A stretch of DNA of 64,000 nucleotides from Bacteroidota bacterium (GTDB taxonomy: Bacteria; Bacteroidota; Bacteroidia; B-17B0; Aurantibacillaceae). The notes beneath the pieces were generated by a model. The model had not been told where the DNA came from and did not search any database. It saw nothing but the letters and a program-made list of their open reading frames with translations. This document shows, one piece after another, positions 1-64,000 of this stretch. The stretch spans positions 1 through 64,000 of the forward strand of contig JAJONO010000035.1 of the NCBI GenBank assembly GCA_021323535.1, written 5' to 3'. Both the position numbers and the translations under genes were made by a program. How positions within the stretch are numbered: position 1 is the stretch's first letter; every line of letters starts with the position of its first letter.

Positions 1-903
1 TTACTTCCTCCCAATAATCACATTCAACCCTAATTCCAGGTTTATAGAAGTGATTTTCTGTTCGTAATCGTCTTTGCCGTAATAGCCGGTAGACGAGGTG
101 GTGAGAATATTGATAAATTCGGGTTTGGAGTAAAAATAATGTCCCGAAAGATTAATGCTTATCAGCTTATCAATTCTGTAACTTAATCCAAGCCCGCCAT
201 AAAATGTAAAAGCGCGCATAACAGATTCGTGTTGCGTAACAGTAGCAACTGCTCCATAAGGCGCCCCTGTGTAAACAACCGAAGGCAGTTCGTGTTTTGG
301 ATTTCCTACGTAAAGATCGGAGTAAACATTCATTCCCTTTAGTGTTTTAACAGGGTAGTTTAAATAAAATCCCGCGAACAATCCTTTCGATTTCCAGTAA
401 GTACTACTAACGGTAAAAGTAGTGTTGTAAGTTCTGCTATACAATTCTTCAATGGGACTGGCATCGAGTTTATTTTTCTGGAACATAAACGTACCACTTA
501 ACCCAAAATATTTGGTGAGCATAAGTGTAATAGATGCCCGTTGTATGTATCCCGTTTTTGCTAACCCTGATTTAATGTCTGAGGCGTCCATGCTCGCATA
601 ATCGCTTATGGGTTTTGCCATTCCACCCGAAAGTCCTATAATAAAAAGGTCCTTACTCCTTCCCGGAATTGTGTCATTGGCCGGGTTGTTGGTCCAAATG
701 TATTTTTCAATCTCTGTGCGACTAATTTCCATTTGTGTTTTCTGAGGAGGCTTTGAATAATACACCGAAGAACTATCCACAAAAACAATCTTACAATACA
801 TTTTGTTTCCGTTTTTAAGAATGATGATATCCTGACCGAAAGAGCCAAGAGCCAGGAGCCAGGAACCAAGGAAGAGGAGTGTGCGAAGTGTTTTGCGAGG
901 CAT
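1..903 (-). CDS. Exported outer-membrane beta-barrel-like protein
   Basis: A 300-aa protein complete at the window edge: the TAA stop is positions 1-3 on the reverse strand. Residues 1-23 form a signal peptide (hydrophobic core LLFLGSWLLALG, cleavage near SFGQ). Residues 25-55 (DIIILKNGNKMYCKI...) match the short N-terminal beta module often found in front of Bacteroidota outer-membrane barrels. The rest alternates aromatic and polar strands and ends ...ELGLNVIIGRK, as barrels do. No enzyme motif is visible, so the function is unknown; an outer-membrane location is an inference. The signal-peptide codons are built from an iterated CCTGGCTC-type repeat (positions 841-871), so the extreme N-terminus may be recent. 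A TATCTTTG promoter element ends 4 nt before the ATG. Confidence 0.7.
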   Translation of the reverse strand: MPRKTLRTLLFLGSWLLALGSFGQDIIILKNGNKMYCKIVFVDSSSVYYSKPPQKTQMEISRTEIEKYIWTNNPANDTIPGRSKDLFIIGLSGGMAKPISDYASMDASDIKSGLAKTGYIQRASITLMLTKYFGLSGTFMFQKNKLDASPIEELYSRTYNTTFTVSSTYWKSKGLFAGFYLNYPVKTLKGMNVYSDLYVGNPKHELPSVVYTGAPYGAVATVTQHESVMRAFTFYGGLGLSYRIDKLISINLSGHYFYSKPEFINILTTSSTGYYGKDDYEQKITSINLELGLNVIIGRK

Positions 904-907
904 GATT

Positions 908-915
908 CAAAGATA
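908..915 (-). promoter_or_regulatory. -7 promoter element (TATCTTTG) of the outer-membrane protein gene
   Basis: Reading the reverse strand, TATCTTTG matches the Bacteroidota TAnnTTTG element. Only 4 nt separate it from the ATG at 903, so the transcript would be essentially leaderless. No clear -33 TTTG was found. Confidence 0.45.
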
Positions 916-931
916 CGAAATTATTCAGGGT

Positions 932-969
932 CCTTCAAGGTTTAACAAGTAAATCAGGAACCTTGAAGG
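932..969. repeat. REP-like palindrome at the 3' end of the RAYT gene
   Basis: CCTTCAAGGTT (932-942) and AACCTTGAAGG (959-969) form a perfect 11-bp inverted repeat with a 16-nt spacer. The transposase stop codon (TGA, 935-937 reverse strand) and its last codons lie inside this palindrome. The same 11-bp arms recur at 1679-1711 on the other side of the gene, which is the arrangement expected for a REP family served by its own RAYT. Confidence 0.75.
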
Positions 970-1546
970 TCTGACGTTCATTCATAACCGCTTTAAAATT
1001 ATTAAGATCATCAAACCATGTAATTAGTTCTTCACGTTTTATAAAAGTCTCCTTCTCACCCACAAGATCTATATAAGAGGAATATTTCCACATTAACGGA
1101 TCGGTACACAAACCCGATTCGATAGGATTAAAGTTAATGTAATGAACGAGTTTTAACAGATATGAATTATCTGACACTTTAATTCTTTTGTAGGGATGCA
1201 TAAACAGGCTTCCCTTACGTTTATGCATTTTATTAAAAGCTTTTGTATATCCGTTAAAAAAATTACTGAAATGTTGAGACATAAGAATTCTTAAATCAAT
1301 TTTCTTTGTCCTACTGCCGAAAAAAACATTCAATTCGTTTTCTGGTTTCATGCGTATCAGCAAATGAAAGTGATTTGGCATTAAGCAGTAAGAGAATGTT
1401 TCCGCAATTGGTTCGATGTACAATTTATACTGTTCTATAAAATACTCATAGTTGTTATGATTCAAAAAAAGTTTCTCATTTCCATTAGCTCTGTTAAATA
1501 TGTGATATGTGGTGGATGGTAAAAGTTCTTCGGTTTTGTTTTTCAT
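935..1546 (-). CDS. REP-associated tyrosine transposase (RAYT, Y1/IS200-like)
   Basis: A 203-aa single-domain Y1 transposase. The HUH motif is in MPNHFHLLI (His59-Phe60-His61), preceded by YHIFNRAN near residue 14. The likely nucleophile is Tyr100 in FNGYTKAFN, followed by KRKGSLFMHPYKRI, the RAYT equivalent of the 'GxLFxxRYK' segment. RAYTs cleave and rejoin single-stranded REP hairpins. No accessory TnpB is present and no transposon ends are visible, so this is a resident RAYT rather than an IS200 copy. It is flanked by palindromes with identical 11-bp arms, and its C-terminus (FKVPDLLVKP) is encoded by one of them. The ORF is intact, so it may be active. Confidence 0.85.
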   Translation of the reverse strand: MKNKTEELLPSTTYHIFNRANGNEKLFLNHNNYEYFIEQYKLYIEPIAETFSYCLMPNHFHLLIRMKPENELNVFFGSRTKKIDLRILMSQHFSNFFNGYTKAFNKMHKRKGSLFMHPYKRIKVSDNSYLLKLVHYINFNPIESGLCTDPLMWKYSSYIDLVGEKETFIKREELITWFDDLNNFKAVMNERQTFKVPDLLVKP

Positions 1547-1626
1547 AGCTAGAATTTCAAAATCAACTCTCTTAAATATCGTTACACCTTGGAGGTGGGG
1601 GAGGCAGTACTCTCACAAATCTTGAA

Positions 1627-1711
1627 GACCTTGTTAAAGAGACAGAAACCTCAAAGGACCCCACGCCTTTCTTAAAGACCTTCAAGGTTAAAGAGGCAGA
1701 AACCTTGAAGG
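1627..1711. repeat. Second RAYT-linked palindrome plus a decayed copy
   Basis: CCTTCAAGGTT (1679-1689) and AACCTTGAAGG (1701-1711) form a perfect 11-bp inverted repeat with an 11-nt spacer. A degenerate relative lies at about 1627-1660 (CCTTGTTAAAGAGACAGAAACC against CTTCAAGGTTAAAGAGGCAGAAACC in the intact copy), with diverged outer arms. Together they fill the 171-bp gap between the RAYT and the radical SAM gene. Confidence 0.65.
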
Positions 1712-1717
1712 ACTTCG

Positions 1718-2791
1718 CTAAAACAACCTCAACTGCGAATCGCCCGCACGGTGATCAAAAGCATCGAGGTTAAATTCAAAGTCACTTTCTTTTTTCATGA
1801 ATTGTTTTCTCGAGATCCGGAAAAGCAATCGTATGCTCTCGGCAATTTTTCCTTCGCCTCGCATCCTTGTGGAGAATCTGGAATCGTTTGGATTTCCTCC
1901 ATGACAATCACATATCTGGTTCCAGATTTTTTCGGCACGGTCAGGAAAAGATTTTTCAACCCAATCCTTGAAAAGAGCGCCAATGGATCCGTTTAATCTC
2001 ACAATAGTAAATCCTGCGCTTGTGGCACCCGCTTTAGCGGCTGTTTCCATCACAGTTGGAATTTCGTGGTTGTTCAATCCCGGAACAATGGGCGCAATCA
2101 TAACACCGCAGGGAATGTTTTCCTTCGATAAATTTTCTAGAACCTTAAACCTGTTTTTATAAGTGGCCGTTCTTGGCTCCAGCTTCATCCGTACATTTTC
2201 ATCAGTGCCTGTAATAGATACCATCACATGAACAAGATTCAAAGCAGATAAATCCTTCAGCAAATCAATATCGCGTAATACCAACTGGTTTTTGGTGATA
2301 ATGCCTACAGGGTGTTTATATTTTAAGCAGGTCTCCAGTATTTTTCTTGTCAGCCCCAATTGTTTCTCCACCGGCTGGTAACAATCGGTGTTACCCGACA
2401 ACATCATGGGTTTTGGCTCCCAGCTTTTTTTGCTAAAATGTTTTTCGAGAAGCTCCACAATATTTTGTTTCACAAGGATCTTCTGCTCAAAGTCGAGCCC
2501 GGCACTGTAACCCCAGTATTCGTGGGTTGGCCTTGCGTAACAATAAATGCATCCGTGTTCGCATCCCTGGTAAGGATTAATGGAATATTCGGCTCCTACA
2601 TCCGGACTGTCAACTTTGTTAATGATCGTTTTCGGGTAAGTATAAATAATTTCGGTTTTATGATTTACCAGGAAATCTTCGTCCAGCATTTCTTTATATT
2701 CCTGCGAGTAGGAATATTTATCGAAACGGTTATTGGTGTTTATCTGAGAACCGCGTCCTTTGAAATAATTATTGTTGGGTGAATCCGTCAC
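1718..2791 (-). CDS. PA0069-family radical SAM protein (SplB-like)
   Basis: A 357-aa radical SAM enzyme. The cluster-binding motif is CX3CX2C in NPYQGCEHGCIYCYARP (Cys77, Cys81, Cys84). It is followed by the family's HEYWGYSAGLDFEQKI and LSGNTDCYQPVE segments, and later by SITGTDE and APIVPGLNNHEI. These match the PA0069/Rv2578c group, which is related to spore photoproduct lyase but has no proven substrate. The start is a GTG at 2789-2791 with TAACTTTG 4 nt upstream. The cytosolic product probably binds one [4Fe-4S] cluster and SAM. The neighbours give no functional clue. Confidence 0.85.
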   Translation of the reverse strand: MTDSPNNNYFKGRGSQINTNNRFDKYSYSQEYKEMLDEDFLVNHKTEIIYTYPKTIINKVDSPDVGAEYSINPYQGCEHGCIYCYARPTHEYWGYSAGLDFEQKILVKQNIVELLEKHFSKKSWEPKPMMLSGNTDCYQPVEKQLGLTRKILETCLKYKHPVGIITKNQLVLRDIDLLKDLSALNLVHVMVSITGTDENVRMKLEPRTATYKNRFKVLENLSKENIPCGVMIAPIVPGLNNHEIPTVMETAAKAGATSAGFTIVRLNGSIGALFKDWVEKSFPDRAEKIWNQICDCHGGNPNDSRFSTRMRGEGKIAESIRLLFRISRKQFMKKESDFEFNLDAFDHRAGDSQLRLF

Positions 2792-2795
2792 ATTA

Positions 2796-2803
2796 CAAAG
2801 TTA
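2796..2803 (-). promoter_or_regulatory. -7 element (TAACTTTG) before a GTG start
   Basis: On the reverse strand, TAACTTTG matches TAnnTTTG and ends 4 nt before the GTG start of the radical SAM gene. This again implies a near-leaderless mRNA and supports the GTG as the true start. Confidence 0.5.
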
Positions 2804-2839
2804 GTACGCAGAGTAGCGAAGTGTGGCTATGAATTGTAG

Positions 2840-3123
2840 CATGTTGGTATCTCTTGAAGGTTCTCTAAACTTTCTCGTTGGGTTCACGCAGAAGAAGCAG
2901 AGGGCGCAAAAGGGCAGAAGCGCCAAAAAATTAATCTTGGCAAAGCGGAGTTAGTAGAGTAATAATTTAAAAGAAAGATAATTTTGCTGTTTGAGGAATA
3001 TTTTAGAAATTGACAATTAAATAGCACGCAGATTACATGGATGATGCAGATCAGGGAAAATTAATCCGCGAAATCATCGATACTGATAGCTATCGGGACT
3101 GCATGAAAAAATACAAGATAAAT
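2840..3123. repeat. Repeat-rich intergenic DNA
   Basis: This stretch mixes several short repeat idioms: CTTGAAGGTT (2854-2863) echoing the RAYT palindrome arm, a purine-rich run (GCAGAAGAAGCAGAGGGCGC near 2887), and CACGCAGATTACATGG followed by TAATCCGCGAAATC (3027-3078), a relative of the hairpin at 36571-36643. It also carries the palindrome GATAGCTATC near 3084. The frame of the downstream lipoprotein is open across it from 3037, but that part reads as repeat, not protein. Confidence 0.45.
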
Positions 3124-3669
3124 ATGAAAATGATTCTCAATACCCTCAGCAAAAAAACAATCGTTATTCTTAACGCATTACTTATTTCGTTTACAGTTTT
3201 TACAGTATCCTGTTCTTCGCCTGCCGAAGAAGTAAAAAACTTTAATAGTTTCTATGATAAAAATAAAAGCCAGCCGCATTTCACAACGTTCAGTGTTCCT
3301 GTTAGTCTGCTTAAAATGGCGGTAATTGGTAACGACCAGGTAAAAGAAATTCTTAATCATGTGAATGAAGTCAGGTTCATCAGTTACGAAGGAAAAGCAG
3401 ATTCGACCACTCTCTTTATAAACGAACTAAAAACCTCTACAAAAGATTACCGCGAGTTGATGGATCTTAAAAATTCAGTTGCCAATGGAAATGTAAAGGT
3501 TCGTGAAGACGGCGATCGTGTGAAAGAACTTTTAATATTGTCGGTAGAAAGCGGTTCATTCTTTGCTGTTTGCATTGAAGGTGACCTTGATCTTGCCAAT
3601 GTGAAAAGCCTTGTTGAGGCGATTGATATTTCTAAGCTGAAAGACCTGGCGAAGGGGTCAATCTTCTAA
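3124..3669 (+). CDS. DUF4252-type lipoprotein
   Basis: From the ATG at 3124 the product is 181 aa. It starts MKMILNTLSKK and has a hydrophobic stretch ending in the lipobox FTVSC, so it should be lipid-anchored. The mature part (FYDKNKSQPHFTTFSVPVSLLKMAV..., later GDRVKELLILSVESGSFFAVCIEGDLDLANVKSLVEAIDI) matches the layout of DUF4252 proteins, a Bacteroidota lipoprotein family of unknown function. The frame stays open upstream to 3037, but that extension is encoded by intergenic repeat and would place the signal peptide internally, so I reject it. No obvious operon partner. Confidence 0.7.
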   Translation: MKMILNTLSKKTIVILNALLISFTVFTVSCSSPAEEVKNFNSFYDKNKSQPHFTTFSVPVSLLKMAVIGNDQVKEILNHVNEVRFISYEGKADSTTLFINELKTSTKDYRELMDLKNSVANGNVKVREDGDRVKELLILSVESGSFFAVCIEGDLDLANVKSLVEAIDISKLKDLAKGSIF

Positions 3670-3684
3670 GAAATTACTTGCTTT

Positions 3685-3792
3685 TTACCACAACGTAACA
3701 CAAGGTCTGTCACAAAGTTTCGCAAAGATTTTTTTGTTTTGATTTTTCTTTGTGCCACTTTGCGAATTCTTCGTGTCACTTTGTGGTTAATT
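3685..3792. repeat. Imperfect long inverted repeat (CACAAAG family)
   Basis: The left arm TTACCACAACGTAACACAAG...CACAAAGTTTCGCAAAG and the right arm CTTTGTGCCACTTTGCG...GTGTCACTTTGTGGTTAA are roughly complementary over about 40 nt around a T-rich centre. It sits between a plus-strand and a minus-strand gene. This kind of CACAAAG/CTTTGTG palindrome is a common intergenic repeat in Bacteroidota. Confidence 0.55.
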
Positions 3793-3800
3793 ACGGTGAA

Positions 3801-3830
3801 TAAAAAAAGCCCTCCATTTCTGAAGGGCTC
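3801..3830 (-). terminator. Rho-independent terminator of trxA
   Basis: On the reverse strand, AGCCCTTC-AGAAAT-GGAGGGCT (one wobble pair) is followed by seven T residues. It lies about 20 nt past the thioredoxin stop codon. Confidence 0.75.
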
Positions 3831-3850
3831 TGAAGTTAATATTCTAACTA

Positions 3851-4168
3851 TTAAAGTTGCGCGTCTAATTTAGCTGCTAAAGCGGCTTTAGGAACAACAC
3901 CAACCTGTTTATCTACTACTTGTCCGTTTTTAAAATAAAGAAGAGTAGGGATATTGCGGATACCGTAATTCATACTGATGTTTGAATTAAGATCCACGTT
4001 TACTTTTCCCACAACAGCTTTACCGTCGTATTCTTTTGCAAGTTCTTCAACAACCGGACCAACCATGCGGCAAGGGCCACACCATTCTGCCCAGAAATCA
4101 ACTAATACAGGTTTATCACTTTTTAATACCAGCTCTTCGAAGTTTGCGTCTGTAATTTCTAATGCCAT
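3851..4168 (-). CDS. trxA: Thioredoxin
   Basis: A 105-aa protein of normal thioredoxin length with the WCGPC redox motif (residues 29-33, in [12 protein letters not shown]). It also has the cis-proline segment [10 protein letters not shown] and the C-terminal [12 protein letters not shown] helix. It has no signal peptide, so it is a cytosolic disulfide reductase working with thioredoxin reductase. It is monocistronic: its own TAACTTTG promoter element lies upstream and a hairpin terminator downstream. Confidence 0.93.
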
Positions 4169-4211
4169 AATTGAAAATTTTTTATTTAAGATTCTGTTTT
4201 AAATTCTATAT

Positions 4212-4219
4212 CAAAGTTA
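4212..4219 (-). promoter_or_regulatory. -7 element (TAACTTTG) of trxA
   Basis: On the reverse strand, TAACTTTG matches TAnnTTTG and lies about 43 nt upstream of the trxA ATG. A clear -33 TTTG was not found. Confidence 0.45.
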
Positions 4220-4267
4220 AGCTATTTCTTTAATTTAAAATCTGCCCTTGCTAAATTAAATTCACTT

Positions 4268-7072
4268 TTAACTAACAATAACCTTGTTCTTCCTGTGTAA
4301 ATAAATGCCCGCGCCCACGATAATTAACAATAGTACAGATCCCACCATGGCAATGGTATTGCTTTTTGCGTAGCTTTCAGGCTCAAACTTAAATTCTATC
4401 TTGTGTTTACCAGCCGGAATAACCATACCTCTTAAAACATAGTTAACATTTGTGTGAGGTTTTAATTGACCATCAACATAAGCGTTCCATCCCTTAGGAT
4501 AATAGATCTCCGAGAACACTGCAAATTGTTCGTCCTTTGAATCGCTTTCGTAAACAAGGTGATTTGGTTTATATGAAACAATTTTAATAGTTCCTTCGCC
4601 GCTGTAACTATTTTTTAATGCTAGCTCCGTCATGTTTTTTTGCTTAAGCACGGCCTGAATTTTTGTGTTGATGTAATACAAAGCAACGATTTCGCTATCG
4701 GCATCAGCCACGCCTTTGAGGTTCTTCACAAACCACACGCTTCCGTTGGCTTGTGGATTTTTAAATGGAATTACCGCTCTGTCTTCATCGCTTCCTCCGG
4801 CAGGAATAATAAAATATTTTGTGTTGAGCATATTAATCACATTAAGTTTGCTCATCAGTAAATTTAATGAGCTATCGCTGCCGGATGCTTTATTTATATT
4901 CTTGTAAAAAGTATTGATCTCTTCGTCGAGGTGAAAATCGATCAGTTCCTGGTATTTTTTCAGTTTCGCTCCGTGATATCCTCCGATAGATTTATGATAA
5001 TAGGAAGAACCGGCATCGTTGAATGTGCTTGCAGTTAGATTGAGAACGCGGTAATCGGGATCCGGATCTTTGAGTATTTCTTCATCAGCAGCCGTTTTAG
5101 CGACAATACTCTGCTGATTTTGTTCTTTGGTTATGAAAGATTTGTCATTCAGGTATCGCATGTCAACTGTCCACAGGTCAATGGTAATGAACAACCCAAG
5201 CGCCACAATGAAAAGTTCTTTTTTGAGTTTGCCGGAGATAAAACCTAATACAGCGAGAAATCCGAGAATGACGAAAATAAGTGAACGTAAAGCATCGGCA
5301 CGGAAAATAGCTTTGCGCGCTACAACGATCTGGTCGAGTACAGGAATTAATTCAGGACGTAGTTGTTCTTCTGTACCTTGTCCCGCTTGCACGTATTGCC
5401 TGACCATAGTTTCCAGTTCGTATTGTGAAGTGAACGTATTACATGCGTCGGGAACCATCCAGCATAAGAAACAGAATCCTCCAATGATGACACCAGGCAC
5501 AAAAAGTACCTTCTTGGGTTCAATTTCAAAATATTCTCTTCCTGTTTCATCTTTCTGAACCTGTTTTTTAAACACGGCTTTCATGATGTAAAGCATCACA
5601 GTGTGAAGGAAAGCAAGAATAGCCATGACTTTACTAAACCTGCCAACTCCCGAACCTGTTCCTTTAAAGTAGAAACGAATGTTTTGTCCTGCTTTTAGTT
5701 TGAGCAATTCGTTCACAGCCATGATAGCGAGAAGAGGAATAGTTAATTCTGCAATGACCATTAGCATGGAAACGGCCCTGAATTTATTGTAACCAGGAAC
5801 GTAATCCAGGAAGAAATCGGTAAGCGGCATAAAATTTCTTCCCCAAGCCAGCGCAATTGTTAAGAGTGTTCCGAAAAAGATTGGCCACTTGATCCGGTTC
5901 TTGATAATGAACATCCCCAGCAGGGCAAGAAGACATACGATGGCTCCGATGTAAACAGGACCGCTTGTGAAATCCTGATCCCCGAAATAAGCATTGCTGT
6001 TGGCAACCTGTCTCCTGTAATCAGGATTCACTTTTTTAAGTGCGTTCTCATCCACAGTTCCAATCGCGCCGGTAGCGCCTCCTTTAAAATCAGGGATAAG
6101 AATGGTGAATGTTTCGTCTATGCCATAACTCCATCTGGTTGCATAATCCTTATCAAGCCCGGTAGTAGTATTCTTTGCATGTTGCTCTTTCGCGTGATTG
6201 TCGATAAGGCCAGGAGTAGCGACCGGCTTATTAGGATTTCCATCAAGTCCGACAGCGTTCGATCTTGCGCTTTGGATCGATTCGTAATTAATAGTGAGTT
6301 CGGACTTCCCACGGGTACTATACTTCCCGTATTCGTTCGTTGTCATCAGGTTTCCTGCATTTGGCAACAGGCCTATAATTGACGCAATAAGAAAAAGGGC
6401 TACTCCTTTAAAGTATGTTTTGAGTTCTTTTTTATTAATGGCTGTGAAGAAATAACCTAGAATAATGAAACCAATGAGGATATAACCATAATAAGAGATC
6501 TGAACGTGATTACAGTTAAGTTCCATTGCCGTGAAGAGCGTAGTAAGCGCCAGTCCCAGCCAGTGCTTGCCCTTAAAAATAAGGATCACACCTCCGAGGA
6601 GAGCCGGTAAATATCCTAAAGCATTGGCTTTGGAATTATGTCCCGCCTCAAGAATAATGAGAAAATAGGAGCTTAGTCCGTAAGCTACGCCTCCCACCAT
6701 GGCCAGCCAGGGGTTTACATCAAGGCAGAGAAGAAGTATGAAAAAGCCAAGACAATACAGGAAGAGATAGCCCGCTGGCAGTGGTATAAAAAGCTTGAAA
6801 GCGTTGTCGAGCTTAGCGATCCAATTGCCCGGATATAACGTTGAGATCTGGTAAGCCGGCATTCCGCCAAACATGGAATTGGTCCATAAAGGCTCGGATT
6901 TATTTTCCTTTCTATAGTCCGCAATTTCCTTACTCATGCTTTTATGACGGGAAATATCACCCTGGTTGAGCTCTTTTCCGCTCCATAAAGGCTTGAAATA
7001 AATGAGTGTGATAATGGCGAAAATTGCTATGGCAACAGCGTGAGGGAGGAACTTTTTATATCCGGTATTCAT
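4268..7072 (-). CDS. YfhO-family polytopic membrane protein
   Basis: A 934-aa integral membrane protein. An N-terminal transmembrane helix (HAVAIAIFAIITLIYF) is followed by the family segment ELNQGDISRH...EPLWTNSMFGGMPAYQIS. About a dozen helices follow (for example GYLFLYCLGFFILLLCL, FLIASIIGLLPNAG, VYIGAIVCLLALLGMFII), then a long extracytoplasmic C-terminal region (FAVFSEIYYPKGWNAYVDG, VLRGMVIPAGKHKIEFKFEPES) and a last helix. YfhO proteins have a GT-C-like glycosyltransferase fold; in other bacteria they are implicated in glycosylating surface polymers, but the substrate here is unknown. It is divergent from the sugar-nucleotide operon, which suits a role at the envelope. Confidence 0.85.
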   Translation of the reverse strand: MNTGYKKFLPHAVAIAIFAIITLIYFKPLWSGKELNQGDISRHKSMSKEIADYRKENKSEPLWTNSMFGGMPAYQISTLYPGNWIAKLDNAFKLFIPLPAGYLFLYCLGFFILLLCLDVNPWLAMVGGVAYGLSSYFLIILEAGHNSKANALGYLPALLGGVILIFKGKHWLGLALTTLFTAMELNCNHVQISYYGYILIGFIILGYFFTAINKKELKTYFKGVALFLIASIIGLLPNAGNLMTTNEYGKYSTRGKSELTINYESIQSARSNAVGLDGNPNKPVATPGLIDNHAKEQHAKNTTTGLDKDYATRWSYGIDETFTILIPDFKGGATGAIGTVDENALKKVNPDYRRQVANSNAYFGDQDFTSGPVYIGAIVCLLALLGMFIIKNRIKWPIFFGTLLTIALAWGRNFMPLTDFFLDYVPGYNKFRAVSMLMVIAELTIPLLAIMAVNELLKLKAGQNIRFYFKGTGSGVGRFSKVMAILAFLHTVMLYIMKAVFKKQVQKDETGREYFEIEPKKVLFVPGVIIGGFCFLCWMVPDACNTFTSQYELETMVRQYVQAGQGTEEQLRPELIPVLDQIVVARKAIFRADALRSLIFVILGFLAVLGFISGKLKKELFIVALGLFITIDLWTVDMRYLNDKSFITKEQNQQSIVAKTAADEEILKDPDPDYRVLNLTASTFNDAGSSYYHKSIGGYHGAKLKKYQELIDFHLDEEINTFYKNINKASGSDSSLNLLMSKLNVINMLNTKYFIIPAGGSDEDRAVIPFKNPQANGSVWFVKNLKGVADADSEIVALYYINTKIQAVLKQKNMTELALKNSYSGEGTIKIVSYKPNHLVYESDSKDEQFAVFSEIYYPKGWNAYVDGQLKPHTNVNYVLRGMVIPAGKHKIEFKFEPESYAKSNTIAMVGSVLLLIIVGAGIYLHRKNKVIVS

Positions 7073-7091
7073 ATTATCTGAGTATAACGGA

Positions 7092-7099
7092 CAAAGATA
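7092..7099 (-). promoter_or_regulatory. -7 element (TATCTTTG) of the yfhO-like gene
   Basis: On the reverse strand, TATCTTTG lies about 20 nt before the YfhO start codon. Together with the plus-strand promoter at 7144-7173 it forms a compact divergent promoter region of about 110 bp. Confidence 0.5.
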
Positions 7100-7143
7100 T
7101 CAAAATATTGATTTTTCGGAGGGTTTTTAATGATCATTTACAT

Positions 7144-7173
7144 TTTGATAAACCGCCTCTTTTCTTAATTTTG
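7144..7173 (+). promoter_or_regulatory. Complete Bacteroidota promoter of the polysaccharide operon
   Basis: TTTG (7144-7147), an 18-nt spacer and TAATTTTG (7166-7173) match both the -33 TTTG and -7 TAnnTTTG elements. The start codon ATG is at 7184, only 10 nt past the -7 box, so the untranslated leader should be very short. Confidence 0.65.
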
Positions 7174-7183
7174 CATAAATTTT

Positions 7184-7768
7184 ATGAGCGATTCAAAACA
7201 CTATTTTGCCCACCCAACTGCGGTGATCGATGAAGGTTGTGAGATTGGTGAAGGAACAAAGATCTGGCACTTTTCTCACATCATGCCAAACTGTAAGCTT
7301 GGAAAAAACTGTAACATTGGTCAGAACGTAGTTATTTCACCTGATGTTATTTTAGGCAACAACGTAAAAGCTCAAAACAATATTTCAATATATACGGGAG
7401 TTGTTTGCGAAGATGATGTTTTCCTGGGGCCGAGCATGGTGTTTACGAATGTAACCAATCCGAGGAGCGCCGTTAACAGAAAAAATCAGTACGCTAAAAC
7501 AAATGTAGGAAAGGGTGCCTCCATTGGCGCAAATTCTACCATTGTATGCGGTCACGATATTGGCAAATTTGCTTTTATCGGGGCAGGCGCCGTGGTTACC
7601 AAACATGTTCCCGATTACGCGCTCGTGATTGGAAATCCTGCACGCCAGGCCGGCTGGATGAGCGAATACGGTCACCGTCTGCAGTTTGATAAAGAGGGCA
7701 TAGCTACTTGTTCTGAAAGCGGCCAGAAATATAAATTAGAAAACAACAAAGTAAGCCGTATCTCTTAA
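7184..7768 (+). CDS. Sugar-nucleotide N-acetyltransferase, left-handed beta-helix (WbpD/WlbB-like)
   Basis: A 194-aa hexapeptide-repeat enzyme. Repeats such as IGEGTKIWHFSHI, IGQNVVISPDVILGNN and VGKGASIGANSTIVCGHDIGKFAFIGAGAVV run through residues 17-150. The catalytic-type loop HIMPNCKLGKNCNIGQN and the segment PSMVFTNVTNPRSAVNRK are shared with WbpD/WlbB, which acetylate UDP-2-acetamido-3-amino-2,3-dideoxyglucuronate with acetyl-CoA. The C-terminal SESGQKYKLENNKV is also typical. It is first in a four-gene operon, 2 nt ahead of the oxidoreductase. The WbpE-type aminotransferase that would make its substrate is not in the window. Confidence 0.8.
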   Translation: MSDSKHYFAHPTAVIDEGCEIGEGTKIWHFSHIMPNCKLGKNCNIGQNVVISPDVILGNNVKAQNNISIYTGVVCEDDVFLGPSMVFTNVTNPRSAVNRKNQYAKTNVGKGASIGANSTIVCGHDIGKFAFIGAGAVVTKHVPDYALVIGNPARQAGWMSEYGHRLQFDKEGIATCSESGQKYKLENNKVSRIS

Positions 7769-7770
7769 CC

Positions 7771-8808
7771 ATGAGCAAAATCAAATTCGCCGTAATTGGC
7801 CAGGGTCATATTGGTAAGCGTCATGCAGAAATGGTGAGAAGAAATCCGAACTGTGAATTGGTAGCGGTTTGCGATCTTTTACCTAAAGAAAAACTTGGTC
7901 TTAATGACCTTAAAGAAAAATTCTATAACTCTGTTGATGAACTTTTAAGCGCGCATCCCGAGATAGAAGTTGTGAATGTGTGTACACCAAACGGACTACA
8001 TAGCGAACACGCTCTCAAGGCGCTTGATCGCAACAAGCACGTTGTGGTTGAAAAGCCAATGGCCCTCACTAAAACCGATTGCGAGAAAATTGTATTTAAC
8101 GCCCTACAGCATAATAAAATTGTGTTTTGCGTGATGCAGAACCGTTACTCGCCCCCAAGTGTTTGGTTAAAAGACGTTGTGGAGAATAAAATTCTTGGAG
8201 ATATTTACATGGTTCAGCTGAATTGTTACTGGAACCGCGATGAACGTTATTACAAAAAAGGAAACTGGAAAGGAACCCAGGATCTCGACGGAGGAACCTT
8301 GTTTACACAATTCAGTCATTGGATAGATATTATGTACTGGGTCTTCGGAGATATTACAAATATACAGGCGAAGTTTGCCGACTTTAATCACCAGGATACA
8401 ACCGCGTTTGAAGACAGCGGTTTTGTAAGTTTTGATTTTGTGAATGGAGGAATGGGTTGCGTGAATTACTCAACCGCTGTTTGGGAAAAAAATCTCGAAT
8501 CTTCGCTTACCATTGTGGGAAGCAAAGGCAGCGTGAAAGTGGGCGGTCAGTATATGGATCAGATCGAAGTGTGTAACATCAAAGATTACGAGATGCCAAA
8601 ACTTGCCGATACAAATCCTGCGAATGATTACGGTGCTTATAAAGGATCTGCAAACAATCATCACAATGTGATTGAAAACGTGGTAGACACGCTTACAGGA
8701 AAAAATAAAATAACAACCAACGCGCTAGAAGGAATGAAAGTGGTAGATATCATTGAACGTATTTACGCGCTGAGACCCGCCAATGTTCTTAAAAATTTAA
8801 ATTCATAA
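7771..8808 (+). CDS. Gfo/Idh/MocA oxidoreductase (WbpB/WlbA-like UDP-sugar 3-dehydrogenase)
   Basis: A 345-aa NAD(P)-dependent dehydrogenase. The Rossmann motif is VIGQGHIGKRH (residues 7-17), followed by the family EKP motif in HVVVEKPMALTKTDC and the downstream GGTLFTQFSHWIDIMYWVFGD segment carrying the catalytic-side His. The best fit is the WlbA/WbpB branch, which oxidises C-3 of UDP-GlcNAcA before transamination. It starts 2 nt after the acetyltransferase stop, so the two are almost certainly co-translated. The alternative is another Gfo/Idh sugar dehydrogenase, but the flanking genes favour the WbpB role. Confidence 0.8.
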   Translation: MSKIKFAVIGQGHIGKRHAEMVRRNPNCELVAVCDLLPKEKLGLNDLKEKFYNSVDELLSAHPEIEVVNVCTPNGLHSEHALKALDRNKHVVVEKPMALTKTDCEKIVFNALQHNKIVFCVMQNRYSPPSVWLKDVVENKILGDIYMVQLNCYWNRDERYYKKGNWKGTQDLDGGTLFTQFSHWIDIMYWVFGDITNIQAKFADFNHQDTTAFEDSGFVSFDFVNGGMGCVNYSTAVWEKNLESSLTIVGSKGSVKVGGQYMDQIEVCNIKDYEMPKLADTNPANDYGAYKGSANNHHNVIENVVDTLTGKNKITTNALEGMKVVDIIERIYALRPANVLKNLNS

Positions 8809-8822
8809 ACAAAAATACAACA

Positions 8823-10115
8823 ATGAACTTGTACGACCGGATTTTAAAAAAAGATGCTACCATTGCAGTAATCGGACTCGGTTACGTAGGATTACCAATT
8901 GCTCTTGCTTTCGCCAGAAAAGTGAAGGTGATTGGATTTGATATCAACGAAAAACGGGTTGGTATGATGAAAAAAGGAATTGACCCAAGCCAGGAACTGG
9001 TGAAAGACGATTTCAAAAATTGCGACATTACCTTCACCCATAAAATTGAAGATCTGAAAAAGGCCAACTTTTTTATTGTTGCTGTTCCAACCCCAATCGA
9101 TGAACACAATCTTCCTGATCTGAAGCCACTCATTGGGGCCAGCAACACAGTGGGACAGGCTCTTAAAAAAGGAGATTACGTTGTTTACGAATCAACTGTT
9201 TATCCGGGTTGCACCGAAGAGGATTGTATTCCCGTACTTGAGCAATTGAGCAAATTAAAATATGTGAAGGATTTTAAAGTTGGATATTCTCCGGAACGTA
9301 TCAATCCGGGTGATAAAGAACACACCATTACAAAAATTTTAAAGATCGTTAGCGGCTGCGATAAAGAAAGTCTCGATATTATTTCGAAAGTATACGAGAT
9401 CATTGTTGAGCCGGGAACACATAAAGCATCAAGCATTGCGGTGGCTGAAGCTGCCAAGATCATTGAAAACACACAACGCGACGTAAACATTGCCTTAATG
9501 AATGAGCTTTCGATCATCTTCAATAAAATGAACATTAATACATACGAAGTACTTGAAGCAGCCGGAACAAAATGGAACTTCCTCAAATTTTCTCCGGGAC
9601 TTGTGGGTGGACATTGTATTGGGGTTGATCCGTATTACCTTACTTATAAAGCAGAATCGCTCGGTTACCATGCCCGCGTAATCAACAGCGGGCGTTATGT
9701 GAACGACAGCATGGGCTTTTACGTAGCGAAAACCTGCGTGAAGAAAATTATCGCGGCAGGAAAAAATATTTCAAAATCGAAAGTGTTAGTGATGGGCGCC
9801 ACATTTAAAGAGGATGTAAGTGATATCCGTAACAGTAAAGTGGCCGACATTGTAAAAGAATTAAAGTCGTTTGGAGTAAAAGTGGAGATCGTTGATCCGC
9901 ATGCCGACAGCGATGAACTTAAACACGAATATGGTTTCGGTTTAAATAAAATGGGTAAAGGTTACGATGGAGTAATTGTAGCTGTTAATCACAAAGAATA
10001 TAAACAACTCGATGAGAAATTCTTCAACTCTGTTCTTTCAAAAAAAGGAGTTCTTGTAGATGTAAAAGGAATGTATAAGAAAAAACTTAAAGGACTAACG
10101 TATTGGAGCTTATAG
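8823..10115 (+). CDS. Nucleotide-sugar 6-dehydrogenase (WbpA/WbpO/TviB family)
   Basis: A 430-aa UDP-sugar dehydrogenase. An N-terminal GLGYVGLPIALAFA NAD-binding loop (residues 18-31) and FIVAVPTPIDEHN are followed by GYSPERINPGDKEHT. The active-site segment FSPGLVGGHCIGVDPYYLTYKA carries the nucleophilic Cys that oxidises C-6 twice. A C-terminal UDP-binding domain contains KVLVMGATFKEDVSDIRNSK. The sequence fits the UDP-HexNAc branch (WbpA/WbpO/TviB) better than UDP-glucose dehydrogenase. It starts 14 nt after the oxidoreductase and would supply UDP-GlcNAcA (or the galacto form) to it. Confidence 0.88.
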   Translation: MNLYDRILKKDATIAVIGLGYVGLPIALAFARKVKVIGFDINEKRVGMMKKGIDPSQELVKDDFKNCDITFTHKIEDLKKANFFIVAVPTPIDEHNLPDLKPLIGASNTVGQALKKGDYVVYESTVYPGCTEEDCIPVLEQLSKLKYVKDFKVGYSPERINPGDKEHTITKILKIVSGCDKESLDIISKVYEIIVEPGTHKASSIAVAEAAKIIENTQRDVNIALMNELSIIFNKMNINTYEVLEAAGTKWNFLKFSPGLVGGHCIGVDPYYLTYKAESLGYHARVINSGRYVNDSMGFYVAKTCVKKIIAAGKNISKSKVLVMGATFKEDVSDIRNSKVADIVKELKSFGVKVEIVDPHADSDELKHEYGFGLNKMGKGYDGVIVAVNHKEYKQLDEKFFNSVLSKKGVLVDVKGMYKKKLKGLTYWSL

Positions 10116-10147
10116 TCGATAGTTTATAGTCAATAGCAAAAAGTAAA

Positions 10148-11200
10148 ATGAAAATATTAATTACAGGCGGAGCGGGTTTTATTGGTTCACATGTTGTGAG
10201 ATTATTCGTAACAAAATACCCGGATTACACCATTCACAATCTCGATAAATTAACCTACGCCGGAAATCTTGCCAACTTAACCGATATTGAAAACAAACCG
10301 AATTACAAATTTGTAAAAGGCGATATTGTTGACGCGGCATTTATCAATTCATTGTTTGAAAAAGAACAATACAACGCGGTGATCCATCTCGCGGCCGAGA
10401 GCCATGTAGACAGAAGCATTACGAACCCGTTGGAGTTTGTAATGACAAACGTAATTGGAACTGTGAACCTTCTTAACGCTGCCAAGACACTTTATAAGAA
10501 AGAAAACACTACGTTCAAAAAATTCTACCATGTAAGCACTGATGAAGTTTACGGAGCGTTAGGAGAAACAGGAATGTTTACAGAAGAAACATCTTATGAT
10601 CCTCATAGTCCGTATTCGGCTTCAAAAGCAAGCAGTGATCATTTTGTGCGTGCTTATCATGATACTTACGGTTTACCTTGCGTAATTTCAAATTGCAGTA
10701 ACAATTATGGCCCTAATCATTTTCCTGAAAAATTAATTCCGCTTTGTATCAACAACATTAAAAACAACAAGCCACTACCAATTTATGGTAAAGGAGAAAA
10801 TGTTCGTGATTGGTTGTATGTAGTGGATCATGCAAGAGCCATTGACGTTATTTTTCACAATGCGAAACTTGGAAGTACTTACAATATTGGCGGACACAAC
10901 GAATGGACGAACATTGATGTAATTCGTTTATTGTGCCGTTTAATGGATAAAAAATTAGGAAGGGCGGAAGGTACCAACGAAAAACTCATCACATTTGTAA
11001 AAGACCGGGCTGGACATGATTTACGTTATGCCATTGATGCCGCTAAACTTCAGAATGATTTAGGGTGGGTGCCATCGGTAACATTTGAAGAAGGATTGGA
11101 GAAAACAGTTGATTGGTATTTGTCGAATGACGAGTGGCTCAACAATGTAACTTCAGGAAACTACTCGAAGTATTACGAAGAACAGTATGTGAAGAGATAA
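10148..11200 (+). CDS. rfbB: dTDP-glucose 4,6-dehydratase
   Basis: A 350-aa extended SDR enzyme. It has GGAGFIGSHVVRLF (NAD binding, residues 7-20), HLAAESHVDRSI, the catalytic STDEVYG segment, YSASKASSDHF with the YxxxK pair, NCSNNYGPNHFPEKLIP, and GENVRDWLYVVDHA. All are hallmarks of RmlB, which converts dTDP-glucose to the 4-keto-6-deoxy sugar. The rest of the dTDP-rhamnose pathway (RmlA, C, D) is not in the window. It is the last gene of the operon, 32 nt after the dehydrogenase, with a TATAGTC-rich iterated spacer in between and a strong terminator downstream. Confidence 0.92.
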   Translation: MKILITGGAGFIGSHVVRLFVTKYPDYTIHNLDKLTYAGNLANLTDIENKPNYKFVKGDIVDAAFINSLFEKEQYNAVIHLAAESHVDRSITNPLEFVMTNVIGTVNLLNAAKTLYKKENTTFKKFYHVSTDEVYGALGETGMFTEETSYDPHSPYSASKASSDHFVRAYHDTYGLPCVISNCSNNYGPNHFPEKLIPLCINNIKNNKPLPIYGKGENVRDWLYVVDHARAIDVIFHNAKLGSTYNIGGHNEWTNIDVIRLLCRLMDKKLGRAEGTNEKLITFVKDRAGHDLRYAIDAAKLQNDLGWVPSVTFEEGLEKTVDWYLSNDEWLNNVTSGNYSKYYEEQYVKR

Positions 11201-11221
11201 TTCTCATATAAAATAAAGTAA

Positions 11222-11250
11222 AAGCCGGATAATTTTTATCCGGCTTTTTT
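11222..11250. terminator. Bidirectional rho-independent terminator
   Basis: AAGCCGGATAA-TTT-TTATCCGGCTT is a perfect 11-bp stem followed by T residues on the plus strand, with an A-rich 5' flank that serves the reverse strand. It lies between the convergent rfbB and the T9SS protein gene. Confidence 0.85.
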
Positions 11251-11267
11251 ATTACAGAGAAGAATAA

Positions 11268-12296
11268 TTACTGTTTTACAATTTTCTGGTTGTAATTAAG
11301 ATCGGTGCCTGAGATTGTAATAAAATACAATCCTGGTGTCAGCGTATTTAAATTTGCAGAGGCGTTACTATCGTATGTTTTGTTTTCTGAGTGAAGCAGT
11401 CTTCCATTTACATCCCGTATCTCAATTTTTATGAACTCTCCGATGGTTGCTTTCGGAATGCTCAGAGAGATCATATCATTTGCCGGATTAGGATAAATTG
11501 AAATGTTCTCGTTCTTGAAATTGAGAATTGTTGCATCTGTAACTTTTGGTGCCCCTAAAGCCGGATTGAAAGTGCGGTAGGCTCCGCCGCAGCCATCAAT
11601 TACTATAAGTACCTGCCCACTCATACTGAGGTTAGAATAGAAACCTGGTAACAGTGTAACCGCCAATCCAGCATCAAGTTCCGTTATTCCTCCATTGGGA
11701 AACGCCTGAACTGAAGCGGTGATATAATCGGAAACTTCATGATCGCCTGCATTAATAGTTCCTGTATTAAAATTCCAGGAATCCTCGCAAGTTGTGCTCA
11801 CATAGTAGTAAAATGTTGATTGCCAATCCCAGATAAACCCATTTAATTTTCGAATTTCAAATTTTGTTAATTGAGTTTGTGATAAAGGAGTTGAGCTGGG
11901 GACCTGGTATTTAAATATAAATGAATAGCTCCAAACAATATTGGCGTCGTTACTTGTAGTATATGTAAAAGCGGTGTTATGGCTTATAGGTTTATAATAG
12001 TCTAATGTAACAGAACCACCTACTGTTTTAATTACATGTAACGACATGGTTGGAGTGCCAATAAGAAAAGGGCTATCCTGATCGATTTGAATTTTATAAG
12101 TGATGTTTGGAAATGTAACACCATCATCAAAGTTTTCCATACTGTATGTTTTGGATATGGTATAAGTTGACCAACCCCTTATTCCTATGTAATCAGTGAC
12201 GCTCACATCGTTGTTAATAGTAGCCGGGTCCGAAAAACCCGACTTTGGCAGACACACCAGTAGGAATGTCGCCATTATAAAAATAAATTGTTTCAT
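11268..12296 (-). CDS. Exported protein with T9SS type A sorting domain
   Basis: A 342-aa protein. Residues 1-22 are a signal peptide (MKQFIFIMATFLLVCLPKSGFS). The central part contains no domain I can name; a CEDSW...GCGGAYR region has two cysteine patches and an 'ITELDAGLAVTLLPGF' segment of the kind that forms beta-helix or lectin-like stalks. The C-terminal 80 residues are a T9SS sorting domain (ISIYPNPANDMISLSI..., TLTPGLYFITISG...). It starts 2 nt after the stop of the upstream gene, so the two form an operon. Confidence 0.75.
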   Translation of the reverse strand: MKQFIFIMATFLLVCLPKSGFSDPATINNDVSVTDYIGIRGWSTYTISKTYSMENFDDGVTFPNITYKIQIDQDSPFLIGTPTMSLHVIKTVGGSVTLDYYKPISHNTAFTYTTSNDANIVWSYSFIFKYQVPSSTPLSQTQLTKFEIRKLNGFIWDWQSTFYYYVSTTCEDSWNFNTGTINAGDHEVSDYITASVQAFPNGGITELDAGLAVTLLPGFYSNLSMSGQVLIVIDGCGGAYRTFNPALGAPKVTDATILNFKNENISIYPNPANDMISLSIPKATIGEFIKIEIRDVNGRLLHSENKTYDSNASANLNTLTPGLYFITISGTDLNYNQKIVKQ

Positions 12297-12298
12297 GA

Positions 12299-13039
12299 TT
12301 AATGTTGTTTTTGTTTTAACTCATTCACTTCTTTTTCAAGTTTGATCACATAGAGAGTAAGTTCTTCGATCTTTTCAAGAAGCTTAGCATCCATTTTCTC
12401 AACATCGATCCCTTCCTTCACAACTTCTTCAGCAGACGGAACTCCGGGTAAATGTTTATTCTTTTTTACGTAAGCTTCTACTTCAGATAAAGCAGCCAGT
12501 TTGTAATCTTTATCAAACACGTAATCCGACCAGTTACCAGTTGTTTCAACAGCGACTTTTACTTTTTCTGTAAGGATTCCGGTTGCGACATAAAGTTTAT
12601 AACCTGCGGGAAGACTAATGGCAAGAGGATCACCTATCAGGACATTTCCATTTACTGTTAAAGCTGCTGTTGGACTATCCGTTTTGATACCAACATTTCC
12701 GTTAGAGTGTTTGAGGAACATGAAATAATTCCCTGGATTAGATTGTCCGCTTGCTGGCCTCCAGAAATTTAATCCATTTGAAGTAGTTTCAATTCCCCAT
12801 GAGTTATTATGAGTGTATGCAGGGCCCAGAACAATTTGTGGCCCACCATACGAATTGGTTCCCGTGATCGTTGCAACTCCATCTGTTAAGTGAAATTTGG
12901 TTACCGGATTTGTGTTACCGATACCTACATCACCTGTTCTATAGGCATCGCCTGATTGTGAACCTGAACCGCCCCAGGTTTGAGCATTGATGATTTGCAT
13001 GGATGTTACCATCGCAGCCATTAAAATTAATTTTTTCAT
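12299..13039 (-). CDS. Exported tail-fibre-like protein with C-terminal coiled coil
   Basis: A 246-aa protein with a signal peptide (MKKLILMAAMVTSMQIINAQ). It then has a GDVGIGNTNPVTKFHL-type repeat recurring as GNVGIKTDSPTAALTVNGNVLIGD, the pattern seen in phage-fibre-like bacterial stalks. The C-terminal block DYVFDKDYKLAALSEVEAYVKKNKHLPGVPSAEEV is very common in Bacteroidota secreted proteins and precedes a coiled coil (KLLEKIEELTLYVIKLEKEVNELKQ) likely to trimerise. There is no T9SS sorting domain. It is the first gene of an operon with the T9SS protein downstream, and its transcript carries the 37-nt leader shared with the gene ending at 13168. Confidence 0.75.
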   Translation of the reverse strand: MKKLILMAAMVTSMQIINAQTWGGSGSQSGDAYRTGDVGIGNTNPVTKFHLTDGVATITGTNSYGGPQIVLGPAYTHNNSWGIETTSNGLNFWRPASGQSNPGNYFMFLKHSNGNVGIKTDSPTAALTVNGNVLIGDPLAISLPAGYKLYVATGILTEKVKVAVETTGNWSDYVFDKDYKLAALSEVEAYVKKNKHLPGVPSAEEVVKEGIDVEKMDAKLLEKIEELTLYVIKLEKEVNELKQKQH

Positions 13040-13057
13040 AGTTTTTTGTTTTTATTT

Positions 13058-13094
13058 TTTTACCTACTCTCTTAAAGCTTTTCGGTTTCCGCTT
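13058..13094 (-). promoter_or_regulatory. Shared 37-nt 5' leader element, copy A
   Basis: Read on the reverse strand this begins AAGCGGAAACCGAAAAGC and ends GAGAGTAGGTAAAA, 18 nt before the ATG at 13039. It is identical over 37 nt to the element at 15635-15671. AAGC and GCTT can pair around an inner GG-AAA-CC hairpin, so a small RNA structure is possible. I do not recognise it as a known riboswitch. Confidence 0.55.
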
Positions 13095-13101
13095 CTTTAT
13101 C

Positions 13102-13131
13102 GCGCACTATTGCTGTTATACAATAGCGCGC
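13102..13131 (-). terminator. Hairpin between two exported-protein genes
   Basis: GCGCACTATTG (13102-13112) pairs with CAATAGCGCGC (13121-13131), an 11-bp stem with one wobble pair and an 8-nt loop. No T-run follows on the reverse strand, so it may be a transcript-end or processing stem for the upstream 816-aa gene, or part of the leader of the next gene. Confidence 0.45.
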
Positions 13132-13167
13132 GTAAGATTTTATAATAAGATTAAATGTTGTAATAGA

Positions 13168-15618
13168 TTATCTGGCAATTATCAAACGTGTTTTTACTGA
13201 ACGTTTTCCTTCACTGATTTCAACAATGTATACTCCGTTAGCGAAAGAGTTTATATCGATGACTTGTTTGTTTTTTACTAAAGGAATGCTATTTAATTTT
13301 GATCCATCAACAGAATATATATTTACAATATAATTGAGATCACTGTTGAATTCTTTAACCGCAACAGTTATCTGATTGCTTGCAGGATTCGGAGAAACAC
13401 TCATATTTATTTCTTCTGCAGCTTCATTTTTCACCTCTAGTTTTTGTGGACTAAATGTTCGTCCCGGATTATCAATGAATGTGATGGTGTTGCTATATGT
13501 TTTACAATTTGGAACATCAAATAATTTTAATGTCACATTTAATACTTCGCCCGGGTTATATGGATTAATATAAATAGAACTTGCCGTTCCAAAGTGTTGG
13601 AGTGAAGTTGAGGTATTCGTTACGGTCCAGCTATAAGCATAACCCACCGGTGGCGGAGTTACAGGAACAAACGTAACGTAAGGAGTTGTATTAGAAGAAA
13701 GAGCTGCTGCATGACCACCGTACTCTATTAACTGATCTGTAACAGTAATTGCAAAAGTCTGGTTTCCGCATGGAGTCAATGCAACAACAGAATAAGTTCC
13801 CGGTCCAACGAAAGGATGATTATAAGACCCGCCAGAGATCTCAGTTCCCTCATAATACCAGTCAAATGACCATTTACCGGTACATCCGCTCAAAGGATTA
13901 CTGCTCCATCCAATGGTTGGAATCGAACCTGGTGATAAAGAACAATAAGTTACATTTGGTGGCGCGGTGTTTATCACGCAACCTCCGTAATTAGTAATAC
14001 TTATTGTTTGAACAGCCTCGCAACCTGCTGCATCGAGCATATAAACAGAATAGCTTCCGCCGGTTGTAATGTTGAGATTTTGGCCTGTACCGGCAGCATT
14101 TCCGTTATGTGTCCATTGGTAGCTTGAAAAACCCGATGGCGCAGTAAGAACCATGGTGCCTGAACAGTAAATCGTTCCTCCGCTGCTTGTAGTTATAGGG
14201 CCCGCAGTTGGCGTAGTAGCGCATGTTTCACAAATATTAAATACCGATACCTGAAAATTGGATGCAGTAACAGTTGGAACAACGGTTTGAAGCGGTCTTG
14301 CCATTTCCATTGTACTAACAGTTTGAACACTTACATTATAATTGTTGGAGCTTGAGTTGGCCAGGGTAGTATCCTCACACGTAAAACCAATCGATGAATA
14401 TTTTGTGAATCTTGAATTTTTGTTTCCATCTGTTCTGTTGTGTAATGTAGCAAAACCGGTTCCATCGGTAAAGCAATCAACAGATGTTGTTGCATGCTCT
14501 TTACTAACGTATCCTTTTCTTCTATTGATCACCGATCCGTTTGTACCAACCAGCATAACAAAGGAACTGTAGGGCGTAACAGCAGAAGTGCTGCCACTCA
14601 GGATTAATCCCGCTGAGTTATTGGTAATGTGAGCCAGTTCAGGAAAATGAGTGTTTAAATAACAATTGGTTTGATTTGAGGTCCCGCTTAAAGAAATGGG
14701 ATTATTAAGATTATTATCCATTCTGAAAAGAAAAACAGAATTCTGAGTTCCGGCATTAACATTGCCTCCGATAACATAACCATTCTGATAATAATGCATT
14801 GCAGTTATATCCTGGTTTACTGCCGTGCCTGAAAAATCAACCAGTTTAAGATTGGGAGAAGTAAGTGTACCGAAAATACTTTCCTGGAAAGAAAAAATGA
14901 ATGAAGGTGCACCTGAATTGGCCGATGCTCCAAACACTTTGAATTTACCAGGCTGTCCTTCTATAATTCCTGTTGTTCTGAAGTCGCTCAGATATTCAGA
15001 TTGATATTCCTTGTGCCATTCTATATGTCCTGTAACCGGGTTCAGTTTAATGATCACAAGTTCCGCGTCGCCCGTTGTATAATTTGCAGCTCTTCTAAGC
15101 ATACCAACAATGTATACTTTCATGTTAGAAGCCTGGATCACCTGGGTGATGCGCATGGCAATATTATTTCCCTGCTCATGTGTAAGCGTGAAATTTTTTT
15201 TCCAGACAATGTTTCCTGATATATCTGTTTTTATTAAGAAGTTTGAAGCGTCTGCTGAGCCTAATGCCGTAACACCACTTAACAGGTAGCCAACATCTGC
15301 ACTGGAAGTTGTGGAAGCGATAGATGTAATATGCGTTGCATATTGATTGCCTCCTATTGTATAACGTTTATTCAAACCGGCAAGTGTTCCATCTGAATTT
15401 AATTTTACAAGAACGGGATCAAGTACAGCAGGAGTTGTACCAAAATTTTTCGGCCCGGATAATATGTAAAAACTTCCCTGCTTTTCGAAATGCTGGCCAT
15501 CGGCTTCCTCGGCATACTGCGAAATAAAATTAAGGTTATATTCTTTAATTAACTGGGTTTGAGCTTTGGTTGCATGCATGGCAAGAGCCAGGCAAGCGCC
15601 AAGAATTATTTTTTTCAT
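13168..15618 (-). CDS. Large exported protein with PKD-like domain and T9SS sorting domain
   Basis: An 816-aa protein with a signal peptide (MKKIILGACLALAMHATKAQ). Residues 20-450 look like a beta-propeller of the Bacteroidota type, with recurrent blocks such as GYLLSGVTALGSADASNFLIKTDISGNIVWKKNF and VIIKLNPVTGHIEWHKEY. Ig/PKD-like modules follow (YQWTHNGNAAGTGQNLNITTGGSYSVYMLDAAGCEA). The last 80 residues form a type A T9SS sorting domain (MSVSPNPASNQITVAV..., SFANGVYIVEISEG). It is probably surface-attached or released; the substrate is unknown. Its transcript starts with the same leader as the gene at 12299-13039. Confidence 0.8.
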   Translation of the reverse strand: MKKIILGACLALAMHATKAQTQLIKEYNLNFISQYAEEADGQHFEKQGSFYILSGPKNFGTTPAVLDPVLVKLNSDGTLAGLNKRYTIGGNQYATHITSIASTTSSADVGYLLSGVTALGSADASNFLIKTDISGNIVWKKNFTLTHEQGNNIAMRITQVIQASNMKVYIVGMLRRAANYTTGDAELVIIKLNPVTGHIEWHKEYQSEYLSDFRTTGIIEGQPGKFKVFGASANSGAPSFIFSFQESIFGTLTSPNLKLVDFSGTAVNQDITAMHYYQNGYVIGGNVNAGTQNSVFLFRMDNNLNNPISLSGTSNQTNCYLNTHFPELAHITNNSAGLILSGSTSAVTPYSSFVMLVGTNGSVINRRKGYVSKEHATTSVDCFTDGTGFATLHNRTDGNKNSRFTKYSSIGFTCEDTTLANSSSNNYNVSVQTVSTMEMARPLQTVVPTVTASNFQVSVFNICETCATTPTAGPITTSSGGTIYCSGTMVLTAPSGFSSYQWTHNGNAAGTGQNLNITTGGSYSVYMLDAAGCEAVQTISITNYGGCVINTAPPNVTYCSLSPGSIPTIGWSSNPLSGCTGKWSFDWYYEGTEISGGSYNHPFVGPGTYSVVALTPCGNQTFAITVTDQLIEYGGHAAALSSNTTPYVTFVPVTPPPVGYAYSWTVTNTSTSLQHFGTASSIYINPYNPGEVLNVTLKLFDVPNCKTYSNTITFIDNPGRTFSPQKLEVKNEAAEEINMSVSPNPASNQITVAVKEFNSDLNYIVNIYSVDGSKLNSIPLVKNKQVIDINSFANGVYIVEISEGKRSVKTRLIIAR

Positions 15619-15634
15619 TGTATTTTTGTTTTTC

Positions 15635-15671
15635 TTTTACCTACTCTCTTAAAGCTTTTCGGTTTCCGCTT
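15635..15671 (-). promoter_or_regulatory. Shared 37-nt 5' leader element, copy B
   Basis: Identical over 37 nt to 13058-13094 and similarly placed, 16 nt before the ATG at 15618. Sequence upstream of the two copies is unrelated, so the conserved part is limited to the region just before the start codon. Confidence 0.55.
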
Positions 15672-16134
15672 AAATGTTTTTGATCATTCAGAGGGTCAAA
15701 AACAAATTCCTGTTAAACATTTGGTTTGTAATTTTAGTTTGAGATTTTTTATACAGGAACAGGGGGGATTGAGTCCTGTATGGGATTGGGGAATGATGAT
15801 GGGAAATAAAGTACGTAGTGCGCTTTAGAAAATGTGCAGTAAATTTTTGAAGCACATCAACAGAAATATGAAATACTAATCTGATAATGCTCAAACATAC
15901 TTATCATAACCAGCACTCGTGTGTACTTTGTAATAAGTGGTAGGTTTGATGTAATAATTGTAAGAGTTGGAAGACGGAATGAACGTACTATAAAATAATA
16001 ACGTCCTGCAGTATGTACTACAGGACGTTTGTTTTGGAAGAATCTGATATTAATTTTTAATCATGCGTTTTGTTTCAATCAATTTTAGTAGACAAAAATT
16101 GCGATCAGTTTTTAAGAAAATAATATAAGGAGAG
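15672..16134. other. Non-coding stretch with terminator near its right end
   Basis: About 460 bp without a credible gene. The only structure seen is the hairpin at 16000-16029. The rest is moderately AT-rich with no repeat or promoter that I could support. Confidence 0.5.
16000..16029 (-). terminator. Strong hairpin downstream of the LytTR regulator gene
   Basis: AACGTCCTGCAGTA and TACTACAGGACGTT form a 14-bp stem with one wobble pair and a 2-nt loop. It lies about 105 nt past the regulator's stop codon on the reverse strand. The downstream T-run is weak (ATTATTTT), so termination efficiency is uncertain. Confidence 0.6.
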
Positions 16135-16854
16135 TTACTTCAAAAACTGAATAAATTCTCCTTTTTTCCTTTTCGAAATTTCGATCTCTTTTTTGTTGAT
16201 CATTTCAACGAAACCGCCATCGGTAGAATTTATTTTAACTACATGTTTGCAGTTGATAATGTAGGATTTGTGCACCCGAAAAAAGAAGTCGGCACTAAGT
16301 TCTTCTTCGTACTCGCCAATGTTCTTGCAAACCGTGTAGCTTTTTTCATCGCGGCAAAATAACTGCGAATATCTTCCTTCGGCCTTAATAAAAATAATGT
16401 CTTCTTTATTTAAGAACATGATGCCTTTTGATGTGGTGACAGGAATTGCAACTGAACCTTTCTGTGCAGGTTTTGATTTTAGTTCGCTGTTTTTTACTTT
16501 TCTTACTTTGTCAACAGCGGTAACGAGTTCATCCGGATCAATGGGCTTTAACAGGTAATCTACGGCCCCGGATTTTATGGCGCGTATCGCATATTCACTA
16601 TGGGCAGTGGTAAAAATAATGTGAGGAAGCTTGTCCTTGTCAATGACTTCAAGAAGATCGAAACCATTTCCGCCTGGCATTTCAATGTCGAGAAAAAGAA
16701 TATCGGGCAATTTGATCTTAAAAGATTTTATGGCATCAACCACTGAATGGCAGACGTCAATTACTTCAACATCGGGACAAGTGTAAGTTAATAATAACCG
16801 GAGAGCGTTTGCTACTTCTTTTTCATCATCAACTATGAGAGCCTTTAGTTTCAT
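16135..16854 (-). CDS. LytTR-family response regulator
   Basis: From the ATG at 16854 the protein is 239 aa and starts MKLKALIVDDEKEV. The receiver domain has the acidic pair at Asp9-Asp10, the phosphoacceptor Asp56 (ILFLDIEMPGG), TTAHSEYA and the KP motif in DYLLKPIDPDEL. A LytTR DNA-binding domain follows (ITTSKGIMFLNKEDIIFIKAEGRYSQLF..., FFRVHKSYIINCKHVVKI). The frame is open for nine more codons upstream, but those overlap the kinase gene and lie before the conserved start. The start lies inside the kinase gene (26-nt overlap, 16829-16854), which suggests translational coupling with that partner. Confidence 0.9.
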   Translation of the reverse strand: MKLKALIVDDEKEVANALRLLLTYTCPDVEVIDVCHSVVDAIKSFKIKLPDILFLDIEMPGGNGFDLLEVIDKDKLPHIIFTTAHSEYAIRAIKSGAVDYLLKPIDPDELVTAVDKVRKVKNSELKSKPAQKGSVAIPVTTSKGIMFLNKEDIIFIKAEGRYSQLFCRDEKSYTVCKNIGEYEEELSADFFFRVHKSYIINCKHVVKINSTDGGFVEMINKKEIEISKRKKGEFIQFLK

Positions 16855-18682
16855 ATTTCCAAGGTAAAATAAATTCAACAATCGTGCCAGTTATATCCAG
16901 GGGGGATTGGTCACTTCTGTCACTTATTTTAAAGTAATATTGGATTCTCATATTTTTGCATAACAACTCCAGACGTTTTTTTGTGATATCAATTCCTGAG
17001 GATTGATGTGCGGGACTGTTTACTTTTAATTTCATAGACTCATTTATTCCTATTCCATTATCAGTAATAACGCAATATAGCGCTTTTTCGTATAATCTGA
17101 AAGAGACCGTTATCTCTCCGGGTACGTTTTCCGGAAGATTTTTAAGACCATGTTTGATCGAGTTTTCGAGGTGCGGCTGAATGAGCATTGGCGGAACCAG
17201 TATGCCGCCAAGGCTCTGCTTATCATACTGAAAAGAAAAGTTCATGAGCCTGTTCATTCTGATGGCCTCCAATTCAAGATAAGAATTAAGCACATCAATT
17301 TCTTCCTCAAGAAAAATATAATCTTTTCTCGAATTATCCAATGTTCTTCGCATTAAATTTGAAAATAACGAAAGATACTTGGCCGCTTTTATGGGAGTTT
17401 CAGATAATACAAAAGACTGTATTGTGCTTAACGAATTAAACATAAAATGAGGATTCATCTGGCTTCGCAGTAATTTATGTTCAAGCTCAATATTTGTTTT
17501 TTCACTTTTTAATTTCTGATACGTGTTCCTGAACAGGAGAACAAAAACAAGACCAAGTCCAATGATAACGATTAACAGGATGCGGCCCCGGGAGTTCTTT
17601 ACTTCCAGTTCAAGTACTTTATTCTTTTCATTCAGTAATTCGTTTTCTTTTTCTTTTTCATGGTTCCGGAGTTTTATCTGCGCATCTGCCAGGGCTTCGT
17701 TAAATGAAACAGCGTTAAGACTGTCCCTAAGTTTTTGTTTGGCTTCAAGGTAAAATATCTTTTTATTACTGTTTCCAAGTTTCGTGTAAAGATCAATGTA
17801 TTTATCGTACACTTTTACAAGAGTTAGCTGATCGTTCATCTTTCTTGCCATTTTCTCGGCCTGTTGTATGAATACCAAAGCACTGTCGGTTCTGTCCTGT
17901 TTTATAAGAAGAGAAGCAAGCCCTTCTCTGCAGGCGCTAATATCTATATGGCTATTGAGATCCTTAGAAATAGTAAGTGCTTTGCTGTAAAAATCGCGTG
18001 CTTTTGTAACATCACCCATAATGTTATAAGTTTTACCAAGGCTTTGAAGCGCCCTTGCCTTCATCCATGGCACACCCTCCACACTGATACGCTCCAGGGC
18101 ATTATTAAAATACTCAATAGCAGCTTTCGGTTTATTTCTTTTTAAACTGATGCTTCCCATAATAAGATTCATCTTGCTATAAATGTATTTTCGTTTTCTT
18201 TCTTCCAGGGTATTATAATATCCTTCTGTTTTTTTTAGGTGTATCAGCGTATTGGTTGTATCATCGGAAGCCAGGAAAGCTTCGGTCAATCTTACATTCA
18301 TTCGCATGAGTCCCTCCACATCTTTTGATCCTTCCATTAATTGGAGCCCTTTAATCAGGTACTTGATTTGTTCTGCATAATTTCCAAGTTGCGATTCAAT
18401 CTCGGCCAGGTTAGCATACGCAACTCCCTGGAACCTTAGTCTTTTCGTTTTAATTCCATATTCAAGCATTATGTTAGCATACCTCTTCGCCGAATCGGTG
18501 TTGTTTGTAGCATAATACACCGTTAGAATCTGTAAGGTTTTCATTTTCGTTGAATCATTTAGAGTAGTATGGATGACATGTTTCATACTGTCTGTAAATG
18601 ACATTTGAGCTTTAATGAAGGTGCAAACAAAAAATAAGATTGTCACGAATACAATCCGCAAGGAGATAAATATCGGGTTCAT
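16829..18682 (-). CDS. TPR-containing LytS-type sensor histidine kinase
   Basis: A 617-aa protein. A signal peptide (MNPIFISLRIVFVTILFFVCTFIKAQ) is followed by about six TPR-like repeats in the periplasm (residues 50-310, e.g. KPKAAIEYFNNALERI, GDVTKARDFYSKALTIS). A coiled coil and one transmembrane helix (about 367-384, RILLIVIIGLGLVFVLLF) follow. The His_kinase domain has the phosphoacceptor His412 in LLRSQMNPHFMFNSLSTIQ, and the ATPase domain has HLENSIKHGLKN and ITDNGIGI. It is co-transcribed and overlaps with its LytTR regulator. The signal is unknown; a periplasmic TPR sensor binding a protein or peptide is an inference. Confidence 0.9.
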   Translation of the reverse strand: MNPIFISLRIVFVTILFFVCTFIKAQMSFTDSMKHVIHTTLNDSTKMKTLQILTVYYATNNTDSAKRYANIMLEYGIKTKRLRFQGVAYANLAEIESQLGNYAEQIKYLIKGLQLMEGSKDVEGLMRMNVRLTEAFLASDDTTNTLIHLKKTEGYYNTLEERKRKYIYSKMNLIMGSISLKRNKPKAAIEYFNNALERISVEGVPWMKARALQSLGKTYNIMGDVTKARDFYSKALTISKDLNSHIDISACREGLASLLIKQDRTDSALVFIQQAEKMARKMNDQLTLVKVYDKYIDLYTKLGNSNKKIFYLEAKQKLRDSLNAVSFNEALADAQIKLRNHEKEKENELLNEKNKVLELEVKNSRGRILLIVIIGLGLVFVLLFRNTYQKLKSEKTNIELEHKLLRSQMNPHFMFNSLSTIQSFVLSETPIKAAKYLSLFSNLMRRTLDNSRKDYIFLEEEIDVLNSYLELEAIRMNRLMNFSFQYDKQSLGGILVPPMLIQPHLENSIKHGLKNLPENVPGEITVSFRLYEKALYCVITDNGIGINESMKLKVNSPAHQSSGIDITKKRLELLCKNMRIQYYFKISDRSDQSPLDITGTIVEFILPWKYETKGSHS

Positions 18683-18939
18683 GTTCAGTTAAGTTCGTGT
18701 TGGTATGGGCAAGATCTAAAGATAAATTTATTTTCGGTTGCAGGAAACGATTTGTAATGAACGTTGTCAATTATGTAACGAACGGATAATAGCTAAAAAA
18801 GCTCTTTTTGACATGTATCAGCCGATTTTACCAAGAAATAAAATAACCTCACCAAGTATCCTCCATATCATACCAAAGGATAGCTTACCGGATTTATGCA
18901 ATATGTGAAACATATATTTGATTCCATTAAAACAAAACT
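18683..18939. other. Divergent intergenic region between two signalling/export operons
   Basis: 257 bp between divergent genes, so it must carry promoters in both directions. I see no TAnnTTTG match that I would call and no repeat or hairpin. It is the most plausible place for LytTR binding sites, but no paired direct repeats are obvious by eye. Confidence 0.4.
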
Positions 18940-19641
18940 ATGAAAACAAAAACTACATTTTACAAATCATCCGGATCACATGCGCTAAGGGTCATTGCCT
19001 GCAGTGTGCTTATGCTGTTCGTTTCCGGAGCATGGGCCAACAATGGTATTGAGATAACCGGCGAGCCCGACAGCGTGAAGGCAACTTCGGTTAAAACCAA
19101 TGCTTCCACCATGTCAGAACAAACATTAAAACAAAACGCTTCTGCGCGAGAAGACAACCAGGAGTATGGGGCAGGCCCGGCAGCTACCATTCAATCGCTT
19201 ATGTTACCAGGCTGGGGACTATACTCATGCAGCCGCGGACCAACACGCAAGGCTTATTTTCTTTTAACTCCTTTAAGCTATGGTTTGATCATTTATGGTT
19301 TCGGTCAGAAAATAAAATCCAACAAGCAGTATAAAGAATACCAGAACACAAAAGACCAGAAAACAATGGATGATGCCCTCGAAAAAGCTTATGATGCGCG
19401 CCAGTCTTTTCTGAATTGTGTTGGAGCAGGAGTAGGTATTTATGTTTTCCAGGTAGGTACAACTTACATCTGGGGACGATATAACGACATTTACAGGGCC
19501 CGCGCTAACGACTGGAAACAAAATGTGGCGTTCAATGTAGCTCCTTATTACGATTGGACCAGCAAATCGTGCAAGATCAACACAAGTATTGGTTTTACAT
19601 TTAACAACACCAAAAAAAGAGAATTCAAAAATCCTTTTTAA
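18940..19641 (+). CDS. Exported protein of unknown function with two hydrophobic segments
   Basis: A 233-aa protein. Residues 16-34 are a signal peptide (LRVIACSVLMLFVSGAWA), followed by a low-complexity Ser/Thr/Ala linker. A conserved-looking block IQSLMLPGWGLYSCSRGPTRKAYFLLTPLSYGLIIYGFG (residues 85-123) contains a PGWG turn and a hydrophobic hairpin, loosely like DUF5683-type proteins. A second hydrophobic stretch is FLNCVGAGVGIYVFQVGTTYIWG. The end (CKINTSIGFTFNNTKKREFKNPF) looks like a final outer-membrane strand. It is first of three genes spaced 19 and 23 nt apart, so they form an operon. I do not recognise a function. Confidence 0.65.
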   Translation: MKTKTTFYKSSGSHALRVIACSVLMLFVSGAWANNGIEITGEPDSVKATSVKTNASTMSEQTLKQNASAREDNQEYGAGPAATIQSLMLPGWGLYSCSRGPTRKAYFLLTPLSYGLIIYGFGQKIKSNKQYKEYQNTKDQKTMDDALEKAYDARQSFLNCVGAGVGIYVFQVGTTYIWGRYNDIYRARANDWKQNVAFNVAPYYDWTSKSCKINTSIGFTFNNTKKREFKNPF

Positions 19642-19660
19642 TTATTAAAAACAGAAAAAC

Positions 19661-20221
19661 ATGAAAAAAATTAAAAACATGATAATAACAAAAAAGACAT
19701 TCGCTCTTTTTGTTTTAGCTTCTCTGGTGCTTGGTTTCTCAGGATGTAAAAAAGCAACAGAATACGTACCGGATAATATCTACGATCGTAATTATAAAGG
19801 AACACGCAATGGTGGCTTTACTTTTTCGGCCTCTATTGTGCATGAAACGCAAGCCCCGGCAGACGGTTTGGTTGGAGATGGAGAATTTGTATATTATAAA
19901 GTGGTGATTAGCTCTACCGGTCCTGATCCTGTTTCTTATCAGCCCTCCTTTAAATTTACACACAATTATACAGGCTCAGGAATGAGCTTTAGTCAGAGTG
20001 CTTCCGGGCCACAAGGCGATGTGGTAAATGGCTTTCTTATTGAGCCGAATACTACTGTTTTTCCAACCTACGGAACCATTTCAGGAAAGGCTTATTCTTT
20101 CCGACTTGGAAAAGTATCGAGTTGGGTTGTTTCAGGTACGCAGATTACTGTTACCTGCAAGGGATACGACTCAGAATACAATGAAATAGTGCTTGGATCT
20201 TTTGTTGCAACTATTCAATAA
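19661..20221 (+). CDS. Lipoprotein of unknown function
   Basis: A 186-aa protein. A longish N-terminus (MKKIKNMIITKK) leads to a lipobox LVLGFSGC (Cys29), so it should be lipidated. The mature part is Gly/Ser/Thr-rich beta structure (GGFTFSASIVHETQAPADGLVGDGEFVYYKVVISSTGPDPVSY..., FVATIQ) with no named domain. It sits between two exported proteins in a three-gene operon and is flanked on both sides by LytTR two-component systems, so an envelope role is likely. A start six codons downstream (MIITKKTF) is possible. Confidence 0.65.
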   Translation: MKKIKNMIITKKTFALFVLASLVLGFSGCKKATEYVPDNIYDRNYKGTRNGGFTFSASIVHETQAPADGLVGDGEFVYYKVVISSTGPDPVSYQPSFKFTHNYTGSGMSFSQSASGPQGDVVNGFLIEPNTTVFPTYGTISGKAYSFRLGKVSSWVVSGTQITVTCKGYDSEYNEIVLGSFVATIQ

Positions 20222-20244
20222 TATTAATTAGTAAAATAAATCAA

Positions 20245-20898
20245 ATGAAAAAAATAAACACTCTGATTATATCCCTGTTCACGTTATTTGCTGTAACAGA
20301 AGCTTCGGCGCAGTTCTCGGGACGCGACGGAAAAAACCTCAAAGATTGCGATTGCAATAAAATGCTCGATTCGCTTAATGTAACATTCCAGGTTCCCAAC
20401 AGCGTATCGGCTTACGATATCATTGGTTTTCAGGTGAGCCTCGATGGAAAAAGCATTGGCTACGTTTCGTATTACGCGAACCGACTCAATGCCGGAGAAG
20501 CATACACATTTAATATGCTTAGTCCAACAACAAAGGGACAACAGATCTTTCCGGGTACAGAATACGGGAAATTCAAGGGTTCCGACATGAACATTGACTA
20601 TGCTGAAATGTGCGAGGCAGGTAAGGGTACGAGCAAATTAAAAGGCCAGGTTATAGGTATTAAAATGGTTGGAACCAAAACCGAATATAAGTACGAAGGA
20701 AATGGAGTTATCACTGCAAAAACACATAAGCTGTATGATGGAGGAACCAATCTTTCTACGACTTCTGAAGTGAACGTTAAACAACATGCTAAAGTAAGAG
20801 GCAAAATGCTCGGTTATTTTGGAGGTGTAGGCGCGGCGATTATTGCGGGTGTAGCCTGTTATATGACCACCGGAATTCTTAATCCAAGGCACAATTAA
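20245..20898 (+). CDS. Exported protein of unknown function
   Basis: A 217-aa protein with signal peptide MKKINTLIISLFTLFAVTEASAQ. It contains a cysteine-rich CDCNKML motif close to the mature N-terminus, a central region (SVSAYDIIGFQVSLDGKSIGYVSYYANRLNAGEAYTFNML) and a C-terminal hydrophobic helix (GYFGGVGAAIIAGVACYMTTGIL, about 191-213) that could anchor it in a membrane. No family is recognised. It is the last gene of the three-gene set and has a terminator 20 nt downstream. Confidence 0.65.
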   Translation: MKKINTLIISLFTLFAVTEASAQFSGRDGKNLKDCDCNKMLDSLNVTFQVPNSVSAYDIIGFQVSLDGKSIGYVSYYANRLNAGEAYTFNMLSPTTKGQQIFPGTEYGKFKGSDMNIDYAEMCEAGKGTSKLKGQVIGIKMVGTKTEYKYEGNGVITAKTHKLYDGGTNLSTTSEVNVKQHAKVRGKMLGYFGGVGAAIIAGVACYMTTGILNPRHN

Positions 20899-20916
20899 TT
20901 TTCATGTGACCACAAG

Positions 20917-20950
20917 AAAGGAGTCGGTTTGGTGGCTGGCTCCTTTTTTA
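20917..20950 (+). terminator. Rho-independent terminator of the three-gene exported set
   Basis: AAAGGAG (20917-20923) pairs with CTCCTTT (20940-20946) around a GC-rich 16-nt loop region, followed by a T-run. Confidence 0.7.
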
Positions 20951-21038
20951 AAAACAAGATTTACAGACTCCTCCACAAAAAATAAAAATAATTTAAGGGA
21001 TTATTGGATAAAAGAATTAATTTCAAAGAGATAATTAG

Positions 21039-22991
21039 ATGAAAGTTCTTGCTCCAATATTAAAAAGATGTCTTCTTTTCGTACTTCTTCTTTCTGCCGC
21101 GCATCTTAATGCACAATTGGTAGATAGCCTTGAGGCTGAATTAAAAAAATGCACCGACCAGAAAAAGAGGACCGACCTCTTAAACGAGCTTTCGTGGCAA
21201 TACTCTTATACAGATACAAAAAAAGCAGTGAGATATGCCGAAGACGCCGGTAAGTTATCAGCCTCACTCAATTATGCTGTAGGAAAAGAAACTTCCATAA
21301 AACACCTCGCGCAGGCATACATGATGATGGGAAATTATCCTGAAGCTGAAAAGCTGGATAAAAAACTCATTGCTATTCATGAAAAGAACAATAACGTTGT
21401 TGAACTTGGAAAAATTCATAATAATATTTCTGTCATTTATAACAGAGTAGGAAAGTACGGTGAGGCGATGAATCACATGCTTCTTTCAAAAAAATATTTT
21501 GAACTGTTACATGATACCGATCGTATTTCAATGATGTATGTAGCCATTGGTAATTGTTACAATCGTCTCCACAATGAAAAAAGCGCATTGGAATGTTTTT
21601 TAAAAGCGGTTAATCTTAAACCGCATGGTAAAGACGCCAATGATATTATTGCATCGGCTTACGTGGCTCTTGGGATAACTTACCTGAACATGAAAGAATT
21701 TTCTCAGGCGAGTGATTATTTCAAGCTGGCAGAAAAATTATATACCCAGACCACGAAAGATAATTCAATGGATTTTAAACTGGCCGATCTGTACTCGAAC
21801 ATTGCTTCCGTTTACATGGATGCCAGTGAGAATGAAACAGCAAAAAAATATCTTAACAGCGCATTTGATACATACAACAGGATGGATGATCCTGAAGGAA
21901 AGGCAACGGTGATCATTTCTCTTGCTTCCATTGAATTTAACCAGGCCTTCGAATTACAAGGAAAACCGCAACAGCAAACTCCTTTTTTATTGAAAGCGCT
22001 GGCGTTATTCGATTCATCGCAGGCAATAACAAAAAGGCGTGGATTAAGAAACCTTGAATCGGAAACATACAAACGTAAATCAGATGCGCTTTACCTTTTA
22101 AAACGTAATGATAGCGCCCTGTGGTATTATCATAAACACATTGTACTCAGAGATTCTCTTCAATCGATAGAACTCGAACTCAAGATCAATGAAATGAATC
22201 TTGAATACGAAACCGAAAAAAAAGAAAAGGAAATTGCCATCCTTGAAAAAAATAACATAGAAGTAAATGCCCTGGCACAAAGCCGTAAGACCACTATTAT
22301 TCTTGTTATTTCTGTTACAGTGGTACTCATTCTTATTTTAGTGATACTGTTTTTACGGGATAAAAGTCATAAACGTCAGCAGGAAGTTGAATTCGCGATG
22401 AAAAAAACAGAGCTGGAACAAAAGGCTCTCAGGGCACAAATGAACCCGCATTTCCTGTTTAACAGTCTTAACAGCATACAACGCATGTTCATTGAAGGAA
22501 AAACGGACATTGCCAATGAAGTAATGGCCGATTTCAGTAGTCTTCTTCGTCGTATTCTTAACAACAGTGCCAAATCAAAGATCAGTTTAAAGGAAGAAAT
22601 TGATACACTTGAGTTGTATCTTGATATTGAAAAGATACGATGCGATAATTGTTTCTCCTATATCATTGAGCTGGATGATAACATCGACAGGTTTAGCTGT
22701 TTTGTTCCTCCACTGGTGATTCAGCCTTTTGTTGAGAACGCCATCTGGCATGGTGTGCTTCCTATTAAGCAGGAAGGAGTTATTACTATTTCGATAATGT
22801 ATGGCCAGGATCCTGAAACGCTGTTATGTACCGTGGAAGATAACGGAAAGGGAATAGATGTGAATAAGATGGGATCGCAGGATTCTAAAGGCATACAGAT
22901 CACAGAACAGCGCCTTGGAACAAAAGTAGTTTTTGAGCGCCCGGAAAAAGGCGGAACAAGAGTAAAAATAATTATACCTTTAATATCATGA
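21039..22991 (+). CDS. TPR-containing LytS-type sensor histidine kinase
   Basis: A 650-aa protein. A signal peptide (CLLFVLLLSAAHLNAQ) is followed by seven or so TPR-like repeats to residue 380 (e.g. GNYPEAEKLDKKLIAIHEKNNN, NEKSALECFLKAVNL, KEFSQASDYFKLAEKLY). One transmembrane helix (about 418-439) follows. The kinase domain has His471 in LRAQMNPHFLFNSLNSIQR, and the ATPase domain has PFVENAIWHGVL and VEDNGKGID. The stop codon overlaps the next gene's ATG (ATGA, 22988-22991). It has the same architecture as the kinase at 16829-18682 but only patchy sequence likeness, so these are paralogous systems. Confidence 0.9.
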   Translation: MKVLAPILKRCLLFVLLLSAAHLNAQLVDSLEAELKKCTDQKKRTDLLNELSWQYSYTDTKKAVRYAEDAGKLSASLNYAVGKETSIKHLAQAYMMMGNYPEAEKLDKKLIAIHEKNNNVVELGKIHNNISVIYNRVGKYGEAMNHMLLSKKYFELLHDTDRISMMYVAIGNCYNRLHNEKSALECFLKAVNLKPHGKDANDIIASAYVALGITYLNMKEFSQASDYFKLAEKLYTQTTKDNSMDFKLADLYSNIASVYMDASENETAKKYLNSAFDTYNRMDDPEGKATVIISLASIEFNQAFELQGKPQQQTPFLLKALALFDSSQAITKRRGLRNLESETYKRKSDALYLLKRNDSALWYYHKHIVLRDSLQSIELELKINEMNLEYETEKKEKEIAILEKNNIEVNALAQSRKTTIILVISVTVVLILILVILFLRDKSHKRQQEVEFAMKKTELEQKALRAQMNPHFLFNSLNSIQRMFIEGKTDIANEVMADFSSLLRRILNNSAKSKISLKEEIDTLELYLDIEKIRCDNCFSYIIELDDNIDRFSCFVPPLVIQPFVENAIWHGVLPIKQEGVITISIMYGQDPETLLCTVEDNGKGIDVNKMGSQDSKGIQITEQRLGTKVVFERPEKGGTRVKIIIPLIS

Positions 22992-23734
22992 TAAGTGCAG
23001 TAATAATCGATGATGAAAAAGATGCGCGTTTTCTTTTGCGTAATCAACTCTCAAAAAATTTCGACCAGGAAATTGAAATTCTTGGCGAAGCCGATAGTGT
23101 TGAAGCAGGCATCAAACTCATAAAAAGCGCAAAACCGGAAGTAGTTTTCCTTGATATCAAAATGCCTTCGGGTACAGGTTTTGATATTCTGCAACAGCTT
23201 GAGGAGATAAATTTTGAAGTGGTATTCATTACGGCTCACGATGATTATGCAGTAAAAGCTTTTCAGTTCAGCGCCTTTGGATACCTTTTAAAACCTATTA
23301 AAACAAGTGAGCTAAAAGCCCTGGTAGAGAAATTGGATAGCCATATTCAGATGCTGAAACGGGGCAATGACCAGCGTTTTAAAGTACTCATTGAAAATTA
23401 TGGCGATGATCGTAAGATCAAAAAACTGGTTGTTACCAATATGGAAGGGTTCCAGATCCTCAACATCGAAGGAATTATAAGACTTGAAGGCGATAGGAAC
23501 TACACACATTTTATAATGGCCGACAATAAAAAAATTACCACAAGCAAAACCATTGGTGAATACGAAGAGCTTCTTAATGAATATGGTTTTTACCGTATCC
23601 ATCAGAGCACCATTATTAATCTTCGCCACGTAAAAGGATACAAAAAAGGTGATGAAGAAGTGGAAATGGCCGATGGCAAACTTGTAAAGCTCAGCCGCTA
23701 CAGAAAGGCCGATTTTGTGAAACGGTTCATTTAG
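22988..23734 (+). CDS. LytTR-family response regulator
   Basis: A 248-aa protein. The receiver has Asp8-Asp9, phosphoacceptor Asp56 (VVFLDIKMPSGTG), ITAHDDYA, and Lys in YLLKPIKTSEL. The LytTR domain follows (LVVTNMEGFQILNIEGIIRLEGDRNYTHF, GFYRIHQSTIINLRHVKGYKKG). It overlaps the upstream kinase by 4 nt (ATGA), the classic sign of translational coupling. The targets are unknown; the adjacent exported operon is the nearest candidate. Confidence 0.9.
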   Translation: MISAVIIDDEKDARFLLRNQLSKNFDQEIEILGEADSVEAGIKLIKSAKPEVVFLDIKMPSGTGFDILQQLEEINFEVVFITAHDDYAVKAFQFSAFGYLLKPIKTSELKALVEKLDSHIQMLKRGNDQRFKVLIENYGDDRKIKKLVVTNMEGFQILNIEGIIRLEGDRNYTHFIMADNKKITTSKTIGEYEELLNEYGFYRIHQSTIINLRHVKGYKKGDEEVEMADGKLVKLSRYRKADFVKRFI

Positions 23735-23778
23735 TTTCTGGATCCTGATCACGTCATACTCAAACTGACACGACCTTC

Positions 23779-23830
23779 TTCCTGTTTCCTGGCTCTTGCT
23801 TCTAACCCCGGATTCTAGTATCTTCGCTTT
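23779..23830 (+). promoter_or_regulatory. Repeat remnant and promoter-like box before the YjbR gene
   Basis: TTCCTGTTTCCTGGCTCTTG (from 23779) resembles the iterated CCTGGCTC repeat at 841-871. TATCTTCG (23819-23826) differs from TAnnTTTG by one base and ends 4 nt before the ATG at 23831. Confidence 0.4.
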
Positions 23831-24184
23831 ATGACTATCGAAGAATTACAGGCTATCTGTAAAAAATTCAAAGGCGTTACCGAAGATATTAAATGGGAAG
23901 ATCATCTCTGTTTTAACGTGGGCGATAAAATGTTTATTATCACCTCGCCGAATAGCGTTCCTGTTTCAGCTTCTTTTAAAGTAAATGATGAAGAATTTGA
24001 TGAGATATCGTCGCGCAAAGGATTTATGCCGGCGCCTTATCTCGCAAGGTACAAGTGGGTCCACCTGGATGATATCAATCGCCTCACCAAAAAACAATGG
24101 GAGCAATACGCGAAGCAATCGTATGAACTTATTGCTTCAAAGCTTCCGGCAAAAACAAAAAAATCATTAGGGCTAATCAAATAA
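23831..24184 (+). CDS. MmcQ/YjbR-family DNA-binding-like protein
   Basis: A 117-aa cytosolic protein. It matches the family layout: an N-terminal helix (MTIEELQAICKKFKGVTEDIKWEDHLCFNVGDKMF), a central ASFKVNDEEFDEISSRKGFMPAPYLARYKWVHL and a C-terminal helix KKQWEQYAKQSYELIASKLP. The family has a CyaY-like fold and is thought to bind DNA; its function is unproven. It is 2 nt ahead of another small protein in an operon. Confidence 0.85.
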   Translation: MTIEELQAICKKFKGVTEDIKWEDHLCFNVGDKMFIITSPNSVPVSASFKVNDEEFDEISSRKGFMPAPYLARYKWVHLDDINRLTKKQWEQYAKQSYELIASKLPAKTKKSLGLIK

Positions 24185-24186
24185 TT

Positions 24187-24489
24187 ATGAAAGAACAGGA
24201 GTTATATTTAAAGACAGGCAGTGCTATTAAAGACGCAGAAGAAAGCCAGATGTTTGGCAAGCCATGTTTTAAAGTAAACGGAAAAGCTTTTATGTGTTTT
24301 TTTGAAAAATGCATGGTGTTTAAGTTAACAGGAAAGGAACATAAAGAAGCGCTCGCACTTGACGGTTCTCAATTATTTGATCCTTCAAAGAAAGGGCGCG
24401 CCATGAAAGAGTGGGTACAGGTGCCTTTTGATTATTCAGATAAATGGAAAAAATATGCTAAGGCGGCTTACGATTATGTAAAAGGTTGA
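24187..24489 (+). CDS. Small TfoX/YjbR-related protein
   Basis: A 100-aa protein starting 2 nt after the YjbR-family gene. Its core (ESQMFGKPCFKVNGKAFMCFFEKCMVFKLTGKEHKEALALDGSQLFDPSKKGRAMKEWVQVP) resembles the N-terminal TfoX/Sxy fold, the 'MFG...F' pattern, as in many small Bacteroidota proteins. Two cysteines lie close together (positions 27 and 42). The role is unknown; pairing with the upstream protein suggests a shared task. Confidence 0.65.
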   Translation: MKEQELYLKTGSAIKDAEESQMFGKPCFKVNGKAFMCFFEKCMVFKLTGKEHKEALALDGSQLFDPSKKGRAMKEWVQVPFDYSDKWKKYAKAAYDYVKG

Positions 24490-24540
24490 TAAAGTTTTTC
24501 ACGATCTTAATTTTCTGTTAAATGAAAGAATAAAAACAAA

Positions 24541-25170
24541 ATGAATCCTTCCAAAGTCATAGACTGTTATAATAAAACTGCGAAAAAGTACGCTGAAAAA
24601 TACGGAAATGAACTCGAAGGAAAACATCTCGATAAAATTCTTCTCAAAGCTTTTGCTGGAAATAATAAAGGAAGAATGATCGATCTTGGCTGCGGACCAG
24701 GACAAACTACAAAATTTCTTTTCGAAAACGGAGCCATCAATATTCTTGGAACCGATATCTCTTCAGCAATGGTAAAAGTTGCAGGTGAATTAAATCCGCA
24801 GATCAGTTTTTCTGTCGCCGATATGTTACAACTCTCTTTTAAATATGAAGAGTTTAATTCAGCTGTAGCGTTTTATTCCATTGTACATTTTACCGGAGAA
24901 CAATTATCAAAAGCGTTTTCTGAAGTAAACAGAATACTAAAACCAAAAGGACAATTTCTGTTTTCGTTTCATATAGGTGATGAGATCATTCACCAGGAAT
25001 ATTTTTTGGACGAAAAAGCGGATATCGATTTTTATTTTTTTGAAGTGGAGAAAGTACTTGAACTCTTAAAGGAAAATAATTTCACGATCATAGATGTAAT
25101 ACAACGGCACCCTTATGAAGGGGTTGAATATCCAAGCCATAGGGCATATATTACCGTTGAAAAGAAATGA
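24541..25170 (+). CDS. Class I SAM-dependent methyltransferase
   Basis: A 209-aa methyltransferase. Motif I is IDLGCGPGQTTKFLFENGA (residues 43-61), followed by ILGTDISSAMVKVA (motif II region) and ISFSVADMLQLSF (motif III). The later segment FNSAVAFYSIVHFTGEQLSKAFSEVNRILKPKGQFLFSFH is typical of the methyltransferase 11/25 group. It has no signal peptide. The substrate cannot be told from sequence. It begins 51 nt after the TfoX-like gene and may share its transcript. Confidence 0.85.
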   Translation: MNPSKVIDCYNKTAKKYAEKYGNELEGKHLDKILLKAFAGNNKGRMIDLGCGPGQTTKFLFENGAINILGTDISSAMVKVAGELNPQISFSVADMLQLSFKYEEFNSAVAFYSIVHFTGEQLSKAFSEVNRILKPKGQFLFSFHIGDEIIHQEYFLDEKADIDFYFFEVEKVLELLKENNFTIIDVIQRHPYEGVEYPSHRAYITVEKK

Positions 25171-25197
25171 GTTTACTTTTCTTACTAAAAAACAAAT

Positions 25198-26574
25198 ATG
25201 AGTTTTACCAGGAAAATATGTTTTTGTTTTTTACTCTTATCCGTTTTTTGCAACGCGCAACAAAATGAGTCCCTGCCGGAGGCGCTTCAAAAAATGCCCG
25301 ACGACACTAATAAAATCAATGCGCTTACTGCTTTATCGCGACAAAATATTATCACAGGCGATTATGAAAAAGCCATGGGCTTTGCTACGCAGGCCAAAGT
25401 GTTGTCGGAGCAATTAAATTTCAAACCGGGCCTGGCAACCGTTCACAGTTATTATGGGCTGGTATATTATGGTTGGGGAAATTATCCTCAGTCTTTAAAA
25501 AATTATTTTACTTCACTTCGGATAAGAGAGGAGCTCAACGATAAAAAAGGCGTAGCGGCCACGTATCATAATATCGGTAATACTTATTACAGCCTCAAGA
25601 ACCGCGATCAGGCTATGAAGAATTTCCAGAGTTCGTTAAAGATCAAACGCGAGCTTCACGATACACTCGATACTCATTTTGCGCATACGATCAATAACAT
25701 AGGAAATTATTATCATGATAAAGGCAATGCTGAACTGGCGATCGTTTACTACAATAAGGCCCTTGAGCTGGAACATAAACTCAATGATCAGGTGGGCATT
25801 ATAAGTTCCTATAACAACCTTGCCAATATTTATGTAGAGAGAAAGGAATTTGAAAGGGCAGAAAGATCATATATTGATGCTTTAAAAATTGAAGAAACAC
25901 TTGGCGATAAAGAAGGGATTTCTGCCCTGTATACAAGCCTCGGAAATTTATATTACATGCAACTTAAACTTGATAAGGCGAAGGACTATGTTACAAAGGG
26001 GTTGGAGCTTGCCAGGGAAGTGGGAAGCAAAGAAGATATTAAATTAAGCTATGGCGTTCTTACAGATATTGAAAAAGCTTCGGGTAATTACAAGAAAGCA
26101 CTCGAACTTTATAAAATGTATTACGATTATTCCGATAGTATTAAGAGCGAAGAAATTGTATCAAAGTCTATACAGGAACAATTATACTATGAATTCTCAA
26201 AGAAGGAAGCGCTAGCCAAAGCAGAGCAGGATAAAAAAGATGTTCAGCACCTGGAACAATCCAATCAGCAACGTTTAATAATTTATTCTGCGATCCTTGG
26301 CCTTGTTATTGTACTTGTATTCTCAGTTTTTCTTTATAACCGGTTCCGCCTGATCAGCCAGCAGAAATCCATTATCGAAAAACAAAAGGAAGAAGTGGAG
26401 GCACAGCGGCAATTAGCTAATGAAAGAACGGTTTTGGCAGAACAGCAAAAGAAAGTAATTGAAGAAAAACAAAAAGAGATCATTGATTCCATCCATTATG
26501 CCAAGCGCATTCAAACCGCGCTGATCACGTCAGAAAAGTACATCCAGAAGAATATTGATAAGCTGAAGAAGTAG
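25198..26574 (+). CDS. TPR protein with SpoIIE-type linker but no phosphatase domain
   Basis: A 458-aa protein. A signal peptide (FCFLLLSVFCNAQ) is followed by about seven TPRs to residue 320 (e.g. GNYPQSLKNYFTSLRIREEL, KNRDQAMKNFQSSLKIKREL, GNAELAIVYYNKALELEHKL). A transmembrane helix (about 362-381, IIYSAILGLVIVLVFSVFLY) follows. A long coiled coil ends in KEIIDSIHYAKRIQTALITSEKYIQKNIDKLKK. That ending is the linker that precedes a SpoIIE/PP2C domain in the protein at 31582-33003, but here the reading frame stops before any phosphatase. I see no phosphatase remnant in the 160 bp downstream, so it is either a natural short form or a clean loss. Confidence 0.75.
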   Translation: MSFTRKICFCFLLLSVFCNAQQNESLPEALQKMPDDTNKINALTALSRQNIITGDYEKAMGFATQAKVLSEQLNFKPGLATVHSYYGLVYYGWGNYPQSLKNYFTSLRIREELNDKKGVAATYHNIGNTYYSLKNRDQAMKNFQSSLKIKRELHDTLDTHFAHTINNIGNYYHDKGNAELAIVYYNKALELEHKLNDQVGIISSYNNLANIYVERKEFERAERSYIDALKIEETLGDKEGISALYTSLGNLYYMQLKLDKAKDYVTKGLELAREVGSKEDIKLSYGVLTDIEKASGNYKKALELYKMYYDYSDSIKSEEIVSKSIQEQLYYEFSKKEALAKAEQDKKDVQHLEQSNQQRLIIYSAILGLVIVLVFSVFLYNRFRLISQQKSIIEKQKEEVEAQRQLANERTVLAEQQKKVIEEKQKEIIDSIHYAKRIQTALITSEKYIQKNIDKLKK

Positions 26575-26736
26575 ATTCTTTCCTGGTTCTCGCAGCGCCT
26601 GCGCTGAAGCTATGGCGTAAGCGTCAGAGTTCGCAGAAGAAGCCGGGGGCACAGAGTTTGAATTTAGCTTTGTGTTCTGTATTTGTGTTTATACATACAG
26701 AACGCTCAACTTTTAACCCTTAACTCTCAACAGTTA
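26575..26736. repeat. Repeat-rich intergenic spacer
   Basis: Contains TCCTGGTTCTCGCAGCGCCTGCGC, a purine-rich GCAGAAGAAGCCGGGGGC stretch and a CTTTGTGTTCTGTATTTGTG tract. These are idioms that also occur at 2840-3036 and 3685-3792. No gene is present. Confidence 0.4.
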
Positions 26737-27492
26737 CTACCACGTTGCTGAAAATAAATTTCTCGCGCCTTTGATCCCGCACTTATGATATTTGTTGTAG
26801 GCCTGAGCCACACTTTCACGGATCACTTCGGGTTTATCTTTTTTTATCCAGCCATTAACAGTGGCTACTAAAGTATAGGCTTCGGGACACATCAGATGGG
26901 TTGTCCAGATTAGAGGATTGGCCCCCGATTTTTTTACAGGCGCTTTAAAATACGACTTGCTGGCGCAGGCAAAGATGGCAACATCGCGTTTTTGCTCGTC
27001 GGACTTCTCGGGATATTTCTCCAATGAAAAATCCATTAAACCGTTGTGACCAACATAACAGATTAAATCAGCGCTGCCCCCTGCTTTTAATTTGGTACCA
27101 TTCACATCAATTTCTTTTTTCTGTAAACCCGCAGTGTAATCCATCAGATCGGAAGTGGTTTTTTTAATGAAGGCTCCGTCATAAGCATCTGCAATAAGAT
27201 ATGTGTTGGTGGAACTGTGTTTAAATACAACTCTTTCGTAAATATTAGTTTCAGGGTTTGGAATAGATTTGATCAGTTTCCAATCGTTTTGTTTTTTAAA
27301 GAATGTTTTTACACCATAACCGCAGCCCCAATAGAGGTTGTTCGGCGGATCCTGTCCGTTACCGATCTTTGCGGGAACAGGTACAATGCCCTGATTTTTA
27401 TTATCGCAAAGCGCCACCAGAACATGAACAGTTTTGATCTGAGCCAATGACTGACTGAATAATAAAATAAGAAAAGGAAAAATAAATTTCAT
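26737..27492 (-). CDS. Exported protein with caspase-fold-like His/Cys pattern
   Basis: A 251-aa protein with signal peptide MKFIFPFLILLFSQSLAQ. A hydrophobic strand (TVHVLVALCD) follows, then TYLIADAYDGAFIKK, ADLICYVGHNGLMDF (His149) and DVAIFACASKSYF (Cys176). In clan CD peptidases the core is strand-His-Gly then strand-Ala-Cys, and these two segments fit, although here His is followed by Asn-Gly rather than Gly. Other conserved-looking features are CGYGVKTFF and HLMCPEAY. Activity is unproven; it could be an inactive relative or an unrelated fold. It is the only gene on its strand between two plus-strand genes. Confidence 0.6.
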   Translation of the reverse strand: MKFIFPFLILLFSQSLAQIKTVHVLVALCDNKNQGIVPVPAKIGNGQDPPNNLYWGCGYGVKTFFKKQNDWKLIKSIPNPETNIYERVVFKHSSTNTYLIADAYDGAFIKKTTSDLMDYTAGLQKKEIDVNGTKLKAGGSADLICYVGHNGLMDFSLEKYPEKSDEQKRDVAIFACASKSYFKAPVKKSGANPLIWTTHLMCPEAYTLVATVNGWIKKDKPEVIRESVAQAYNKYHKCGIKGARNLFSATW

Positions 27493-27598
27493 TCAATCTA
27501 ATTTACAAAGATTAAAAGAAGCATTTGTTGTGTTTACAAAAATTAACAAAGTCTTAAGTGAAAAAATCTCCCCTTCCGCATCTCCATTAAAACACGTT

Positions 27599-28030
27599 AT
27601 GAAAAAAGCTCTCACCTTCCTTTTCCTTCTCTTTGCAGGAATCGTTTCCTCGCAGGATATAAAAATTAAAAAGGCAACCTGTCATACCTGGGCCATGGGA
27701 TACTGTTGCAAACATGGGGTCAATTATCATATTTCATTTAGTACGAATGTGGTGGCAAAGAAATTTGTAGTAGATACGATTTGGATCAATGGAAATTATT
27801 TTATTCCTAAAGTCTCCGGAAAAGAAATAAAATCAGATGCTATGTATTCCTATAATTTTGAAAAAACATGGGATAACCGTAAATCCACTAAGGAAGAAAT
27901 GGCGAGCGAAAAGCAAGTTACTCCTCCGGAGTTTGATGGCGCCATCCTGATGATCTACCGGGTGAATGGAGTTAAAAAGAAATTTATAGTAAAACAGTTT
28001 ACAAAACAAACTATGACGGCCAATCCTTAA
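27599..28030 (+). CDS. Small exported protein of unknown function
   Basis: From the ATG at 27599 the protein is 143 aa, MKKALTFLFLLFAGIVSSQ signal peptide then DIKIKKATCHTWAMGYCCKHGVNYHISF. The cysteines in CHTWAMGYCCKHG could form a disulfide or metal site. The frame is open upstream to 27530, but those codons would put the signal peptide internally. The stop codon directly abuts that of the convergent cupin gene, with no nucleotides between. No domain recognised. Confidence 0.65.
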   Translation: MKKALTFLFLLFAGIVSSQDIKIKKATCHTWAMGYCCKHGVNYHISFSTNVVAKKFVVDTIWINGNYFIPKVSGKEIKSDAMYSYNFEKTWDNRKSTKEEMASEKQVTPPEFDGAILMIYRVNGVKKKFIVKQFTKQTMTANP

Positions 28031-28642
28031 TTATGCAGCTACGCGCTGTAAGATAGCTTTACAGGGAGTAGAGGAGGTTACTTTTACAAAGTGACCAACA
28101 TGTAAAGGAATGCTCATATAGTCGCCGGCTTTCAGGCCATAAATTTTATCGTCTACATTAATTTCACAGGTACCTTCAAGTATCAAAAACCGTTCGTATT
28201 CGTGATCATGAATTTCGTAAGGAGTTTCGGTACGTATCCATAAAATAGCTGTGGTAACTTCAGGAGTTACGCCAATAAGTTTCGCAAAAATTTCGCTGGC
28301 ATTATCGGGAAGAACCATGTCTTTTCTTTTGAGCCACGTACTATAATCTTCAGGTTTCGAATTCTGATTCAATACAGGCGGCACGGTTGGCTGTTCGCCC
28401 GCCATCATACGTTCCTGGTAATCAATTACAGCAAGCACCATTGGTTTTATGGTGGAGTTTGCCTGTGCGCCAGTTGCTTTAGAGTAACTTTTTAAACTTT
28501 GAGTGATCAGTTTTATTTCATTCTCCACTTCCGGATGAGCGGCGGCCATTTTCTCCACTTCCTTCATTTCATCCGCACCGGCCATTCCCAAAACGTAAAG
28601 TTCCAGTATGCCCGATTCAATGTATTCTTTCAGATCTTTCAT
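28031..28642 (-). CDS. Cupin protein with anti-sigma-type N-terminus (ChrR-like)
   Basis: A 203-aa cytosolic protein. Residues 1-30 (MKDLKEYIESGILELYVLGMAGADEMKEVE) look like the N-terminus of Bacteroidota anti-sigma factors. The C-terminal half is a cupin (ETPYEIHDHEYERFLILEGTCEINVDDKIYGLKAGDYMSIPLHVGHFVKV) with metal-type residues His-Asp-His and later His. This layout resembles ChrR, the zinc-binding anti-sigma factor for singlet-oxygen responses. The N-terminal zinc ligands cannot be confirmed and no sigma factor is adjacent, so the role is inferred. Confidence 0.65.
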   Translation of the reverse strand: MKDLKEYIESGILELYVLGMAGADEMKEVEKMAAAHPEVENEIKLITQSLKSYSKATGAQANSTIKPMVLAVIDYQERMMAGEQPTVPPVLNQNSKPEDYSTWLKRKDMVLPDNASEIFAKLIGVTPEVTTAILWIRTETPYEIHDHEYERFLILEGTCEINVDDKIYGLKAGDYMSIPLHVGHFVKVTSSTPCKAILQRVAA

Positions 28643-28861
28643 TAACTGCCTTATGGCTTTTTTGGGTTACTTGGTTTATATACGGAATGCAGAAAGCTTT
28701 GGATTTATGCAGCACAAAGAAACTCTTTTTAACTTAAAGTTAAGAAACTAAAAAATTTAGATTAAGATAATTTATGAATAATGGGCAACTGAATGTATAA
28801 CCTGTAACTAATAACTGCCATGTTAAGGTTATGAGCATACGTTATTCGTTAAAATCAAGAA

Positions 28862-29263
28862 CTAAGAGGCCTCTTTCCCGTCAAAATAACTGTGATAAAT
28901 ACTCTTAAGCATCCTTACATCCAACGGTTTTGTCCTGAAATCCACAACTTCTGGTATGTCTTTTGAACGATCACGGTCCTGCGGGTTCATGGAGGTAGTA
29001 AGCATAATAATAATGGGCTTGTTTTTAAGATTTAGTTTCCTGTACTCTGCCAGAAATTCCCACCCGTTCATTTTTGGCATATTAATGTCCAGAAAAATAA
29101 GTTCGGGTTCAAATCCGGGTTTTTTTATGAGGTCAAGTCCCGAGAAACCACTTTCGGCAACAACAATATTTTCGCAAATATTAGCTTCACTTAAAGCGAT
29201 CTTATGAAAGAAATTATCATCTTCATCGTCATCGATCAACAATATGGAGTTTATTTTTTTCAT
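28862..29263 (-). CDS. Single-domain response regulator (receiver only)
   Basis: A 133-aa CheY-like receiver. It has the acidic cluster DDDEDDN (residues 11-17), phosphoacceptor Asp59 in LIFLDINMPKMNG, Thr in IIMLTTSMNPQD and Lys in FRTKPLDVRML. It has no output domain, so it acts by protein contact. Its start overlaps the stop of the upstream kinase by 4 nt (29260-29263), so they are translationally coupled partners. Confidence 0.9.
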   Translation of the reverse strand: MKKINSILLIDDDEDDNFFHKIALSEANICENIVVAESGFSGLDLIKKPGFEPELIFLDINMPKMNGWEFLAEYRKLNLKNKPIIIMLTTSMNPQDRDRSKDIPEVVDFRTKPLDVRMLKSIYHSYFDGKEAS

Positions 29264-30786
29264 GTTATTGGAATAGTAAAGTAAAATGTACTGCCTCTGC
29301 CTGGTTCAGATTCTACCCATATTTCTCCGCCATGCATCTCAATTATTTTTTTGCAATGAGCGAGTCCAATACCGCTTCCCGGAAATTCTTTCTGGTTGTG
29401 TAACCTCTGAAAAATCACAAAAATCCGTTCATAATAATTTTTTTCAATGCCAATGCCGTTGTCTTTTACTGAAAACGTAAAAGTAGAATCATCTTTTTTT
29501 ACACTAATGGTAATGATAGGTTGCGTATCTGGTTTTCTGAATTTGATAGCGTTACTGATAAGATTCTGAAACACCAGTTTTAACTCATTATAACAATCCA
29601 TAACAGGCAATTCGTCAATGATCAGTTTGGTTTTTGTTTCTTCTATCAACAGATTCATTTCCTGTAATACTTCCTGCACAAGTTGGTTGCAGTCGAGCTT
29701 ACAGAGTTGGTGATCATGACCGAGACGTGAATAATCAAGCATGTCTTTTATCAGCAGCTGCATTCTTGCCGTGGACTTCAATATAGCGGAAAGATACCTG
29801 TCGCTGTTTTCATCGAGTTTACCTTTGTATTCTTTCTGAAAAAGATCGGCATAATTGGAAATACTCCTCAAGGGTTCCTGCAAATCGTGTGAAGCAATGT
29901 AAGCAAACTGCCCCAGCTCTTTATTGGACTCTATAAGCTGCGCGGTCATTTTATTCATGGTAATGGCCACTTCACCTATCTCGTCATTAGAAAATACTTT
30001 TGCTCTCGCCGTCATATCTCCTTCGGCTACTTTGGTTGTGGCACGTCGTATTTCATTGAGGCCTTTTGTAATTGACCGACTCACTGAAATGGTAATAAGG
30101 AGCCCGGTAATCTCAACGGTTAGCGCCACCGCGAACAATAATTTCAGAATAATATTTTCGAGCCATCGCGAACCTTCTCCGAGCGTATACGAAAAATCGT
30201 CTTCAAGTAAAGTGAGTTGTTCGTTAATAGGGTCAATAGCGTTCATTAACTGATGGAGTTTTTCATTGGACGGATTTACTGAACTGATTTCCTTATGTAT
30301 TTCATTCCCCAACGGAATTAATTGCGCGATGACGGAATCACCTTTTGTCCACACCGCGATTGCTTTATTAATGTATGATATCTGGTTAAATCTTCTTACA
30401 AGATTGATCATGCCATCAATATCGTCGGGATGTATTCTTCCTTGTAAAAAACCGGCGCGCGCCGTGTCAAGGTTTGGCTCTGGTTTCAGTAATTCAATTC
30501 TTGTTTTGTGGTCGCCCAGGGGCACCTGCATAAAATTCTGAAATGCCAGGAAATCTTTTTCATTATGCGTACGATTGTATTTTTTGAGATGCAGAACGGC
30601 GTCTTTCTGCGCTTTGGACCACAACCCTTCAGCGCTAACAAAAGCTCTTACCGACGACAGAGTATGAATAGCGAACCATAAAGTAAGAAGTTCAACAACA
30701 ATGAGAACCGCCATTGTCCCCACGGTAAAGTAAAGTTTTTTGGTAATGGAAACGTCCTTTAATCTTTGAATGAAAGATCTTTTCAT
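29260..30786 (-). CDS. Membrane sensor histidine kinase with HAMP domain
   Basis: A 508-aa protein. TM1 is about residues 20-41 and TM2 about 212-234; the 170-residue region between them is a helical periplasmic sensor (four-helix-type, with YNRTHNEKDFLAF and RRFNQISYINKAI). HAMP is 235-287. The dimerisation domain has His300 (YIASHDLQEPLRSI). The ATPase domain has NLISNAIKFRK (N box), VKDNGIGI and GSGIGLAHCKKI. It is co-translated with the receiver protein downstream. The stimulus is unknown. Confidence 0.9.
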   Translation of the reverse strand: MKRSFIQRLKDVSITKKLYFTVGTMAVLIVVELLTLWFAIHTLSSVRAFVSAEGLWSKAQKDAVLHLKKYNRTHNEKDFLAFQNFMQVPLGDHKTRIELLKPEPNLDTARAGFLQGRIHPDDIDGMINLVRRFNQISYINKAIAVWTKGDSVIAQLIPLGNEIHKEISSVNPSNEKLHQLMNAIDPINEQLTLLEDDFSYTLGEGSRWLENIILKLLFAVALTVEITGLLITISVSRSITKGLNEIRRATTKVAEGDMTARAKVFSNDEIGEVAITMNKMTAQLIESNKELGQFAYIASHDLQEPLRSISNYADLFQKEYKGKLDENSDRYLSAILKSTARMQLLIKDMLDYSRLGHDHQLCKLDCNQLVQEVLQEMNLLIEETKTKLIIDELPVMDCYNELKLVFQNLISNAIKFRKPDTQPIITISVKKDDSTFTFSVKDNGIGIEKNYYERIFVIFQRLHNQKEFPGSGIGLAHCKKIIEMHGGEIWVESEPGRGSTFYFTIPIT

Positions 30787-30921
30787 GCAGCAAATAATTT
30801 AAACGGGGAAACCATTTTCCTGGAGGTTGGAAGGGGAGATGTTATAATGGCCTTCCTTAAAGTTAAGAGTTTTTATTGTTTTTGTCAAGAAAATTATTTC
30901 CACGATTTGCTCTCTGTGTGT

Positions 30922-31509
30922 TTAAAACACATAACCCGTACCAAATAATAAACCAAAGGCATCGATGCCAATCGAATAACTGGAACCGAAATAGATGACA
31001 AAATCCTTATTCTTTACAAATCTGAAACGTCCGGCCCCAACTGGTGCAAATTTTAATTCGTTTTTTTCACTGATGAGGAAACTAGCCAACGGACCAAGCT
31101 CCAATTCTACATGCGATTTTTTTCCGATAGGTAATTTTAATACCCTGAATTCGAGCCCCGTTCCGAAAGTAGGCGAGGCACGCTCGTAAACAATCTGGCT
31201 GTCAACTAAAAATTGTTTGGTGCCGCTTGGTACATTCAAAAAAACAGGTATGCGTAGTTTTTTTATAGGCCTGAATTCAACAAAGAACAACCAGGCGTTT
31301 GTAGGAAGAACCACCGAAGCCTGTTTACGGATGTCGGAAAGCTTATTCTCTGAAATAAATAACAAGGTATGACCAAGACTGAGTTCGAAATATCTTTTTT
31401 CTTTTTGTGAAGAATCATTCACATTTTTCAACGTGTCTTGCGCGTTTGATTTTGAAAGGAAAAGCGTTAACAGCAGAAGAACGAGTGTGTATTTTGACCT
31501 TGTTTTCAT
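30922..31509 (-). CDS. Small outer-membrane beta-barrel-like protein
   Basis: From the ATG at 31509 the product is 195 aa with signal peptide MKTRSKYTLVLLLLTLFLSKSNAQ. The mature sequence alternates polar and aromatic/hydrophobic residues over several strands (ASVVLPTNAWLFFVEFRPI, FGTGLEFRVLKLPI, FGSSYSIGIDAFGLLFGTGYVF) and ends in Phe, as outer-membrane barrels do. The frame is open further upstream but that would precede the signal peptide. The gene is divergent from the phosphatase gene at 31582. Confidence 0.6.
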   Translation of the reverse strand: MKTRSKYTLVLLLLTLFLSKSNAQDTLKNVNDSSQKEKRYFELSLGHTLLFISENKLSDIRKQASVVLPTNAWLFFVEFRPIKKLRIPVFLNVPSGTKQFLVDSQIVYERASPTFGTGLEFRVLKLPIGKKSHVELELGPLASFLISEKNELKFAPVGAGRFRFVKNKDFVIYFGSSYSIGIDAFGLLFGTGYVF

Positions 31510-31568
31510 AGAGGGATGCTTAAGTAAAAATATAATAAAAATCCGGATTAATATCATCGGGACTTTAT

Positions 31569-31576
31569 TATCTTTG
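31569..31576 (+). promoter_or_regulatory. -7 element (TATCTTTG) of the phosphatase gene
   Basis: TATCTTTG ends only 5 nt before the ATG at 31582, so the mRNA should have almost no leader. No clear -33 TTTG lies upstream. Confidence 0.45.
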
Positions 31577-31581
31577 AATGA

Positions 31582-33003
31582 ATGTCGCTTTATAAAAAGA
31601 TAACCAGCATAGGCATCACACCTGAAACTCCTTTTGAGTTAAGGAACAAGCTCCGTGTGTTTAACAACGCGAACATGGTTATTTTCTGCATCAGCGCGCT
31701 TTATAGTATTGTTGGAGTTTCCCAGAGTTTTTTTATTGCTGTTAGCGTTACTTTGTATTCGCTTTTTTCTAACGTTCTGTCTTTTATTTTGGTTAACGCT
31801 GGTAAATATAAGGCGGCGTTCCATTATACCATCTGGTACGGGTTTACTTTTTTAACAGCCTTCAGTATTCTCTTTGGCGGTGTAAACAATTCGTATTATT
31901 ATTTTTTATTTCTCCCGGTTGCCTGCAACATTTTGTTTGATGATTTAAAGACCACGATCGTGTATGTTGTTATCAGCGCTATTCTTATGGTTGGTAATGT
32001 TTATTACATCGATCATTATGAGCCCTATTATGATATGGAAGCCTGGATGAAGTATTTCAGTTATCCGAACATTCTCTTCGCGTCTCTGCTCATATTTCTT
32101 GGCGTAAGATTATTCAAGCAGGAAAATCTCAAATACGCGCATCAGATCGAAGAACAGAAAAAAGTTCTTGAAGAAAAGAATCAGGAAATTACCGACAGTA
32201 TCAATTACGCAAAAAAGATTCAGTCTGCTCTTATTCCATCAGAGCAGGAATTCAATTTGCACTTCAAAAGTAGTTTTGTTCTTTTTAAACCAAAGGATAT
32301 TGTGAGCGGTGATTTTTATTGGGTTACTAAAGTGGAGCGTAGCGCGGCTAAACACAGCATTGGTTTTGTATCGTCTTCACCTGATTCTGATCTGCCTCCT
32401 CAACGCTTTTACACATTTTATGTAACCGGAGATTGTACGGGTCATGGTGTTCCGGGAGGGTTTATGACGATGCTCGGAATTTCTTTCCTGGATGAGATCA
32501 TTAACGAAAAGAAAATCCTTGAGCCTGCAAAAATACTTGATCTGCTTCGTGAACGTATTATTCACACGCTGAAACAAACGGGCAGCACCGGCGAGAATAA
32601 AGACGGAATGGACATTGTGATCTGTCGTTTGGACCTTAACTCAAAAGTGTTAACGTACGCTGCGGCAAATAATTCACTGTACGTTTACAGCGATCATAAA
32701 TTCAACGAATATCTTCCCGATAAACAGCCATGCGGTTTTCATCACGAAACAAAACCATTCAGGGAACATCATATACAGTTGAAGGAAGGCGACGTGATCT
32801 ACACCTTCACCGATGGTTACGCCGATCAGTTTGGCGGACCAAGAGGAAAGAAATTCAAATACAGGCAACTTGAAGAACTGACAATTTCATTGCAGGATAA
32901 ATCATTAAAAGATCAGAAAACTGAATTGGAAAAAACCTTTGAGAACTGGAAAGGAAATTTGGAGCAGATAGACGACGTTTGTATGATTGGGATTAAATTA
33001 TGA
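31582..33003 (+). CDS. SpoIIE/PP2C phosphatase with N-terminal membrane domain
   Basis: A 473-aa protein. Residues 25-180 contain six or so hydrophobic helices (e.g. MVIFCISALYSIVGV, AFHYTIWYGFTFLTAFSILFG, TTIVYVVISAILMVGNVYYI, SLLIFLGVRLF). A coiled-coil linker with ITDSINYAKKIQSALIPS follows, then the PP2C-like domain with LFKPKDIVSGDFYWV, TGDCTGHGVPGGFMTMLGISFL, NKDGMDIVICRL and VIYTFTDGYADQFGG. These are the metal-binding Asp motifs of SpoIIE phosphatases. It probably dephosphorylates an anti-sigma-antagonist-type protein after membrane sensing. It lacks the TPRs of the gene at 25198. Confidence 0.88.
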   Translation: MSLYKKITSIGITPETPFELRNKLRVFNNANMVIFCISALYSIVGVSQSFFIAVSVTLYSLFSNVLSFILVNAGKYKAAFHYTIWYGFTFLTAFSILFGGVNNSYYYFLFLPVACNILFDDLKTTIVYVVISAILMVGNVYYIDHYEPYYDMEAWMKYFSYPNILFASLLIFLGVRLFKQENLKYAHQIEEQKKVLEEKNQEITDSINYAKKIQSALIPSEQEFNLHFKSSFVLFKPKDIVSGDFYWVTKVERSAAKHSIGFVSSSPDSDLPPQRFYTFYVTGDCTGHGVPGGFMTMLGISFLDEIINEKKILEPAKILDLLRERIIHTLKQTGSTGENKDGMDIVICRLDLNSKVLTYAAANNSLYVYSDHKFNEYLPDKQPCGFHHETKPFREHHIQLKEGDVIYTFTDGYADQFGGPRGKKFKYRQLEELTISLQDKSLKDQKTELEKTFENWKGNLEQIDDVCMIGIKL

Positions 33004-33160
33004 TGCAAACGGAGTAGCTTGCTCGCGCGAAGACGAGGAGACGTTTGTATAATTGGAATTAAACTATAATATTGTTTAAAATTGTTCAAAGTGGTTTAAT
33101 TGGTTTAAACTGTTTTATCCTTTAAACAATTTTAAACTACTTTAAACAATTGTTGAAATC
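33004..33160. repeat. Duplicated gene end and palindromic intergenic repeat
   Basis: GACGTTTGTATAATTGG...ATTAAACTAT (from 33040) repeats, with a 66-nt offset, the last codons of the phosphatase gene (from 32974), so a short segment was duplicated. From 33071 to 33153 lies an inverted repeat: ATTGTTTAAAATTGTTCAAAG against CTTTAAACAATTTTAAAC and a second TTTAAACAATTG. Confidence 0.6.
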
Positions 33161-33703
33161 ATGTATATCTACGAAGATAATCTCGAAACACCCCGTTTAA
33201 TTACGCGAAAATTAGAAGAAACCGACCGGGATACGCTTGTTGAATTTTTTTCTGATAAAGACTGTACGGAATTTCTTTCCAGGGTCATGGTAGATAACGA
33301 TCCCGTTGCAACTTCTGAAAGATGGATCGCTAAACAACTCGGAAGATATTCAGAGAATAGATATGGCCTTCAGGTTTTGATTGAGAAAAGAACAGGAGAT
33401 TTTATCGGACAGTGCGGCTTGCTGGCACAGGAAGTAAATGGAGTTAAAGAACTTGAAGTCGGGTATCACATCTTTAAAAAGCATTGGGGAAAAGGTTATG
33501 CACCCGAAGCGGCAATGCGATTCATGAAATATGCGTTCGATAACGGCCTTGCAGATTCTGTGATTTCTATTATTCACGTCGACAATATTAAATCGCAGAA
33601 AGTGGCATTGAAAAATGGATTGAAAAAGGACAAAGTAATACGCTACAACAATCTTGATGTAGTTGTATACAGGATGGATAAATCAGATTTTAAAGGATTT
33701 TAA
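33161..33703 (+). CDS. GNAT-family N-acetyltransferase (RimJ/RimL-like)
   Basis: A 180-aa acetyltransferase. Motif pattern: LETPRLITRKLEETDRDTLVEFF near the N-terminus, GDFIGQCGLLAQEV, KELEVGYHIFKKHWGKGYAPEAAMRFMKYAFDNG (acetyl-CoA binding, GKGYAPEA) and SIIHVDNIKSQKVALKNGLKKD. This is the acetyltransferase_3 branch, often acting on ribosomal protein N-termini or small molecules. The substrate is unknown. The protein is cytosolic and the gene follows a palindromic repeat. Confidence 0.85.
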   Translation: MYIYEDNLETPRLITRKLEETDRDTLVEFFSDKDCTEFLSRVMVDNDPVATSERWIAKQLGRYSENRYGLQVLIEKRTGDFIGQCGLLAQEVNGVKELEVGYHIFKKHWGKGYAPEAAMRFMKYAFDNGLADSVISIIHVDNIKSQKVALKNGLKKDKVIRYNNLDVVVYRMDKSDFKGF

Positions 33704-33768
33704 ACTAACTTGAAACCCTTTAACAATCCTTAAGTCTGGTCCATATATTTATTACGTAAAATTGTATC

Positions 33769-34635
33769 ATGAAAAAATCCATTGAACAAATCATTTCTGC
33801 TCCGGCGCCTCACATGGTGGGCGATGGATTCAGAGTACATAATTTCTTTCCGGGCAATCACGATATCCGTCGTATGAGTCCCTTCTTTCTGGTAGATTAT
33901 GGTTCTAAGATCGAATTTAATCCGAGCGAGCATCAGCGAGGTGTTGGCGTGCATCCTCACCGTGGTTTTGAAACCGTAACGTTAGCCTATCATGGAAAAG
34001 TGGCGCATCACGATAGTGGCGGTAACAGCGGCGTTATTGAAGAAGGTGGCGTTCAGTGGATGACGGCCGGAAGCGGAGTGTTGCATAAAGAATATCATGA
34101 AAAAGAATTCAGCAAAAAAGGCGGCACGTTTCAGATGGCGCAGTTATGGGTGAACCTTCCTGCAAAATATAAAATGACAAAACCAAAATACCAGGGATTT
34201 ACTCAACAGGAATTATCAAAATATGAAGTTCCGGGAAATGGAGGAGTAATAGAAGTGGTAGCTGGTGAGTTTAATGGTGTAAAAGGACCGGCCAGTACTT
34301 TTTCTCCTGTGAATTTATTTAATGCACGATTAAATAAAGGAGCCAGGTTGAATATGGAACTTCCTGAGAATTTTAATACATCTATCATTGTTATTGAAGG
34401 GACCGCAACTGTGAATGGTAAAACTGCGAAAACAGATGAACTCCTTCTCTTTAAAAACGATGGCACAGAAATTGAAATTGAAGCAAATGAGAATGCAGTT
34501 CTTCTTGTTATGAGCGGCGAACCGATCAACGAACCAATCGTACCTTATGGACCTTTCTTAATGAACTCCAAGGAAGAAATCATGCAGGCCTATGACGATT
34601 TTCATAAAGGGAAATTCGGGGTACTGGAAGATTAA
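33769..34635 (+). CDS. Pirin-family protein
   Basis: A 288-aa bicupin. The N-terminal cupin has FHRHPHRGFETVTLAYHG-like metal ligands (here VGVHPHRGFETVTLAYHGKVAHHDSGG) and the VQWMTAGSGVLHKEYHE segment; the C-terminal cupin has PVNLFNARLNKGARLNMELPENFNTSIIVIEGTATVNG. Pirins may act as quercetin dioxygenases or redox-responsive regulators. The gene is monocistronic: TAAAATTG, one base off TAnnTTTG, ends 4 nt before the ATG. Confidence 0.88.
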   Translation: MKKSIEQIISAPAPHMVGDGFRVHNFFPGNHDIRRMSPFFLVDYGSKIEFNPSEHQRGVGVHPHRGFETVTLAYHGKVAHHDSGGNSGVIEEGGVQWMTAGSGVLHKEYHEKEFSKKGGTFQMAQLWVNLPAKYKMTKPKYQGFTQQELSKYEVPGNGGVIEVVAGEFNGVKGPASTFSPVNLFNARLNKGARLNMELPENFNTSIIVIEGTATVNGKTAKTDELLLFKNDGTEIEIEANENAVLLVMSGEPINEPIVPYGPFLMNSKEEIMQAYDDFHKGKFGVLED

Positions 34636-34699
34636 AGCAGGTATTATCCGACAGAAACCACAAAGTACGTAATTAATATTTCTGAATTTCAATAAGGCA

Positions 34700-36451
34700 T
34701 TACTCCAACTTCACCTCATTAAATTTCTCCGGGTCAAATAAATCTTTGCTCAACTCCTTGGGGAATTTAATATCGAAGTATTTTTCTGTCATGTTTACGA
34801 TACCATTTTGTTTGAACACAACACGTGTTGCCACCCAATTATTTTCTATGCTTTTATAATCTGTAAAAATGCAATCGTTGATGCCTTTGCCTTGTTTGTA
34901 AACCAATCGTACCATGTAAAAACGTTCAGCGTCTATCCACACCTGGTTACTGGTAGAATCGTTCTTAGTAGCACCAACAACGAATACTTTTCTTCCTTCA
35001 AAAATATCTTCGCGAACTAATTTTAAATTGTATCCAAGCGAATCAAGAATATGGGTGGTTTCATAAGGCTTCAGAAAATAAACGTCAAATGCGGCGAGAC
35101 AGAGATCATGGATTTTTGGTTTGCTCACCATTTTTTCATTTTCTTTAAAACCGTACACCATGTTATTAGCAAAGAGCACACCGTCTTTCGAATCTTTAGT
35201 TTTAAATTTGATCAGTAATTTTCCTGGCGAACTGCTCGCCTCGTGCCACACTTCCATTTTCTCTTCCTTACCGTTCTTAAAGAAACGTGTTTCCTGGCTG
35301 AACGTAAAATTTTTGTACCATCTTCCGCCAGCGTAAGCATTCCTCATAGCGGCGATAGCGTCGTAACCATCGCTGATCACATCTTTATTTTTACTGACAA
35401 TGGCGCCAATAGCAATCGCTATTTTTTCACCGTTTGGTTTGGTAACGATCCTTATTTTATTTGTAGCGGGCCCCATATAACTTTTCCCCCAGGTTTTTCC
35501 GCCGTCAAAAGTTTCAAATCCTGTTGGAACTGCGCCAACCCATCCATGTTTTTCATCCATGAAAGCGATCCCGAATTCTCTTACACTGATATCGTTCACT
35601 AACGGAATTTCTTTCCAGGTGTTTCCTCCGTCTGTTGTTTTGGCGACATAACGTTGACTTGAAGTTTTTACTGTATCGTAACTTTGAACTGTTACATAAC
35701 CCACTTTTGGCGAAGGAAAAGAACATTTCCATGTGATCTCATACGGACGTTTACTCTCGTATTTCTTGTTCCAGGTTTTTCCACCATCGTTTGTCATTAT
35801 AATAAGAGCATGATTTTTATCGAGTTCGGTATTGCTTGCCGCGCAGATAATTCCTTCTTTCAGATTAAAGAATTTAATATCGAGAATGTAAGAGCAGTTT
35901 ATATTCATGTCCTGCGAAACAAAGGTGTTTCCGTTATCGTGGCTTGTCATTATAAATGCGGGACTTCCAACTCTTCCGCCTGCGAATACATGAATTTTTT
36001 TGTCAAGGTTCCCCGAATTGATAATGGGTTCCCTGTAAATATCAAGAGCGCATAAACCTTTTACTGTGGGGCCCTTATACGAAACAGCAGTCCAGGTATT
36101 GCCTCCATCAGTTGTTTTATAAAGCGGAACCGTATCAGTAACACCAGGAAAATAATCGGTGCCAATATTTCCGGCAAAACCAACAAGACTATCGGCAAAA
36201 GCAATGCATCTGAAAAAAGTTCCTTTCTGCTCAAAGCATAATTTCCAGTCCGTGCCTCCATTAACAGTTCTGTAAATTTTTCCGCTCCCATTACAATACC
36301 AGCCCACGCGGTCATTCAGAAAATAAATATCGTCCTGTTTACCTTTGTATTCATCGGTTTTTAACTGTTGCCAATAAGGTTTTGTTTTTATTACCTGCGC
36401 CTGTATAAGGAAACACAAAAACGAAAATGAAACAAGAAAATAGTTTTTCAT
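34700..36451 (-). CDS. Exported Ycf48-like beta-propeller protein
   Basis: From the ATG at 36451 the product is 583 aa with signal peptide MKNYFLVSFSFLCFLIQAQ. Residues 20-340 contain repeats with the BNR/Ycf48 signature DGGNTW or DGGKTW (NGGTDWKLCF, DGGNTWTAVSYKG, NDGGKTWNKKYES, DGGNTWKEIPL, DGGKTWGKSY), a beta-propeller. A C-terminal region of unknown fold follows. The frame is open for 22 more codons upstream, but they span a promoter element, so I chose the downstream ATG. No T9SS domain is evident; it is probably periplasmic or surface-attached by other means. Confidence 0.75.
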   Translation of the reverse strand: MKNYFLVSFSFLCFLIQAQVIKTKPYWQQLKTDEYKGKQDDIYFLNDRVGWYCNGSGKIYRTVNGGTDWKLCFEQKGTFFRCIAFADSLVGFAGNIGTDYFPGVTDTVPLYKTTDGGNTWTAVSYKGPTVKGLCALDIYREPIINSGNLDKKIHVFAGGRVGSPAFIMTSHDNGNTFVSQDMNINCSYILDIKFFNLKEGIICAASNTELDKNHALIIMTNDGGKTWNKKYESKRPYEITWKCSFPSPKVGYVTVQSYDTVKTSSQRYVAKTTDGGNTWKEIPLVNDISVREFGIAFMDEKHGWVGAVPTGFETFDGGKTWGKSYMGPATNKIRIVTKPNGEKIAIAIGAIVSKNKDVISDGYDAIAAMRNAYAGGRWYKNFTFSQETRFFKNGKEEKMEVWHEASSSPGKLLIKFKTKDSKDGVLFANNMVYGFKENEKMVSKPKIHDLCLAAFDVYFLKPYETTHILDSLGYNLKLVREDIFEGRKVFVVGATKNDSTSNQVWIDAERFYMVRLVYKQGKGINDCIFTDYKSIENNWVATRVVFKQNGIVNMTEKYFDIKFPKELSKDLFDPEKFNEVKLE

Positions 36452-36490
36452 TGGAGATATTTTTCCGAAAATTAAATAAATAGCCCCTTG

Positions 36491-36498
36491 CAAAATTA
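36491..36498 (-). promoter_or_regulatory. -7 element (TAATTTTG) upstream of the Ycf48-like gene
   Basis: On the reverse strand, TAATTTTG matches TAnnTTTG about 39 nt before the chosen ATG. Because this lies within the longer open frame, it supports the shorter start. Confidence 0.45.
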
Positions 36499-36514
36499 AC
36501 ATTGGGATAAACGG

Positions 36515-36548
36515 CAAAAAAAATCCCGGAGTGTTTAATTCCGGGATT
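36515..36548 (-). terminator. Rho-independent terminator of the M43 protease gene
   Basis: On the reverse strand, AATCCCGGA-ATTAAACAC-TCCGGGATT is a 9-bp stem followed by eight T residues. It lies beyond an intergenic palindrome downstream of the protease stop. Confidence 0.75.
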
Positions 36549-36570
36549 CAATATTATCTATTTCTTTCAA

Positions 36571-36643
36571 CCGCGATTTCGCAGATTTTCACAGATATAT
36601 TCTGATTAATTTATCAATCTGCGTGAGTCTGTGTAATCTGCGG
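36571..36643. repeat. Intergenic palindrome (CGCAGATT family)
   Basis: CCGCGATTTCGCAGATTTTC...CAGAT on the left and TCTGCGTGAGTCTGTGTAATCTGCGG on the right are roughly complementary over about 26 nt. The segment at 3027-3078 (CACGCAGATTACATGG) is a relative. It sits between the protease stop and its terminator. Confidence 0.5.
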
Positions 36644-36658
36644 CTTAAGTCGACAAGC

Positions 36659-38758
36659 TTATTCAATAACCAGCTTCTTGCTCATCTTAGCGCCATTAAC
36701 GCTCAGGTTCACAAAATAAATTCCTTTGGCAAGAGTATTGTTTTTATTAATGTTTACTGATTGTTCGCCACCGGTGAAATTATATTCTGAAGCTGGAACT
36801 ACATTTCTTCCTAAAACATCGATCACATCAATTTTTACATTGGCAGGATCATTCAGTTTAAATTTAACTGTAGCTTCTCCTTTTGCAGGATTAGGATATA
36901 AAACGAATTGGAAATTTTTTGTGAGCTCATTCATACCAATGCTGCTTGATCCTGAAAAATTAATATCGTCAAGGTAGAAATTGTTTCCGTTACCCGCCGC
37001 TGTATTTTCCTGGAATGAAAAACGTACCCATACGGTTGGGGCTCCTGAAAAGATCGACCATGATGGATAATCATTTAATTTAATATGTTTCCATTGTGAT
37101 AGAGTAGGCACAAACGGAGAAGAGGTTGTTCCACCCGAACCGCTGGCTAATTGTGAAGTAGAAGGATTGTAAATGGTGGTCCAGTTTCCGCCGCAATCTT
37201 TAGACGCCTCTACTTTAAACACATCGTTATGGGTAGCGCTCTGGCGAGCATAAGCATATTCGAAAGTTAAAGTATCGTTAGGGTCATTTAAATTAACAGT
37301 GATCATTTGCAGATAATCGATTGCTCCGGCAGGGTTTGTACTACCGTCGATGAAATAAGAATTATTTCCGGTTTTAGCAGAGGAGTTTGTCAGGGCCCAG
37401 GTAACACCAGCATCAGGATTGGTTATCTGCCAGGTTGAAGGAAGTCCGCCTTCAAAACTTTCTGAGTAAGGAGATGTTGCAATACTTCCTGCGTTTAAAA
37501 CTGTTACAACAACCTGCGCTGTATTGCTTCCGCTTGCCGTAATTGCTTCACAAACAACCGTTGTTTGTCCTGGTGTATTAAACGTTACAACGGCGTTGTT
37601 AGCACCGGCGTTAGCAATGGTGGCGCCGTTATTAGCGGTCCACGAATAGGTCGACGGATTTGTGTTTGATGTGTACGAAATAATAGTTAAAGTATTTCCC
37701 GAACATACAGTAGCTGCGGGAGTAGCCGCAACGTACACCATTGGAATACAATTGGTGGCCGGATTGGTAATACCTGTATTGGAAAGATTACTGGGAGTGG
37801 ATAGATTATTTCTACCTGCAACAGAACTGTTGAGCGCGTTCTGCATGCGAATAGCCTGCCCTTGCGTATACATTCTGCAGCAATACGAGTAATCCATGTA
37901 ATTCTGTAAATTTTCCGGAGTACCAGGGTTACAAATGTCTGAATTAGCCAGAGCGCAGCTGGTATATCCTTTCGTAACAGGAGTATCGCTTACACCTTCA
38001 TCGCCACAGGCAACACCAGGCTGATTAGTTCCGCCCCAAACGTGAGGTAAATTTAACCAGTGACCAACTTCGTGCGTTAAAGCCCGCGACAAACCTACGT
38101 TACCGGTACCAATGCTTCCAACATAAGTGCTCAGGATCACAATAGCATCCTGTGCGGCAGGAACACCAGAGCCCGGAAGGTAAGTATATCCGGCTGCTCC
38201 GCTTGAAATGGATTTAACAACATAAATATTCAGATAATTCTGGCGAGGCCATGAATAAGCATAATGTAAAAGGTTTCCTGAAACCCAATCAGTTTTTGTA
38301 TCGTAATGCCTTATGATTCCATTGGTACAATTACCACTTGGGTCCCTCTTTGCAAGACGAAATTCAATTTGAGCGTTACCAATAATGTTCTTAAAAGGAG
38401 TAACAACAACGGCAGTATCCTGGTTAAGTTTTTGAAAATCTCTGCTAAGGATGTTAACGGCATCAATTACCTGCGCGTCTGAAATGTTTTCAGAACCTCC
38501 GGTGTGCATGATATGAAACACCACCGGTATTGTATAAATGGCAACAGCCGAGGTGGATTTGTTCTGATATGACCCGTTCTTAAAAAGCTGCTTATCAAGG
38601 CTTTCCGCAGCGTTTTGTTGCTGTTCGAATTGTTGCTTTAAATCGGGATGCTGGCTGAACCACTCGTTCATGGCTTCAGTTGAACTACAGGGATTAATTT
38701 CCTGGGCAAATGATGTAACCGAAACTAAAATGGCGGCAGATAAAAGTAATTTACGCAT
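36659..38758 (-). CDS. Exported M43-family metalloprotease with T9SS sorting domain
   Basis: From the ATG at 38758 the product is 699 aa with signal peptide MRKLLLSAAILVSVTSFAQ. The peptidase domain carries HEVGHWLNLPH (residues 229-239; His229, Glu230, His233, third ligand His239), preceded by YLNIYVVKSISSGAAGYTYLPG and followed by LQNYMDYSYCCRMYTQGQAIRMQ with a Met-turn. This is the M43 (cytophagalysin/pappalysin) pattern. Ig/PKD-like and MAM-like regions follow (LPSTWQITNPDAGVTWAL...), then a type A T9SS sorting domain (FQFVLYPNPAKGEATVKFKL..., LAKGIYFVNLSVNGAKMSKKLVIE). A longer open frame upstream includes a promoter box and is rejected. Confidence 0.88.
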   Translation of the reverse strand: MRKLLLSAAILVSVTSFAQEINPCSSTEAMNEWFSQHPDLKQQFEQQQNAAESLDKQLFKNGSYQNKSTSAVAIYTIPVVFHIMHTGGSENISDAQVIDAVNILSRDFQKLNQDTAVVVTPFKNIIGNAQIEFRLAKRDPSGNCTNGIIRHYDTKTDWVSGNLLHYAYSWPRQNYLNIYVVKSISSGAAGYTYLPGSGVPAAQDAIVILSTYVGSIGTGNVGLSRALTHEVGHWLNLPHVWGGTNQPGVACGDEGVSDTPVTKGYTSCALANSDICNPGTPENLQNYMDYSYCCRMYTQGQAIRMQNALNSSVAGRNNLSTPSNLSNTGITNPATNCIPMVYVAATPAATVCSGNTLTIISYTSNTNPSTYSWTANNGATIANAGANNAVVTFNTPGQTTVVCEAITASGSNTAQVVVTVLNAGSIATSPYSESFEGGLPSTWQITNPDAGVTWALTNSSAKTGNNSYFIDGSTNPAGAIDYLQMITVNLNDPNDTLTFEYAYARQSATHNDVFKVEASKDCGGNWTTIYNPSTSQLASGSGGTTSSPFVPTLSQWKHIKLNDYPSWSIFSGAPTVWVRFSFQENTAAGNGNNFYLDDINFSGSSSIGMNELTKNFQFVLYPNPAKGEATVKFKLNDPANVKIDVIDVLGRNVVPASEYNFTGGEQSVNINKNNTLAKGIYFVNLSVNGAKMSKKLVIE

Positions 38759-38781
38759 TATTGTGTTTTTTTGATTAGTAT

Positions 38782-38789
38782 CAAATATA
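38782..38789 (-). promoter_or_regulatory. -7 element (TATATTTG) of the M43 protease gene
   Basis: On the reverse strand, TATATTTG matches TAnnTTTG about 23 nt before the chosen ATG at 38758, inside the longer open frame, and so supports the shorter start. Confidence 0.5.
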
Positions 38790-38857
38790 AGCAAAAAAAA
38801 GTAGGTTTCAAGGCGTAAAATAAATGTAATATATTTTAATGATTTCACTCAATCTGT

Positions 38858-38865
38858 TATATTTG
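38858..38865 (+). promoter_or_regulatory. -7 element (TATATTTG) of the E1 gene
   Basis: TATATTTG ends at 38865. The ATG at 38867 would lie at or before the predicted transcription start, whereas the ATG at 38882 is 16 nt downstream. This favours the second ATG as the real start. Confidence 0.45.
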
Positions 38866-38881
38866 TATGTTAAGGTACACT

Positions 38882-41290
38882 ATGGGAAAACAAGATAGCG
38901 CAACTAAAGCAAGCAATTTAAGCTTCGACGATTTCAAGAGAATTGTCCTGGCTGATTACCGTCTTATCAATGAAAGCCGTCAGGCTAGTCTTTTAGGCAG
39001 AAAGGAAGTCCTTACAGGAAAAGCCAAATTCGGAATTTTCGGAGATGGGAAAGAACTTGCACAGGTGGCTCTCAGTAAAGTTTTCAAAAACGGGGATTTC
39101 AGAAGCGGGTACTATCGCGATCAAACATTCATGTTCGCTATCGGAGCACTGGATCTTCAACAATGGTTTGCCGGATTGTATGCTCACACCGATATTTCTT
39201 ACGAGCCAATGAGCGCCGGAAGACAAATGGGCGGGCACTTCGGAACACACAGTCTTAACCCCGATGGATCTTTTAAATCGCTTGTCGACCAGAAAAATTC
39301 AAGCAGCGATATTTCTCCTACAGGTTCACAAATGCCACGCTTACTTGGCCTCGCATATGCTTCTCATTTCTATCGCGTCAATAAAGATTTACATACCGAA
39401 CCATATACGAAATTCAGTAATAAAGGAAACGAAGTTGCTTTCGGAACCATTGGCGACGCTTCTACAAGCGAAGGACTTTTCTGGGAAACTATTAACGCTG
39501 CAGGGGTGCTACAAGTGCCAATGTTAATTAGTGTATGGGACGACGGACACGGGATCTCTGTTCCGAAAAAATATCAAACCACTAAGGAAAGCATCAGCGA
39601 AGTGCTGAAAGGTTTCCAGAGAGAAAACGGTGGAAAAGGCTACGAAATATTCAAAACAAAAGGATGGGATTATGCTCACCTCTGTGAAACTTATGAAAAA
39701 GCGGTAAAAGTTTGTCGCGAAGAACATATTCCTGTTCTGGTTCATGTAGAAGAAGTAACACAGCCACAGGGACACAGTACCAGCGGATCGCACGAGCGGT
39801 ACAAAAGCAAGGAACGCTTACAGTGGGAACTTGATTTTGATTGCATCAAACAAATGCGCGAGTGGATCATTCAGAACGCTCTCGCCAATGATGAAGAGTT
39901 AAACAAAATTGAAGAAGACGCTAAGGAAATAGTTAAGAACGCTAAGAGCGCTGCCTGGACAGATTACCTTCAACCAATAAAATCAGAAGTAGCTGAAGTA
40001 TGTTCTTACTTCGAAGAATTAGGAACAGAAGAAACACTTTCTGTAAAAAAAGAATTGCAATCCATAAAAGAACCCATTCGTAAAGACATTCACACGGCTG
40101 TGAAGAGTGTATTACGTTTTACTGCAGGAAACGATTCTGCGGGAAGACAAAAACTTATCGATTGGCTCCGTCTTGCACGCATTGAAAACGACGAACGTTA
40201 TAGCTCGTATTTGTATTCTCAATCATCGCAGCAGGTTTCTAATATTCACCCGAACGATGTAGTTTACAACGATGATAAAACATGCGACGGCCGCGAAATT
40301 TTACGCGACAACTTTGACGCTATCCTCAAAAAATATCCTGAAGTCATTATTTTCGGAGAAGACTCCGGTAAGATCGGTGGCGTTAACCAGGGTCTTGAAG
40401 GGTTACAATTAAAATACGGCGAGCATCGCGTGTTTGATACAGGTATTCGTGAAGCTACCATTATGGGACAAGCCATTGGTTTAGCTATGAGAGGAATTCG
40501 TCCGATCGCTGAAATTCAATATCTCGATTATTTACTTTACGCGCTCCAGTTAATGAGCGACGATCTTGCAACTGTTCAATGGAGAACAAAAGGAATGCAG
40601 AAAGCGCCTGTTATTATTCGCACACGTGGTCACCGTTTAGAAGGTGTATGGCACAGTGGTTCTCCAATGGGAATGATCGTTCATGCCTGCCGTGGAATTA
40701 ATATCTGCGTTCCGAGAAACATGACTGTTGCATCGGGATTCTACAATACATTGATAGAAGCGGATGAGCCCGCGCTGGTTATTGAACCATTGAACGCTTA
40801 CCGTTTAAAAGAAAAACAACCTGCCAATTTTGGTGAATACAAAGTTGCTTTGGGAATTCCTGAAGTAATGAATTACGGAACAGATCTTACGCTTGTAACT
40901 TACGGAAGCAGCGTTCGTGTTGCGCAGGAAGCTATCAAACATTTAGAGAAGTTTGGAATTTCAGTAGAACTAATCGATTTGCAGACACTTATTCCATTTG
41001 ATGTAAAACACAGCCTCGTTGAATCGGTGAAGAAAACTAACCGCCTTATTGTACTTGATGAAGATGTACCAGGTGGAGCGAGTGCTTACATTTTACAGAA
41101 AATTGTAGAAGAGCAGGGAGGATACAGGTTCCTTGACTCGGCGCCGTTAACCATTGCATCCAAAGAACACCGTCCTGCATACGGAAGCGATGGCGATTAC
41201 TTCAGTAAACCCAATGCCGATGATGTGTTTGATGTGGTTTATAATTTAATGCACGAAACAGATCCGGATAAATACCCTAAAATTTATTAA
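38882..41290 (+). CDS. Fused alpha/beta E1 of a 2-oxoacid dehydrogenase complex
   Basis: About 802 aa from the ATG at 38882 (an upstream ATG at 38867 adds five residues). The N-terminal half is the alpha subunit: DRETF-like segment RDQTFMF, MSAGRQMGGHFG, and the thiamine-diphosphate site GDASTSEGLFWETINAAGVLQVPMLISVWDDGHGISVP. The C-terminal half is the beta subunit: VIIFGEDSGKIGGVNQGLEGLQLKYGEHRVFDTGIREATIMGQAIGLA, RTRGHRLEGVWHSGSPMGMIVHACRGINICVPRNM. Such fused E1s decarboxylate branched-chain (or pyruvate-like) 2-oxoacids and pass the acyl group to E2. E2 and E3 are not in the window, so substrate choice is uncertain. Confidence 0.88.
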   Translation: MGKQDSATKASNLSFDDFKRIVLADYRLINESRQASLLGRKEVLTGKAKFGIFGDGKELAQVALSKVFKNGDFRSGYYRDQTFMFAIGALDLQQWFAGLYAHTDISYEPMSAGRQMGGHFGTHSLNPDGSFKSLVDQKNSSSDISPTGSQMPRLLGLAYASHFYRVNKDLHTEPYTKFSNKGNEVAFGTIGDASTSEGLFWETINAAGVLQVPMLISVWDDGHGISVPKKYQTTKESISEVLKGFQRENGGKGYEIFKTKGWDYAHLCETYEKAVKVCREEHIPVLVHVEEVTQPQGHSTSGSHERYKSKERLQWELDFDCIKQMREWIIQNALANDEELNKIEEDAKEIVKNAKSAAWTDYLQPIKSEVAEVCSYFEELGTEETLSVKKELQSIKEPIRKDIHTAVKSVLRFTAGNDSAGRQKLIDWLRLARIENDERYSSYLYSQSSQQVSNIHPNDVVYNDDKTCDGREILRDNFDAILKKYPEVIIFGEDSGKIGGVNQGLEGLQLKYGEHRVFDTGIREATIMGQAIGLAMRGIRPIAEIQYLDYLLYALQLMSDDLATVQWRTKGMQKAPVIIRTRGHRLEGVWHSGSPMGMIVHACRGINICVPRNMTVASGFYNTLIEADEPALVIEPLNAYRLKEKQPANFGEYKVALGIPEVMNYGTDLTLVTYGSSVRVAQEAIKHLEKFGISVELIDLQTLIPFDVKHSLVESVKKTNRLIVLDEDVPGGASAYILQKIVEEQGGYRFLDSAPLTIASKEHRPAYGSDGDYFSKPNADDVFDVVYNLMHETDPDKYPKIY

Positions 41291-41312
41291 TACATTTGAA
41301 GTCTTAAGATAT

Positions 41313-41990
41313 ATGATAAAAAGAGTTTTAATAGTTGCCTCCTTCTTCACTTTACCTTTTGCCGCTGTGTCGCAGGGTGAAAAAGAAGATCCTACTAAAA
41401 TGTTCCGCGACGTGGTTCCGGTTCAGGTGGATCGTTCAAAGTTTGCACCAGCAACGCCGCCAACGCCAACTGTAGAAGCCACTACCGATGCAAAGGGCAA
41501 GAAGAAGAAAAAAGTGGAAGAACCGCCAGTGGAACCGGCACCAGATACACTAAGTCCAATGATCCCTGCGCCTTCTGCAGAGATCGTTAAACGTGCGCAG
41601 AACTGGTACATGGAGAAAAACACAAAATTCACCAAGACGAACGGCTCCAACTCTGGTAAATCGGTTTCGTGTAATGTTCAGTTTGTGTACAAACAAAAAT
41701 TACTCAATCCTGAAAATGACGTGGACGGAAAATTCACAATGGATGTGATTATTGAAGCTAAGGAAGGAAAATACCGTTACACCGTTAAAAACATTAAGCA
41801 CGTTGCCAATAAACAGGGAATGAGTGGTGGAGATATTTACGCGAAAATTCCTGAAGCAGGATCTATGGCTATTACCGACAGAACCTGGAAACATCTTAAG
41901 TCGGACGCTTTTGCCTGCGCTAAAATTGTGATCGACGATTTCAAGGCAAAAATTGCGGAAGAAGTTCCTGATAATAAAGATGAGTGGTAG
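41313..41990 (+). CDS. Exported DUF4468-like protein
   Basis: A 225-aa protein with signal peptide MIKRVLIVASFFTLPFAAVSQ. A Pro/Lys-rich linker follows (PPTPTVEATTDAKGKKKKKVEEPPVEP). The C-terminal domain (RAQNWYMEKNTKFTKTNGSNSGKSVSCNVQFVYKQKLL...DVIIEAKEGKYRYTVKNIKH) matches DUF4468, a Bacteroidota domain with a TBP-like fold and unknown role. It starts 23 nt after the E1 gene and has a strong terminator 20 nt downstream, so it may be co-transcribed with E1. Confidence 0.7.
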   Translation: MIKRVLIVASFFTLPFAAVSQGEKEDPTKMFRDVVPVQVDRSKFAPATPPTPTVEATTDAKGKKKKKVEEPPVEPAPDTLSPMIPAPSAEIVKRAQNWYMEKNTKFTKTNGSNSGKSVSCNVQFVYKQKLLNPENDVDGKFTMDVIIEAKEGKYRYTVKNIKHVANKQGMSGGDIYAKIPEAGSMAITDRTWKHLKSDAFACAKIVIDDFKAKIAEEVPDNKDEW

Positions 41991-42008
41991 ACATTCAATA
42001 AATGAAAT

Positions 42009-42041
42009 AAAAAAGCCTCGTGTAAAACGAGGCTTTTTTAT
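42009..42041. terminator. Bidirectional rho-independent terminator
   Basis: AAAAGCCTCG-TGTAAAA-CGAGGCTTTT is a perfect 10-bp stem flanked by A and T runs, between convergent genes. Confidence 0.85.
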
Positions 42042-42058
42042 TGAGATGAACTTTAATT

Positions 42059-42634
42059 TTATTGTAATTGAAATGTTACACAACCGTCTTTTGTTACTGT
42101 TGTATTCCCGTTCCAGGTTAATACCCCATCGGTTGCTGAAACAGAGTGTGAGCCAACTGTTAAGTTTGCTGTTACACATCCGTTTGCGCCGCAGCCCGGA
42201 TTTGACCCGTAGAATAAGGTAATGGAACCAAGACTAACGTTGTCAACCTTAACTGATATCTGGCTGGCAGATGAGTTGGATGTCCAAACAGTCAGCTTAC
42301 CCGTTGCTGCTTTTACTGTAAATGATTTTGAGATTTCGGAGATCTTTTTTTGTTTGTTCGAAAAAGCTTCAAGTTTTACAGGATAACTTCCCGCTGGTGT
42401 ACTGGCCGGAAGTGTATAATCTACATTCTTTGCTGTGCTTGTTTGGCCGTCGGGAAAAGTCCATTTATAAGTTTTTCCGTCTTGTGATTTATTGGTACAT
42501 TTTACGGTTTCTCCCGAAGTGTATTCTTCTTTATCCATTGTAAAATCGGCAACAGGTTGCTTGTTACAATTTACGAAAATAAGAGCGGAGCTGAAGGCGC
42601 ATAAGCTTAAAAGCGCAGTTGTTTTAATTTGCAT
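42059..42634 (-). CDS. PKD-domain lipoprotein
   Basis: A 191-aa protein with lipobox LIFVNC (Cys22) at the end of the signal peptide, so it should be lipidated. Residues 30-105 form a PKD-like domain (PVADFTMDKEEYTSGETVKCTNKSQDGKTYKWTFPDGQTSTAKNVDYTLPASTPAGSYPVKLEAFSN). A second beta domain follows with a Cys-rich GSNPGCGANGCVTANLTVG segment and a final Cys, probably disulfide-bonded. It is probably surface-exposed. The function is unknown. Confidence 0.7.
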   Translation of the reverse strand: MQIKTTALLSLCAFSSALIFVNCNKQPVADFTMDKEEYTSGETVKCTNKSQDGKTYKWTFPDGQTSTAKNVDYTLPASTPAGSYPVKLEAFSNKQKKISEISKSFTVKAATGKLTVWTSNSSASQISVKVDNVSLGSITLFYGSNPGCGANGCVTANLTVGSHSVSATDGVLTWNGNTTVTKDGCVTFQLQ

Positions 42635-42804
42635 AATAATTTAAGATTAATGGTTGATTGTTTTTGAAACTGGTTGCGAATTTCATAAAACAAAAAACAA
42701 GACAGGAATAAATAACATCTCAAAACCTCACACGAAAATCTTATAACCTGCAGTTGAAAATTTGAAAGTAAAGTGATAGCGAAAGTTCTCCCTGGGACAA
42801 TGAT

Positions 42805-43266
42805 TTACTTTAATATCGATGTATGCCCACTCAGAAGTTTCCAGCCGTCATCGCGTTTTATCATGATGCCTGTTTCAATTAACTCAAGCGTATCGGTTTT
42901 ATTGGAGAGGTTTGTCACAAGTGAAAGTATGGTGCCTGTATACAAAACATGGCGGGGCGAAAGATAAGACACACTCACGTTCTTCCATGAGTTATCTACT
43001 TTTTTACATTTCGTGGCATTGCGTTTAATGGCGGCCGAAATAGAATCGTAATTTGCAAGGTAATTATATCCCGGTGGTATCCAGTAAAAATCAGCGGAAC
43101 TGTCAAGGTACCTGAACTCCGCACTTAATCCTTCCTTTTTAATGTCGGTAAAATAATCATTCAGCGTTTTACGTGCTTCCTCTACAATGCGCACTTCTTC
43201 ATTAGCGGAATTATCGCACGAACAAACAAGAGCCACCATAAATAAAAAAATAAAAGCTTTTTTCAT
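42805..43266 (-). CDS. NTF2/SnoaL-like lipoprotein
   Basis: A 153-aa protein. The signal peptide ends in a lipobox (VALVCSC), so it is likely lipidated. The mature part (VEEARKTLNDYFTDIKKEGLSAEFRYLDSSADFYWIPPGYNYLANYDSISAAIKRNATKCK..., LIETGIMIKRDDGWKLLSGHTSILK) shows the cone-like NTF2 fold pattern of DUF4440/SnoaL proteins, with the DDGWKLLSGHTS end being diagnostic. A catalytic role cannot be assigned. Confidence 0.7.
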   Translation of the reverse strand: MKKAFIFLFMVALVCSCDNSANEEVRIVEEARKTLNDYFTDIKKEGLSAEFRYLDSSADFYWIPPGYNYLANYDSISAAIKRNATKCKKVDNSWKNVSVSYLSPRHVLYTGTILSLVTNLSNKTDTLELIETGIMIKRDDGWKLLSGHTSILK

Positions 43267-43369
43267 GTCTTTTGTTATTTTACCCTGTATATGTTAACAG
43301 AAATTACAAGATACAAACTTGATCGTTAACATTATTACAGCAATCATTTTTTTGGCTTGATTACTTAAT

Positions 43370-45433
43370 TTGCTAACTTGTAATGAATTGGGAAAGCCTT
43401 TAAAATATTGGCTATTGTTCTTCATTTTATTTAGCAGCGTTTTTAATACAAATGCGCAGGATTGGGTTTTTGCCAAAACCGCAGGAAGTACTGTTGGTGA
43501 AAGCGGAAGCGATCTCGCAATTGATGGCTCGGGCAACAGCTATGTTACCGGGTCATTCAGAAGTGTAGCCACTTTTTCCGGCACACCTAATATTCTTTTA
43601 ACGGCAACAGGTGGGGGCACTACTAACTCAGATATTTTCATTGCAAAATATGATGCTACAGGAAATGCTGTGTGGGCGGTTCAGGCCGGTGGGACTTCAG
43701 TAGACGCTGGCGCCGGAATTTGTGTTGATGCCTCAGGCAACATTTATGTCACAGGAAATTACCAGGGCACCGCAACTTTTTACGGCACACCAAATGTAAC
43801 ATTAATAGCCGCGGGAGGAGATGACGCTTTTATAGCCAAGTATGACGCGAATGGAAATGTGTTATGGGCCGTTAGTGCGGGAGCTACGGGAGGCAATGAG
43901 TTTGGACGTAAGATTGCCGTTGATGGTTCAGGTAATTGTTATGTTCATGGTTTTTTTAATAATCAATGTACATTTTTGGGTACGCCAAATATTACAATAG
44001 TTACCAATGGCCAACAGGATAATTTTATTGCAAAGTATAATGCCTCGGGTTCTGTTTTGTGGGCGGTAAAAGCGGGGAGCACGGTGAATGAAACCGCCGG
44101 AGGTATCACGGTTGACGCGTTAAACAATGTTTACATTGGGGGAACATTTTCAGGCAATTTTATTCTGTATGGAGCTTCAAATATCACGCTTTCAACGGCA
44201 GGGGCAGTAGATGCTTTTGTTGCAAAATATGATCCGAACGGAAATGTATTGTGGGCGCAGCAGGCTGGTGGAACAGGAAATGAATCAGGTGGTAATGTTA
44301 GTCTCGACGGTATTGGAAATATTTATTTTTCATGCTCCATAAATAGCTCTCCGGCAACTTTTAGCGGAGGCTCACCATCTCCCGTACTTACAAGCAATGG
44401 TTTATTTGATATTGCTTTGGCTAAGTATGATGTTGCTACAGGAAACTTAGCCTGGGCCGTAAATGCAGGTTCGGCCGGTAGCGATAATTGTAACGCCGTT
44501 GCTGCTGTTGGCGGGCAATATATTTACATTACCGGAGCCATTGCAGGTTCGGGTTCTGGCACCGCAACATTTTACGGTACACCTAATCTCAGCATTACAT
44601 CGTTCAGTACTTCATCAGATATTTTTATTGCTAAATATGCTCCCGATGGCCAGGTGCTTTGTGTGCAGCAGGCGGGAGGAAGTGTGAATCTTGGTAATAC
44701 GGCATTCTCAATTAAAAATAATGGAACGGACTGTTATATTTTCGGGAACCTTACAAACACCGGAACCTATCCTTCATCGTTGGGAAATTTTACTGTGGCT
44801 GCGGCGGCAACAGGCGCGGCGGGTGTTGATGCCATGATCGCTAAATGGGATGGATGCCCTACTGTTACCGTTTTGCCAATAGAGTTACTAGATTTCACAG
44901 TGTTACAAAATGAAAACAAAGTAGATTTAAAATGGACAACCGCCTCTGAACTTAACAATGATTATTTTACAGTTGAAAGATCAAAAGATGGTGTGATATA
45001 TGAAAAGATCGCAGTTATTAACGGAAATAAAAAAAGCGCATCAGCAACAAATTATTATGAATCGGATTTAAATCCTCATGAAGGTTTGTCGTATTACCGT
45101 CTGAAACAAACAGACGTCGATGGAAAATATGCTTATTCACTTATAAGGAATGTTGATTTTAAATCAGGTTCTTTATTTTCTTTTGATGTGTTTCCAAATC
45201 CTATGAATGACAGAGTTATTAATATAATGGTTTCTCGTCCCGATACCAGAAATGTAACTCTAAGCGTAAACGACTTAATGGGAAAGGAATTTTTTTCAAA
45301 ACATCTGACTTATAATTCTGAAATGGGGAATAAATACACGGCCGTCTTACCCGAAAAACCTGCTAAAGGAATTTATACTGTTGCCGTTAATGTGGAGGGA
45401 GTTTATTATTACCGGAAATTAATTGTAGAGTGA
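43370..45433 (+). CDS. SBBP-repeat beta-propeller protein with T9SS sorting domain
   Basis: A roughly 687-aa protein. The N-terminus has a hydrophobic leader (KYWLLFFILFSSVFNTNAQ). Residues 30-490 contain about seven SBBP repeats, each with a DxxGNxYVTGxF block and 'FIAKYDxxGNxxWAxxAG', predicting a beta-propeller. The final 80 residues are a type A T9SS sorting domain (FSFDVFPNPMNDRVINIMV..., PAKGIYTVAVNVEGVYYYRKLIVE). No in-frame ATG precedes the leader: the frame opens after a TGA at 43358, and only TTG codons (43370, 43388) are available, while an ATG at 43383 is in another frame. Either a TTG start is used or a 1-nt indel lies near 43395-43402. Confidence 0.78.
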   Translation: MLTCNELGKPLKYWLLFFILFSSVFNTNAQDWVFAKTAGSTVGESGSDLAIDGSGNSYVTGSFRSVATFSGTPNILLTATGGGTTNSDIFIAKYDATGNAVWAVQAGGTSVDAGAGICVDASGNIYVTGNYQGTATFYGTPNVTLIAAGGDDAFIAKYDANGNVLWAVSAGATGGNEFGRKIAVDGSGNCYVHGFFNNQCTFLGTPNITIVTNGQQDNFIAKYNASGSVLWAVKAGSTVNETAGGITVDALNNVYIGGTFSGNFILYGASNITLSTAGAVDAFVAKYDPNGNVLWAQQAGGTGNESGGNVSLDGIGNIYFSCSINSSPATFSGGSPSPVLTSNGLFDIALAKYDVATGNLAWAVNAGSAGSDNCNAVAAVGGQYIYITGAIAGSGSGTATFYGTPNLSITSFSTSSDIFIAKYAPDGQVLCVQQAGGSVNLGNTAFSIKNNGTDCYIFGNLTNTGTYPSSLGNFTVAAAATGAAGVDAMIAKWDGCPTVTVLPIELLDFTVLQNENKVDLKWTTASELNNDYFTVERSKDGVIYEKIAVINGNKKSASATNYYESDLNPHEGLSYYRLKQTDVDGKYAYSLIRNVDFKSGSLFSFDVFPNPMNDRVINIMVSRPDTRNVTLSVNDLMGKEFFSKHLTYNSEMGNKYTAVLPEKPAKGIYTVAVNVEGVYYYRKLIVE

Positions 45434-45453
45434 GTTGCTTGCACAGTCTGATT

Positions 45454-45666
45454 TTATTTCAACAGTTTTAATGCCTGGCCTTTATGCACAGCGATGTGAT
45501 CGGTTTTATCGCTTTTGATTTCATATTGTGGATCTTTATCACTCGCATGATGTGTATACCCTTTGTATTGAAAATCTTTTTTGTGAATTTTAATAATTGT
45601 TCCTGAAACATGACCGGCTTCTGAATTCCAGATGACATGATCGCCTGTTTTAAACTTCCTCTTCAT
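45454..45666 (-). CDS. DUF2945 / HVA1 TUDOR-domain protein
   Basis: A 70-aa protein. It matches the DUF2945 family (hypervirulence-associated TUDOR): KFKTGDHVIWNSEAGHVSGTIIKIHKKDFQYKGYTHHASDKDPQYEIKSDKTDHIAVHKGQALKLL. It has no signal peptide, so it is probably cytosolic. The role is unknown; TUDOR folds often bind nucleic acid or modified protein. Confidence 0.8.
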   Translation of the reverse strand: MKRKFKTGDHVIWNSEAGHVSGTIIKIHKKDFQYKGYTHHASDKDPQYEIKSDKTDHIAVHKGQALKLLK

Positions 45667-45745
45667 TTAATTCAAGAATAAAAAGACATGCCATTTCATG
45701 CCTTACAGGAACAAAAAAAATAGTATTTTTGTAACCCTAAATCAG

Positions 45746-45832
45746 GGAGACTTGTCAGAGTGGTCGAACGAGCAAGCCTGGAAAGTTTGTATACGCGCAA
45801 GTGTATCGAGGGTTCGAATCCCTCAGTCTCCG
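45746..45832 (+). tRNA. tRNA-Ser(GGA)
   Basis: An 87-nt class II tRNA. The acceptor GGAGACT pairs with AGTCTCC; D-arm GTGGTCGAACGAGC; anticodon arm CAAGC-CTGGAAA-GTTTG with loop anticodon GGA, reading UCC and UCU; a long variable arm (TATACGCGCAAGTGTAT); T-arm GAGGG-TTCGAAT-CCCTC. The CCA end is not fully encoded (GCC then T follows), so it is added enzymatically. Confidence 0.93.
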
Positions 45833-45905
45833 CCTTCGCTCGCTGAAGCGAGCTTCTGCGGACAAAGTCCGATGAAGCGCGAAAGCGAGCTTCGCTAAAG
45901 AGCGA
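45833..45905. repeat. Palindromes directly downstream of the tRNA
   Basis: GCTCGC-TGAA-GCGAGC forms a perfect hairpin near 45837-45852, followed by GGAC-AAA-GTCC (45860-45870) and a further GAAGCG/CGCTTC-rich stretch containing GCGAAAGCGAGCTTCGC. No T-run follows, so these are repeats rather than a standard terminator. Confidence 0.5.
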
Positions 45906-45977
45906 AAAAATTAACCGGTAGGTCTTGTTTCATTAAATGAATCACTTTGCCCATGATTAAACCTTTACTTTTAAACT

Positions 45978-46220
45978 ATGTGGATAGTTTATATTCTAAA
46001 ATGTATCGACGGAACGTATTACGTTGGATGCACAGGTAATATTAATGATCGGATAGCAAGGCATGAAAGAGGCGAAGTTTCTTATACTTCAACAAGGTTA
46101 CCATTTCAAATTGTGCATCAATCTGTGTTCTACGATAAATACAAAGCTTTTGAATTTGAGAACTATCTTAAATCAGGGTCCGGAAGAGCGTTCGCGATTA
46201 AGAGATTATATAGTTTTTAA
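45978..46220 (+). CDS. GIY-YIG nuclease-domain protein (YhbQ/UPF0213-like)
   Basis: An 80-aa single-domain protein. The GIY-YIG motif appears as VYILKCIDGTYYVGCTGN, with Arg in DRIARHERG and the later Glu in FEFENYLKSGSG, which fit the endonuclease core. Proteins of this size (YhbQ/UPF0213) are widespread and usually not intron-encoded. It lies 145 nt downstream of tRNA-Ser. The starting codon is the ATG in CTATGTGG. Confidence 0.85.
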   Translation: MWIVYILKCIDGTYYVGCTGNINDRIARHERGEVSYTSTRLPFQIVHQSVFYDKYKAFEFENYLKSGSGRAFAIKRLYSF

Positions 46221-46263
46221 GAAGAATAATCAAAGAACTATTGCTTTGTCATAGTTTAAGTAC

Positions 46264-46713
46264 TTAATCTCTGCTAGGTTTGTCCATATTATAATTCGTG
46301 TCTGAAATTTTTTTTCTTTTTCTAACGATTACACCAAGAACGATAGAAAGAGGTATGAAAATTAATAAGTGATTCGTCACGTCTCGAAAAATACCGTTTT
46401 GATAGTCAACAGTAGTTATGAGTCTGCCGAACGGATTTATGAGATTTATTACAACAATTGCAATGCAGTTGACAACTAAAAGAGTTGTCACGAGTTGCGC
46501 TGTTGTCTGCCGCGTCATTCCGTCTTTCGTACGAACCAGTGCTATTGTCAGTATGAATGGTATAGAAATCAATGTTAGTCCTTGTAACGGTGTCGGACTT
46601 GTCACATTACGATATAAAAACAAAACGATAAAATTTAAGCCTATGTCAATCGTATAAAAGAGAAGAAGTCGTTTTATAAGAAAATTATTATCTGTTTTTT
46701 TAGTGTCGGTCAT
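46264..46713 (-). CDS. Small membrane protein of unknown function
   Basis: A 149-aa protein with four hydrophobic helices (LLLFYTIDIGLNFIVLFLY, GLTLISIPFILTIALV, LVTTLLVVNCIAIVVINLI, HLLIFIPLSIVLGVIV) and a basic tail. There is no known family. The region is AT-rich compared with its neighbours and lies between a tRNA-linked GIY-YIG gene and a strong terminator, which hints at accessory DNA. Confidence 0.55.
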   Translation of the reverse strand: MTDTKKTDNNFLIKRLLLFYTIDIGLNFIVLFLYRNVTSPTPLQGLTLISIPFILTIALVRTKDGMTRQTTAQLVTTLLVVNCIAIVVINLINPFGRLITTVDYQNGIFRDVTNHLLIFIPLSIVLGVIVRKRKKISDTNYNMDKPSRD

Positions 46714-47092
46714 AATTTGGCATTAACTAGCTAATAAGCGACATAAATTTCGCCCATTAACAAATATCCTAAAATTAATAGATATTGGTTATTATTCAAC
46801 TAGATTTTGAGTTGCAAGCTTAATCTCTTCTTTATTTATATACAGAAAATAAAGCACTTGCCTAAAATCTTCATGTAAAAGGTTCGAACTCGGTCCTTCT
46901 CCTTCCCCGCAGACGAAAAAAGCGCACTTTAGTGCGCTTTTTTTTAGTTATTGGTGGGTATTGACAATTATTAATGGCCTATTTGGTTCGAACTTTGAAA
47001 AAAATTAGACCTGATAATTAGAATAACTAAAAGTAAATCTAGGATCTAAGTAAGAAATCCTTAATCTCGTGCTTAGATGTTTTCTCCTCTAC
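46714..47092. other. AT-rich intergenic region with a tRNA-like scrap
   Basis: About 380 bp without a gene. It contains GGTTCGAACTC (46881-46891) followed by CGGTCCTTCTCC, reminiscent of a tRNA T-loop and 3' acceptor but lacking paired stems. It also contains the hairpin at 46915-46945 and a second GGTTCGAACT near 46984. Confidence 0.4.
46915..46945. terminator. Strong bidirectional terminator hairpin
   Basis: AAAAAAGCGCAC-TTTA-GTGCGCTTTTTT is a perfect 12-bp stem with A- and T-runs at both ends. No intact gene ends immediately upstream on the plus strand; on the reverse strand it lies downstream of the gene at 47093-47734. Confidence 0.75.
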
Positions 47093-47734
47093 TTATTGCT
47101 CTTGTGAATTGTTAGCTTTTTTCTTTCTCAATTGGCGACTTACAGATAGACCCAGTAAACGATTATAAGACTCTTTAGAGACTAAAGGAACAGCGCCCCT
47201 CACCGGCAATAAAGAATGGCTAAGTCTTACTCCGAGTGCCCACTTCTCAAATAATGTCCAGCCAATACCAACGTTGAATGAAAGTTCACTTCTGATAAAT
47301 GGATATGTATCTTCAAGGTTGGGTGATAAATTACCATTTAAATGTTCAGAAAAATTAATCAAATATCCTAAACCCGGACCAAATTCAAAATAGATCATCT
47401 TTCTATGGTATTGAAAAAGGACAGGAATTTCAAAATAATGGAGTCTGACCTGATGTGGACTTACCTGATTTGGACTTTTTCCGCCTGGTCCACCACCGAT
47501 TCCTTTATCTAAAAGTAAAAGTTCCGTCTGAGCTGTCCATTTTTTGTTCATTTTTAGCTGGAACCAGAATCCTCCTATAAAGTCTTGGCCAGAACGACTC
47601 TCAGTAAGATTCCCCGTAAGCGTATGAAACGAATATCCCAGCTTAAGACCAGCGCGATAGGGTGATTTGTAGTTATGCTGAGCGCATAGCCAAACACAAT
47701 TAAAAATGGCTATTATAGCAAGATTTCTTTTCAA
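47093..47734 (-). CDS. PorT-like outer-membrane beta-barrel protein
   Basis: A 213-aa protein with a signal-peptide-like N-terminus (AIIAIFNCVWLCAQ). Alternating strands such as AGLKLGYSFHTLTG, FIGGFWFQLKMNKKWTAQTELLLLDKG, VRLHYFEIPVLFQYHRKMIYFEFGPGLGYLINF and SFNVGIGWTLFEKWALGVRLSHSLL match the outer-membrane beta-barrel (PorT-type) family. The start is a TTG (47732-47734); no in-frame ATG lies between it and the upstream stop. Function unknown. Confidence 0.7.
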   Translation of the reverse strand: MKRNLAIIAIFNCVWLCAQHNYKSPYRAGLKLGYSFHTLTGNLTESRSGQDFIGGFWFQLKMNKKWTAQTELLLLDKGIGGGPGGKSPNQVSPHQVRLHYFEIPVLFQYHRKMIYFEFGPGLGYLINFSEHLNGNLSPNLEDTYPFIRSELSFNVGIGWTLFEKWALGVRLSHSLLPVRGAVPLVSKESYNRLLGLSVSRQLRKKKANNSQEQ

Positions 47735-47988
47735 TGCGTTAATAACGTAATTTTCTTTGAAAAATTATACTGAACGAAATTTTAAAAAAGCCGTGCAGAT
47801 CGTGTTGAAGCAGAAGAAATCCCATGTGTGTGGTTTTTTGTTTGAGTAGTGTAAAAAACTTGCTCTTTCAAGCGTACGAAAAATAAAAAATACCCGAAGG
47901 CTTGCTTCACTTCAGTGCGGGCACACCCATAAAGGATCAACGAGCGAAGCGAGTTAATCCTGTTATGAACCTTTTACGGTAAGACCGT

Positions 47989-49080
47989 CTACTCTTTAAT
48001 GAATTTACTGTAGATGTCAGAGTTCTTCTGCTTTACGCGAAAAAAATATAAACCTGCCGCTAATCCGGTTAAATTAAATTCGGTTTCAACGGAACTGTAA
48101 AACTGCATCTTTCCTAAAGCATCAAACACGTACACTTCAAAAGGAATGTTCAGATCAATACCCTTCAAAGAAATTTTTTCGCGCGCAGGATTCGGATATA
48201 ATTCAAAGCCCGAATTATTTTTTTTATTTTCGGCAATACCAACAGCGGAAGGACATAACTGATCTGCCCACAGCGAATCGGCGAAATCAAGTATAGAATT
48301 AAAAATCGGATCGTTCACATTCAGGAACGAGGTATGAGTACCTGGTACAAGGTAAAAACGTTTGCAATAATCATAGGTCGACATGGAATCATTAAAAACA
48401 GTAGATTGCTGAGTTCCTAAAAAACCATCGCTTTGCCCTACGAGGAACATGAATTTTGTTTTATTACCATTGGAGAGATTATGCGCCGGAGCGGCATCAT
48501 CCCAATAGTTTGCACTGTCAAGTACCATCGGCTTTATATCGGCATACCGCAAAGGATTTATATATTCAAAATTCACAGGAGCATTGGCAGAAATAACACC
48601 CGAAATTTTCAATCCGGCATTATAACCACAGCCATTCAATAAACTTTGAGGGTGGGTGAGTCCGTGCAATACACATAGGTGGGCTCCGGCAGAATGACCA
48701 TACATAATAATTTTGGATGAGTCTCCATTTATTAAACCTGCATTTACTTTTGTCCATGCAATTGCGCAGGAAACATCCTGTGGAATTGCAGGATGGCCAG
48801 GATAACCCGTCTGGCCTGAAAGACGGTAATTAATATTGACAACAGCATACCCAGCGTTTTTAAAAAATACCGCTATATTTTGAAAGGGAGCATCGGTTTT
48901 ATCTCCAGCGGCCCATCCACCACCATGTACTATAATTAAAACAGGTGAGTTGGGATTTGTTGCTGTTGTGTAATCAAGTTTGTGAGAAGGATCACTGCCA
49001 TAAGCAATATCAATTCCATTTGGTTGGGCAATAAGGTTTGAAAGCTGAAAGAGTAAAATGAGAAGTATAAGTTTTTTCAT
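47989..49080 (-). CDS. Exported esterase/lipase with T9SS sorting domain
   Basis: A 363-aa alpha/beta hydrolase with signal peptide MKKLILLILLFQLSNLIAQ. The oxyanion motif is HGGGW (residues 52-56), the nucleophile is Ser130 in GHSAGAHL, and the likely acid and base are Asp218 (VGQSDGF) and His249 (PGTHTS). This places it in the HSL/carboxylesterase (BD-FAE-like) group. The C-terminal 80 residues form a type A T9SS sorting domain (FELYPNPAREKISLKG..., LAAGLYFFRVKQK), so it is exported to the surface. It may deacylate polysaccharides or lipids. Confidence 0.85.
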   Translation of the reverse strand: MKKLILLILLFQLSNLIAQPNGIDIAYGSDPSHKLDYTTATNPNSPVLIIVHGGGWAAGDKTDAPFQNIAVFFKNAGYAVVNINYRLSGQTGYPGHPAIPQDVSCAIAWTKVNAGLINGDSSKIIMYGHSAGAHLCVLHGLTHPQSLLNGCGYNAGLKISGVISANAPVNFEYINPLRYADIKPMVLDSANYWDDAAPAHNLSNGNKTKFMFLVGQSDGFLGTQQSTVFNDSMSTYDYCKRFYLVPGTHTSFLNVNDPIFNSILDFADSLWADQLCPSAVGIAENKKNNSGFELYPNPAREKISLKGIDLNIPFEVYVFDALGKMQFYSSVETEFNLTGLAAGLYFFRVKQKNSDIYSKFIKE

Positions 49081-49190
49081 GTTTTCGAAGTTTAAACTAT
49101 GACTCCGGAAATTGATGAAGGTTTAAAAGGACTTAAACTATCGCTCACTTTTTGATTTCGAGCGACCTCTTGTTTATTTTAATACGGCAC

Positions 49191-50768
49191 TTACTCTTTC
49201 ACTATCTTTTTTACTATAGTACCATCAGCAGAACGGATAAAGTATATTCCTGCATTTTCTTCCGAAAGATTAACCTGGGCCTTATCATTAGAGATTTGAA
49301 TGGATCGTATTTTTTTTCCTTGAACATTATAAATGTCAAAGTTTTGAATCGTTGCCTCGCTATAAATTGTAAACGTGTTGTAGAACGGATTAGGCGAAAT
49401 TAAAACCGGATTATTTGAAGCCACCACACCCGAAATATTTGTGCATGCGCTTACATTCTGCGTAAATGATGTTGTTACCTTACATGAATTTGTTGCCGTG
49501 CCGACTACAGAATACATTGTTGTTGTAGCAGGACTAATAGTTGCACTTGCATTTGCAGATCCTGTGTTCCAGCTATATGTCGAAGCGCCACTTGCAGTTA
49601 AAGTAGCCGTCTGCCCCACGCATAACAAACTTGAACTCGATACCACAGATACTGTTGGCAAGGCTGTATTGTTAAGCAGAACAGAAATACTTGACCCTCC
49701 TACATTGGCAACTGCAAGATCAATTTTTCCATCGTTATTAAAATCATTCTGAGTAATTCCTATCGGTACATTCTGAACAGGAAAACCAACTCCACTCGCA
49801 AATGTTCCGCTGTTACTTCCGAGTAAAACACCTGCAGTGCTTAATGCATTATTTGCTGTAGCAAGGTCTGTAGATCCGTCGTTATTAAAATCGGCTGATG
49901 TAATACCATAACATACCGCACCAACTCCACTTATGTAAGGTACAGAAGGACTGAAACTTCCTGTACCCGTTCCCAATAGTACAAACACTTGTGGAGATTG
50001 AAAATGGGCAACGGCCACATCGTTGTTACCATCATTATTAAAATCTCCCCAGGTAATTTTTCGTGAACTTCCTGAAATTGTAAAATTTACCGGGGCCGCA
50101 AAACTTCCTGTACCTGTTCCAAGGAGTAATGACACATTGTTGTCTCCTGAATTAGCTGTAACAATATCCGGATTGGTATCGCCATTAAAATCTGCCGCAA
50201 TTACTCCCATTGGTCCGCTTCCAACAGCAAAATTAGTTGTTGCAGAAAAACTTCCTGTTCCATCACCCATAAGCACTGTTACACTGGCAACATTTGCCGC
50301 GGCTATAACCACATCTAATTTAGTATCGTTATTAAAATCAATACAGGCCATATGTCTTGGACCAGATGCAACCGTGTAATTTACTGCTGCAATAAAACTT
50401 CCGGTCCCTGTTCCTAATAAAACAGAAATATCATTCCCGGTAAAATTCGTTACAACCAAATCCTGGTTGCCATCTCCGTTAAGATCGGCAGCCTGCACAT
50501 CCGTGGCCCCATTACCAGCCGTAAAAGTTACCGGCGCGCCAAAAGTACCGGAAGCAGATCCCAGCATGAGCTGAATAGTACCGGTAGTACCAGACTGAGC
50601 GCATGCCAGGTCCTTGTTTCCATCGCCGTTAAAATCTGCAGATGTAAGATGGGCGGCCGATGCAGTCAGCGTATAATGCACTGCGGGCGAAAATGAAACA
50701 GCGCAGGTTTGTGATTTTCCGCCGGTGAAAATTAAAAATAATGACAGGGTACTTAAGACTTTTTTCAT
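49191..50768 (-). CDS. FG-GAP/VCBS beta-propeller protein with T9SS sorting domain
   Basis: A 525-aa protein with signal peptide MKKVLSTLSLFLIFTGGKSQ. Residues 30-365 contain about seven repeats with the calcium-binding signature DFNGDGNKDLA / DLNGDGNQDLV / DFNNDGKIDLA and 'LLGTGTGSFxxxVNF', predicting an integrin-like beta-propeller. A short Ig-like module follows (VSVVSSSSLLCVGQTATLTASGASTYSWNTG), then a type A sorting domain (VLISPNPFYNTFTIYSEA..., NAGIYFIRSADGTIVKKIVKE). It is probably calcium-dependent and surface-located. Confidence 0.88.
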   Translation of the reverse strand: MKKVLSTLSLFLIFTGGKSQTCAVSFSPAVHYTLTASAAHLTSADFNGDGNKDLACAQSGTTGTIQLMLGSASGTFGAPVTFTAGNGATDVQAADLNGDGNQDLVVTNFTGNDISVLLGTGTGSFIAAVNYTVASGPRHMACIDFNNDTKLDVVIAAANVASVTVLMGDGTGSFSATTNFAVGSGPMGVIAADFNGDTNPDIVTANSGDNNVSLLLGTGTGSFAAPVNFTISGSSRKITWGDFNNDGNNDVAVAHFQSPQVFVLLGTGTGSFSPSVPYISGVGAVCYGITSADFNNDGSTDLATANNALSTAGVLLGSNSGTFASGVGFPVQNVPIGITQNDFNNDGKIDLAVANVGGSSISVLLNNTALPTVSVVSSSSLLCVGQTATLTASGASTYSWNTGSANASATISPATTTMYSVVGTATNSCKVTTSFTQNVSACTNISGVVASNNPVLISPNPFYNTFTIYSEATIQNFDIYNVQGKKIRSIQISNDKAQVNLSEENAGIYFIRSADGTIVKKIVKE

Positions 50769-50801
50769 GTATGATATTTTATTTTTGATTCGAATGAGTT
50801 C

Positions 50802-53800
50802 TTAATAAACAACTATTTTTCTTACTGTTCTTTTTCCCGCACCTGATAACAATACTGTGTAGACTCCTTTTCCATAATCTGCCAGATGAATCTGTTTAGA
50901 GTAACTTCCAATAAGCATCGGAAATTCATCGGCATAAACAATTTGCCCAAGGGAGTTAAAGACCTGAAGATTATAATTTGATTTTACGTCGGTATTAAAT
51001 AAAATATTAAAGTTTCCATCGTTAGGATTTGGAAAAACATCCATGTAAAAAGGATTGATCATTTCTTCTTCTCCTGCCACACTAAGATTTTTAACAGATG
51101 TCATTCTTCCACCTTCGTTGGTAACAGTAACAGTATTGGAATTTACAATGGCGCAGTTGCCTAATGTTACCCTTGTAAAATAATTACCGTTTTGCGATGG
51201 ATTAAAATTCTGGGAAGTAGCTCCTGGAATCGCAACGCCGTTTAAGAACCACTGATTGCCCCCTGTGGCTGTTGATCGTAAAATACCGCCTATACTTAAT
51301 ATGAAAACAGTTGGCGTTGGTAAACTTGTAATGTGATCAACAAAAACTTTCATGCTAAAATCACATTGATAAACGGATTCACCTGTAGCGGTAATTATGT
51401 AGAAACCAGGATTCAGTGTCACCAAGCCAGTTTCGGGATTATTAACAAATGTAGTGCTGCCTGTACTTACCCTTTTTATTTTAAAACCTATGTCTCCTTC
51501 CATTGTTGTACCCCATTCTGTTGCAACCATATTTCTGATTATCCCATTGGCAAGTCCGCAGGAGGCTGTTAGAACACTGGCGCTGATCTCTGTTGGTCTT
51601 GGACCATAACCTTCATATGGCTCCCACCAGTGGGATGATGATTGGTTGCTAATGTCTGCTGACCATACTTTATCTACATTCACCGGGCTTTTACATCCAT
51701 TAGCATCTGTTATTGTGAGAGAGTAATCGCCAGCCGGTAAATTATTGAAAAAAGAGGAGCTTTGCACTCTGGGAGCAACGATCGGGCCATCGAGTGAGTA
51801 AGAAAAAGGAGATGAACCACTCACAGTGTACGTTAGAGTACCATCTGCCGCACCGCAATCACTTGGAAAAGGATCCACGTTAACAACGTTAGGGCCCGGA
51901 GCAACAGTTCCAACCGATACTACCGCCGTATAAAAACAGGTAGCGAATACATCTTTCACCACAAACGTATGATTGCCCGCCGATAAACCATTATACACAG
52001 TAAGCATTGTGAATATCTGGCTATTATTAAATTTATAACTGTAAGGAGGAACACCTCCTGTTATACCAGTAATGGTTATGGCGCCATCTGTTGCTGTTTG
52101 ACAACCCGCTTTTTTTACAGAATAGGATAGGCCATTTGGACCATAAGATGTAGGTTGTGAAATGACAGTTGTTTTGCTGAAGGTACACCCGTTGTTATCT
52201 CTCACTTTTAATGTATAGGAAGTCTGGCTCGGAGCCAGGCCTGTAATAAGAGTTTGATTATTGAAATTTGTTCCGTTTACAAAATAGGTATAAGGAGGAG
52301 TGCCGCCCGTTACAGTTCCAAATTGCACCGAACCTGTCGTAAGCGTACAGGTGGCATTTGTTTTGGTGAAATTAAAATTGCTTGGTCCAGGCACATCCAG
52401 TATTGTTTTCACAACATTTAATTTACAACCGGCGCCATCTTTAACTGTTAATGTATGATTTCCTGCAGCAAGGTTCGCAAAATTATTTCCTGTTCCGAAT
52501 GCGGAGTTATCTATGGAATAACTTAATGTAGGAACTCCGCCTATGACAGATGTAATTCCTAAAAAACCACCGTTTTGGCTGCACAGGTCATGTATAACAA
52601 AAACAGTCATGTCTGTTGGTCCCGACGTATTATTCACAATGGCAGATGTTGTAAACGTACAATTATTAGCGTCTTTTACAATGACGGGATAAACGTCGGA
52701 CGGTAAACCAGTATAAGTAGTAGCGGTAGTAAAGGTTGCTCCGTCAAATGAGAAAGTGTATGGAGATTTTCCTCCTGTTACATTTCCCAAAACAACAATT
52801 CCCGAATTTCCATTGCAAGGTGTATTGGTCACTGTTATTACCACTGCAATTGGCGCGATGCTTGCCACTTCAACTGTTTTGTTCAGTACACAACCAATAC
52901 CATCTTTTACCGTCACTCCATAAATATCTGCCTTCAGGTTAGGAAAAACAGGTGAGCTTTGAAAACTGAAATTACTTATTGAATACGAGAGAGGACTCGA
53001 ACCGCCATCAACCGCTGTAACATGAATGGTGCCGTTAGATGCACCGGTGCAGGTGGCATTGGCAACTGCTACTGTAAAATTATTAGGTCCGGCTGTATTA
53101 TTGACCGAAACAAGTTTTTCAAACAGGCAATCATTTCCATCTTCAACAACAACTGTATAAATTCCTGCCGGCAAACCAGGATAATTCACAGAGTTAGTGA
53201 AAGCTGATCCATTCATTGAAAAACTAAAATTTGGTGTTCCGCCACTCACGGCCCCTAAAAGAATTCTTCCTGTGCTTGCATTACAAGGTGTATTGGTTAC
53301 TGATACGGCAATATCGGTTGGTGCCAGATTCAGAACAGAAACTGTTTTACTGAAAATGCAGCCGATATTATCTTTCACGGAGATCCGGTATTCGGTGGCA
53401 GGCAGGTCAGGAAAAAGTGTGGATGCCTGGAAATTGGTATTGTCTTTAGAATATTTCATCTGGCTAAAACTTCCCGAACCTCCCGAAACACTTATCACAT
53501 TAATGGATCCGTTATCCTTGCCGCAGGTTTCGTTGGTAACTGCAACATCAAAATTATTTGGTCCCGATGTATTATTAAGAAGAATGGAAGTTGTAAATGT
53601 ACATCCAACCGCATCTTCTACTACTACCTGGTAAGCGCCGGCCGGCAGTCCTGTGTAAGTTGTGGTAGAAGTGAATGAGCCACCATTAAAAGAAAAACTG
53701 TATGGAAACGTTCCGCCTGTTACATCACCTAACTTAATAATTCCTGTACTTGCAGTACATGCTGTAGGTGTTACAGTAAATGCTATTGCAGTTGGCGCAA

Positions 53801-55073
53801 CATTTATAATGTTTACGGTTTTAGGAAGTAAACAGCCCACATTATCTTTTACAAATACTGAATAAAGATCGGCCGGAAGATCTGTGAATACAGGTGATGT
53901 TTGATAATTGACATTATCGAGCGAATATTTAAAAGGACTTCCGGAACCTGCAACTGCGGTTACATTGATTACGCCGTTACCTAAACTACAGGTTTCGGGC
54001 GTGGCCACAACTGTAAAATCAGTAGGGCCCGATGTATTGCCAACAATGGCAAAAGTTTCAAATGTACAACCCTTGTTATCTTTTACAACAACAGGATAAG
54101 CATCTGCAAATAAACCAGTATGAAGTGTTGCAGTTGTAACACTACCGTCAAATAAAAGAGTGTATGGTGGCGATCCGCCCGTTATAGTTCCTAAAGAAAC
54201 TTTACCCAGGTTTTGATTACAAGGTGTATTGGTAACACTAATGACAATTGATGTTGGCGGGCTTGGAGCTGCAATCTGGAAAATATGTTTCACCCGGCAA
54301 CCATTCGAATCTTCAGCTGTGGCCGTATACGTACCAGGTGTTTTGTTACTGAACACTGTCTGAGTACCAAAAGTACCACCGTTTACTGAATACAGAAAGG
54401 GAGGTGTTCCTCCGTTTGTGGCTCCAATTGTAAAGGATCCTGTTCCGGTAAGACAATTGGCTCCTGTTACAGCAACGGCTAAACTCGCAATTGCCGGAAA
54501 TATTGTTACATTGACTGAGGTAGTGCTGGAACATCCGTTATCTGTTACAGTGTGAGTTACAGCATGAGGACCCGCAGTTAAAAAAGTTACTCCCGATGGA
54601 TTGGCAGCGGAGGAGGAAGAAGGCGATCCTCCCGCAAAGGACCATGCATGTACTCCGGTTGAACCTGTATTGGTAAAATTAATGGAATTGGTTAACTGAC
54701 ATTGGTTCCCTGAAAAATTAAATGTTGCCACAGGAATAGGAAACACTTTAAGAATGCCGGTTTTAATAACTGTTAGTTCTCCTTCTCCGGTAAACGTAAC
54801 GGTTAATGTAACTGAAAAAACTCCTGAATTAGTATAGGTGATCGTAGGATTTTGCAGAACAGAAACAGATGGCGTACCTCCTTCAAATGTCCATTCCCAT
54901 TTTGTTGCCTCCCCTGTTGATATATCAGTAAATGAAACAGATTGTCCAACACAGATTCCTTCGGCAGATGCAGTAAAGTCGGGCACCGACGAAGCGCTTA
55001 CATGAGCAGTGTTACTTTTTAATTGAAGTAAGCATATTAAACACATGCTTAGTAATAGAAATGTTTTTTTCAT
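50802..55073 (-). CDS. Giant SprB-repeat surface protein with PKD domains and T9SS sorting domain
   Basis: A 1423-aa protein with signal peptide MKKTFLLLSMCLICLLQLKSNTAHV. An N-terminal PKD domain (PDFTASAEGICVGQSVSFTDISTGEATKWEWTFEGGTPSVSVLQNPTITYTNSG) precedes many SprB repeats of about 78 aa. Each repeat has a pattern like TPCNASTGRILLGAVSGGTPNFSFSMNG...YPGLPAGIYTVVVEDGNDCLF. They alternate in two flavours, giving a 156-aa (468-bp) super-repeat. A final module and a type A T9SS sorting domain (MDVFPNPNDGNFNILFNTD..., YGKGVYTVLLSGAGKRTVRKIVVY) follow. SprB proteins are cell-surface gliding adhesins in Flavobacteria, so adhesion is the likely role. The companion gliding genes are not in the window. 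Confidence 0.88.
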   Translation of the reverse strand: MKKTFLLLSMCLICLLQLKSNTAHVSASSVPDFTASAEGICVGQSVSFTDISTGEATKWEWTFEGGTPSVSVLQNPTITYTNSGVFSVTLTVTFTGEGELTVIKTGILKVFPIPVATFNFSGNQCQLTNSINFTNTGSTGVHAWSFAGGSPSSSSAANPSGVTFLTAGPHAVTHTVTDNGCSSTTSVNVTIFPAIASLAVAVTGANCLTGTGSFTIGATNGGTPPFLYSVNGGTFGTQTVFSNKTPGTYTATAEDSNGCRVKHIFQIAAPSPPTSIVISVTNTPCNQNLGKVSLGTITGGSPPYTLLFDGSVTTATLHTGLFADAYPVVVKDNKGCTFETFAIVGNTSGPTDFTVVATPETCSLGNGVINVTAVAGSGSPFKYSLDNVNYQTSPVFTDLPADLYSVFVKDNVGCLLPKTVNIINVAPTAIAFTVTPTACTASTGIIKLGDVTGGTFPYSFSFNGGSFTSTTTYTGLPAGAYQVVVEDAVGCTFTTSILLNNTSGPNNFDVAVTNETCGKDNGSINVISVSGGSGSFSQMKYSKDNTNFQASTLFPDLPATEYRISVKDNIGCIFSKTVSVLNLAPTDIAVSVTNTPCNASTGRILLGAVSGGTPNFSFSMNGSAFTNSVNYPGLPAGIYTVVVEDGNDCLFEKLVSVNNTAGPNNFTVAVANATCTGASNGTIHVTAVDGGSSPLSYSISNFSFQSSPVFPNLKADIYGVTVKDGIGCVLNKTVEVASIAPIAVVITVTNTPCNGNSGIVVLGNVTGGKSPYTFSFDGATFTTATTYTGLPSDVYPVIVKDANNCTFTTSAIVNNTSGPTDMTVFVIHDLCSQNGGFLGITSVIGGVPTLSYSIDNSAFGTGNNFANLAAGNHTLTVKDGAGCKLNVVKTILDVPGPSNFNFTKTNATCTLTTGSVQFGTVTGGTPPYTYFVNGTNFNNQTLITGLAPSQTSYTLKVRDNNGCTFSKTTVISQPTSYGPNGLSYSVKKAGCQTATDGAITITGITGGVPPYSYKFNNSQIFTMLTVYNGLSAGNHTFVVKDVFATCFYTAVVSVGTVAPGPNVVNVDPFPSDCGAADGTLTYTVSGSSPFSYSLDGPIVAPRVQSSSFFNNLPAGDYSLTITDANGCKSPVNVDKVWSADISNQSSSHWWEPYEGYGPRPTEISASVLTASCGLANGIIRNMVATEWGTTMEGDIGFKIKRVSTGSTTFVNNPETGLVTLNPGFYIITATGESVYQCDFSMKVFVDHITSLPTPTVFILSIGGILRSTATGGNQWFLNGVAIPGATSQNFNPSQNGNYFTRVTLGNCAIVNSNTVTVTNEGGRMTSVKNLSVAGEEEMINPFYMDVFPNPNDGNFNILFNTDVKSNYNLQVFNSLGQIVYADEFPMLIGSYSKQIHLADYGKGVYTVLLSGAGKRTVRKIVVY

Positions 55074-55300
55074 TCTTTTATAATTTTAATTATTAAGTAC
55101 AATTGGTAAAGTGTTCAATGCAACAATGCAGATCTTAGTTCTTAGGGGGTATTAAGTGCAATAAGAGATTTGCAGAAACACGCAGCGAAAGTATTATCTC
55201 ATTATTCAGAATAATAATACAAACCACTACAGAGATTGCACTTTTCAACTATTTGAATTACTACAAGGATTTAACTGATAACCGGAAAAAAAGATGTGGT

Positions 55301-56170
55301 TCAGCTATTGGTAAATTGCTGCCTGTATTCGAGAGGTGTAGCAGACATATTCTTTTTAAAAAAACGGTTAAAGTACGCCACGTCTTCAAAATTAAGAGAG
55401 AACGCTATTTCTTTCACGCTTAAATTGGTGCTATACAATAAACGCTTGGCCTCTAATAATAAACGTTCGTGAATTAATTGAATCGCTGTTTTGCCTGTTT
55501 CCTTTTTACAGATAGAGTTAAGGTAATTAGGACTGATATTAAGATCTTCCGCATATTGAAAAGCAGAATATTGATTTATAAAATTGACATTGACCAGCTT
55601 TTTAAATTCGATGATTTTAGGATGCGTTGATGTTACCCAGTTAGATTCCGGAACAGACCCGCTCAGAAAGAACTCTTTTATTTTTAAAAGGATGATCTGG
55701 AAATAACACCGTGTGATGTCGTCGTGCAGAAAAGAATTTTTTGAAAAATCGGCGATCAGGATTTTTATTGAATGTTCAATGTCATGAAATACATCTTTAG
55801 GTAGTTTGATCAATGGAGCGTAAGTATCGAAATCATAGAAGGGATACATTTCAAGGAAATTTGTTTTTCCTTCGAGCGACATGAACTCTTCCGTGAAACA
55901 AAAAACAAAACCATTCGCTGCAGCCGACTTTAACCTATGCACCTGTTCGGGTGATACAAAATGCACGGAGTTTTTTTCTATAGGATATTCTTTAAAATCA
56001 ATTTCATGTTTTCCTCCACCTTCTGTGAATAAAAGCAATTCAAAAAAATTATGACGGTGAGGAACCACGCCTTCATAATCCTGGTTCAAGTCACTTTTTA
56101 AAGGAATGATATCAAAGCCCTGACGTTTTAAATTTTTTGCCTGAAGCTTATGGGTTGGAATGGAAGTCAT
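55301..56170 (-). CDS. AraC-family transcriptional regulator
   Basis: A 289-aa protein. The N-terminal half is a cupin-like sensor domain (VPHRHNFFELLLFTEGGGKHEIDFKEYPIEKNSVHFVSPEQVHRL, typical AraC ligand-binding start). The C-terminal half carries two helix-turn-helix motifs (NISPNYLNSICKKETGKTAIQLIHERLLLEAKRLLYSTNLSVKEIAFSLNFEDVAYFNRFFKKNMSATPLEYR). It is flanked by surface-adhesin genes and may regulate them, but its ligand and targets are unknown. Confidence 0.9.
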   Translation of the reverse strand: MTSIPTHKLQAKNLKRQGFDIIPLKSDLNQDYEGVVPHRHNFFELLLFTEGGGKHEIDFKEYPIEKNSVHFVSPEQVHRLKSAAANGFVFCFTEEFMSLEGKTNFLEMYPFYDFDTYAPLIKLPKDVFHDIEHSIKILIADFSKNSFLHDDITRCYFQIILLKIKEFFLSGSVPESNWVTSTHPKIIEFKKLVNVNFINQYSAFQYAEDLNISPNYLNSICKKETGKTAIQLIHERLLLEAKRLLYSTNLSVKEIAFSLNFEDVAYFNRFFKKNMSATPLEYRQQFTNS

Positions 56171-56261
56171 GCTATCCTTTTATTCTATCCTAAAAATAGC
56201 ATATTTTTCCGTAATTAATAGTTTTTGGTTGGATGAATCGGTCAATTAATTTCCTGGTTCT

Positions 56262-56510
56262 TTATTCCACAATGACTTTAAACAATGTGGCCATATTCTC
56301 CGATGTAAATCTTACAAAATAAATTCCATTCTTCACTTTTATTCCATTATCATTTTCTCCGTTCCAGGTAACGTGATGCTCGCCCGGGTTCTTCTCATCA
56401 TTAAATAAATGTTTTACAGGCTGACCAATAGCGTTGAATATTTTTATATCAACACGGTCTTTCTTCAAAACAGAATAATTTATCTGCGCAATAGAAACGA
56501 TTGAAAACAA
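56262..56510 (-). pseudogene. Isolated T9SS sorting/FlgD-like domain fragment
   Basis: An 82-aa open frame consisting of little more than a FlgD-like/T9SS C-terminal domain (VDIKIFNAIGQPVKHLFNDEKNPGEHHVTWNGENDNGIKVKNGIYFVRFTSENMATLFKVIVE). The normal cargo protein that should precede it is absent, and the 5' flank is non-coding. This looks like the surviving 3' end of a deleted T9SS cargo gene. A short real protein cannot be excluded. Confidence 0.6.
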
Positions 56511-56665
56511 TCTGCAACTTTATTAAAGATACAAAACTAAATATACAGATGCCAATCACAATTGTAAATAATCCTTTGGCATGCATGTACACGCGACTGA
56601 GCATATGTTGGGGCGTATGTGGAATATGGTACGGGTATTAGAAACCTGTTGTTACAATAGTATTG

Positions 56666-56785
56666 ATACGTAACATGTTTTTATTGGTTGTGTGTATATG
56701 TGCAGCCAATTGGGCTTATATGTATAGTAATTGTGTGGTGTTGTAATGCAATACGCAACATGTTTTTGCAGGCTGTGTATATGTG
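56666..56785. repeat. TG-rich direct repeats in a gene-free stretch
   Basis: ATACGTAACATGTTTTTATTGG... (56666-56702) and ATACGCAACATGTTTTTGCAGG... (56751-56785) are diverged direct repeats with an 85-bp spacing; both continue into TGTGTATATGTG. They sit in about 400 bp (56511-56915) with no gene and unusual TG-rich composition, between the T9SS fragment and the giant adhesin gene. Confidence 0.5.
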
Positions 56786-56862
56786 TTTCTGTTTGTAATG
56801 TTGTAAGTGATTCAACCCACATATATTAATCTGATAATCCATTGTTATGAGATTAAATACAA

Positions 56863-56896
56863 AAAATCACCACTCATTTCTGAATGGTGATTTTAA
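56863..56896 (-). terminator. Rho-independent terminator of the giant adhesin gene
   Basis: On the reverse strand, AAAATCACCA-TTCAGAAATGAG-TGGTGATTTT is a 10-bp stem followed by T residues, about 20 nt past the stop codon. Confidence 0.8.
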
Positions 56897-56915
56897 ATGG
56901 TTTACTAATATCGGT

Positions 56916-59900
56916 TTAGTTTAGAGCTATTTTTATTGTTCTTCTCCTGGTTCCGTTTATAACTTCAACAAAGTAAATTCCCTGGGCAAGATTTTGGAAA
57001 TCCATTTTCTTGTCGTAAGAACCCGAAAAGTTTTCAAGTTTTTCATGATACATTAATGATCCAATAGTATTCGCGATTCTGATTTCTACGTTACTTGTTT
57101 CCACAATGTCAAAATTAAGAATGAAACTTTTGTCGTAAGTCGGGTTCGGATAAATGTTCAGCGGTATTGTGAGCCAGTTTTTTTCAGTGGTTCCAAGAAC
57201 GCCAACCATTGTGGTATCTGATCCTGAACAACCATACTGATTCGTTACTGTTACGTAATAAATACCGGGTGCATTAGCAATGATTGTTTGAGTAGTGGCG
57301 CCGGTGTTCCATAAGTAAGATGAGCCTGTACCTCCAACAATGAGTGTTGTGATTGAGCCTGTAATAACCGAAATGTTTACAGCAGGTACCGGGTTAATAG
57401 TAACTTTTATAGTATCAGTTGTAATGCAGATTCCATTGCTCACATTTACCCAATACGTTCCCGAATTACAGACTTTGATCAATCCGTAATCCTGTCCGCT
57501 GCTCCACAAATAAGTTGCGCCGGGGTAATAAGCATTCAGGTAAATACAACCGCATGCTGTAGTGTCGTTGCCAAGATTTACAATAGGCGCGGGGTTAACT
57601 GAAATGCTGGTAATTGCCGATGTTGCCGAACAACCATTGGTGCCTGTTACTGTAACAGAGTAATCGCCCGAAGCTGTAACAATAATACTTTGCGAGGTGG
57701 CTCCTGTAGACCATAGATAACCTGATCCCTGGCTCGCTGTAAGCGTAGCTGAACTTCCCTGGCAGAAAACAGTTGATCCTGTAACAGCGACCGTCGCCGT
57801 TGGTAAAAGATTCATGGTAACAGTCACCACCGTTGATGTTGCAATACAACTGTTAGAGTTTGTTACAGTCACAGAATAATTTCCTGCATTTGAAACCATA
57901 ATACTTTGTGTTGTAGCGCCGTTCGACCAAAGGTAACTGCTGCCCGGGTCTGTAGAGAGTATCACATAATCTCCCTGGCATAAAGCTGTTGATCCTGTTA
58001 CTGAAATTGTAGCGTTAGGTAATGAATTTACAAGGATAGTTGTTATAGAAGAAGTGGCCGAACATCCATTCGCATCTGTTACAGTTACGGAATAATTTCC
58101 GGAAGCAGTCACACTAATACTTTGTGATATTGCAGAAGTTGACCATAGGTAAGCCGATCCGTTACTTGCTGTCAGTGTTACAGATCCTCCCTGGCAAAAA
58201 GTAGTTGCACCATTCACCGCAATTGTTGCAGTTGGTAATGCATTAACGGTAACTGTTGCTGTTGTCATTGCAGAACACATTCCTGATGTTGCTGTAATTG
58301 TGTAAACAGTTGTAGTAGTTGGATTAGCGATGACTGAAGCTCCTAAAGAAAAACTTAATGTTGCATCCGGACTCCAGGTATAAGTGCCCGCTCCGTTTGC
58401 AATAAGCATCACCGAAGTTCCTGAACAAATTGTTGCTGAGTTAACGGTAAGTGTAAGATTCGGAAGAACCGTAACGGAAGCAGTGCCTGTATTAACACAA
58501 CCCAATGTGTTTGTGCCTGTAACTATATAAGTAGCTGAACCAACAGGATTCGCTATTACTGTGGCGCCAGTAGTTGCACTTAATCCTGTGCCTGGTGCCC
58601 ATAAATATGTGTTGGCTCCATTGGCAATAAGTGTTGCAGAAGCGCCTGGACAAATTGTTGCGTCATTGACACTTATTATTGGTAATGGATTTACAAGTAT
58701 TGTAATGATGGTTGATGTTGCCGAACAGCCGCTAGCATTTGTAACGGTCACAGAATAATTTCCCGATGCGTTAACAACAATACTTTGTGATGTTGCGCCA
58801 GTCGACCATATATAACTTGTGCCACTGCTGGCAGTAAGTGTTACCGAGCCTCCCTGGCAAAACGTGGTTGGACCGTTTACAGCAATGGTTGCTGCAGGTA
58901 ACGTATTAACAGTAACGGTTGCCGTTTGTGTAGCCGAACAATTTCCAACAGTTCCTGTTATAGTGTAAACAGTGGTTGTGGTGGGATTAGCAATTACTGA
59001 AGCGCCCATTGAAGAACTTAATGTTGAAGCGGGATTCCATGAATACGTGTTGGCTCCATTAGCAGTTAATGTTGCAGAACTTCCAACACAAATAGTTGCC
59101 GAATTAATGCTGAGTGTGAGAGAAGGAAGAACAGTGACAGAAGCTGTTGTTGTATTTACACAACCTGCTGTACTTGTTCCAGTAATTGAATACGTTGTTG
59201 TTATTGCAGGATTTGCCGTTACCGTTGCTCCGGTGGTTGCACTTAATCCTGTGCCTGGCGACCAGCTGTAAGTATTACCGCCGCTGGCAGTAAGTATAAC
59301 TGAACCTGATGGACACATAGTTCCGTTGTTTACAGTTACTGTTGGTAACGGATTCACAAGGACAGTTATAACTGTTGATGTGGCAGAACATCCGTTCACA
59401 TTTGTAACAGTCACAGAATAATTTCCGGAAGCAGTTACAACAATACTTTGAGTTGTTGCCTGGTTCGACCAGAGATAACCTGATCCGTTACTTGCAGTGA
59501 GTGTAACTGAACCTCCCTGGCAAAAAGTAGTTGTACCGCTTGCAGATAGTGTTGCAGTTGGTAATGCATTTACCGTAACAGTTGCTGTTTGCGTTGCCGT
59601 ACAAACACCTGCCATTGCAGTAATCGTATAAACAGTTGTCGCAGTTGGATTAGCAATCACCATAGCGCCTACTGAAGAACTCAGGGTGGCAGAAGGACTC
59701 CATGTAAATGAATTGGCGCCATTAGCAGTTAATGTTGCGGAACTTCCTGTACATATTGAAGCTGAGTTGACGGTAAGTGTAAGACTTGGTACAACCGTTA
59801 CAGTTGATGTTGTATTACTTACACATCCTGCTATGCTTGTACCGGTAATTGTATAAATAGTTGTTATACCAGGATTGGCAATAACAGTGGCACCTGCAGT

Positions 59901-62012
59901 GGCGCTTAATCCCGTGCCGGGTGACCACGAATATGTGTTGGCTCCGCTTACAATAAGCGTTGCGGAACTTCCATTACAAATTATGCCGCAGTTTACGGTG
60001 AGCGTTGGTAATGGATTAACCATAACAGTAGTAACTGAAGATGTTGCCGAACATCCATTCGCATCTGTTACAGTCACAGAATAATTTCCTGAAGTGCTAA
60101 CAACAATGCTTTGTGTTGTTGCCTGTGTTGACCATAAATAACCAGATCCGCTACTTGCGGTAAGTGTTACTGATCCGCCCTGGCAGAATGTGGTTGTTCC
60201 GCTTGCCGAAATAGTTGCTGTTGGTAATGCATTTACCGCAACGGTTGCTGTTTGTGTAAAGTAACAACTGCCCGATAATCCTGTAATAGTATAAATAGTG
60301 GTTGTAGTTGGGTTAGCAATAACGGAAACTCCTGTTGTGGAACTTAATCCCGCACCGGGGCTCCATGAAAAAGAACCCGCACCACTTGCTGATAATGTTG
60401 TTGAACTTCCGGAGCAAATTGCTGCTGAGTTAACAGTAATTGTAGCGTTGGGAAGAAGTGTAACTGAAGCTGTGTTCGTATTCGTGCATCCCATGCCGTT
60501 TGTTCCTGTAATTGTATATGAATTTGTTACAGATGGATTAGCAATTACTGTTGAACCTGTTGTTGCACTTAATCCCAGTGCGGGCGACCATGAATAAGTA
60601 TTCGCTCCGGTTGCTGTAAGCATTACTGATGCTGAAGGACAAATGGTGGCGCTGTTCACGTTTATTATTGGTAATGGATTAACTGTTACTGTTGATGACG
60701 CGACGGATGAACATGTTCCTGCGGTTCCGTTTACTGTGTAAATAGTTGTAGTAGTTGGATTCGCAACAACTGTGGCGCCCGTTGTAGAACTTAAACCTAC
60801 CGAAGGCATCCACGTAAATGTGGTGGCACCGCCTGCAGTTAATGTCGCTGAACTTCCGATACATATTGAAGCTGAGTTGACTGTAATAGTAGGATTAGAA
60901 ATAACTGTTACGGAAGTTGTAACTGTTTGTATGCAACCCAAACTACTTGTTCCTGTAACAGAGTATGTAGTTGTAATAGTTGGATTCGCTATAACATTTG
61001 TTCCTGTGGTTGCACTTAAAGTTGCTCCCTGTGCCCACGAATAAGTGCTGGCGCCACTAACAGTGAGCGTGAAAGCACTGCCGTTGCAGATAGTTCCGCT
61101 GTTAACGGATAAAGTCGGTTGTGCGTTCACCACCACCACAATTGAATTTGAATTAATACTTCCGCAATTAGTTGTATTAGTCACGTAATAGGTTCCGCCG
61201 GCATTTACAACTAAGGACGATGTTGTAGGTCCTGTGTTCCATGTGCCGCCATTATTTCCTGTAAGCGTAACACTGCTACCTGCACAAAGAGTTGTTGAAC
61301 CACTTGCTGTAATTGTTGATGCGGTTGGCGACATGCCAATAGCAACGGTATTTGTTTTAAGCGTAACATTTCCACCAATGGAAATTCCCCTGCCCAATAA
61401 GGCTGCACCGGTGTTAAAGTCAATTTTGCCATTAACAAGATAGGTACCTCTTAATATGGAATTTGTGCCAAGATTTAATTGCCCATTTACTTTGATGTAA
61501 ATATTGCACATGGAAGCTCCATTGATAAGAGTAATACTGGATGCTGCGGCTGCAACGAGATCGCCATTTATTTTTATCATAAACACAGAGTTTGGATTAC
61601 CCTGGCCGTCGAACACGAGGTTACCGGTTAAAGTTGCATCATTAAATATGCAATACTGATTAGGTGTCAGAATCTGTCCGCTTCCCAAAGATGTTCCCAG
61701 GGTGGCACCACAGGACATTCCACTCATATAACTATATGCAGAATTTGCCGCAGTTGAGGCTGCTGCTGTGAGTGTGTTTGTATCGTGAGATGTTCCTATT
61801 AATATTCCCGGAGGAAAGCCCGTTATGTTACCGGAATTTGTGCCAATGTTTCCCGTTATAGTTGTTGCTCCGGTGTTCATCACATTTCCGTTAGCTGTAA
61901 ATATTGCAAAACCTGCAGCGGCTCCCAGGTTTGGTGGGATCTGGCAAAACATGGATCCCGATAATAAAAACAATGTGCAGAACATAAACAGGCGACGTAC
62001 TTTTTTTATCAT
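56916..62012 (-). CDS. Giant ice-binding-domain adhesin with Ig repeats and T9SS sorting domain
   Basis: A 1698-aa protein with signal peptide MIKKVRRLFMFCTLFLLSGSMFCQ. Residues about 28-225 are a DUF3494 ice-binding domain (FAIFTANGNVMNTGATTITGNIGTNSG..., GQGNPNSVFMIKINGDLVAAAASSITLINGA, NIYIKVNGQLNLGTNSILRGTYLVNGKIDFNTGAALLGRGIS). About 19 Ig-like modules of roughly 73 aa follow in three flavours (A: FCQGGSVTLTASSGSGYLWS; B: ICPGSSATLTASGANTYSWSPGTGLSATTGATVIANP; C: VNSATICSGTSVMLIANGAGTYTWSPDATLS). Part of them form an exact 221-aa (663-bp) A-B-C super-repeat. A type A T9SS sorting domain ends the protein (LNIYPNPTYDKSFILNFDI..., LAQGIYFVEVINGTRRRTIKIALN). DUF3494 proteins can bind ice; here it may be an adhesin presented on a long stalk, but ice binding is not proven. 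Confidence 0.88.
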   Translation of the reverse strand: MIKKVRRLFMFCTLFLLSGSMFCQIPPNLGAAAGFAIFTANGNVMNTGATTITGNIGTNSGNITGFPPGILIGTSHDTNTLTAAASTAANSAYSYMSGMSCGATLGTSLGSGQILTPNQYCIFNDATLTGNLVFDGQGNPNSVFMIKINGDLVAAAASSITLINGASMCNIYIKVNGQLNLGTNSILRGTYLVNGKIDFNTGAALLGRGISIGGNVTLKTNTVAIGMSPTASTITASGSTTLCAGSSVTLTGNNGGTWNTGPTTSSLVVNAGGTYYVTNTTNCGSINSNSIVVVVNAQPTLSVNSGTICNGSAFTLTVSGASTYSWAQGATLSATTGTNVIANPTITTTYSVTGTSSLGCIQTVTTSVTVISNPTITVNSASICIGSSATLTAGGATTFTWMPSVGLSSTTGATVVANPTTTTIYTVNGTAGTCSSVASSTVTVNPLPIINVNSATICPSASVMLTATGANTYSWSPALGLSATTGSTVIANPSVTNSYTITGTNGMGCTNTNTASVTLLPNATITVNSAAICSGSSTTLSASGAGSFSWSPGAGLSSTTGVSVIANPTTTTIYTITGLSGSCYFTQTATVAVNALPTATISASGTTTFCQGGSVTLTASSGSGYLWSTQATTQSIVVSTSGNYSVTVTDANGCSATSSVTTVMVNPLPTLTVNCGIICNGSSATLIVSGANTYSWSPGTGLSATAGATVIANPGITTIYTITGTSIAGCVSNTTSTVTVVPSLTLTVNSASICTGSSATLTANGANSFTWSPSATLSSSVGAMVIANPTATTVYTITAMAGVCTATQTATVTVNALPTATLSASGTTTFCQGGSVTLTASNGSGYLWSNQATTQSIVVTASGNYSVTVTNVNGCSATSTVITVLVNPLPTVTVNNGTMCPSGSVILTASGGNTYSWSPGTGLSATTGATVTANPAITTTYSITGTSTAGCVNTTTASVTVLPSLTLSINSATICVGSSATLTANGANTYSWNPASTLSSSMGASVIANPTTTTVYTITGTVGNCSATQTATVTVNTLPAATIAVNGPTTFCQGGSVTLTASSGTSYIWSTGATSQSIVVNASGNYSVTVTNASGCSATSTIITILVNPLPIISVNDATICPGASATLIANGANTYLWAPGTGLSATTGATVIANPVGSATYIVTGTNTLGCVNTGTASVTVLPNLTLTVNSATICSGTSVMLIANGAGTYTWSPDATLSFSLGASVIANPTTTTVYTITATSGMCSAMTTATVTVNALPTATIAVNGATTFCQGGSVTLTASNGSAYLWSTSAISQSISVTASGNYSVTVTDANGCSATSSITTILVNSLPNATISVTGSTALCQGDYVILSTDPGSSYLWSNGATTQSIMVSNAGNYSVTVTNSNSCIATSTVVTVTMNLLPTATVAVTGSTVFCQGSSATLTASQGSGYLWSTGATSQSIIVTASGDYSVTVTGTNGCSATSAITSISVNPAPIVNLGNDTTACGCIYLNAYYPGATYLWSSGQDYGLIKVCNSGTYWVNVSNGICITTDTIKVTINPVPAVNISVITGSITTLIVGGTGSSYLWNTGATTQTIIANAPGIYYVTVTNQYGCSGSDTTMVGVLGTTEKNWLTIPLNIYPNPTYDKSFILNFDIVETSNVEIRIANTIGSLMYHEKLENFSGSYDKKMDFQNLAQGIYFVEVINGTRRRTIKIALN

Positions 62013-62783
62013 GTTATAAGTATTAAATGGTTTTTAATTAATTAGAGTACTGGTGCAGTTCAAGAAATTTTTAAAGGCAATAATAAAAGAGAACCAGTCG
62101 TAAGTATCCGGCTGGTCAAGGATAGTATGAGTAAGCAAGATGATTGCTTATCATTTGTGATCAACCGGAATTAAAAGTGGATTGCTGGTTTCAGCTTCGA
62201 AACAAAGGGGGTAAAATCTCATGCCAAATTAATTCAGAAAATAAGAAAAAATAAAATCCCGCTCAGATCATTGAGTAATTCAGGAAATTATTTTTTTCCG
62301 ATTTTTTTTAGCGGTAAGTTCTTACACAATGGGCATAATATTTCCGGGATACTTTATACTCGAAAACAAAAATCAGTAAAATGAGATAATGGAGAGAAAA
62401 GTCCTAAAAAAAGTGCCGGATGATTTCCCTGAAAAAATCGTGAAAAATAAATGAAAATATTTGTGGCAGGTGTTTTTTTTAAATCGAACCTTCCCGCAAC
62501 AGAAAATGTAATTATCTGCAAATTGCAGGTTAACGGTTGATAAGAGCAGGATACCGGAGCTATATCCTTCTGATGATCCGTCTGTTTAAAAGCACTTTAG
62601 TCGAAGAAAACCCAAGCTATAGCCATAGCTTATAACTCCCCGTCCAATTCTTTGGGGGATAGAGCTCAAAAGTGAGTCTTATTGTAAAAGACGTTTATAA
62701 ACAATCGAAACGTTTTTAAAAGCTTTTCGTAAAATAATTTAAGAAGTCTGATCTCAGTGAGTAACTTGCAAAAAATCTGATCG
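62013..62783. other. Long non-coding stretch with a stem-loop
   Basis: 770 bp between divergent genes, so it should contain both promoters. I see no confident TAnnTTTG match near either start. The one clear structure is a hairpin at 62108-62168: an outer CCGG...CCGG stem and an inner TAAGCAA-GATGA-TTGCTTA stem. No gene or repeat found. Confidence 0.45.
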
Positions 62784-64000
62784 ATGAAAAAAACACTTTT
62801 ACTTTTATTTTTAGTGTGTTTTGCAGCTGATTTTTCGCGCGCACAATGCGGTTCGGGGACTCCGAGTTTTACCGCCAATCTTACTGCCACTCCTAATGGA
62901 ACATGGATAAGTCCGCCTGTAGTTCGTAACGATACTTGTTGCGGATGGACGGGCACCGATGTGTGTATTAAATTTACAATTTTCTTAAATCCCGGCTCTA
63001 TGGGAATCAATTTTGGAATTGCATCGGGCGCGGCGCCCGGTGGAGCATTATTCTATAGCATTAATTGCGGTCCGCCAATTTCAATAGGTACTCCTATATG
63101 CTTAAGCGGCACAGGGCCGCATATTCTTACATTTTGTAAACCGGGAAATAACCAGAATACTTACTCTATTAGTGCCATCCCGGCCCCTGTTGTTCCCGAT
63201 TCTATTACCGTACGTGATGGATGTACCCAAACATTATCTGTGTCCGGGTTCTCGGTTCCAACAATTACCTGGAGCTCTGTTAATCCTGCGCCTGTAGGGG
63301 CCTATAATTCTTATCTGAGCTGTACAGCCGGTTGTGCTACTGTAACTGTAACACCAACAGGAACCCCACCGCCTTTTGTAGATTATGTGGTGGGAGGTTT
63401 TGGACAGTCGCCTTGCCAGGCAGCTTATTTCCAGGATACTGTTCGTATTTATTTTTACAGTAATCTCATTGCAACAATTAATCCGACTCTATCTACAATT
63501 TGTTTCGGAAGTACAAATACAGTGCTTACAGTTTCCGCAAGCGGTGGGCTTCCTCCCTATACTTATTCATGGGTTCCGGTTGGAAGTACTGCAACACAGG
63601 TTACGGTTGGACCGGGAACTTACACGGTTCAGCTTTATGATAACACAGGTTGTCCGCCCACCACTGCCACGGCGGTGGTCAATCAGTATACACTTCCAAT
63701 TGCTGCGAATGCGGGTACCAATTTTACAATTTGTAAATCAAGTCCAACAGTGGCACTAAGCGGAACAGTGACCAACGCCACAGGCGGAACATGGAGTGGG
63801 GGCTCAGGAACTTTTAGTCCCGTCTCTGCTTCCGTTACCACTAACTATCTTCCTACTGCTGGAGAATTAAGTGCAGGGTCTGTTCAGTTATTTTTAACTA
63901 CAACAGGCAACTCGGGCTGTCCGCCAAAACAGGATACGCTCGTTGTTTCATTTCAGAACATTCCAATCGCCAATGCCGGACCAGCATCAACGGTATGCGC
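62784..64000 (+). CDS. Large exported cell-surface protein, partial at window end
   Basis: An open reading frame of 405 codons that runs off the right edge. It starts MKKTLLLLFLVCFAADFSRAQ, a signal peptide. The N-terminal domain (CCGWTGTDVCIKFTIFLNPGSMGINFGIASGAAPGGALFYSINCGPP) belongs to a recurring Bacteroidota surface family that usually forms part of multi-thousand-residue adhesins. Ig-like modules follow (LSTICFGSTNTVLTVSASGGLPPYTYSWVPVGSTATQVTVGPGTYTVQLYDNTGC, ANAGTNFTICKSSPTVALSGTVTNATGGTWSGGSGTFSP). A C-terminal T9SS or gliding-associated domain is expected beyond the window. It reads opposite to the giant adhesin gene. Confidence 0.8.
   Translation, partial: MKKTLLLLFLVCFAADFSRAQCGSGTPSFTANLTATPNGTWISPPVVRNDTCCGWTGTDVCIKFTIFLNPGSMGINFGIASGAAPGGALFYSINCGPPISIGTPICLSGTGPHILTFCKPGNNQNTYSISAIPAPVVPDSITVRDGCTQTLSVSGFSVPTITWSSVNPAPVGAYNSYLSCTAGCATVTVTPTGTPPPFVDYVVGGFGQSPCQAAYFQDTVRIYFYSNLIATINPTLSTICFGSTNTVLTVSASGGLPPYTYSWVPVGSTATQVTVGPGTYTVQLYDNTGCPPTTATAVVNQYTLPIAANAGTNFTICKSSPTVALSGTVTNATGGTWSGGSGTFSPVSASVTTNYLPTAGELSAGSVQLFLTTTGNSGCPPKQDTLVVSFQNIPIANAGPASTVC

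Follow-up and report, generated by a model that had tools for sequence, protein, structure and literature searches.

A gene for a RAYT-type Y1 (HuH) transposase lies on the minus strand near the start of the window, i.e., the whole stretch of 64,000 nucleotides from a Bacteroidota bacterium contig (JAJONO010000035.1, assembly GCA_021323535.1) that was analysed. The gene is bracketed by two REP palindromes, one of which holds the end of the gene itself. The features of the locus are the following.

935–1546, minus strand: RAYT-type Y1 (HuH) transposase gene, 203 aa, assigned from the open reading frame, family matches and the nearest solved structure, TnpA-REP 4er8.
1364–1375, minus strand: HuH motif NHFH, residues 58–61, invariant in the alignment.
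1124–1141, minus strand: tyrosine motif YINFNP, residues 136–141, with the Y---NP signature given for class 2 in the text of PMC6006769.
930–971, minus strand: 3′ REP palindrome holding the gene end, with arms at 932–942 and 959–969 and a 16-nt loop, defined by exact arms and fold.
935–970, minus strand: codons 193–203 (TFKVPDLLVKP) and the TGA stop (935–937), within the 3′ REP, read from the sequence; the peptide is predicted to be disordered.
About 1624–1663, plus strand: decayed REP, a direct copy of the 5′ REP minus a few bases, defined by alignment, with no fold.
1675–1716, plus strand: 5′ REP palindrome, inverted relative to the 3′ REP, with arms at 1679–1689 and 1701–1711 and an 11-nt loop, defined by exact arms, alignment and fold.

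Both catalytic motifs, HuH (NHFH) and tyrosine (YINFNP), are intact in the protein. It scores 50.5 bits against the NCBIfam model REP_Tyr_transpos, which is under the curated equivalog cut-off of 80 for that model, and 23.1 bits against Pfam Y1_Tnp, for which the cut-off is 23. The structure model has a mean pLDDT of 87, and the closest solved structure is that of TnpA-REP bound to a REP hairpin (4er8), which is reached both by fold search (E 1.2e-07) and by sequence profile (E 2.7e-06). A Y1 HuH fold with the HuH and Y---NP motifs characterizes RAYT, or TnpA-REP, in the broad sense, and so does a low copy number, unlike that of an insertion sequence. The window gene has both: it is single-copy, with one match in its own genome, and three other Y1 genes of the same genome, which match the IS200-type Pfam model strongly, are not recovered with the window protein. 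These sequence comparisons support reading the gene as a domesticated Y1 (HuH) transposase of RAYT type. Beside the window RAYT lies a radical-SAM gene (1718–2791). A RAYT is also found near the same radical-SAM gene in genomes G039 and G013 (L141 and L142), in the opposite orientation; in G039, another gene is placed between the two, and no flanking REPs remain. In the nearest genomes, the radical-SAM gene has no RAYT beside it.

The 11-bp arms are identical and exact in the two flanking palindromes (932–969 and 1679–1711), and together with the intact motifs this bears out the initial annotation, which had described an intact Y1 transposase between palindromes with identical 11-bp arms. As single-stranded DNA, both palindromes are much more stable than dinucleotide shuffles (z of -4.5 to -5.3). 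Because their feet are asymmetric, with GACC at one end and GGAC at the other, the 3′ and 5′ REPs can be recognized as mutually inverted, which is the usual layout of REPtrons (PMC2817692). The GT[AG]G tetranucleotide is absent from the hairpin foot of both window REPs, and it is found near the foot in 6 of the 79 flanking palindromes of the RAYT family. The decayed copy, noted earlier at 1627–1660, covers about 1624–1663, in the interval from the gene to the 5′ REP. Its alignment with the 5′ palindrome identifies it as a true relic, and its fold is lost (z 0.9). The claim that the 3′ end and the stop codon lie inside the gene's own palindrome also proved correct: residues 193–203 and the TGA are coded by the 3′ REP, and on the gene strand the TGA sits in its second arm.

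Just upstream of the gene start, a short palindrome (CACCTTGGAGGTG, window 1586–1598) resembles a single REP half-site. The palindrome arms are themselves near-palindromic in most family members (L037, L035, L041, L047, L050 and others), e.g., ACCTGTCAGGT, and each REP could thus consist of two smaller hairpins in inverted arrangement.

The genome-wide abundance of the arms was counted by pattern searches, with the reversed pattern as a control. In the 5.31 Mb genome of the window, the 11-bp arm occurs 14 times (2 for the control), exact arm pairs occur 4 times (0), and pairs of the shorter core, CTTCAAG..CTTGAAG, occur 9 times (0); that is, the flanking REP is repeated genome-wide, as is typical of RAYT loci. 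The arms are few in this genome, far below the usual REP copy number of >100 (PMC2817692), yet far above chance. The initial annotation had proposed a test of arm enrichment and named genome-wide rarity as its refutation, and enrichment is what was observed. The copies inspected on contigs C25, C59 and C46 are intergenic. Only 4 of 40 genomes of the genus contain the exact arm pair; within the genus, G028 has 20 exact pairs, three of them directly downstream of a RAYT gene that is a relative of the window's. Beyond the genus, the counts are 28 exact pairs in G216 and 23 in G270, whose RAYTs, 55–56% identical to the window RAYT, are flanked by the same arms. Other relatives have different arms, and other genomes contain repeats of another arm type. 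The window palindromes are members of a real dispersed REP family.

Several other arrangements of the arms were seen. The REPs of G028 have identical arms and a nearly constant loop length, with loop sequences that vary widely among copies. In the genome of the window (G000), five dispersed elements (L147–L150) carry the same core arms inside out, with GGTC facing the loop and AAC/GTT outside: C46:12421-12458, C46:12541-12575, C46:17310-17344, C73:44211-44245 and C121:15033-15067. Each has a similar loop that contains CTC, and the elements may represent REP half-sites joined in the opposite orientation. In G108, the sole exact CCTTCAAGGTT pair of the genome is located inside a RAYT gene (C33:79316-79342), and the single CCTTCAAGGTT pair of G415 is in or beside a RAYT locus (C6:107129-107155).

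As a norm of the family, the 3′ palindrome, where found, mostly starts 60 nt or less past the stop codon. The gene ends inside its own 3′ palindrome in 5 of 67 full-length genes, i.e., the window gene (L018), L046, L076, L078 and L085. The arms and tails of these five are unrelated in sequence, the overlap is not clustered on the gene tree, and the tree requires five separate changes (L085 is on a long branch), so the overlap arose several times independently among related genes. A route is visible in the sister genes L043 and L046 (support 100/100), in which the distance from the conserved motif to the REP is equal (57 nt): the TAA stop of L043 is TTA in L046, and the L046 frame runs on into the REP, which stayed in place. 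On these aligned sequences, stop loss beside a REP is shown to be one route to the overlap, in L043/L046 only.

The distance from the conserved C-terminal motif to the REP is 23 nt in the window gene, compared with 38–101 nt in relatives with a clear motif. Because the REP is unusually near the motif, a small deletion is likely too, while a shift of the REP toward the motif could also stem from a new insertion. No relative with more than 58% identity to the window RAYT was found, even in an order-wide search, and the ancestral 3′ end of the window gene is therefore unreadable; a contig scan with the window RAYT gave five matches, with best segments of 37–43% identity. The tail TFKVPDLLVKP has no counterpart in any relative found. 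The conservation of the palindrome-coded tail, which had been suggested for examination in relatives, thus fails, and relatives with the same tail but no palindrome, which had been named as a refuting case, were not encountered, since no relative has the tail.

Probably (at about 0.72), the locus is a REPtron whose 3′ REP entered the reading frame by stop loss, probably together with a small deletion, and whose tail is tolerated. The starting point would be a domesticated Y1 transposase gene bracketed by two inverted REPs; the enzyme presumably recognizes such REPs in single-stranded hairpin form and disperses them over the genome. The original stop would then have been lost, probably with a small deletion, and the 3′ REP, usually located a few to ~60 nt past the stop in relatives, would have been drawn into the frame. 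Translation would pass from the first arm through the loop to a chance in-frame TGA in the second arm, where it would end, and the 11 added residues would follow the last helix as a disordered tail that is tolerated. We infer both the action of the window enzyme on the window REP and the particular mutation that occurred in the window lineage. As for the tail, the structure model is confident to about residue 190, and its pLDDT is 52 and then 37 in the last blocks; the tail after the last helix is predicted to be disordered, and it is probably for the most part a tolerated, neutral accident.

The initial annotation had suggested self-embedding or a recent capture of the gene end by the repeat. 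The enzyme end is indeed REP-coded, but a special event is not needed, since a 3′ palindrome shortly past the stop is the family norm, and the overlap can arise by simple stop loss, as in L043/L046. Capture in the strict sense, in which the transposase gene would have received a new copy of its own REP at the 3′ end, in place of the old C-terminus and stop, seems unlikely. REPs do occur in frame within the genes of relatives, REP insertion in RAYT genes is described for subclass 2.4 in the text of PMC6006769, and the window REP is nearer the conserved motif than usual; however, it lies roughly at the normal 3′ REP position of the family, and no second, older 3′ REP is left in the interval up to the next gene start (903). 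The position of the 3′ palindrome between two same-strand genes would also suit a transcription terminator, but both this reading and that of a mere chance hairpin at the gene end are scarcely credible and were rejected: the same arms are present on the other side of the gene and recur as dispersed pairs elsewhere in the genome (0 for the reversed control), and no T run follows the stem.

Selection is another way to account for the tail. The REP-coded tail would regulate the enzyme, e.g., by lowering its activity, and the REP and the peptide would be kept together. In E. coli, the activity of TnpA-REP rises on removal of the last 13 residues, which suggests a regulatory tail (PMC8266576), and by analogy a regulatory role of the window tail is possible; moreover, tails of REP origin recur. 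Against this, the recurrence shows no clustering on the tree, the five tails share no sequence with each other and are absent from relatives, and the window tail is predicted to be disordered. The lack of conservation argues against a family-wide function, and we regard a selected tail as quite improbable. Stop loss with a tolerated tail is the reading we prefer, and it would offer a simple way for repeats to join the enzyme that is thought to spread them.

REPs are also found in the interior of the genes. About 25 of 77 relatives, in contrast to the window gene, have an in-frame REP between HuH and Y, which codes for peptides such as TLQGFKTLEGL and HLTGFENLSG; in-frame internal REPs have been reported for subclass 2.4 in the text of PMC6006769. 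Among 14 loci, the mean identity of internal and flanking REP arms is 0.83 within a locus vs 0.64 between loci, a value reached in 0 of 20,000 permutations, and because in 2 of the 14 the paired stretch is probably no REP at all and the permutations ignore relatedness, this likeness is only a lead. Internal REPs with this likeness to the flanking ones may nevertheless matter more than the 3′ overlap. As a long shot, the REP could be at once a DNA target and a coding module: internal and terminal REPs would be kept matching the flanks, and the REP-coded linker or tail would tune the enzyme that acts on the same REP. If this were true, recognition site and protein sequence would be coupled. In any case, Bacteroidota RAYTs with GTAG-less flanking and internal palindromes provide many natural enzyme–REP pairs for testing specificity change.

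The locus shares with the known REPtrons of RAYT (TnpA-REP) genes a single-copy Y1 gene between two inverted REPs, dispersed REP copies, and REPs very near the stop codon (Nunvar 2010, PMC2817692; Bertels and Rainey 2011, PMC3116915). Unlike those REPtrons, its REPs have no GTAG foot, near-palindromic arms, a low copy number in this genome, and a 3′ copy that is translated. Subclass 2.4 (group 4), as described in the text of Quentin 2018 (PMC6006769), has REPs within the transposase reading frame that leave the frame unbroken, as here, and the internal REPs of the window gene's relatives are at the position published for this subclass, between HuH and Y. However, the cases in the published text are internal REPs of the GT[AG]G type, whereas in the window gene the 3′-terminal REP gives the tail and the stop; moreover, the GT[AG]G REPs of the subclass are missing, and so is its WQ, the W being replaced by F in nearly all members of the window gene's family. 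Subclass 2.6 (RAYT group 5), according to the same text, also belongs to Bacteroidetes and has atypical flanking structures that lack the GT[AG]G foot and have copies elsewhere in the genome, and such REPs are what we found. Its published motif is NH[LIV]H with WQ, but the window has NHFH and F for W, and NHFH is present in most members. Subclass 2.6 is also marked by a 21-residue insertion between helix C and strand 4; in the window model, about 12 residues are placed between these elements. Judging by motifs, the family (NHFH, F for W, YIHxNP, and GTAG-less REPs) fits neither 2.4 nor 2.6 fully.

There is also a precedent for the stop codon. GTAG REPs supply stop codons to flanking ORFs, and flanking REPs or TIRs that overlap the 3′ end of RAYT/TIRYT genes are marked in the figures of the same paper (PMC3733652). 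In those cases the terminal GTAG provides the stop as its TAG, whereas the window gene stops at a TGA of the second arm, reached after a translated arm and loop. On REP-coded RAYT tails, only general statements were found in the literature covered. REPs inside RAYT genes and REPs that supply stop codons are already published, and the REP-coded tail and stop at the 3′ end of the window gene are a variant thereof.
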